21,555 nucleotides of DNA from a virus: the IMG/VR virus record IMGVR_UViG_3300042516_003171, positions 1 to 21,555 of that record, one strand, 5' to 3'. The notes under the pieces are model-generated. The model was not told where the DNA came from. It did no database searches and saw only the letters and a program-made list of their open reading frames with translations. Of the stretch, positions 1 to 21,555 are shown one piece after another (positions within the stretch are counted from its first letter, which is position 1; each line of letters begins with the position of its first letter). A program made the position numbers and the translations under genes.

Positions 1-110
1 CGCGGCATAACTGCGCGGAGGCGAAGGACAAGACGACGCCTAAATTTTGGAGCTGCGCCGCTTGGGGTATTGCGATTGTTCTGTCGGTTCTAACCTCAAA
101 CCCTATCTAA
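1..110 (+). CDS. 3' end of a gene encoding a protein with a C-terminal membrane segment (partial)
   Basis: An open frame enters from the left edge (first full codon at 3) and stops at TAA 108-110. The visible 35 residues are polar and charged (CAEAKDKTTPKF), then a hydrophobic stretch WSCAAWGIAIVLSVL near the C terminus that could be a single membrane helix. The frame ends 4 nt before the ATG of the next gene on the same strand, which supports a real gene end. A C-terminally anchored phage membrane protein such as a lysis accessory protein is possible, but too little is visible to assign a family. Confidence 0.5.
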   Translation, partial: RHNCAEAKDKTTPKFWSCAAWGIAIVLSVLTSNPI

Positions 111-114
111 TTTT

Positions 115-300
115 ATGGACAAGATGAAACTTGGCGGTGGCGGAAGTTACGAGAAGCTCGTTAGCAGTCTTGAGAGCAAGGGCGTCAAAGACCCGAAGGC
201 TCTTGCGGCATCCATTGGCATGAAAAAATACGGCAAGAAAGGCTTTTTGTCTCTTGCTGCCAAAGGTCGTCGCCGCGCTGAGCGCAAGTCTAACGCTTAG
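115..300 (+). CDS. Small basic phage protein of unknown function (61 aa)
   Basis: The protein has a Gly-rich start (KLGGGGSYEKLV), a central helix-prone part (GVKDPKALAASIGMKKYG) and a Lys/Arg-rich end (AAKGRRRAERK). Small basic proteins with a 'KGVK.PKALAA.IG.KKYGKK.F..MAAKGR' pattern are, from memory, common in phage genomes near structural genes. Their function is not established; nucleic-acid or virion binding would fit the charge. The start ATG at 115 follows a T-rich leader (AATTTT) with no Shine-Dalgarno. The last 11 nt overlap the end of the opposite-strand primase-helicase gene, so this marks the convergent boundary between rightward and leftward transcription. Confidence 0.7.
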   Translation: MDKMKLGGGGSYEKLVSSLESKGVKDPKALAASIGMKKYGKKGFLSLAAKGRRRAERKSNA

Positions 301-2128
301 GATATCGTCCTTTGACGTACGGCTTCTTGGCCGACTCCTTATCGACGACGAACTTCTGTGGGTCTGCGTAGTTCCATGAGATGTCGCCGCCCGTGCCACG
401 CTGGATCATAATCGATCCGGTGACTTTTCCGTCCTTATCCGTCATGCCGGAACGATCCGCTCGCTTCGCCATTCCGAGCATAAATTGTCGAGGTTGATTG
501 AAACCAACTTCCTTCATCACAATCACCTCTCTGGCCCAGTTCGTTAGGTCCGACGATCCGAATCCTGAGTAGGCCATCTCTGCCACGCTCTCCGGTTTGT
601 CGTCTCGACCTTTGGGCTTCGGGAAGTGATGAACGAGAATCAGGACTACGCCTGTCTCCATCATAATCGGCTGGAGCAAGTGCCGCGTAAAGTTCGCGCA
701 GACCTCGATATCCGATGGATTGCCGCCCATGTAGGAGAGCAGTGGATCGATATAAACCACATCGACCTTAGTCTTGCGAACGAGGCGGCGGAGCATCGTC
801 GCGAAGTCGGAACCCGTTCTCACCGTCTCGCGGAAGAATAACATGTTCGCGCTCCGAAGACCTCGCTCCCAGTTCTCCTTGCCAAAGGTCATCTGAGCAG
901 CGCCCTTGAGCGCATCATGCTGATCGGCGATGTCGTTTTCCGCCTGAATGTAAGCTACTTTTAGCGCACGGACGGGCTTGACGCCAAACCAAGCTTCGCC
1001 GGACGCCCACTTCAGACCTTGATACGCGGCCATCGAGCTTTTGCCGCATCCACTTTGCCCCACAAAGAGAAGGGATGATCCGCGCCGAACCCACCTATCG
1101 CCGATCAAATTGTCAGGATCGTTCTGCGGATCGTACTCGATGATGCTGTCTATCGAGAACTCCATCGGCATGTCCTGCGCGTCCATGTCGTCCTTGAACG
1201 CTTCCCAGTTCACTGCGCCCACGTTGACGGCCAAGAGCTTCTGCTCCTTGCCGTCGCGCATTACACCGGCCAGACGGCTGAACCGACTCGCGTTCTTGTT
1301 CTTCGGATCGATGCCGATGCTTTCGAGGTAGCGATAGACGACGTCGCGGCGCTCGTTCCACTCCTCTCTATTGGCCGCTTCAACGCGCACCCAGCCATGC
1401 AGACTCTTGCCGCCGGAATCTATGACGACCGATAGCGGAAGCTTCGACTCCTTCAACGCTGTCCATTGCTCATCCTTCGTCTTCTCGTCCATCTCAACTA
1501 GGACATGGCGGAAGTTCGCCACGCCAGAGTCCGATCCGCTCTCGTCGAAGCATGGATTGATACGGACGTATGCGCCTTTGCTGTCGCTGCCGTTCCACAT
1601 GGCGCTGATGGGCGGCGTGAAGTGGTTCTTAATCCATTCGTCGCGCTTAAGGAACGTACCCTTGGAGGCTGGCCTACCTCGACCCTCTTCGTCGAAAATG
1701 ATGTCGTTACAGATGCAGACAACTTCGTCCGACTCGAAGCAGGCTTTCAGGAAGTCGATTGTGGTAAATGGAGACGGAGGTTCCGGCATCGTTTGGATCG
1801 TGCGAACAACGAACTTGCCGGTGGGCGAGATGGGATTGCCGCCCTGCCCAATGCCCGATTGAGCGGATAAAAGCCAGCCACGCGGCTTGTCGTGCGTCAC
1901 GGTCATTGCCTGATTCACCTTGTGGGCCAATTCATAGGCATTCCACGGTGGAGAGCATTTCTCGCTGTACTCGGATAGCAGTGCTTCAGCCGATCCTCGC
2001 GACAGCTCGAATCCATGCACCAGAGCGGTAGCTACTGCGAAGGTTGCGTTATGACCGCCCTGTCCGCTGACGGCTCCGGGGGTGTTACGAAGCCATGCTC
2101 TGGCACGGTCGATATTTGATTGATTCAT
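290..2128 (-). CDS. Primase-polymerase / RepA-like helicase fusion (replication protein, 612 aa)
   Basis: This is probably the main replication initiator, combining primer synthesis and DNA unwinding. Residues about 5-80 look like the alpha-helical PriCT-type domain (SGQGGHNATF at 21-30, CSPPWNAYEL at 58-67). Residues about 150-320 resemble an archaeo-eukaryotic primase/prim-pol fold, with acidic motif VEMDE (211-215), the SLH motif (242-244) and SRFSRLAGVMR (281-291). Residues about 345-600 form a RecA/RepA-type ATPase (AAA_25), with Walker A GQSGCGKSS (357-365), Walker B VVYID (457-461) and VHHFPKP (499-505). The helical domain lies before the prim-pol core, whereas many AEP proteins carry it after. 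The start ATG overlaps the upstream stop as ATGA, so translation is probably coupled. It is the last gene of the leftward region. Helicase assignment is strong and primase assignment good. Confidence 0.88.
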   Translation of the reverse strand: MNQSNIDRARAWLRNTPGAVSGQGGHNATFAVATALVHGFELSRGSAEALLSEYSEKCSPPWNAYELAHKVNQAMTVTHDKPRGWLLSAQSGIGQGGNPISPTGKFVVRTIQTMPEPPSPFTTIDFLKACFESDEVVCICNDIIFDEEGRGRPASKGTFLKRDEWIKNHFTPPISAMWNGSDSKGAYVRINPCFDESGSDSGVANFRHVLVEMDEKTKDEQWTALKESKLPLSVVIDSGGKSLHGWVRVEAANREEWNERRDVVYRYLESIGIDPKNKNASRFSRLAGVMRDGKEQKLLAVNVGAVNWEAFKDDMDAQDMPMEFSIDSIIEYDPQNDPDNLIGDRWVRRGSSLLFVGQSGCGKSSMAAYQGLKWASGEAWFGVKPVRALKVAYIQAENDIADQHDALKGAAQMTFGKENWERGLRSANMLFFRETVRTGSDFATMLRRLVRKTKVDVVYIDPLLSYMGGNPSDIEVCANFTRHLLQPIMMETGVVLILVHHFPKPKGRDDKPESVAEMAYSGFGSSDLTNWAREVIVMKEVGFNQPRQFMLGMAKRADRSGMTDKDGKVTGSIMIQRGTGGDISWNYADPQKFVVDKESAKKPYVKGRYPKR

Positions 2129-2352
2129 TGGATTCCAAGTTGTTTACGCGCTATGTCCCCGCTTTCGCCCAGATCATTCGAGGCGATTTGCTGGAGAACC
2201 GACTTTGATTCTTCGAATTTTGCGAAAAGGAGAGACAGCTCTTTGGGAGTCATCAGGTACTTGCTCCAGTGTTGGATTGGTATGGAGCGAGACTGAAACT
2301 TCGCAAAGAGCTGCTCTTGTGCTGCGATGTAGAGTTTAGGGTGCTTGTTCAA
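2125..2352 (-). CDS. Small hypothetical protein (75 aa from TTG; 97 aa if from 2418)
   Basis: No family recognised. The protein is helix-rich (AAQEQLFAKFQ, KELSLLFAKFEESKSVLQQIA) and contains a duplicated LFAKF motif. Its stop overlaps the primase-helicase ATG as ATGA, which supports this frame as real. The longer start at 2418 would overlap the upstream gene by 83 nt and adds a low-complexity, Arg/Pro/Ser-rich segment typical of out-of-frame reading. TTG at 2350-2352 (MNKHPKLYIAAQ) cuts the overlap to 17 nt, so I prefer it. It might be a helicase-associated accessory protein by position only. Confidence 0.55.
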   Translation of the reverse strand: MNKHPKLYIAAQEQLFAKFQSRSIPIQHWSKYLMTPKELSLLFAKFEESKSVLQQIASNDLGESGDIARKQLGIQ

Positions 2353-2524
2353 TGACCGGGGTGAACTTGGCCTTGAATTCGGCTTTCGTTCGAACGTACA
2401 CCTTGGGTTTTCCGTCACGGGTGTAGGCTATCCCCACCCATTTCATTTCCCCGATTCGTATCTCTACGTCGTCGGAAATGACTTCAACCTGCACCGTACT
2501 GTTTCCTGAGTTTTTGAATTTCAT
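2336..2524 (-). CDS. Small hypothetical protein (62 aa)
   Basis: Start chosen at ATG 2522-2524 (MKFKNSGNSTVQVEV). The longer frame from 2581 reads antisense-quality residues through the upstream gene. The protein looks beta-rich (VQVEVISDDVEIRIGEMKWVGIAYTRDGKPKVYVRTKAEF), like a small beta-barrel or beta-sheet domain with conserved-looking WVG.AYTRDG.PKVYV. It overlaps the end of the preceding gene by about 41 nt. No function can be assigned; its place in the replication operon is the only clue. Confidence 0.6.
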   Translation of the reverse strand: MKFKNSGNSTVQVEVISDDVEIRIGEMKWVGIAYTRDGKPKVYVRTKAEFKAKFTPVIEQAP

Positions 2525-2690
2525 CTTCTGAGGCGTTATCGAGATGTCCTGTACCAGCCGCATGCCAAACGCCGTCAACAATTTGCGCCTTTGGCTTGGG
2601 CTTAGTCATCCAACCTCGAAGAATCGCATGGTCGATGAGTGCTGGCGCTTCCTTCAATAACTGTTCTCTAGTGATTTGAGTTTCCATCAT
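2484..2690 (-). CDS. Small hypothetical protein (68 aa)
   Basis: Begins at a double ATG (2690 and 2687) 2 nt after the stop of the previous gene, behind a T/A-rich leader. Residues 1-28 are amphipathic (REQLLKEAPALIDHAILRGWM), followed by a Lys/Pro linker and a helical acidic tail (SEDEIQKLRKQYG). The DNA-binding-like appearance is only suggestive. Unknown family. Confidence 0.55.
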   Translation of the reverse strand: MMETQITREQLLKEAPALIDHAILRGWMTKPKPKAQIVDGVWHAAGTGHLDNASEDEIQKLRKQYGAG

Positions 2691-2692
2691 AA

Positions 2693-2887
2693 TTAACCTT
2701 TTTTAGCCGTCTTTCCGCGCCATCCGCCTGCTTTTCTCATCCCGGGTTCCTGACCGAGTTCGTTGACGAATCCGCGTCGGATCAGCCACTCCTTGTACTT
2801 CTGGTCGATGTAAGCGAAGTGAATCTTTTCGGGTGATTCATCTGCTTCTGCTATCCGCATAATGGGCATTTTGTTTGCGCTGATCAT
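2693..2887 (-). CDS. Small basic hypothetical protein (64 aa)
   Basis: The start is set by an ATGA overlap with the upstream gene (ATG 2885-2887, TGA 2884-2886). A longer frame to 3004 would run through that gene. The C-terminal half is strongly basic with aromatic residues (YKEWLIRRGFVNE, MRKAGGWRGKTAKKG), which would suit nucleic-acid binding. No family recognised. Confidence 0.65.
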   Translation of the reverse strand: MISANKMPIMRIAEADESPEKIHFAYIDQKYKEWLIRRGFVNELGQEPGMRKAGGWRGKTAKKG

Positions 2888-3078
2888 TTGTATGTCTCGA
2901 TTGTGTGTTTGTAGTGTCGCTCGGCTTGGGTGCAGTTCCAGCAAAGGTCTTGAGTTCCGTTGCATCCGCACCCGAGAGATTTGAAAAGTACGCTGGCCAA
3001 CCATTGGTATTCCGCGATGGCCGCTCGCAATGTCTCCACGTCCGTTTCTTCGGACATGGGTTTGATATTCTCGCTCAT
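2884..3078 (-). CDS. Small protein with a CxC...CxxC cluster, possible zinc knuckle (64 aa)
   Basis: Both ends are fixed by ATGA overlaps (start with the gene at 3075-3194, stop with the gene at 2693-2887). Cysteines at residues 37, 39, 46 and 49 (GCGCNGTQDLCWNC) form a compact four-cysteine group that could bind one zinc ion. The N-terminal half is acidic and helical (EETDVETLRAAIAEYQWLASVLF). Function unknown; small zinc proteins of this kind often bind nucleic acid or other proteins. Confidence 0.68.
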   Translation of the reverse strand: MSENIKPMSEETDVETLRAAIAEYQWLASVLFKSLGCGCNGTQDLCWNCTQAERHYKHTIETYK

Positions 3079-3194
3079 TTGACGACGAATAGAACGAAGT
3101 AGGCGCTGGCGACGACCATCCCCATTCCGAACGCCATGATGAGCAATTGCTTCAGCTCCTCGGGCGAGGGCGGACGATTGGCTTTGTGTATCAC
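3075..3194 (-). CDS. Single-span membrane peptide (39 aa, GTG start)
   Basis: The start is a GTG at 3192-3194 overlapping the RuvC-like stop as GTGA; the stop overlaps the next gene as ATGA. Both junctions match the rule of this operon, so this short frame is more credible than the 82-residue frame from 3323, whose first half is antisense-like Arg/Ser-rich sequence. After a short polar head (HKANRPPSPEELKQ), residues 17-38 are hydrophobic (LLIMAFGMGMVVASAYFVLF) and fit one membrane helix ending in a Lys. Function unknown; a membrane-active phage micropeptide is possible. Confidence 0.62.
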   Translation of the reverse strand: MIHKANRPPSPEELKQLLIMAFGMGMVVASAYFVLFVVK

Positions 3195-3652
3195 CGGCCA
3201 CCGCCCATCGCGTAGTGGAGGATCAAAAGGGCGTCGCAGTTTCGAAGCGTGACGTCCAGATTCGGATACAGTTCCTGAGCTTTGCTTTTTAGCTTTCGCT
3301 TCCATTCTGGTCCGGTTTCGCATGATTTACGTCCTCCGAGTCCAAGTGGTTCTTGCCAAATCTTGGGTTCAACACGGTGAAGTGCGTAGCCTTGCGCGTA
3401 GCCTAGCCCCTGCACAATCCCGTAGTTCTCATGGAGCGTCGCCATGCTGGCCGACGACGTGAGTTTGCTGACGAACTTTGGCACTTTCTCGACCCACAGA
3501 TGCGAGTCGGCCACCTTGAATCCTGCCAGTAATTGCGCCGTGTCTGGCAGCGACTCAGGCATTGGAAACAGGAGTATTCCTTCCGAGGTGCTGACCGCGA
3601 ATCCGCCGCCCACACCCGGATCGACCGCAACGATTGTTTGGTTTGATTTCAT
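3191..3652 (-). CDS. RuvC-like Holliday junction resolvase (153 aa)
   Basis: Predicted RNase H-fold endonuclease that cuts four-way or branched DNA during recombination and before packaging. The N terminus IVAVDPGVGGGFAV (7-20) is the classic first strand with catalytic Asp11. Glu55 lies in HLWVEKV on the third strand. The C-terminal helix NCDALLILHYA (138-148) supplies Asp140, as in RuvC proteins (DAxDALAxA). The length is near that of small RuvC proteins. It follows SSB and the helicase in transcription, consistent with a recombination role. The start ATG 3650-3652 has a T-rich leader and no clear Shine-Dalgarno. Confidence 0.85.
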   Translation of the reverse strand: MKSNQTIVAVDPGVGGGFAVSTSEGILLFPMPESLPDTAQLLAGFKVADSHLWVEKVPKFVSKLTSSASMATLHENYGIVQGLGYAQGYALHRVEPKIWQEPLGLGGRKSCETGPEWKRKLKSKAQELYPNLDVTLRNCDALLILHYAMGGGR

Positions 3653-3668
3653 TCGCTTAGTATTATTT

Positions 3669-4025
3669 TTAGTAACAGAGAATAGTAACCTGCTCGGCAG
3701 CGATTCGAACCGCTGATTTCGTGTCTCCGCCTTCCGTCCAACGCTCGACCTTCACACGGCCTTTTACGCGCACTAGAGCGCCGTTTTGGACCTCCATGAT
3801 CTTCTCCGCAACTTGTCCCCATGAGGATATTTCAAAATCATCGAAGTCTTCGTGGAAGCGGCCCTCGTTGTCAGTCCAGTGACGGGCGATTGATATAACG
3901 CGGCGCACCATGAGCGAGCCGGTTTTGGTTTCGGTTTGCCGACTTATGCCGCGCAGTTCGCCGATCAGATAGACTACGTTCTCGGTGGGCGTGGATGTTT
4001 CGTTTGCTGTCGTGGATACACTCAT
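3669..4025 (-). CDS. ssb: Single-stranded DNA-binding protein (118 aa)
   Basis: OB-fold SSB that would coat single-stranded DNA at phage forks and recombination intermediates. Recognised by NVVYLIGELRG near the N terminus, DDFEISSWGQVAEKI in the middle and the following GALVRVKGRVKVERWTEGGDTKSAVRIAAEQVTIL, which matches SSB strands 4-5 (W...AE.....G..V.V.G......W). The typical acidic DDIPF tip is absent; the protein ends QVTILCY. The ATG at 4023-4025 overlaps the helicase stop as ATGA, so I use it instead of the upstream in-frame ATG at 4037. Confidence 0.85.
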   Translation of the reverse strand: MSVSTTANETSTPTENVVYLIGELRGISRQTETKTGSLMVRRVISIARHWTDNEGRFHEDFDDFEISSWGQVAEKIMEVQNGALVRVKGRVKVERWTEGGDTKSAVRIAAEQVTILCY

Positions 4026-5098
4026 TGGAAAATACAACCTAGTTCACGGTAGCAGGTCATGCGCTTCTTAGCGTGGAACGCTCCGATGGGGTGGAATTTG
4101 TCAGAGAAATCTACGATTGTCGCGCAGTTCTTGGTTTCTGTTTTCCGCAATGCCCGACTCGCTCGCTGGATGGTCTTCTGCGACGACCGACCGCCGCTGA
4201 CCATGATGAGCAGTTCGACGTTGGGCAGATCCAATCCTTCGTCGGCCAATGATGTGGCGATCATGGTTCGCAGGTTACCAGCCTTGAATTCTTCCATGTA
4301 AGCGCGCCGGTCCTTCTTGCCGATCTTGGAATGGACGAGCCGAGAATTCGGAATCTGGTGTTCGTAGTCCTCGCCCAGCGTGATGCGCGGAATGAGGATG
4401 AGGGTCTGCATGTCGAGATGTTCGACCGCGTAGTTGATGGCGTATTTGTTGCGCTCGCGGTTCTGGCAGATGCCGATATCGACAATCGATTCCCAAGCGC
4501 ACATCCGTTTGAGTTCATCCTCCCTGATCCGCATGTACTTGACGCGAGTGTTGAAGAGCCGGTCGATGTTGTCGTCGATCTTCTGCTGGATGTTGAGGTC
4601 CGTGGCGTGGCTGATTTCGAGGTAAGCGTCGGCCAATGAATCGCCAATGTCGCTGCGCTTGATTTCGTAGGTGCGGTTGTGGAAGAGCGTTCGTGTTACC
4701 GTGTTCCGGTCTGGATCGTCGCCCCACGGCGTGGCGTCGAAGCCATAACGCAGTCCGTTACAGGACTCGATGATGCCTTTCAGGACTTTCGCTGCGCTCC
4801 TTTTTGCCTCATCGACGATCAGAAGCTGCTTCTTACTGAAGTCCACAGATTCATGCGGACACCGGATATCCACCTTCTCGTCCGGCACACCAGCCACCCT
4901 TAAGGAAACTCTTCCTTGCTGGCAGGTTTCAATCGTTGGCGCTGTCCATCCGAACGTCCACGTTGGATTCAGCGTGGCGTAATGCTTGATAATGCTCGCG
5001 GCAATCCATGTCTTACCGCTACCGGCAGGGGCGACGATCAGACCATCGCTAGTTTTGGCCCACTCTACTGCTTTTTGTTGGTATTCTCTTAGATTCAT
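4022..5098 (-). CDS. SF2 DEAD/DEAH-type DNA helicase (358 aa)
   Basis: ATP-dependent helicase or translocase of superfamily 2, UvsW/RadD-like in layout. Motif Q-like start LREYQQKAVEW (3-13), Walker A APAGSGKT (23-30), Walker B DEAK (96-99, where DEAD/DEAH is more common), motif III DATP (121-124), motif V ATSLADEGLDLP (281-292) and motif VI QRASRALR (311-318). Both RecA lobes are present, and the length is on the short side for the group. It is coupled to SSB downstream and lies beside the RuvC-like gene, suggesting fork remodelling or branch migration. The start ATG 5096-5098 follows TAAAATT with no Shine-Dalgarno. Confidence 0.9.
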   Translation of the reverse strand: MNLREYQQKAVEWAKTSDGLIVAPAGSGKTWIAASIIKHYATLNPTWTFGWTAPTIETCQQGRVSLRVAGVPDEKVDIRCPHESVDFSKKQLLIVDEAKRSAAKVLKGIIESCNGLRYGFDATPWGDDPDRNTVTRTLFHNRTYEIKRSDIGDSLADAYLEISHATDLNIQQKIDDNIDRLFNTRVKYMRIREDELKRMCAWESIVDIGICQNRERNKYAINYAVEHLDMQTLILIPRITLGEDYEHQIPNSRLVHSKIGKKDRRAYMEEFKAGNLRTMIATSLADEGLDLPNVELLIMVSGGRSSQKTIQRASRALRKTETKNCATIVDFSDKFHPIGAFHAKKRMTCYRELGCIFQ

Positions 5099-5102
5099 AA
5101 TT

Positions 5103-5234
5103 TTAGGAAATTTGCCCCTCCGCCCACTGCTTCATAGCGAGCGAAGGGTTTTGTCCGCACCACACGGTGCGATTCGCTGTCATTCGTTCGTTGTACTGGC
5201 GGTAGAAAGCGCGCTCGATTGCGTCGTGGCGCAC
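5103..5234 (-). CDS. Small ORF overlapping the RHH-like gene, alternative frame (43 aa from GTG; 26 aa from ATG 5183)
   Basis: This frame stops at 5103, just before the helicase start. Its sequence (RHDAIERAFYRQYNERMTANRTVW, given here from residue 2 with later residues omitted) looks more protein-like than the Ser/Thr-rich tail of the overlapping frame. Possible starts are GTG at 5234, or ATG at 5183, which makes an ATGA overlap with the RHH stop. It may be a separate peptide, or the true C-terminal half of the RHH-like protein reached by a frameshift or hidden by a sequence error. Confidence 0.4.
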   Translation of the reverse strand: MRHDAIERAFYRQYNERMTANRTVWCGQNPSLAMKQWAEGQIS

Positions 5235-5371
5235 TTCTTGTTCAGCAACTTCCTTAACGCTTGATTGGCGAAAAATCCGATCTTCAAACCATTCTCGTCG
5301 CAATGTTTGCGAACCTCTTCGTGGAGCGCCGAGTCGATGGTGATAACTGTGTATTTGGCTGGTTTCTTCAT
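5180..5371 (-). CDS. Ribbon-helix-helix-like small regulator (63 aa)
   Basis: The N-terminal 45 residues fit a MetJ/Arc-type ribbon-helix-helix fold: strand KYTVITIDSALH, helix EEVRKHCDENGL, and second helix FFANQALRKLLNKK. Such dimeric proteins usually bind operator DNA. After residue 46 the sequence becomes Thr/Ser/Ala-rich (CATTQSSALSTASTTNE), which does not look conserved and lies where another frame looks better. The start ATG 5369-5371 is 2 nt after the stop of the 170-residue gene; GTG at 5377 would give a GTGA overlap and two more residues. Confidence 0.6.
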   Translation of the reverse strand: MKKPAKYTVITIDSALHEEVRKHCDENGLKIGFFANQALRKLLNKKCATTQSSALSTASTTNE

Positions 5372-5373
5372 AA

Positions 5374-5886
5374 TCACTCGCTCTTCATCGGCGTGGATTG
5401 AACGCCATTATAGGCCACTGTCTTCGGCCTATAGATGCCCACTTGTTCGGTTTCTTCGACCCAGGAGGGGCCGCCGCGGATGTGGAATATGCAGGAGGAC
5501 ATTCCGTTCCATGACTTGGTGGACGACTTGGCGGAGGTATAGGTGGATCCAAACGTAGCGTTCAGATCGTCACTGCTCATCGCCTTGACGTTGGCCCAGT
5601 CGATGTCGCCTGCATGCCACAATTTGAATCCTAGTTCCAGCGGGGCTACTACTTCTGCAATGCCGGGGAAGTGCCAGACCCACTCGTCATGACTGCTGGC
5701 ATCACCTGACATAACCGCGTAGCACTGGTAGTTTCCGAGTGGTACGGAGCCACTGCCCCAGTCGCAGCTCTCGCCGGGCTTGAGGACTGCGCTCCTCGTA
5801 GGATGGTCGTTGCATTTAGGCTGCTCGAAAAGAGCAACAAGAACGGGGACTTCGGTTTGGTTTTCGATCTTGATGTGTGTGCTCAT
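5374..5886 (-). CDS. Hypothetical protein, probably beta-rich (170 aa)
   Basis: No family recognised. The first half alternates hydrophobic and polar residues (HIKIENQTEVPVLVALFE, SAVLKPGESCDWGSGSVPLG), as in a beta-sandwich. The second half is Ser/Trp-rich (SSTKSWNGMSSCIFHIRGG). Four Cys occur without CxxC spacing. The start is fixed by the ATGA overlap with the upstream gene at 5883-5886. It is large for this stretch of the operon and has no visible signal peptide, so a cytoplasmic role is likely. Confidence 0.68.
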   Translation of the reverse strand: MSTHIKIENQTEVPVLVALFEQPKCNDHPTRSAVLKPGESCDWGSGSVPLGNYQCYAVMSGDASSHDEWVWHFPGIAEVVAPLELGFKLWHAGDIDWANVKAMSSDDLNATFGSTYTSAKSSTKSWNGMSSCIFHIRGGPSWVEETEQVGIYRPKTVAYNGVQSTPMKSE

Positions 5887-6080
5887 GTTAGTAGGTGTTT
5901 GATGATAAGGTTCCGGTCTTTGATCGTCGCTCTCAAGATGCTCTCAAGAACAACGTGAGGATTTACTGTGCTAACGTGTTTCCACTCTGGATTACCATCG
6001 ATGTGTTTAGCTGTATCAATACTCTCAACGCGCACTAATCCGTTAAAAGCGTGGACGTAGATGAAGGCGCAGTCTCTCAT
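5883..6080 (-). CDS. Small hypothetical protein (65 aa)
   Basis: Coupled at both ends by ATGA overlaps. A strong Shine-Dalgarno, AAGGAGG, lies 4 nt before the ATG, inside the last codons of the upstream gene. The sequence is alpha/beta-like (CAFIYVHAFNGLVRVESID, VVLESILRATIKDRNLIIKHLL). Function unknown. Confidence 0.65.
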   Translation of the reverse strand: MRDCAFIYVHAFNGLVRVESIDTAKHIDGNPEWKHVSTVNPHVVLESILRATIKDRNLIIKHLLT

Positions 6081-6277
6081 TTTACCTCCTTAGCTTTGCG
6101 CTTCCGATTGGCTGGCTTGTAGAGGTAGATGCCGGTTCGGAAAAGTTTACATAGCAAACTTCCCTGATAGCTAAGCACCCAAGCAGCAGGTGTTGGCTTG
6201 CGGTGGATCATGCCGACAGTTACAGCTCTCTTGGCATTGGCCGCTTGGTAGAGCTGTTCAAGTGTTTTGATTTTCAC
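6077..6277 (-). CDS. Small basic hypothetical protein (66 aa, GTG start)
   Basis: Starts at GTG 6275-6277 in a GTGA overlap and ends in an ATGA overlap. The sequence KTLEQLYQAANAKRAVTVGMIH and the basic tail YKPANRKRKAKEVK are visible. The tail resembles the KAKEVKP/KAKEAKP ends of the neighbouring coiled-coil genes and likewise encodes the Shine-Dalgarno of the next gene. No function assigned. Confidence 0.62.
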   Translation of the reverse strand: MKIKTLEQLYQAANAKRAVTVGMIHRKPTPAAWVLSYQGSLLCKLFRTGIYLYKPANRKRKAKEVK

Positions 6278-6456
6278 GGCTTAACCTCCTGCTCGTTCCA
6301 CAGCAGCAGATCCGCTCGCATCGAGTCGTTCTCCTGCTCCAGTTGTTTCACCCGATCCTCCAGCTTGCGGACATCGAGAGCGATTGCGCGGAGTTGGCGG
6401 CGGTCGTTGTAATCGGCAAAAGCCGGCAGGTCCAAGATTCGTTGTTCTACGCTCAC
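6274..6456 (-). CDS. Small coiled-coil protein of the array (60 aa, GTG start)
   Basis: GTG 6454-6456 overlaps the stop of the upstream paralogue as GTGA. Residues about 18-55 form a predicted coiled coil (LDVRKLEDRVKQLEQENDSMRADLL), and the protein ends NEQEVKP, a variant of the KEAKP tail. It lacks the SDTPRxD and RELNAAN blocks of its neighbours, so it is a divergent or reduced member. Probably self-associates or pairs with neighbouring coiled-coil products. Confidence 0.62.
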   Translation of the reverse strand: MSVEQRILDLPAFADYNDRRQLRAIALDVRKLEDRVKQLEQENDSMRADLLLWNEQEVKP

Positions 6457-6761
6457 GGCTTGGCCTCTTTGGCTGTGGAAATTGGCTGTTTCAACCACAA
6501 CGCTTCCTCCAACTGTTTGATGCGCTCGCCCCTGTCCTCGTACAACGCAACGTCAGCGACTAACACTGCGTACTGGTTCTTCGCGTCCATTAGATCCTCC
6601 TCCAACCGCTTGATGCGGTCGTTTGCTGCGTTGAGTTCGCGTTCAATGGTGCGAGCGAAGTCCTTAACATCATCAACGGTTGTATCATCGTATTCCAAAC
6701 CAGCATCCGTCCTCGGTGTATCGCTGATCATTTTCGTGGCGTCAGGAATATGATCGCTCAT
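6453..6761 (-). CDS. Coiled-coil paralogue A (102 aa)
   Basis: The start ATG 6759-6761 overlaps the upstream stop as ATGA and has a GGGAGG Shine-Dalgarno. The first 17 residues, MSDHIPDATKMISDTPR, are identical to those of the paralogue at 8089-8424, encoded by an exact 51-bp repeat. Then come FARTIERELNAANDRIKRLEEDL and a second heptad segment GERIKQLEEAL, ending TAKEAKP. SDTPRxD..ERELNAAN proteins are, from memory, frequent small phage proteins of unknown role. Oligomerisation through the coiled coil is the only structural prediction I can support. Confidence 0.75.
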   Translation of the reverse strand: MSDHIPDATKMISDTPRTDAGLEYDDTTVDDVKDFARTIERELNAANDRIKRLEEDLMDAKNQYAVLVADVALYEDRGERIKQLEEALWLKQPISTAKEAKP

Positions 6762-6765
6762 TTCG
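6715..6765. repeat. 51-bp exact direct repeat, copy 1
   Basis: These 51 bp, which include the start of paralogue A, are identical to 8378-8428, which include the start of paralogue D. A recombination event between the copies would remove about 1.66 kb and leave one fused gene. Confidence 0.9.
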
Positions 6766-7108
6766 ATTCCTCCCATTTGCCAACCGTCCTCAGAAATGCC
6801 TCTGCGCGTTGACGAGCGGTGGCTTGTAGAATGCGCGTCATCCCGTCCAGTTCCGACATTTGCTCAGCCTCAAGCACTCGCATCAGATTCACCGCAAACT
6901 CAAGCCATGCAGTTGATCCACCAAGTGCAACCATCTCTGCTTGGCGCATCGCGTTGAGGTCTTTGCAGAAACTTGGGACACCAAGTTCAGCCTCGTTTGG
7001 GTGTGATGTTCCACGAGGAAACCATACGCCACACCGAATATCTCCGCAGGCGCACTTCGCCCATCCAAGCTGCAAAGCGATTGCTTCGTTGATTTCTTCG
7101 TCTGTCAC
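6758..7108 (-). CDS. Phage ABA-sandwich-like protein (116 aa, GTG start)
   Basis: GTG 7106-7108 forms a GTGA overlap with the preceding coiled-coil gene. The pattern MTDEEINEAIALQLGWAKC, PSFCKDLNAMRQAEMVALG, then a helical C-terminal half resembles the small 'phage ABA sandwich' family (start ...EIN..IA...GW, then P.[YF]..DLNAM..AE). Its function is unknown. Cys at CACGDIRCGVWF could bind metal. It interrupts the coiled-coil array, so the array is an alternation of families rather than a pure tandem repeat. Confidence 0.68.
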   Translation of the reverse strand: MTDEEINEAIALQLGWAKCACGDIRCGVWFPRGTSHPNEAELGVPSFCKDLNAMRQAEMVALGGSTAWLEFAVNLMRVLEAEQMSELDGMTRILQATARQRAEAFLRTVGKWEESK

Positions 7109-7506
7109 GGCTTGGCCTCCTTGGCTTTGTGCCAGTTGACGGTTTCCAACAGATCGTAGGTCTGGGTATTGGCTAGCTCATCCCCCGCCTCCTCCAACCG
7201 CTTGATGCGCTCGTTTGCTTCGGAAAGCTTTTTACGAAGGTTAGCATCCTGTACTCCAGCTTCTTGCCGAATTTCACTAAGAAGAATTATCTTCTCCGCC
7301 TGTCGGTCAATGAGTTCATCAAGCCGCTTGTTCCATTCATCCCGTTGCTTGATGCGTTCCTTTAACCGCAGGTTTTCTTCATCCAACAATTGCTGCTGCC
7401 GGATGATTGCGTTTGCTGCGTTGAGTTCGCGTTCCAGCCTTCGGCATAGCATACCGAGATCGCCTACGTTGTGAGCGGTTGAGTCGGATATTGGTGTTTC
7501 GCTCAT
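7105..7506 (-). CDS. Coiled-coil paralogue B (133 aa)
   Basis: ATG 7504-7506 overlaps the upstream stop as ATGA, with GAGGAGG about 8 nt before it. Layout: SETPISDS N-terminal block, CRRLERELNAANAIIRQQQ, a long heptad-rich middle (LDEENLRLKERIKQRDEW through LSEIRQEAG), SEANERIKRLEEAGDEL, and tail HKAKEAKP. It is the longest array member, with a nearly continuous coiled coil of about 90 residues. The ERIKRLEEAGDE block recurs in the two genes before it. Confidence 0.75.
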   Translation of the reverse strand: MSETPISDSTAHNVGDLGMLCRRLERELNAANAIIRQQQLLDEENLRLKERIKQRDEWNKRLDELIDRQAEKIILLSEIRQEAGVQDANLRKKLSEANERIKRLEEAGDELANTQTYDLLETVNWHKAKEAKP

Positions 7507-7742
7507 CGGGGAACCTCCTCCACCATCTCGTAGGTGAGTCTGAAGATGTCGGGCTTGCACGGATAGTGCTCACCCTTCACTCCGGTGATGATGTAGTCGC
7601 CGGGTGAAACAATATGACCACCCTCAAGCGTTTGAATCCATCCGTTCAATGAGTCTGGTGAAATGGTTTCTACCATAGGATGATCGCCATGCCTCATCCA
7701 TTGAGTCGCTTCAATGACGACTGGTTTCTTGCGGTACTTCAC
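7503..7742 (-). CDS. Conserved phage protein with GVKGEHYPCKPDIF motif (79 aa, GTG start)
   Basis: GTG 7740-7742 makes a GTGA overlap. The sequence MKYRKKPVVIEATQW at the start and GDYIITGVKGEHYPCKPDIF near the end is a widespread small phage protein signature that I recognise from memory (YRKKPV.IEA.QW ... GD.II.GVKGE.YPCKPDIF). The function is unestablished. The fold should be a small beta-rich domain. It sits between coiled-coil paralogues and ends with a Shine-Dalgarno-containing stretch for the next gene. Confidence 0.75.
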   Translation of the reverse strand: MKYRKKPVVIEATQWMRHGDHPMVETISPDSLNGWIQTLEGGHIVSPGDYIITGVKGEHYPCKPDIFRLTYEMVEEVPR

Positions 7743-8092
7743 GGCTTGACCTCCTTGGCTTTGCGCCATTTCTCAATCTCCATGTGCCACCCCATAAAGG
7801 CGGCAGCAGCGCATAGTACATCCCCCGCCTCCTCCAACCGCCTGATGCGTCTTTCAAGTTCTCCATTTGAATTTAGCAATCGAGCTTCATCTGAACCAAG
7901 TTCGTTGAGTTCCTCCTCCAGCCGCTTGATGCGGTCAGCCAGATTGAGAGCGTGAATATTTAATTTCCTGAACATCTCATTGGCCGCGTTGAGTTCGCGT
8001 TCGAGTTTCAGGCCTTCAGTTAATAGATATGATTCAGTGCAATCTTCCTGTGCCTTACGAAGCGCAAGGTCCATCCTCGGGGTATGACTCAC
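7739..8092 (-). CDS. Coiled-coil paralogue C (117 aa, GTG start)
   Basis: GTG 8090-8092 makes a GTGA overlap with paralogue D. N-terminal SHTPRMDLALRKAQ corresponds to SDTPRxD in the relatives. Then come LKLERELNAANEMFRKLN, LADRIKRLEEELNELG and GELERRIRRLEEAGDVL, ending WRKAKEVKP. Two RIKRLEE-type heptad blocks suggest internal duplication. The last codons carry AAGGAGG, which serves as the ribosome site for the gene at 7503-7742. Confidence 0.75.
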   Translation of the reverse strand: MSHTPRMDLALRKAQEDCTESYLLTEGLKLERELNAANEMFRKLNIHALNLADRIKRLEEELNELGSDEARLLNSNGELERRIRRLEEAGDVLCAAAAFMGWHMEIEKWRKAKEVKP

Positions 8093-8424
8093 GGCTTGGC
8101 CTCCTTGGCTTTGCGCCATCTATTGCTGGAGTAATAATCACTGCAATATTTTTCCATCTCATCCCCCGCCTCCTCCAACCGCTTGATCCGCTCATTGGCA
8201 CTCTCAAGATCCTGATAGGCGTTCACCTTGTCGATGTTTTGGACGGTACAAAGCGCAGATTCCAAGTTCTTGATGCGCTCATTGGCCGCATAGAGTTCGC
8301 GTTCGATGTCACAGCCCACCTGCCATATTTTGGCAAAGCCAGCATCAGGATGGTCTAAGAGTGCAGATTGCATTCTGGGTGTATCGCTGATCATTTTCGT
8401 GGCGTCAGGAATATGATCGCTCAT
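8089..8424 (-). CDS. Coiled-coil paralogue D (111 aa)
   Basis: The ATG 8422-8424 overlaps the stop of a 52-residue gene as ATGA, with AAGGAGG about 4 nt before the start. It shares MSDHIPDATKMISDTPR exactly with paralogue A. It continues CDIERELYAANERIKNLESAL, then SANERIKRLEEAGDEM and WRKAKEAKP. Sharing its start with A and its end with B and C indicates that array members have exchanged segments. Confidence 0.75.
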   Translation of the reverse strand: MSDHIPDATKMISDTPRMQSALLDHPDAGFAKIWQVGCDIERELYAANERIKNLESALCTVQNIDKVNAYQDLESANERIKRLEEAGDEMEKYCSDYYSSNRWRKAKEAKP

Positions 8425-8428
8425 TTCG
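8378..8428. repeat. 51-bp exact direct repeat, copy 2
   Basis: Second copy of the repeat described at 6715-6765. Identity ends just past the start codon, 5' of which the two genes have different Shine-Dalgarno contexts (GGGAGG versus AAGGAGG). Confidence 0.9.
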
Positions 8429-8579
8429 CCTCCTTCTTATTCTTCCTGTTCCTCGTCCAGTAACTGAACGCATAGTTCTTCACCTTCTTAGCCGCCTTAT
8501 GGATTTCTCCAGCCTCTTTCTTGCTGATGCTGTACACGCCGGTGCCATCATTTATGATGTTCCTGATCTTGTCGCTCAC
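8421..8579 (-). CDS. Small basic protein (52 aa, GTG start)
   Basis: A short gene filling the gap between ThyX and the coiled-coil array. GTG 8577-8579 overlaps the ThyX stop as GTGA, and its TGA 8421-8423 overlaps the next ATG as ATGA. The product begins MSDKIRNIINDGTGVYS and is Lys-rich (SKKEAGEIHKAAKKVKNYAF), ending NRKNKKEAK. The tail again encodes the AAGGAGG for the next gene and mimics the KEAKP ends. Perfect coupling at both ends makes it very likely real. Nucleic-acid binding is possible from the charge only. Confidence 0.75.
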   Translation of the reverse strand: MSDKIRNIINDGTGVYSISKKEAGEIHKAAKKVKNYAFSYWTRNRKNKKEAK

Positions 8580-9226
8580 TTGATGCCCTCCTCAATTGCT
8601 GCGTGGATGTGTGGGAATTCAATCGCGAAGATCGTGTCGCGGATAGCTTCTGCGATCTGACGATGCTCTTTCTGCGTACCCTTCGCGCACCGCTGCTCCA
8701 GATAATGAATCCATGAGCGGATGTTGCCAGTCATGTAGAGTGTAGTCTGCGTACAGAGCGGCAAGACCATGCGCGCCGTCTCGCGGCTCACGCCTTCCCT
8801 AAGCAGTGTTCGATAGGTTGTGAACGCAAGCTCAACAGACTTAGCAACCACATCCATGGCCCACTCCTGCGGATACATGTCGCCGCTTCCTTGACGATTC
8901 GCTCTGTCCTGAGTGCGAAGCTCAACAGGTTCAGCCTCGTCGCACGGCGCATAGCGTTGGCTGAATTCTTGGAAGCAAAAGCTCCGGTGACGAATTATCT
9001 GAGCGGATATGGCGCGGCTTGTCTGAATCTCGACCGTCATACTGGCCTGCTCAAAGATGCTCCAATGGCCGTTCTTGATACAGTAGGCCAATAACTTTGG
9101 AGCGGTCAGCAGACTCATCTGATTGCTCGGATTACTGACTCGCGCTGCGTAGGTGATGAAATCGGATGCGGTCAAAGCGCCGTCACCGACAATTGGTTTT
9201 GTGATTGCTGCTAGTTTTACTCTCAT
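8576..9226 (-). CDS. thyX: Flavin-dependent thymidylate synthase ThyX (216 aa)
   Basis: Makes dTMP from dUMP using methylene-tetrahydrofolate, FAD and NADPH, feeding phage DNA synthesis. The ThyX signature RHRx7S is present (RHRSFCFQEFS, residues 79-89), followed by QRY (90-92). The upstream GHWSIFEQ (53-60) matches the conserved GHxSxxEH region, and GNIRSWIHYLEQRC plus the later KEHRQIAEAI match the C-terminal nucleotide-binding part. The length is usual for the family. The start ATG 9224-9226 has an A/T-rich leader (AAATTTGTATCT) and follows a 65-nt spacer, so a promoter could lie there. It starts the coupled run into the coiled-coil array. Confidence 0.95.
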   Translation of the reverse strand: MRVKLAAITKPIVGDGALTASDFITYAARVSNPSNQMSLLTAPKLLAYCIKNGHWSIFEQASMTVEIQTSRAISAQIIRHRSFCFQEFSQRYAPCDEAEPVELRTQDRANRQGSGDMYPQEWAMDVVAKSVELAFTTYRTLLREGVSRETARMVLPLCTQTTLYMTGNIRSWIHYLEQRCAKGTQKEHRQIAEAIRDTIFAIEFPHIHAAIEEGIK

Positions 9227-9291
9227 AGATACAAATTTTAGGTCTTAGTTTCGAGCGTTATCTCGGAATACGCTCCCCTCCGTGATGCGTT

Positions 9292-9729
9292 TTAGAACGG
9301 CTTCGGATCAAGATCGTCGCCATCGACCTCGGCAATCGGAACCTCGCGCATGTTCTTGATGCGGAGCGTCTTCTTCGTCTCGCCGTTGACCATATACTCC
9401 TCAAAGCGAGCGGTGATGAGCAACTCCAAGCCGGTCATTGACTTCAAGAACGCCGCGTAGCTGCCCTTGACGCCAAGGAAGTCGTACTCGGTTCCATCAG
9501 GCACATTGTGCTTCGTTGCTGCGACAAGCTGATTGACGCGAAACCAGACATTCTCCTGATTGATGAAGCGGTCAGTGATGGATGCGCCATCTTCAGTCTT
9601 GAACGTCACCTTGCAGACCTCGCGGCCCTTCGCATCGAGCGTTTCCTCGACCTTGGCTACGGTGACGGTGTAGTCGCCTTCGGCATCGATGTATCGGCCT
9701 CCAGCATCTCGGCGGTTTACTTGGAACAT
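9292..9729 (-). CDS. DUF669-like phage protein (145 aa)
   Basis: Beta-rich protein: GRYIDAEGDYTVTVAKVEET, REVCKVTFKTEDGASITDRF, then a helical middle (WFRVNQLVAATKH) and ELLITARFEEYMVNGETKKTLRIKNM, with an acidic tail DGDDLDPKPF. The pattern of a G.Y...v.......k.....v.f....G....d.f....... core is like DUF669 proteins, which lie next to phage recombination genes and may bind single-stranded DNA. It lies just after the RecE-like gene. The acidic C terminus recalls SSB-type tails. The family call is from memory and is moderate. Confidence 0.6.
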   Translation of the reverse strand: MFQVNRRDAGGRYIDAEGDYTVTVAKVEETLDAKGREVCKVTFKTEDGASITDRFINQENVWFRVNQLVAATKHNVPDGTEYDFLGVKGSYAAFLKSMTGLELLITARFEEYMVNGETKKTLRIKNMREVPIAEVDGDDLDPKPF

Positions 9730-9743
9730 AATTTATTCGGTGG

Positions 9744-10538
9744 TTAGTTTTCGGATTTATTCAAGACCCACTTAGGGCATGAAAGGGTTTGTGTAGCGGT
9801 TGGATAGGCTGGCCAACTGTCCAGTGCGCGGCATTCGTGCAGCGTCGAGATTGCTTTGCGTCGCAGATTCGTACCAGCCTGAAGCCATTCGGCATCCAGT
9901 CGATAGATGGCGACAGCGTACGGAGCCTTACGCTCGACCGCTACGAAGATGAACGACTCCGCGCCGGTCATCTCCAGATAGTGCGCGGCCTGAATGTGAT
10001 AGCCGAACGATGCGATGGTTCGAAGGAAGGCTTCGGGCGATGCGTCGTCGGTCGTCTTGATGTCAACGAGCGTATGGCCTTCGATCCACAGATCGGGACG
10101 CGCCTTGAGAGCGATGCCGGTTTCCTCGTCCTGAGCGAAGACACTCGCCTCGATCCTGTGCGGCAGATGAATGATGTCCCAGAACGGATGGCGACGGACA
10201 CTGTTGGCCACTCCTTGCACATCGATGTCTTCAGCGTGAGTCAGGTGGATGCGGCTCTTATGCTGCTCCTTCCACTGCTTTCCTTCCTTGGTCCGACCAT
10301 CGATATCCGGTGGGACAACGGCGACGACTTGCGAGTAGAGTTGCGGCTCCAGCACAGCAGTGTGAATCGCCGTACCCATCTGCATGGCCTTGGACGGCTC
10401 CTGATGCTCCTCCAGCGCGGCTTTGTAGTGAGCCGGGGACTTGAGGATCTTGGACATCATGCTCTTTGAGAGAGCGTCAACGGCGTGATACTGAGCCGCT
10501 GGCATGTCGAGATTGACGTGTTGGTTGAGGATGCTCAT
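9744..10538 (-). CDS. RecE-like PD-(D/E)XK exonuclease (264 aa)
   Basis: Likely resects double-stranded DNA ends to give single-stranded tails for the RecT-like partner. Motifs: LSKSMMSKILKSPAHYKAAL (N-terminal helices), GTAIHTAVLEP (55-65, with His59), Glu130 in RIEASVF, Asp149 in KARPDLWIEG, DIKTT (159-163) giving the D-x-K core, and YHIQAAHYL (180-188) with the conserved Gln. This is the PDDEXK arrangement of exodeoxyribonuclease VIII-type phage nucleases. The start ATG 10536-10538 overlaps the stop of the RecT-like gene as ATGA, so the two are co-translated, as expected for a two-component recombinase. Confidence 0.88.
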   Translation of the reverse strand: MSILNQHVNLDMPAAQYHAVDALSKSMMSKILKSPAHYKAALEEHQEPSKAMQMGTAIHTAVLEPQLYSQVVAVVPPDIDGRTKEGKQWKEQHKSRIHLTHAEDIDVQGVANSVRRHPFWDIIHLPHRIEASVFAQDEETGIALKARPDLWIEGHTLVDIKTTDDASPEAFLRTIASFGYHIQAAHYLEMTGAESFIFVAVERKAPYAVAIYRLDAEWLQAGTNLRRKAISTLHECRALDSWPAYPTATQTLSCPKWVLNKSEN

Positions 10539-11344
10539 TCGGTGGGCGGGTTAGCGAACGCGGTTGCTTTGGTAATGAAACCACTCGCATCAGCGAGGAT
10601 CATGTTGGCCACCTTCGTGGATACATCGCGGAAGTTTTGGCCTTCCTTGATCAGGTTCTTGCTGATGAGGAACGCGTTGGCGATATCAGAATGTGGCTCA
10701 AGAATCTGCTCCAGCTTTTCAACGAGCGAGAAGGCTGGTTCCGGTGTCACGTTGACTGACTGGCGCACTGTAGCGGTGATGGTGGGTGTTGGTGAAGGGG
10801 AGGAGAAGTCGGCTACTTCTTCAGGCGAATATCTCCCTTGAGTGATTCGCGGATCGAGCATTCGCGTCGCTTTGCTGATGACACGCGCTCGCAGCATCTC
10901 AGCGGGAAACTTTGCCCATCCACTGCCAGCCTTCGCGGGGAGCAATCCGGCCAGCTTTGCGTCGTCTGATGTGAAAGCCACGCGGACCTTCTTCACGCCC
11001 TTGCTGAAGTCGGCGATGGCGGCGACTGCGTCGAACTGAATCCAATCGATGTCCCAGCCAGCGTCCATCAAACCAGCGAGCATAGACTCGCTCTTCATGG
11101 TGATGTTACCGCCAATGAGATGGTTGGACTTCTTCCAGCTCAGCGGAGTCATCCGGCTGGCGATGCACTCAAGAGCGAGGACATAGCCTTGCTCGGGTTT
11201 CGTTGCACCAAACATGCCAGAGTGTGCGATCCAATCGCCAAGCTGCTTGACCGAATCAAGCGTTGTACAAGCTTGGGAATAGAACTCTCCGTCAGGACTG
11301 ACTGGCGGTTGCGGTTGCGTTGTCGTTAATTGATTGCTGCTCAT
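10535..11344 (-). CDS. RecT-like single-strand annealing protein (269 aa)
   Basis: Predicted to anneal complementary DNA strands with the adjacent RecE-like nuclease. Visible features: a helical N-terminal part (VKQLGDWIAHSGMFG), GYVLALECIASRMTPLSW, then KSESMLAGLMDAGWDIDW, and the diagnostic-looking FPAEMLRARVISKATRMLDP with TQGRYSPEEV. These resemble RecT-family and related phage annealers (mLrARaisratR...P.v..G.YtpEE). The C-terminal 90 residues are a Pro/Thr linker and a helical domain. The family assignment rests on this motif, gene order and coupling. The ATG 11342-11344 overlaps the HTH gene by 53 nt. Confidence 0.68.
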   Translation of the reverse strand: MSSNQLTTTQPQPPVSPDGEFYSQACTTLDSVKQLGDWIAHSGMFGATKPEQGYVLALECIASRMTPLSWKKSNHLIGGNITMKSESMLAGLMDAGWDIDWIQFDAVAAIADFSKGVKKVRVAFTSDDAKLAGLLPAKAGSGWAKFPAEMLRARVISKATRMLDPRITQGRYSPEEVADFSSPSPTPTITATVRQSVNVTPEPAFSLVEKLEQILEPHSDIANAFLISKNLIKEGQNFRDVSTKVANMILADASGFITKATAFANPPTE

Positions 11345-11561
11345 TTGTATTCTCTTGTTGTTTCTTTGTTTTTCTTGCGTATGGGTTCACGGCTCCGGTT
11401 GTCGCTCGACTCGTCAGAATCGCGGCGATGTCGGACTCGGTGAACAAGATTCTTCGGCCAATTCTTCTATGCTGGACGCCATCATGGCGCACGATCCGCC
11501 GTAGCGTTTCGCAGCAGATTTGGAGCATGGCTGCTGTTTGTTTGGCGGTGAAGACTTTCAT
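11292..11561 (-). CDS. Excisionase/MerR-type helix-turn-helix protein (89 aa)
   Basis: Residues 1-52 match the small winged HTH of excisionase-like proteins: KVFTAKQTAAMLQICCETLRRIV (helix-turn-helix), then RRIGRRILFTESDIAAIL (wing). The remaining 35 residues are a Gln/Asn/Thr-rich tail that overlaps the RecT-like gene by 53 nt and is probably disordered. It could be a regulator of the recombination operon, or a recombination directionality factor if an integrase exists outside the window. No integrase is visible here. The start is set by an ATGA overlap with the upstream small gene. Confidence 0.75.
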   Translation of the reverse strand: MKVFTAKQTAAMLQICCETLRRIVRHDGVQHRRIGRRILFTESDIAAILTSRATTGAVNPYARKTKKQQENTNEQQSINDNATATASQS

Positions 11562-11755
11562 CTCGTAGAAATCGACAGCGTTCGGGTGTTAACTTGGGAA
11601 ACCAATGCGTAAACCCGTAAGATCCTCTCGATCTTCTCTATGCCCGAACGCTGAAAAGGGGTTGCAATCAGGTGTTCAGTCACGGGCGAAAATCCACTAA
11701 CGCCCTGTCGCGATTTCCCTTCGCGCTCTAAGTCTGATTGCAGAAAATTGGTCAT
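11558..11755 (-). CDS. Small hypothetical protein (65 aa)
   Basis: Its stop overlaps the HTH start as ATGA, the main support for this frame. The sequence includes SDLEREGKSRQGVSGFSPV and IEKIERILRVYALVSQVNTRTL. No family recognised. It is separated from the upstream gene by 27 nt. The alternative is a leader region of the HTH/RecT transcript containing a chance frame. Confidence 0.45.
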   Translation of the reverse strand: MTNFLQSDLEREGKSRQGVSGFSPVTEHLIATPFQRSGIEKIERILRVYALVSQVNTRTLSISTR

Positions 11756-11782
11756 TGTTGCGGACGTAGCCTCGCAGTTGTC

Positions 11783-12205
11783 TCAAGTCGTTGCAAGAGG
11801 ATATTGAAAAACTTTTCGACCGAGGCGTTCTTCGATCCTCTGAAGGTAGGCCACCTGCTCCGGCGTTCCGTTCTGGCCGCTGCCGTTGAGGAACGTGATA
11901 CGTTGATCCATCAGGTGGTCCTTGCGCCGCTGCCATTCCTTGTCTGACTCGCCATCGTGGCGATAGATCGTGTACGGGCCATGATGGAGTTCCAGAGTGT
12001 ACTGCTCAGCGTTCGGATTGATGGGCGTTTTCTCTGGCTTCGGGCCAAAGCCTTCCCATGCGCTGTCGTCGCTTTCCGATTGGAACGAATCCTCGATGTC
12101 GCTGATCTTCTTGGTGGTGGATTTCATCATCGCCTCAATCGATCCGAGGCGTTTGTTCATCTTTTCGATGCTGGCGAATAGGATTTCTATCTTCTGGTCG
12201 GTCAT
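11783..12205 (-). CDS. Hypothetical protein with N-terminal coiled coil (140 aa)
   Basis: Residues about 3-40 are heptad-like (KIEILFASIEKMNKRLGSIE...KKISDIEDSF). Then comes an acidic/Pro linker (SDDSAWEGFGPKPEKTP) and a C-terminal part with a repeated HHGPYTIYRHDGESDKEWQR-type charged pattern. It may form oligomers. The ATG 12203-12205 follows GGGGTTAG... read as CCGAAAAATT on the coding strand, an A-rich leader 12 nt downstream of the previous stop. Function unknown; it precedes the recombination genes in the same direction. Confidence 0.68.
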   Translation of the reverse strand: MTDQKIEILFASIEKMNKRLGSIEAMMKSTTKKISDIEDSFQSESDDSAWEGFGPKPEKTPINPNAEQYTLELHHGPYTIYRHDGESDKEWQRRKDHLMDQRITFLNGSGQNGTPEQVAYLQRIEERLGRKVFQYPLATT

Positions 12206-12217
12206 AATTTTTCGGGG

Positions 12218-12691
12218 TTAGTTGCCGGTTGAACTGTCGGTTTCGGAAAGGCTGCGGTACTTGGCGAGAAGGTCGTCGATGGATGAGTCGGCCACAGGTT
12301 CCAGCCCCGGTTCGGTAGGCTTCTCGTCATCGGCCTTCTGCTTTCTTTTACGCTGCTTTCCCTTGCGAAGCGCGTTGATAGCTTTCCAAATCTGGGCGAT
12401 TTCGCGACGGAGGTCCGAGAACTTGCGCGACTCAAGATCCTTCTGAGCCTCCTCATCGGACGGCTTCCAATCGCATCCATGCCAAACCCGATGGGTTCGA
12501 TCAAAAACCAAGACCTGACTCTTGACGTTCCGCATCGAGCCAAACGCTCGATTAGCCTCGACCAACCCACCGCCAATCGTCTCGACAATGTAGGCCAACA
12601 ACTCGGACTTCTCCGAATTCAGATTGTGCCTCTTCGGCGGCATTTCTCGGAACGTGGACCGAAGCGTGGAGCCATTTGATAAGTAACTCAT
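12218..12691 (-). CDS. Hypothetical protein, basic central region (157 aa)
   Basis: First gene after the 400-bp gap, so possibly first in its transcript. Visible parts: EKSELLAYIVETIGGGLVEA (helix), RNVKSQVLVFDRTHRVWHG, a Lys/Arg-rich segment (ALRKGKQRKRKQKADDEK), and an acidic helical end (SSIDDLLAKYRSLSETD). The basic patch suggests nucleic-acid contact. A poor sigma70-like arrangement lies immediately upstream on this strand (TTGACT at 12724-12729, TATCTG at 12701-12706, 17-nt spacer), which would leave almost no leader. No family recognised. Confidence 0.62.
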   Translation of the reverse strand: MSYLSNGSTLRSTFREMPPKRHNLNSEKSELLAYIVETIGGGLVEANRAFGSMRNVKSQVLVFDRTHRVWHGCDWKPSDEEAQKDLESRKFSDLRREIAQIWKAINALRKGKQRKRKQKADDEKPTEPGLEPVADSSIDDLLAKYRSLSETDSSTGN

Positions 12692-13091
12692 GGTGGAAAA
12701 CAGATAAGTCTCTTTTGTCGTCTAGTCAACGTAAATCTACCAATGGCTCCTTCTAAGTTACCCTTGGTACACCTAGCTCATCTAAAGATAAGCCTCCCCT
12801 TTCTAAAAAAGGGGAGAGGCTTATTCCGAAAACGGAATGCTTGCGCTCCGCCTTTGGGGGCGGTGCCGCTTCCGTTTCGGAAAAGGATATGTGAAGTGTT
12901 CTTGTCGCTTTGTCGGTCATGTAGGGCAGCGGGAATGCCCCGCAATCGATCAGAAATGCCCCGTAGAGCGTTCGTAAGCTGTTTGGCGGCTCTACGGACG
13001 GTTTCGCGTGTGTCCGCGCTAGAATCGAATCGATGAAATGACATGGTGCGAATGAGGTTTATTGGCCTACTTTTTATCCGGCGAAAAGTTA
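12692..13091 (-). other. 400-bp region without a firm gene, with a cluster of hairpins; weak 88-aa ORF (12778-13044)
   Basis: This breaks the otherwise tight leftward operon. A frame at 12778-13044 on the minus strand begins MSFHRFDSSADTRETVRRAA, plausible for about 50 residues, but ends in a Phe/Arg/Lys/Pro-rich tail produced by the palindromes, so coding is doubtful. Stem-loops: 12788-12824, 12823-12838 (ATTCCG/CGGAAT, loop AAAA), about 12849-12864 (CCGCC/GGCGG) and 12870-12882 (TTCCG/CGGAA, loop TTT). A 9-bp word AATGCCCCG occurs twice near 12931-12967. Candidate roles are a replication origin, a promoter/operator region or an RNA-level control element. Confidence 0.5.
12788..12824. repeat. 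Long imperfect hairpin
   Basis: ATAAGCCTC (12788-12796) pairs with GAGGCTTAT (12816-12824), and CCCTTT (12797-12802) pairs with AAAGGG (12808-12813). This gives a 15-bp stem with a 2-nt bulge (GA) and a 5-nt loop. Neither strand has a clear T-tract after the stem, so it is not a standard intrinsic terminator. Confidence 0.75.
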
Positions 13092-13337
13092 TCAGGATTG
13101 GATTCGCTCGACGACGGGATACACGTCGTAGTCCTCCGACAGTTCGACCGGGACGACGCGAATCCGCCCTTGCGTGTACTCGCCGGGATTCAGTTCACGC
13201 GCCGCCCGTTCCGCATCCTTGCGCGAGGAGAATTCGACCGTCTGGTAACTGACGACCTTCTCCTTCATGTCGCTCCAGCCAATCGCGCCGCTTAGTTGGA
13301 CCTTGTAGGTTGGCTTCGCGAAGAGGTTGCGGCTCAT
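13092..13337 (-). CDS. Small hypothetical protein (81 aa)
   Basis: Coupled to the gene before it by ATGA (ATG 13335-13337). Alpha/beta-like sequence: KPTYKVQLSGAIGWSDMKEK, SYQTVEFSSRKDAERAARELN, RIRVVPVELSEDYDVYPV. The strand-helix-strand order with FSSRKDAERAARELNPGEY resembles small domains in which a helix follows 'S..dAe.aA..l'. The protein was not recognised. It is the last gene before the hairpin region. Confidence 0.68.
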   Translation of the reverse strand: MSRNLFAKPTYKVQLSGAIGWSDMKEKVVSYQTVEFSSRKDAERAARELNPGEYTQGRIRVVPVELSEDYDVYPVVERIQS

Positions 13338-13600
13338 GGATACATCCCTCCGGCGCGGATGACGCTGATGATCGTCTCCGAATCATCGATGAGTTGTTGT
13401 CGTCGTTTCTCGCCCTCGCCGGTCGTATCCGCGCACTGATACATTCGGACGTAGAAAAGCGCGTCCTGAAGGCAGGTGAGCGCGGTGGCGGCGTGCGCGA
13501 GACGGGTTGATGCCGATGCGATGAAAGGATTCTGAAAATCATCGGCCATCAGTTCGAGTTGTTTGGCCAACTCATCGAGCGGGATGTTTCGGTTCATCAT
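13334..13600 (-). CDS. Small helical hypothetical protein (88 aa)
   Basis: ATGA overlaps at both ends. The protein is mostly helical (PLDELAKQLELMADDF, STRLAHAATALTCLQDALFYV, EKRRQQLIDDSETIISVI). The first codon could be either of two adjacent ATGs; the first (13598-13600) makes the overlap. Function unknown. Confidence 0.68.
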   Translation of the reverse strand: MMNRNIPLDELAKQLELMADDFQNPFIASASTRLAHAATALTCLQDALFYVRMYQCADTTGEGEKRRQQLIDDSETIISVIRAGGMYP

Positions 13601-13830
13601 AGCGTCTCCAGATCAGGTGTACCGGGGCAGAGCTTGTCGCCTTCCTCGCGCTCGATGATGAGTTCAAGGATTTGCGTGCCATCCTTCGCGATGAGGGAGC
13701 AGATATGTTTGTTGTCGTCGTAGATTGAGAGCGGTGTCGCGCCGTGTTCTTGCTCCTCGCCCGTTAGGATGGCGTTGAACAGGTCCACGATGGTTTGCGC
13801 GTTCTGTTTGGACTGGATGGTTAGTTTCAT
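13597..13830 (-). CDS. Small hypothetical protein (77 aa)
   Basis: Alpha/beta-like: MKLTIQSKQNAQTIVDLFNAIL, HICSLIAKDGTQILELIIERE, with an acidic character. The start ATG 13828-13830 overlaps the stop of the lysozyme-like gene as ATGA; the stop overlaps the next gene the same way. Not recognised. Confidence 0.66.
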   Translation of the reverse strand: MKLTIQSKQNAQTIVDLFNAILTGEEQEHGATPLSIYDDNKHICSLIAKDGTQILELIIEREEGDKLCPGTPDLETL

Positions 13831-14183
13831 TTCTTTGCTGTTGTTTGACTAATTTCGAGAGAGGAAAGTTTTCGCATGACGCGACGACCGTAAGCGCGGG
13901 AAGAGGAACGATGGATGGCTTTTGGCCCACCCTGCCAGATCCTTGCGAGCGATTCGTCGCTGAGATTGCGTCCGTAATGGCTTAGGTATGCGTGGGCGAT
14001 GAACGTCGCGACGGCTCGGTTGGTGACTTGGGCGTGCGCGTAGTGCGTCCCCATGATGCGATTAACATCTCTTACCATGATCGGCTTGATCTGGAGCGCG
14101 CCAAGCTCGCCGTGACGGCCACGGGCAAGATCGTTTCCGTGGGATTCGATCTGGATGAGCGCGGATAAAAGCAATGGATGCAT
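13827..14183 (-). CDS. Lysozyme-like / SLT-type transglycosylase domain protein (118 aa)
   Basis: Predicted peptidoglycan-cleaving domain, counted from ATG 14181-14183. LLLSALIQIESHGNDLARG (4-22) holds the catalytic Glu13 in the IES motif typical of soluble lytic transglycosylases. GALQIKP (28-34) matches the GxxQI motif, and RIWQGGP (81-87) matches the family's later N/W-G-G-P segment. No signal peptide is visible. It could be the endolysin, a virion-associated muralytic domain or a repurposed protein. It lies in the early leftward operon rather than with structural genes. A longer frame to 14294 overlaps the next gene and is Arg/Pro/Ser-rich, so I reject it. Confidence 0.72.
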   Translation of the reverse strand: MHPLLLSALIQIESHGNDLARGRHGELGALQIKPIMVRDVNRIMGTHYAHAQVTNRAVATFIAHAYLSHYGRNLSDESLARIWQGGPKAIHRSSSRAYGRRVMRKLSSLEISQTTAKK

Positions 14184-14229
14184 GATTTGATGCGCGGATG
14201 CGTGATTTTTATGCGATTTGATGCGCGGA
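14184..14229. repeat. 15-bp direct repeat before the lysozyme-like gene
   Basis: GATTTGATGCGCGGA occurs exactly at 14184-14198 and 14215-14229, a 31-bp period, directly upstream of the lysozyme-like start on the minus strand. The variant GATGCGTGATTTT lies between. It could be an operator or a small slippage duplication. Confidence 0.7.
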
Positions 14230-14256
14230 CAGGGTTTACCGGATAACCGGAGCGGC

Positions 14257-14535
14257 TTAAAGCCCTTTCGCCTTGGCGATGATGGCGCGAGCAAAGTCTA
14301 GATCGTCGTCGTCGGCCATCGGGTGCGCGAGGCGTTGAAGAGCGGCCAGCATAGCGGGAGCGGAGGCGATGAGGATGGCGTTGGATTCAACATTTCCGCC
14401 ATGCTCAGGCTCGATCTGAGATGCGTGCAGGCGGCAAACTCTAGTTCTCAGGCCATCGTTGCCGACTCGACAAATATCGTAAACTCCGGTGTCGATTTTC
14501 TTGGTTGTCCACGGGCCGGGGGTATAACTGCTCAC
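14257..14535 (-). CDS. TPGPW-family phage protein, copy 2 (92 aa, GTG start)
   Basis: Starts SSYTPGPWTTKKIDTG and contains NAILIASAPAMLAALQRL, the hallmark of a widespread small phage protein (TPGPW ... ANA.LIA.AP.[ML]L.AL) whose function is unknown. GTG 14533-14535 forms a GTGA overlap with copy 1. The middle is beta-like (VYDICRVGNDGLRTRVCRLH). The tail DDDDLDFARAIIAKAKG is helical. Confidence 0.8.
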   Translation of the reverse strand: MSSYTPGPWTTKKIDTGVYDICRVGNDGLRTRVCRLHASQIEPEHGGNVESNAILIASAPAMLAALQRLAHPMADDDDLDFARAIIAKAKGL

Positions 14536-14852
14536 AGGCTACCTCCAATCGCCTTTTCGATGACCGGGGCAATTCTAGCGCGAATCCATTCGGGCGATTC
14601 TCCGGCGTTTGCGTAAATCAGAGCCAGCGCCTCCAGCATTTCAGGCGCGGAGGCAATGAGCGTAGCATTTGCAAGCGGTTCGTCCATGTGCGGGGCGAAG
14701 GCGCTGACATTGACTCGCGCAAGGACAAGTTCGCCTTGCGGATGATTCAATGACGCATCGCTTCCATCGATGACCTCAAGGACAGACAGTTTCGAGTCGA
14801 ATCGATCTTCATCGAATCGGACAAGCCAAGGGGCGGGGGTATGGGTTTTCAT
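14532..14852 (-). CDS. TPGPW-family phage protein, copy 1 (106 aa)
   Basis: Same family as the following gene: THTPAPWLVRFDED at the start and NATLIASAPEMLEALALIY in the C-terminal half. The two proteins share the AN(A)xLIASAPxMLxAL block but differ elsewhere, so this is an old tandem duplication. It begins 4 nt after the stop of the upstream gene, with no strong Shine-Dalgarno. Role unknown. Confidence 0.8.
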   Translation of the reverse strand: MKTHTPAPWLVRFDEDRFDSKLSVLEVIDGSDASLNHPQGELVLARVNVSAFAPHMDEPLANATLIASAPEMLEALALIYANAGESPEWIRARIAPVIEKAIGGSL

Positions 14853-14856
14853 TGGT

Positions 14857-15456
14857 TCAGGCGTTAATGGTGTACTCAGACGTGAAACGAAGACCTTCCT
14901 TGCGGCCTGATTCGGAACCGCCTAGAACCACAGCCTCGCACGCGGAATCCGATAGCTGGCGGGAATAGGCGGTCCAATGTTCGCGTGCGTCGCAATAGGG
15001 GATGCCACAATCGCGGTTCAGGATATGCGCGAAGGATGAATAAAAGTCAGCGCGGACGGATTCGACCGCATCGTCCATTTCAATGGCGCGGAGCAATTGC
15101 GCGTCCATGCGGGAAAGGGTCATGCGCGGGAGCAGGATTTCCACGGCAAAGTCTGTAGCGTCGGCCCAGACGGAGCTGTAAGCGTTCGTCCTGAGCCACA
15201 GGGAGCCGTCCTGAAATAGATGGTAAACGGAATCGTCACCGCCAGTGCCGGCGCGGAAAGAGTCTGCTATGTCGTCCGCGAAAGGCGGGAGTTCCTCGAT
15301 TAAGTCTTGCTCCTCCCATGACAGGCTTCTGCACATGACGTAGGTATGGCGGATGTAGGCGAGCGCGGATTGCGGGAGGTTATCCGCGTGGAACGATAGC
15401 AGGATCGTGTCGCGAGCAATGATGCGTTCTAGGATGGGGAGCAATTTTGGATTCAT
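14857..15456 (-). CDS. Hypothetical acidic protein (199 aa)
   Basis: The start is set at ATG 15454-15456 (MNPKLLPILERII), behind the leader CAAATAAATCACGAATC; the longer frame to 15507 adds a Pro/Ser/Arg-rich head. The protein is mostly helical and acidic (SWEEQDLIEELPPFADDIADSF, ADATDFAVEILLPRM, AQLLRAIEMDDAVES) with scattered Cys. No family recognised. It precedes the TPGPW pair by 4 nt and is probably in the same transcript. Confidence 0.68.
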   Translation of the reverse strand: MNPKLLPILERIIARDTILLSFHADNLPQSALAYIRHTYVMCRSLSWEEQDLIEELPPFADDIADSFRAGTGGDDSVYHLFQDGSLWLRTNAYSSVWADATDFAVEILLPRMTLSRMDAQLLRAIEMDDAVESVRADFYSSFAHILNRDCGIPYCDAREHWTAYSRQLSDSACEAVVLGGSESGRKEGLRFTSEYTINA

Positions 15457-15534
15457 GATTCGTGATTTATTTGAGGAAGGACTTTGTGGCCTACCCTTTC
15501 GCAGCACGCTTTCGCATGATGCGCGGAGGATGGG

Positions 15535-15747
15535 TCAACGGTCAGCGTTGCAATAGGTGCGGTAATCTATGCGGCCGATCAGATAATCGGCGCATGCGCG
15601 GGAACGGTTTTCCGGCCATCCGACTGGGCCTGTCAGCCAATCAAATATGTCAGAGTATGTCAGGCCGCGTGCGGACTTGCGTGCGTGCGTGAGGTTACCG
15701 TTTAGGAGGTTGTCCACGGCGGTTGCTATGCGTTGGATTGAGGCCAT
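15535..15747 (-). CDS. Small hypothetical protein (70 aa)
   Basis: Start at ATG 15745-15747 (MASIQRIATAVDNLLNG) after the leader CAAATAAAACCCAT. The longer frame to 15864 runs through the upstream gene. Helical N terminus, then GLTYSDIFDWLTGPVGWPEN and SRACADYLIGRIDYRTY. The core resembles small domains that bind a short helix, but I cannot name a family. Confidence 0.6.
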   Translation of the reverse strand: MASIQRIATAVDNLLNGNLTHARKSARGLTYSDIFDWLTGPVGWPENRSRACADYLIGRIDYRTYCNADR

Positions 15748-15754
15748 ATGGGTT

Positions 15755-15946
15755 TTATTTGAGGTTAAAAGCTTCACGCCACGCGAGGTAATCGTGGCAA
15801 AGATCGGTGTCGAAAGAATAGACTCCAATGTCGGGAAAACCATCTGCGCGCAGACAGGTGACAAAAAGCCAGCGGCGGCCGTGCATCACGAATGGTTCCT
15901 CGCATTCGCGCAAACGTAGGAAAGGGACAAGCGGTATATTCGACAT
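15755..15946 (-). CDS. Small hypothetical protein (63 aa)
   Basis: Compact beta-rich sequence (LVPFLRLRECEEPFVMHGRRWLF, then GVYSFDTDLCHDYLAWREAF). The start ATG 15944-15946 lies behind GAATAAAACACC with no Shine-Dalgarno. Not recognised. Confidence 0.62.
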   Translation of the reverse strand: MSNIPLVPFLRLRECEEPFVMHGRRWLFVTCLRADGFPDIGVYSFDTDLCHDYLAWREAFNLK

Positions 15947-15972
15947 GGTGTTTTATTCGTTGGGTTTAGGGT

Positions 15973-16206
15973 TTAGAAAGTGCAGCAGCCGCAGCATGGC
16001 GCGTCTTCGCAGCGGCCGCGTGCATTGCGTGTACCCGTCCAGCCTGAAGATAGTTTGACGCAGACTAGATCGGTGCTTTGCGCGACGCGTCCAGTGCATG
16101 CGTTGCAATCTATGCGCCATGCGCGGCCGCGCTTAGAGACGGTTCCTAGGCCTGCGGGAACGGTTTCGTGACATTGGATGCACTGGCCTGAATATCGGTT
16201 GGTCAT
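15973..16206 (-). CDS. Zinc-ribbon-like protein with Cys-rich CEDAPCCGCC tail (77 aa)
   Basis: Cys9, Cys12, Cys34 and Cys37 (CIQC...CNAC) form a treble-clef or zinc-ribbon-like pair in the N-terminal 40 residues. The C terminus CEDAPCCGCCTF adds five closely spaced cysteines (66, 71, 72, 74, 75), a tail I have seen in other small proteins but whose role I do not know. A second metal site or disulfide knot is possible. Tandem 14-bp repeats lie right before the ATG (16204-16206). Function unknown; nucleic-acid binding would fit the ribbon. Confidence 0.68.
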   Translation of the reverse strand: MTNRYSGQCIQCHETVPAGLGTVSKRGRAWRIDCNACTGRVAQSTDLVCVKLSSGWTGTRNARGRCEDAPCCGCCTF

Positions 16207-16242
16207 TGGGTGCTTTGGTTTGGGTGCTTTGGTTTGGATGCT
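16207..16242. repeat. Tandem 14-bp repeats before the zinc-ribbon-like gene
   Basis: TGGGTGCTTTGGTT occurs twice in a row (16207-16220, 16221-16234), followed by a partial third copy TGGATGCT (16235-16242). On the coding strand this gives AACCAAAGCACCCA repeats ending at the start codon. It may be a protein or RNA-binding site in the leader, or simple slippage. Confidence 0.85.
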
Positions 16243-16254
16243 GTAGAGTGAAAG

Positions 16255-16277
16255 GAAGAGCCAACGCGTGGCTCTTC
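16255..16277 (-). terminator. Probable intrinsic terminator after the gp88-like gene
   Basis: A perfect 9-bp stem GAAGAGCCA (16255-16263) / TGGCTCTTC (16269-16277) with a 5-nt loop begins 5 nt beyond the stop of the gp88-like gene. On the minus strand it is followed by CTTTCACTCT, which is pyrimidine-rich but not a pure T-tract. This suggests partial termination before the zinc-ribbon-like gene. Confidence 0.6.
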
Positions 16278-16281
16278 GCGT

Positions 16282-16971
16282 TCAACCGACAACGAATCCG
16301 CTTGTGTCGGTCTTTGCTTTTCCCTTTGCCGTAAGACCAACGACGACACCCTTAGGATCGAGAAAACGTAGGTCGTTCTCGTCGCCATTAATGACCGGAA
16401 AACCTTGCCAATGCGTCGGGAGTACTTTGCCACGGAAAACAACCGCCACGTTGCCGCCACGTTTGAGAACATCGAGACATTGGGTTTCGTTGGTTTCTGA
16501 ACGGGAAAACGTGAGGGAATAATTGGACGGGAGTTTTCCGTCTAGGAAGGCCACCATACGGGCGAAGCTTTTCGTGTAGTCGTAAAAGCGGGTCGTCTTG
16601 AACGCTTGAATGACCGTATACCGCTCCCATCCAATGTCCGACGTTCCGTTTAAACGGATGACCGGAACCATTTTCTTGGCCTTGGCCTTACGGATGACCG
16701 ACGTGACGTTGTCTTTCAGCGTGGCAAGGAAGGTTTCACGGTCTTTGACGTAAAAAATGGTTTTTGCTGTGCGCGCCTTTTGCACGGAGTTAAACGCGCC
16801 ACGCCCCGCAAAGTAGAGGCAAAGGTTGTCACAAGCGACGGACGCATTGGGACAGACATTAATGAGGCCAGATAGTTTGCCGGGGGCAAGATAGAGAATG
16901 CCGGTCATGAAGCCACGTTTCTGGCCTTTGACGGTCTTTGCGTTGGTATCGATAGATAGGAGGGTTTTCAT
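16282..16971 (-). CDS. Conserved phage protein, gp88/DUF7227-like (229 aa)
   Basis: A conserved phage family of unknown function, recognised from memory by GFMTGILYLAPGKLSG (20-35), the Cys cluster at residues 40, 47 and 51 (C-x6-C-x3-C), MVPVIRLNGTSDIGWE (101-116), RFYDYTKS (128-135), SLTFSRSETN (152-161), DLRFLDP (200-206) and a final VGLTAKGKAKTD..GF. The three cysteines might bind metal or an Fe-S cluster, but this is a guess. The start ATG 16969-16971 is chosen because the upstream 66 residues are His/Pro-rich and cover a separate small ORF. A hairpin follows its stop. Confidence 0.75.
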   Translation of the reverse strand: MKTLLSIDTNAKTVKGQKRGFMTGILYLAPGKLSGLINVCPNASVACDNLCLYFAGRGAFNSVQKARTAKTIFYVKDRETFLATLKDNVTSVIRKAKAKKMVPVIRLNGTSDIGWERYTVIQAFKTTRFYDYTKSFARMVAFLDGKLPSNYSLTFSRSETNETQCLDVLKRGGNVAVVFRGKVLPTHWQGFPVINGDENDLRFLDPKGVVVGLTAKGKAKTDTSGFVVG

Positions 16972-16976
16972 GGGGT

Positions 16977-17084
16977 TCAATGGTTGGGGGTGAAGCCTAG
17001 GGATGATTCTAGATAGGCTTGGATTAGGACGAGGGTGACAATTGCAGCTGCAATGAGGAGTCGTTTTAGGGTGATGCGCTTCAT
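16977..17084 (-). CDS. Single-span membrane micropeptide (35 aa)
   Basis: Short frame 5 nt upstream of the gp88-like gene and in the same direction. It begins MKRITLKRLL, basic, then IAAAIVTLVLIQAYL, a hydrophobic helix, and ends SSLGFTPNH. The positive-inside N terminus fits a one-span inner-membrane peptide; a signal-peptide-like leader is the alternative. No strong Shine-Dalgarno. Its existence rests on composition and spacing. Confidence 0.5.
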   Translation of the reverse strand: MKRITLKRLLIAAAIVTLVLIQAYLESSLGFTPNH

Positions 17085-17141
17085 GATTTGGTTTGATTGC
17101 CGACTGCTGCCCATAGTTTCCTACGGGCAGTATATCGGAAA

Positions 17142-17327
17142 TCAACCGACCAACGCTCTTAATTGCCACGATTGAAGGTCAATATTTCCCGCACTTCGCC
17201 AAACCGATCTTGCGCGGGCTTCACATTCCCATTTTTGCATTGGGCCGCATGAGTCGGCTTCGGCGAATATGGCGCGAATCTCATCGGCAATCTCAGCGCT
17301 GACAGCGGTAAGGAGGTTTTCTTTCAT
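17142..17327 (-). CDS. Small hypothetical protein (61 aa)
   Basis: The first leftward gene, facing the divergent region. Helical: LLTAVSAEIADEIRAIFAEAD, then CGPMQKWECEARARSVWRSAG and DLQSWQLRALVG. A purine-rich leader precedes ATG 17325-17327 only weakly. Not recognised. A leftward promoter is expected between 17328 and 17410. Confidence 0.6.
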   Translation of the reverse strand: MKENLLTAVSAEIADEIRAIFAEADSCGPMQKWECEARARSVWRSAGNIDLQSWQLRALVG

Positions 17328-17488
17328 GAGTAAAGACTAGGCGACGGAGCGGAAGGAGTCAAAGAAAAAAACAAATTAATTTTTAAAGCGGGGCGAAAGG
17401 GGCGGAATCATTGGGGAAAATGCGCTTGTCGTCAGCTTGTCGTCAGCGCGCTTGTCGGGCCGTAAGGCCGTCTGTACGCTTCCGACAG
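17328..17488. promoter_or_regulatory. Divergent intergenic region with tandem 11-bp repeats
   Basis: Leftward early and rightward late transcription diverge here. An A/T-rich core (AAAAAAACAAATTAATTTTT, near 17366-17385) could hold promoters for both directions, although I cannot place a convincing -35/-10 pair. CTTGTCGTCAG occurs twice in tandem at 17425-17446, and CTTGTCGGGC follows at 17451-17460. Such repeats directly before a small-terminase-like gene recall binding sites for packaging initiation, but that is inference. Confidence 0.5.
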
Positions 17489-17941
17489 ATGAAGTTGACA
17501 GATGACCAGTGGAAAACGGCGCGCGGCCTGTACTTGGCGGGAAGCGACTGGGGAGCCATTTCGGGCAAGCTGGGGGCAAAGAAAGCGACTTTACAGAAGC
17601 GCGCTGAAAGAGAGGGGCTGACGAAATTAAGACGGGAGGCGAAATCGATTTCTCTTACAGACATTTCTGTAAGGACAGAAAAGAGTCTTGAGGCTCTCTC
17701 TATTCTCGTCAGGAATCGCCTCGCCGCCGATGCAGCTGCAACGCTTGAAAGGATCGACAGCTATGACCTTGACGGCATCAAGGATGAATCGGTCAGGGAA
17801 TCGATTCTAGGCAGCGTGGCGAAGCGGTCAGCACTCGTTTTCGGCTGGTCAGAGCAAGGTGAGGCTACCAGCGTGTCAATTAACTTGCTCGGCTCTATGC
17901 CTGATCGCTTCGCGGAGGTAGTCGTGAGTAATCCCGTTTGA
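17489..17941 (+). CDS. Terminase small subunit-like HTH protein (150 aa)
   Basis: Probable DNA-recognition subunit of the packaging motor. Counted from ATG 17489 (MKLTDDQWKTARGLYLAG), residues 3-45 form a helix-turn-helix (WGAISGKLGAKKATLQKRAEREGL) like that of small terminases. The C-terminal part is helical (SLEALSILVRNRLAADAA, ESVRESILGSVAKRSALVF), suited to oligomer formation. In-frame starts at 17411 (TTG) and 17420 (ATG) add a Cys/Arg-rich head encoded by the tandem repeats, so I prefer 17489. The caveat is that no large terminase follows, so a general HTH regulator is the alternative. Confidence 0.58.
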   Translation: MKLTDDQWKTARGLYLAGSDWGAISGKLGAKKATLQKRAEREGLTKLRREAKSISLTDISVRTEKSLEALSILVRNRLAADAAATLERIDSYDLDGIKDESVRESILGSVAKRSALVFGWSEQGEATSVSINLLGSMPDRFAEVVVSNPV

Positions 17942-18122
17942 AGTGAATATAACACATAATGTGCGACGGTGGGGGACTTATAGTCAGGATAAGTAAATCT
18001 AATGGGACAAAAGGATTGTTTTTCCACAGAATGGCACGATTGTTGACGTAGGACATGGCACCCCCTTTGCGGGGTGGCTTCGTTTACGATACCCCCCTCA
18101 AAAATTTTCCGCCTTTTTGACC
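17942..18122 (+). promoter_or_regulatory. Intergenic region with palindrome and stem-loop
   Basis: Holds CACATAATGTG (17953-17963), a short operator-like palindrome, and a stem CACCCC/GGGGTG (18059-18076, loop CTTTGC) followed by GCTTCGTTT, possibly a weak terminator or attenuator. Just before the next start is AAAAATTTTCC with no Shine-Dalgarno. No convincing -35/-10 pair. Confidence 0.4.
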
Positions 18123-18650
18123 ATGTTAAGTAAAATTAAAATTGGTCAAGTTATTTCTCTCAATCAAGCTGAGAGGAAGTTGGCCCACTTCGTAGCCAAG
18201 AATCGCAACGGCAATAACCGTCATTTCAACACTACGAACTTGAAGATAAGCGCGGATGACCCTGCGACTGTTGATCTTGAGGGCGTGTGCGGCGAGATAG
18301 CCTTCTGTAAGCTATTCAATGTCTATCCCGACATCGACACGGATCGCGAGCCTCCGCACCCGCTCTACGACGCGATTATCCCGCCCATCCCTCCGGGCAT
18401 TCGCATCGATGTGAAGACGACCAAGTACGAGAATGGCAAGCTACTGGTCGATGCGCGCAAAGGCTCGAAGACCGATGGAGTAGATTTCTATGCGCTGATG
18501 ACGGGTCAATTCCCCGGTCCGTATACGTTCAGGGGATTCATCGCGAAGGAGCATATCATCCAGCCGCATAGAATCGGAACGCTGATCAAAGGATACAAAA
18601 CCTACATGGCGGATCAGAGCGAACTGACCGACGAGGTAACTATATTCTAA
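18123..18650 (+). CDS. PD-(D/E)XK-fold nuclease (175 aa)
   Basis: A likely endonuclease. From ATG 18123, the core is Glu58 in GVCGEIAFCKLF, Asp83 in HPLYDAII, and DVKTTK (96-101) giving D96-x-K98 after a hydrophobic strand (GIRID). This is the PD-(D/E)XK order. Flanking parts: an N-terminal helix SLNQAERKLAHFVAKNR and a C-terminal YTFRGFIAKEHIIQP. Phage proteins of this layout act on host DNA or in packaging and recombination; no exact family is recognised. It lies between the terminase-like and capsid genes, where a large terminase would be expected, but it has no Walker motif and cannot be one. Confidence 0.72.
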   Translation: MLSKIKIGQVISLNQAERKLAHFVAKNRNGNNRHFNTTNLKISADDPATVDLEGVCGEIAFCKLFNVYPDIDTDREPPHPLYDAIIPPIPPGIRIDVKTTKYENGKLLVDARKGSKTDGVDFYALMTGQFPGPYTFRGFIAKEHIIQPHRIGTLIKGYKTYMADQSELTDEVTIF

Positions 18651-18848
18651 TTGACTCGTGATACATAAAATGTATCCATCCGGCTTATCGACCCTAAGCA
18701 AGGCGGAGGCTTGGTCAGCCATCGCAAAACTGTCTAAGCGGCAATGACGCTCCGCATCGGTCAGCGCGTAGGCTAGTCCGCCATCGTTTGATGGATGGAT
18801 AGAATGGCCTACCAAATGCAGATAACGTCGGTTTAATTTTTTCTCAAT
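18651..18848 (+). promoter_or_regulatory. Capsid-gene leader: inverted repeat, folded element, tiny ORF
   Basis: GATACAT-AAA-ATGTATC (18660-18676) is a perfect 7-bp inverted repeat, similar in core (ACATAA..TGT) to the palindrome at 17953. From 18702 to 18782, GGCGGA can pair with TCCGCC and enclose GGCT-TGGTC-AGCC and GCGG...CCGC stems, so an RNA fold is possible. A 25-codon frame (18670-18747, MYPSGLSTLSKAEAW...) could be a leader peptide, but I give it little weight. The capsid start follows TTAATTTTTTCTCAAT, without a Shine-Dalgarno. Confidence 0.4.
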
Positions 18849-20087
18849 ATGGCTTGTCCTAATGTCTTCAACGCCTTCGCCGTAGCGACTGAGTCGCTCG
18901 CGCAGGACGTCTATAAACGCGCCTCGTATCGCTCGATGTGGCTCAATATGATTGAGCGCGGAGAGTATCCTCAAGGTACTGGCTTGACCCAGACCTCGTT
19001 CACCACCACTTCCATCGAGCCGACTGCGGCTGAGGAGTGGTCGGCCATCACGCTCGCCAGTGGCGAGAACGGTGGCGCTTGCGATGTCACTTACAGCGAG
19101 GTTCCGGTCGGCTATAATGCCGTCACTTGGAGTCCTGAGCGTTTCGCCCTCAAAGGTCCGCTCCTGTGTAAGGACGATTTGACCTTCGACCATCGCGTCG
19201 AGGCGTTCTTGCGTGTGTACTTGGAGAAGCTCTCGATCCGCGCACAGCGTTCATGGGAGACTCGCTATCAGAATACGTTCGCGAAGTTCGCCATCAAGGC
19301 TGTGGCCGACTCGTCCTTCACTCAGGTCGAGACGATTCCCTCCGGCGTGAATGAGTTCCCATGGATTCAGACCGGATCGGCTGGTCAGGCGCTCAATCAG
19401 TCTACCTCTGAGCTGACTCAGGAGATGCTCGATGTCGCGGCTGCTACGCTGATCCGTAACGGTGCGACGAATCCTGATAGCTCCGGTTTCATCTCGTACA
19501 GCAGCGATGGTCCGGTATTTCCGCTATATATCGGCTTGGAGGCTTCGCAGCGTATCGCTCAGAACAACCCGGCGTTCCGCGATGACTTGCGCTTCGCTGA
19601 TCAGGGCAGTGGCGCTGGTGCGGAGTTGCTGAAACGGATCGGCGCGAACCGGGTGATTAAGAACTATCGCCATGTGCCGAATCTGTTCCCGCCCCGCTTC
19701 ACTTATGCCGGTGGCAAGTACACGCTGGTTCAGCCGTTTACTAGCGCGAGCGGAACGAAGGGTACTGTGTTCAGCGTCAATTCGAGCTGGACGACTGCTC
19801 CGTACGAGGCCGCGTTCATCGTGACTCCGTATGTGTTCAAGTCGCACATCGTGCGGCCAGTGAATCGCGTTGGCGATCTGAGCTGGATGCCGACCAACTA
19901 CATGGGCGAGTGGCAGTGGGTGACTGGTGCCTACAAGCTCGATGTGGATTGCGCCGATCCGCTGGAGAAGAAGGGTCAGCATTACGCTGAGTTCGTTCAT
20001 GCTTCCGAACCCGTTTTCACGAATCAGGGTATGACGATCATCTTCCGCCGCTGCACCGGCGCGCTGACTACCATCATCTGCTCGTAA
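18849..20087 (+). CDS. Putative major capsid protein (412 aa)
   Basis: Probable shell-forming protein, HK97-like by context. It has the size, Gly/Ala/Ser/Thr richness, low Lys clustering and lack of enzymatic motifs usual for capsid proteins. An N-terminal helix-rich arm (FAVATESLAQDVYKRASY) is followed by mixed beta (VTYSEVPVGYNAVTWSPERF), a helix-rich part with LRVYLEKLSIRAQRSWETRY, a domain with PVFPLYIGLEASQRIA, and a C-terminal beta part (AAFIVTPYVFKSHIVRPVNR). The first residues MACPNVFNAF and several Cys are unusual for a mature capsid. Codon use is rich in TCC/CTC/GGT, unlike the leftward genes, as expected for a highly expressed gene. An intrinsic terminator follows. Confidence 0.62.
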   Translation: MACPNVFNAFAVATESLAQDVYKRASYRSMWLNMIERGEYPQGTGLTQTSFTTTSIEPTAAEEWSAITLASGENGGACDVTYSEVPVGYNAVTWSPERFALKGPLLCKDDLTFDHRVEAFLRVYLEKLSIRAQRSWETRYQNTFAKFAIKAVADSSFTQVETIPSGVNEFPWIQTGSAGQALNQSTSELTQEMLDVAAATLIRNGATNPDSSGFISYSSDGPVFPLYIGLEASQRIAQNNPAFRDDLRFADQGSGAGAELLKRIGANRVIKNYRHVPNLFPPRFTYAGGKYTLVQPFTSASGTKGTVFSVNSSWTTAPYEAAFIVTPYVFKSHIVRPVNRVGDLSWMPTNYMGEWQWVTGAYKLDVDCADPLEKKGQHYAEFVHASEPVFTNQGMTIIFRRCTGALTTIICS

Positions 20088-20107
20088 AAACCTCGTAAAT
20101 ACGCGAG

Positions 20108-20143
20108 AATCCGCAGGTCGAAAGGCTTGCGGATTTTTTATTT
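20108..20143 (+). terminator. Intrinsic terminator after the capsid gene
   Basis: AATCCGCA (20108-20115) pairs with TGCGGATT (20128-20135), with a 12-nt loop, and is followed by TTTTTATTT. This is a standard rho-independent form about 20 nt after the capsid stop. Confidence 0.85.
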
Positions 20144-20178
20144 GCCAGATGCCATGCTCATGCTAACTTTTGCGAGTC

Positions 20179-20970
20179 ATGGTAAACGAACCAAAACGTG
20201 GCGACGTACGCGAGGATGGGCTTGTCTGCTGGGGTTACACCTGGAAGGACAAGGATGGAAACAAGCGGTATCAGTGGCTAACGCCTGAACGATTTACGGA
20301 GAAGGTGGCCAACGAGAAGGAGAAGCTGGCCAAGTACAACGCTGAGAACGCGGAGACGATCCGAGTGAAGCAGGCTGAGAAATATCAACTAAATCGAGAG
20401 TATTACAAAGAAAAGTCACTTAGGTATTACCGAGAAAACAAGGAAGAGGTGTCAAAGAAGCACAGCGAGTATCAGAAAAAAAACGCTGAACACCTGAAGA
20501 AAAAGACAAACGAGTACCGCGCCAATAATCGAGAACGCGCTCGCCGTTGGGGGAAGCGATACAGCGATGCAAACCATTCCAAGATAATCGACAAGCTCCG
20601 TGAGCGCCGCCGGAACGACCCAATGATGCGGCTCAAGGACGCCATTCGAGGTTCGATTCGTGCGTATCTTGGCAGCAAGAAGACGCGACGGTCGGCCACA
20701 TTTGCGATTGTCGGCTGCACTCCCGACTTTCTGCGTGGTCATTTGGAGAGGCAGTTCAGGGATGGAATGACGTGGGAAAACTACGGTCCGTACTGGCATG
20801 TCGATCATCGCATTCCATTGGCCAGCGGAAATTCACCGGAGGAGATTATGGGATTGAGCCACTGGACAAACCTGCAACCGTTGACCGCGTTCGAGAACAT
20901 TTCCAAAGGATCAAAATTGGTGTTGCCCAACGATAACTCTGAGCTAGGTTTGCCTCGGTTGAATCAATAG
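20179..20970 (+). CDS. HNH endonuclease, free-standing homing type (263 aa)
   Basis: The C-terminal 70 residues hold the HNH core: WHVDHRIPLASG (the H-D-H metal site), then LSHWTNLQPLTAFENISKGSK with the conserved N-Q-P and N residues. The preceding GCTPDFLRGHLERQFRDGMTWENYG is typical of phage HNH proteins. Residues about 35-140 are a Lys/Glu-rich helical region (EKEKLAKYNAENAETIRVK...) with Tyr-Arg/Lys-Glu-Asn repeats. The N-terminal part (CWGYTWKDKDGNKRYQWLTPERF) may recognise DNA. Such genes often insert between late genes and cut intron-free or gene-free alleles. Terminators on both sides support a self-contained cassette. The ATG 20179 start follows TTTTGCGAGTC; no Shine-Dalgarno. Confidence 0.85.
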   Translation: MVNEPKRGDVREDGLVCWGYTWKDKDGNKRYQWLTPERFTEKVANEKEKLAKYNAENAETIRVKQAEKYQLNREYYKEKSLRYYRENKEEVSKKHSEYQKKNAEHLKKKTNEYRANNRERARRWGKRYSDANHSKIIDKLRERRRNDPMMRLKDAIRGSIRAYLGSKKTRRSATFAIVGCTPDFLRGHLERQFRDGMTWENYGPYWHVDHRIPLASGNSPEEIMGLSHWTNLQPLTAFENISKGSKLVLPNDNSELGLPRLNQ

Positions 20971-21006
20971 GTTGAATGTCTTGTAAAGCGCCTTATTGTG
21001 AGGCAC

Positions 21007-21046
21007 CCCGTCACTGGCCCGAAAAGTTAGTGGCGGGTTTTTTATT
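21007..21046 (+). terminator. Intrinsic terminator after the HNH gene
   Basis: CCCGTCACT (21007-21015) pairs with AGTGGCGGG (21029-21037) with one T-G wobble, followed by TTTTTTATT (21038-21046). This is a good rho-independent form 36 nt after the HNH stop. Confidence 0.88.
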
Positions 21047-21099
21047 GCCCGTTATCGCTTAGACATTGACATCCCAATAGGTCGCGTAATGCTCCCCGT

Positions 21100-21381
21100 A
21101 TGCCGTCATTTACGATTCCAAAAGGCGTAGAAATCCCCGAGAACCTTGCGGAGGGCGAAGCGTTCCAGACTATGGCGACTATCGTTCTTGGTAAGAATGG
21201 CAAGGCGGAGGTCATCGAGATTGATGGTGTGGCCATTCCCGGATACGAGAAGAAATCCAAGGGCAAGAAGCTGGCCGAGCGCGGTGAGGAGGAGGAGATG
21301 GAGGAGGAGGGTGCGACTCCCGGCGGCGGTGGATTTATCGCCGAGGTGATGCAGCGCGGCGCTGGTCCGATGGCACGATAA
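21100..21381 (+). CDS. Small acidic hypothetical protein (93 aa)
   Basis: Starts MPSFTIPKGVEIPENLAEG, then QTMATIVLGKNGKAEVIEIDG and a highly charged EERGEEEE-type acidic stretch (coding GAGGAGGAGG repeats), ending GGGGFIAEVMQRGAG. The order neutral domain, acidic hinge, short helix is typical of small virion accessory or scaffold-associated proteins, but no family is recognised. It lies right after the terminator of the HNH gene, so it needs its own promoter or read-through. Confidence 0.65.
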   Translation: MPSFTIPKGVEIPENLAEGEAFQTMATIVLGKNGKAEVIEIDGVAIPGYEKKSKGKKLAERGEEEEMEEEGATPGGGGFIAEVMQRGAGPMAR

Positions 21382-21401
21382 CCAATTTTCAATAGAACGA
21401 T

Positions 21402-21555
21402 ATGCCAAACATCACATGCGACGAGGCGGCAACGCTCATCAACGAGGCGGCGTCGCTGGGATGTCGCTCACCGTGGGAGGTTGAGTTGGCCAAGCTGGCG
21501 CTGGAGAACCGCATTGCGACGTATCTTCAGGGCGGCGGCGCGACACGCGGTGCGT
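21402..21555 (+). CDS. 5' end of a small hypothetical gene (partial)
   Basis: ATG 21402-21404 opens a frame running to the window edge (51 codons seen): MPNITCDEAATLINEAASLG, then a helical CRSPWEVELAKLALENRIATY and a Gly-rich GGGATRG. It lies 20 nt after the previous stop. Likely a late structural-region gene; function unknown. Confidence 0.6.
   Translation, partial: MPNITCDEAATLINEAASLGCRSPWEVELAKLALENRIATYLQGGGATRGA

Follow-up and report, generated by a model that had tools for sequence, protein, structure and literature searches.

A conserved three-hairpin locus of uncultured phages as a candidate operon boundary

We describe here a structured locus, previously undescribed and strongly conserved, in a group of uncultured phages: three hairpins (H1, H2 and H3) in a conserved architecture with a constant link to a downstream gene, g157. 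The fragment of uncultured phage DNA analysed, a 21.5-kb IMG/VR record, is referred to throughout as the window. The element is non-coding. Because it keeps its shape while its letters change, and always lies just before the g157 promoter, we consider it most likely, at a rough probability of one half, to be an operon boundary, in which the predicted end of an early transcript would be followed by the next promoter. The class that the initial annotation had assigned to it, an origin or control element, was the right one. All of the relatives are metagenomic contigs, and function is read here from anatomy.

The gap and its three hairpins

All genes of the window between about 17.3 and 0.3 kb are oriented leftward. 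A 400-bp gap (12692-13091) separates u81, an 81-aa gene (13092-13337), from g157, a 157-aa gene; its order on the minus (gene) strand is a variable block, H1, H2, H3, an inverted repeat, a TTGACT box (12729) and the ATG of g157 (12691; Table 1). Both the gap and its inverted repeats are borne out where the initial annotation had placed them, and the hairpin cluster is genuine: no hairpin in the window is stronger than the one within 12777-12882. Four stem-loops had been claimed, and the inverted repeats behind them are present, but the best fold on the minus strand comprises three hairpins, since the two short TTCCG/CGGAA stem-loops merge into the base of H1. The bulges of H1 lie mainly on its 3' side, in other families too.

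The gene strand of the 400-nt gap folds better than 100 of 100 dinucleotide shuffles (z -4.5), and a 112-nt core reaches z -6.1 against shuffles. With DNA parameters, none of the 2149 segments ranked in the window forms a more stable hairpin than a 70-bp segment of this core (rank 1); the element also ranks first for hairpin stability in two relatives (G001 and G004), and third to seventh in three others. Elsewhere in the window (6442-8434) we noted a series of small coiled-coil genes, paralogous and in tandem, that have ERELNAANERIKRLEE-type repeats in common.

Table 1. Coordinates of the element, its neighbours and the candidate regulatory sites in the window
Feature	Position	Strand	Remarks
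Putative promoter P1, -35 box (TTGACT-17-TAGTCT-6-ATG)	17357..17362	-	upstream leftward unit, first gene 17142-17327
ORF88, open frame through element	12778..13044	-	judged non-coding
H1, long irregular hairpin	12824..12882	-	nearly pure Watson-Crick, strand-symmetric
H2, strong hairpin (GCCTCTCCCC..GGGGAGGC)	12788..12824	-	followed by T-rich stretch TTATCTTT on gene strand
H3, small hairpin (CTTATC-TTTA-GATGAG)	12777..12792	-	conserved U.G pair; overlaps end of H2
Operator-like inverted repeat (ACCAA..TTGGT) with TAAC word	12738..12769	-	upstream of -35 box
Putative promoter P2 (TTGACT-17 nt-TATCTG)	12701..12729	-	TTGAC starts 38 nt before g157 ATG
g157, always downstream of element	12218..12691	-	winged-helix-like + coiled coil (AF2); no database family
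Replication protein	290..2128	-	PriCT-1-like N-terminus (by eye), AEP PrimPol domain, RepA-type RecA helicase

Conservation of shape and the link to g157

The element is carried by more than 100 IMG/VR contigs from uncultured environmental phages, mostly of ~45 kb, as a single copy per genome and always upstream of g157; a 20-base word of H2 is present in 49 contigs. Among 33 distinct sequences that we designate type A (g157 72-100% identical), H2 is invariant and the spacing from its end to the ATG is constant: H2 and H3 together are 100% identical, H1 94.7% and the upstream block 71%. This extreme conservation extends to the loops, and the variation of H1 within type A falls nearly all in loops and bulges.

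The same order of H1, H2, H3, TAAC-like words, TTGAC and ATG recurs in relatives whose g157 is as little as 37% identical and in which the letters are largely different. About nine sequence families have this architecture in common, which is found in all element-bearing relatives examined; a profile search added further families. Folding of 17 versions from nine families gave z values of -5.0 to -10.3 for the gene strand and, for the opposite strand, of -3.8 to -9.5; the outer stems of H1 are self-complementary in each of several wordings (TTCCGAAA/TTTCGGAA, TTTCATCCCGAA/TTCGGGATGAAA, AATTCCGC/GCGGAATT, AAAAACTGC/GCAGTTTTT and CGAAAAATGC/GCATTTTTCG). Relatives without conserved stems, which in the initial annotation were to count against a structured element, were looked for, and stems are kept in all families. 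MAFFT gave no end-to-end alignment of the families, and the formal pair count, taken on three alignable families, is positive, if modest: 85% paired versus 80% shuffled, with five pairs changed on both sides, a number matched by 30 of 500 shuffles.

An AF2 model of g157, of low confidence (pLDDT 68, pTM 0.37), consists of a helix-helix-helix-beta-hairpin unit (residues 10-73, winged-helix-like), a coiled coil (80-122) and an exchangeable C-terminal tail. A fold search of the PDB returned non-significant matches only, winged-helix proteins among them; no relative of g157 was found in INPHARED or in cellular genomes, and the element had no match in the phage database. Several forms of the tail were seen in the window and in its relatives L019, L091, L131, L022 and L081 (SIDDLLAKYRSLS, SLSEEFAKLFPEL, DDLAADLKEIFGNL, IESMVAAAWK and a long DAFIPQINLEEANR form), and they are common to N-terminal types only ~45% identical, as if a partner-binding tail had been swapped independently.

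In one contig of 47.7 kb (G014; L170/L192/L193), a direct repeat is common to both ends: one end bears a type-A element and the opposite end a type-B element together with g157, each beside the same repeated flank, and the breakpoint between the cassette alleles lies at the conserved word CGATTCGATTCTAGCG. Here the element-g157 cassette is present as two alleles on one flank, in a single population. Contig ends cluster within the 300 nt that follow u81; genome termini were considered as the cause, and assembly forks between the allelic cassettes explain the cluster better, because both alleles occupy the same flank in G014. In relatives with a longer interval between u81 and the element (L016, L106, L137 and L046), the insert is either a cytosine-5 DNA methyltransferase-like gene, whole or as remnants (GGYPCQPFS and ENVEG motifs), or an 84-aa gene (MSIRDELAEIDPDLLLMDGFDD).

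Transcript end, next promoter and alternative readings

Wobble pairs distinguish the hairpins from each other. Across 15 versions (related to one another, and divided into H1 and H2/H3 after seeing the data, so that independent confirmation is needed), H2/H3 with H1 folded apart contain 28 G-U pairs in the sense of the gene strand and 2 in the opposite sense, distributed over families at zero to three per version, whereas H1 contains 8 and 17, respectively, alongside 358 Watson-Crick pairs. With nearly all of their G-U pairs in the gene-strand sense, H2 and H3 look like RNA of a leftward transcript, and a terminator hairpin is expected to work in the RNA transcribed from the upstream genes; H1, strand-symmetric and almost wobble-free, looks like a DNA-level dyad. 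Counts over the whole region (185-nt folds) carry no strand signal (277 versus 253). The regulatory RNA suggested in the initial annotation is thus supported for H2/H3 by their strand-specific wobbles and not for H1, which is without such a bias. Wobble strand bias may be a means of telling hairpin kinds apart within one cluster.

The TTGAC box of P2 is invariant and starts 38-40 nt ahead of the g157 ATG in every family; this ATG is near-leaderless and has no Shine-Dalgarno sequence. In three genomes, boxes of the P1 type precede the element by 4.6-4.9 kb. With a putative P1-type promoter upstream and P2 downstream, the element sits between two leftward units. A third promoter-like site of P1/P2 build, in the rightward region (TTGACA, with an ATG 34 nt on; 21066-21381), precedes a 93-98 aa gene (MPSFTIPKGVEIPEN) and has matching sites in 5 of 5 genomes scanned (G001, G004, G006, G009 and G010). 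A promoter scan of the window found none, and the window's own P2 -10 box is weak; genome-wide, TTGAC boxes at such a distance from an ATG are not unusual (19, versus a permuted-word mean of 8, with three permutations higher).

Seven to nine of the 12 bases after H2 are T in six families (A, B3-B7). The corresponding count is 2-5 in the CTCCC families B1, B2 and B8, which are without a T-rich tail, so that termination there would need another mechanism. A terminator scan matches H2, a hit that does not exceed chance (0.7 expected). A Rho/rut site upstream of H1 was considered, since a C>G tract is present there in all versions, and was set aside: the whole upstream operon is likewise biased, and the signal is therefore not specific, except in B8 types. 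Because the T-rich tail is found in six of nine families and not in three, termination at H2/H3 is something that we infer rather than observe, as are the activity of P2 and the binding of g157 at the locus.

We hypothesize that transcripts from P1 (17.36 kb) would proceed leftward across the upstream unit until they meet H2 and H3. As RNA, these two hairpins would make up the 3' end of the transcript, resembling an intrinsic terminator in most families and being twin hairpins in others. Some 50 bp on, the operator-like inverted repeat and P2 would start the next unit, with g157 first and the PrimPol-helicase last, and g157 probably binds, regulates or uses this control locus. H1 would be a DNA-level dyad with a separate role in the locus, possibly at the start of replication. 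Against the operon-boundary reading counts the elaborate conserved shape of H1, which is more than a terminator needs.

Bearing in mind that these are adjacent stable hairpins in a leftward transcript, that the wobbles of H2/H3 favour the gene strand and that type-A conservation reaches into the loops, one might picture H1-H3 in the nascent P1 transcript as a processive antiterminator (HK022 put, EAR or canT-like) for the 12-kb replication operon, or as a free small RNA. We regard this as improbable: P1 is 4.6 kb away and the element has a promoter of its own immediately downstream, where antitermination would be least needed, H1 is without an RNA-type wobble bias, and no Rfam covariance model matched the element even at E 1. 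It is far less probable that the palindromes are incidental to a coding sequence, either ORF88 or an overlapping 55-aa frame. The frame of ORF88 is still open in many type-A relatives, but upstream of H1 its dN/dS is ~1.1 (dN 0.099, dS 0.087), against 0.13 for g157 in the genomes compared (dN 0.034, dS 0.264); moreover, one nucleotide motif at the apex of H1 falls in one reading frame in type A and in another in type B3, and the ORF88 start is lost, or the frame shifted by one base, in L106 and L143. Protein-level conservation of the 12778-13044 frame, which the initial annotation had named as evidence against its proposal, was checked, and no protein constraint was found. The same annotation's REP-like repeat (or any mobile palindromic repeat) would account for palindromes within an intergenic gap, but is refuted and has a negligible probability: the element is a single copy at a single place in each phage genome, with no dispersed copies, and the H1 apical word was found in 67 viral contigs, a single time in each, and nowhere among 84,980 cellular genomes.

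A tentative reading, to which we give a lower probability than to the operon boundary and which is compatible with H2/H3 as transcript-end hairpins, is that H1 is an origin: a DNA hairpin or cruciform at which, by analogy with RSF1010 or plasmid pRN1, the PrimPol-RepA-type helicase would start, with g157 as a separate winged-helix initiator on the adjacent TAAC repeats. The replication protein, found in 15 of 16 element-bearing records, apparently resembles the InversePrim family: its PrimPol and RepA-type helicase parts match the published layout, PriCT-1/AEP/RepA (PMC5862659), the AEP match being weak (phmmer to a PrimPol AEP structure, E 0.005) with the active-site motif present, and no C-terminal winged helix of its own was seen in it. 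The strand symmetry of H1, its near freedom from wobbles, its single copy and its constant place adjoining g157 would all suit an origin. GC skew, a check proposed in the initial annotation, changes around the element in the direction that an origin predicts, but the change is gradual and gene content confounds it; there are no iterons of classic form, and g157, whose model is weak, resembles no known initiator. The earlier origin proposal survives as a candidate, likeliest for H1, but without its DnaA-type part: two TTATC words had been taken for degenerate DnaA boxes, and no match to TTATNCACA, with one mismatch allowed, lies in the gap, sites in the window being fewer than chance. More speculative still is the fuller version, in which H1 would be the shape-only-conserved origin of a widespread uncultured phage group, g157 would load the PriCT-1/PrimPol/RepA-type ('InversePrim'-like) protein, and the DNA-binding half of the initiator would form with the origin a matched exchangeable cassette, its C-terminal tail being swapped independently.

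Comparison with known systems

The element is like the intrinsic terminators between phage operons in its H2 stem with a T-rich tail (six families), in its place at an operon end and in its RNA-sense wobbles; unlike them, it has invariant type-A loops, the extra, elaborate H1 and three tail-less families. HK022 put, of ~70 nt, has two stem-loops downstream of early promoters, near the start of the early transcript, and acts without a phage protein (PMC9378689). Adjacent stem-loops in an early phage transcript are common to put and to our element; on the other hand, there are three hairpins here, the promoter is distant, another promoter follows directly and no sequence family matches.

For stem-loop origins of the PrimPol type we found precedent in one archaeal plasmid family and in a proposal for one phage. 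In plasmid pRN1, a stem-loop conserved in structure and not in sequence was shown to be necessary for replication, and a stem-loop origin was proposed for Bordetella phage BIP-1 (PMC4234260); such shape-conserved stem-loops in PrimPol replicons make H1 a reasonable origin candidate. A large imperfect stem-loop conserved in shape and an encoded AEP PrimPol-helicase (here a weak sequence match) are shared, and hairpin size is roughly similar (~60 nt for H1, ~100 nt in pRN1; PMC4234260). In contrast to the stem-loops of pRN1 and BIP-1, which are 3' of the replication gene, the element lies ~10.7 kb upstream of the PrimPol gene, before a separate winged-helix-like gene and its promoter, and the helicase is RepA-type and not SF3. 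The element would mark an operon boundary and provide a single small candidate origin for PrimPol-type phages. The RSF1010 replicon, with RepA, RepB', RepC and the ssiA/ssiB hairpins (PMC4234260), likewise brings together a RepA-type helicase, a primase, a DNA-binding protein (in our case a candidate) and hairpins on one replicon; it differs in that PrimPol and helicase are fused here and classic iterons are absent, and any kinship between g157 and RepC would be conjectural.

Follow-up and report, generated by a model that had tools for sequence, protein, structure and literature searches.

GP88, a conserved phage protein family, is best described as a divergent sister of DUF5131 near the radical-SAM enzymes

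Our analyses of 21,555 nucleotides of viral DNA (IMG/VR record IMGVR_UViG_3300042516_003171, positions 1 to 21,555; hereafter, the window) indicate that the phage protein family GP88 (PF17338), a member of which is encoded there, is best described as a divergent sister of DUF5131 (PF07505; gp37/gp68), a family with a clear radical-SAM fold. Judging from its conserved cysteines, predicted fold, sequence link to DUF5131, and position, GP88 is probably a stand-alone, divergent Fe-S enzyme of the radical-SAM type, perhaps with a function in early host takeover. The likeness of the two families has been noted before in an annotation, as one depositor labeled a GP88 protein "Phage protein Gp37/Gp68-like protein". 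This reading also ties GP88 to the pair formed by DUF5131 and TcmP, which is likewise without a functional account in the titles, abstract openings, and passages of the literature found.

The GP88 gene and its distribution

The protein encoded in the window matches the Pfam GP88 profile with an E value of 3.8e-49 (168 bits; curated cut-off 24.4) over residues 9–227 of 229, a full-length match above the cut-off, and it matches phrog_1617 with an E value of 4e-74. The same reading frame is open further, up to a GTG at 17169 that would give a protein of 295 aa, and the ATG at 16971 agrees by eye with the start positions of the relatives. One scan of viral contigs confirmed 191 of 198 candidate stretches as GP88 relatives, and the family occurs in 265 of 50,697 phage records, with mycobacteriophages accounting for 235. 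In view of these profile matches, confirmed relatives, and phage records, the sequence at 16282–16971 is a real gene rather than a chance open reading frame (ORF). Its main features are summarized in Table 1.

Table 1. Coordinates of the GP88 gene, its conserved elements, and the ORF upstream of it in the window.
Feature	Position	Strand	Remarks
ORF of 61 aa upstream of GP88	17142..17327	minus	First ORF of the leftward block (ORF order)
GP88 (PF17338) coding sequence	16282..16971	minus	229 aa; ATG at 16971; stop at 16282 included
Codon of C40, first Cys of the triad	16852..16854	minus	Invariant in 68/68 representatives
Codon of C47, second Cys of the triad	16831..16833	minus	Invariant in 68/68 representatives
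Codon of C51, third Cys of the triad	16819..16821	minus	Invariant in 68/68 representatives; spacing counts
RLNGTSDI, residues 106–113	16633..16656	minus	End of second strand; hhalign register and secondary structure of both models
FYDYTK, residues 129–134	16570..16587	minus	Third strand; hhalign register
LTFSRSE, residues 153–159	16495..16515	minus	Fourth strand; S156 invariant; strand order
DLRFLDP, residues 200–206	16354..16374	minus	After sixth strand; D200 invariant

An earlier note on this DNA, made from the sequence alone, had described the product as a gp88-like conserved phage protein with no characterised function and with four invariant-looking blocks (viz. RLNGTSDI, FYDYTK, LTFSRSE, and DLRFLDP). 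The family matches bear out this description, all four blocks are found in the 229-aa protein, and our literature and annotation searches on GP88 likewise gave no characterised function in the parts of the sources that were available. Among the matches listed, "hypothetical protein" is the sole label in 58 of 60 GP88 rows. The titles, abstract openings, and passages on GP88 or DUF5131 describe no function, and none is given in the available portions of PMC12429752, PMC5512222, PMC10853773, PMC5368176, and PMC7824862. The gp88 genes in the available portion of PMC11797047 are those of Waterfoul and Hammy, whose membership in this family is not established there. A search of the PDB by sequence found no solved GP88 relatives (best E values 0.13 and 0.5, to unrelated proteins).

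The 247 GP88 loci that we assembled come from three scans of viral contigs, supplemented by six annotated records and by that of the window itself; a fourth scan of viral contigs yielded no GP88 loci. In one locus, from a Pontibacillus plasmid of 897,839 bases (L086), the GP88 gene is split over two frames (5001–5671, plus strand) and lies downstream of a TnpB-family gene.

Conservation of the cysteine triad

The cysteines at positions 40, 47, and 51 of the window protein form a C-x6-C-x3-C pattern, and all three are present in each of 68 representatives under 80% identity (drawn from the 247 loci minus 5 with short coverage, plus the window). Invariant in the same 68 sequences are L52, G56, R106, D112, Y132, S156, D200, K216, G217, G225, and F226, and an alignment of 94 sequences (A1) has an identical invariant set; K134 is replaced by Ala in 6 of the 68. 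In a wider set of 69 GP88 sequences under 60% identity, the three cysteines are found in 67, the two exceptions being a row cut short by our script (L140) and the second half of the split gene in L086. The spacing among these 67 is C-x6-C-x3-C in 49, C-x7-C-x3-C in 17, and C-x16-C-x3-C in one. The spacing that is classical for radical-SAM enzymes, C-x3-C-x2-C, to which exceptions are known, occurs in 0 of 67, and we know of no description of C-x6/7-C-x3-C as a cluster motif in the literature.

Predicted fold of GP88

An AlphaFold2 model of the window protein built on alignment A1 (pLDDT 93.1, pTM 0.90) has strands at residues 21–26, 102–106, 128–133, 151–156, 175–179, 191–195, and 210–214, and the cysteine triad follows strand 1 and precedes the first long helices. 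The model has the strand order and the putative cluster loop expected for a partial (beta/alpha)6 barrel, with VIA-align Z scores of only 4.9–6.4. In a VIA-align run over 997 of the top 1000 Foldseek chains, the first 22 rows are all radical-SAM entries (Z 6.4–4.9; about ten distinct proteins), including QueE (Z 6.4), pyruvate formate-lyase (PFL) activase (6.3), EpeE, viperin, and TYW1, as well as spore photoproduct lyase (Z 5.8 over 164 residues, rmsd 4.7), and the best fold of another kind has a Z of 4.5; a Z of 6.4 is middling by the yardstick of this method and common for models without a clear match. It is the consistency of these predicted matches, not the height of Z, that is the point. 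The location of RLNGTSDI in the model is presumably that of the GGE motif in radical-SAM barrels.

Foldseek of the model against the PDB found no match at E ≤0.001, and the window protein matches neither PF04055 nor any NCBIfam radical-SAM model; PF04055 was matched by 1 of the 94 GP88 members of A1, with an E value of 0.012 that is about what chance would give.

Relationship of GP88 to DUF5131

When the Pfam GP88 profile was searched in 614 genomes (296 + 29 + 289) at E ≤0.001, it found 5 strong places and 25 weak ones (20–31 bits), and all 25 of the weak matches are DUF5131 proteins (24 by Pfam and one, L330, by eye). In the reverse direction, the DUF5131 profile was used to fetch 23 proteins, of which 13 are matched by the GP88 profile at E ≤1, the best at 2e-7. 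The DUF5131 alignment A2 holds 23 of the 26 loci L277–L302; L296 (a near-duplicate), L297 (a piece lacking the start), and L300 (a fragment) were excluded, and the ORFs were picked by a three-Cys pattern with x2 or x3 between the last two cysteines. A first comparison of the GP88 and DUF5131 profiles with hhalign gave a probability of 14% and an E value of 0.0019 over 49 columns, and wider alignments (69 GP88 and 50 DUF5131 sequences) gave 64% and 6.3e-5 over 181 columns. The latter scored 39.2; the reversed control scored 16.0, none of 60 column shuffles exceeded 25.5, and none of 16 other families exceeded 20.4. In this alignment the cysteine triads of the two families are in register, RLNGTSDI aligns with FVNSMSDLF of DUF5131, and FYDYTK aligns with LTKR; the counterpart of LTFSRSE, by strand order, is VSVE.

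Other searches did not connect the families. PF07505 has no match to the window protein at E ≤10 and is absent from the matches of the 94 relatives (among the 25 of 28 families that were listed), and HMMs built from our own GP88 sets found DUF5131 at E values of 0.24 and 1.2, not above background ORFs, so that the link rests on the Pfam profile and the profile-profile result.

DUF5131 itself is, by prediction, a family with a radical-SAM fold. Both of the two members that were compared match TIGR04471, "radical SAM mobile pair protein A" (E values 4.9e-28 and 3.1e-25), at scores far under its curated cut-off (98 and 89 of 355 bits). The model of a viral DUF5131 protein (68 sequences; pLDDT 95.1) has as its top structural match spore photoproduct lyase (Z 14.2 over 196 residues, rmsd 2.9), followed by viperin, RlmN, and lipoyl synthase. 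A remoter DUF5131 relative, L280, matches TIGR04471 at 4.1e-6 and carries the canonical C-x3-C-x2-C; its gene (L280 1294–2034, minus strand) lies about 5.7 kb from a GP88 gene on a single contig of an archaeal assembly.

The earlier note had suggested a metal or Fe-S site from the spacing of the cysteines, to be examined by conservation mapping and by structure prediction with fold comparison. The invariance of Cys40, Cys47, and Cys51, their register with the triad of DUF5131, and the predicted radical-SAM-like fold, middling as its scores are, all support such a site, and we found neither a loss of the cysteines nor a match to a known non-enzymatic fold.

Genomic context

In the window, GP88 is the second ORF of a leftward block (by ORF order). 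From 17327 leftwards the main predicted genes are on the minus strand, encoding proteins of DNA metabolism (viz. an AAA protein, SSB, a helicase, ThyX, and DUF3799) along with many small ORFs, and from about 17411 rightwards the larger ORFs taken as genes are on the plus strand. The 61-aa ORF that opens the block has no family match above cut-off in Pfam or PHROGs, and a scan for promoters and terminators gave a number of sites not above that in shuffled sequences. In all 53 mycobacteriophage rows listed (out of 235 such records), GP88 is encoded on the minus strand, no more than 2.5 kb from the right end. In LHTSCC it is the second annotated gene counted from that end; the early leftward promoter of phage L5 lies there. 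In the pelagiphage Himinglaeva, GP88 has the DNA maturase B gene on one side and the MarR-type, integrase, and RNA polymerase genes on the other. In the lineages examined, GP88 is placed near the start of apparent early gene blocks.

GP88 is also found within larger proteins. Of 78 GP88 ORFs in the new loci, one lies inside a long, lysine-rich protein of 1319 aa (L379 3765–7724, plus strand), in which the GP88 domain occupies residues 373–638; by eye, the downstream ORFs are head-gene-like and the upstream surroundings ribonucleotide reductase-like. A fusion partner could not serve as a functional clue, since Pfam finds no other domain in this protein at E 1. GP88-like folds also turn up in three BFVD entries, 995, 1172, and 1211 aa long, at E values of 5.1e-12 or lower. 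That phages inject multidomain proteins is known from PMC5512222, according to the passages available from this study of polyvalent proteins, in which GP88 does not occur. The position of GP88 near early-block starts, together with its occurrence in the large L379 protein beside probable head genes, suggests an early or virion-borne role.

No constant partner of GP88 was found among its neighbours. Across the 36 GP88 clusters, the ORFs immediately downstream are short and vary from one cluster to the next, so a conserved downstream partner was discarded, and clustering of the neighbours by blastp gave no family in more than 9 of the 36. The Pfam and PHROGs families of the neighbours are mostly terminase and integrase, with ArdC-type and other genes as single cases (in the first 25 listed, out of 52 and 120 families, respectively). 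In 26 of 40 viral contigs with DUF5131, a TcmP gene (TIGR04474) is present no more than 423 bases away, the two genes forming a unit (loci L411–L464). TcmP was found in 0 of 40 GP88 contigs and was rejected as a partner of GP88, and a search of these same 40 for DUF5131 was likewise negative. The two sets of contigs were drawn from 80 DUF5131 loci and 318 GP88 viral-contig loci by a choice that favoured long or diverse contigs, some of which are fragments.

Several other observations were made in the window. Directly downstream of GP88 is a Cys-rich ORF of 77 aa (15973–16206, minus strand), whose C-terminus, RGRCEDAPCCGCCTF, lies within a match to phrog_2656 (E 7.8e-9) and phrog_5664 (3.4e-8); tblastn at 1e-5 gave no match to this ORF in phage records. 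The region 6274–8424 (minus strand) holds a series of small genes whose products look like coiled coils by eye. These genes have repeated segments in common (a 48-nt and a 42-nt segment in six copies each, plus two 71-nt segments at 89%) and look as if tandemly duplicated. The protein encoded at 18117–18650 (plus strand) matches PF19161 (DUF5843) with an E value of 9.7e-10.

Proposed role and alternative explanations

In the mechanism that we propose, GP88 would be a small protein built on a reduced radical-SAM partial barrel, in which the three invariant cysteines of the loop after strand 1 would most likely hold a [4Fe-4S] cluster with one iron site open. S-adenosylmethionine (SAM) would bind this open site, and the conserved strand ends (viz. 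R106–D112, Y130–K134, S156, G196–D200, and K216–G217) would form the walls of the pocket that receives SAM and the substrate. Transfer of one electron would split SAM, and the resulting 5'-deoxyadenosyl radical would take a hydrogen atom from the substrate. GP88 may act as infection begins, and its target might be nucleic acid, as is that of spore photoproduct lyase.

Because the triad is not spaced in the classical way, it could be a site for zinc, or for a cluster that does no SAM chemistry. GP88 could accordingly have kept a fold derived from radical-SAM enzymes, with the cluster or zinc retained for structure or nucleic-acid binding and the SAM chemistry lost, an explanation to which the reduced barrel, the weak fold scores, and the lack of a radical-SAM match for the window protein in Pfam or NCBIfam also lend some weight. 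We nonetheless regard it as unlikely, since the invariance of R106, D112, Y132, S156, D200, and K216 goes beyond the needs of a structural metal site and the motifs at the strand ends align with those of DUF5131. A more distant explanation, that GP88 has no kinship with radical-SAM enzymes, being instead a TIM-barrel that binds zinc or an enzyme of another kind, and that it resembles them by convergence, would fit the empty Foldseek search and the middling Z scores; it appears improbable given that radical-SAM entries alone fill the top VIA-align rows, that every weak match of the GP88 profile was specifically a DUF5131 protein, and that the profile comparison with DUF5131 exceeds its controls.

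The genomic neighbours raise a further possibility, viz. that GP88 belongs to a DNA-modification pathway together with a C5-cytosine methyltransferase. The neighbour family present in the most GP88 clusters is, by eye, a C5 methyltransferase (in 9 of 36 clusters and 32 of 276 loci); it usually lies downstream of GP88 on the same strand, and AP013541 has an annotated Dcm gene next to GP88. However, PF00145 occurs in 9 of 40 GP88 contigs and 7 of 40 DUF5131 contigs, which is no clear enrichment, and a DNA methyltransferase partner was rejected; we consider membership in such a pathway highly improbable.

The explanation of GP88 as a radical-SAM-type sister of DUF5131 makes a falsifiable prediction, namely that GP88 is an oxygen-sensitive [4Fe-4S] protein that cleaves SAM, and with 235 mycobacteriophage carriers and an easily handled host, a phage gene of unknown function becomes open to biochemical testing. 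A wider proposal would make GP88 a radical-SAM enzyme, widespread, early, and in some cases carried in the virion, that uses a C-x6/7-C-x3-C cluster motif and, within the first minutes of infection, chemically alters nucleic acid of the host or the phage (or some other early target). This proposal is in our estimation doubtful; if true, it would represent a new phage chemistry of host takeover or counter-defence.

Comparison with known systems

The window protein is a member of PF17338/phrog_1617, and no difference from this family was seen. GP88 resembles DUF5131 in the register of the triad, the strand order, and the NxxSD and TK motifs, and differs from it in the gap between the second and third cysteines, which is x3 in 67 of 67 GP88 sequences and x2 in 50 of 50 DUF5131 sequences (49 of them C-x6-C-x2-C). 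Spore photoproduct lyase is a radical-SAM DNA repair enzyme that repairs the spore photoproduct; its solved chains have 338–340 residues, compared to 229 in the window protein, and its cysteines follow the classical C-x3-C-x2-C, whereas those of the window protein follow C-x6-C-x3-C.
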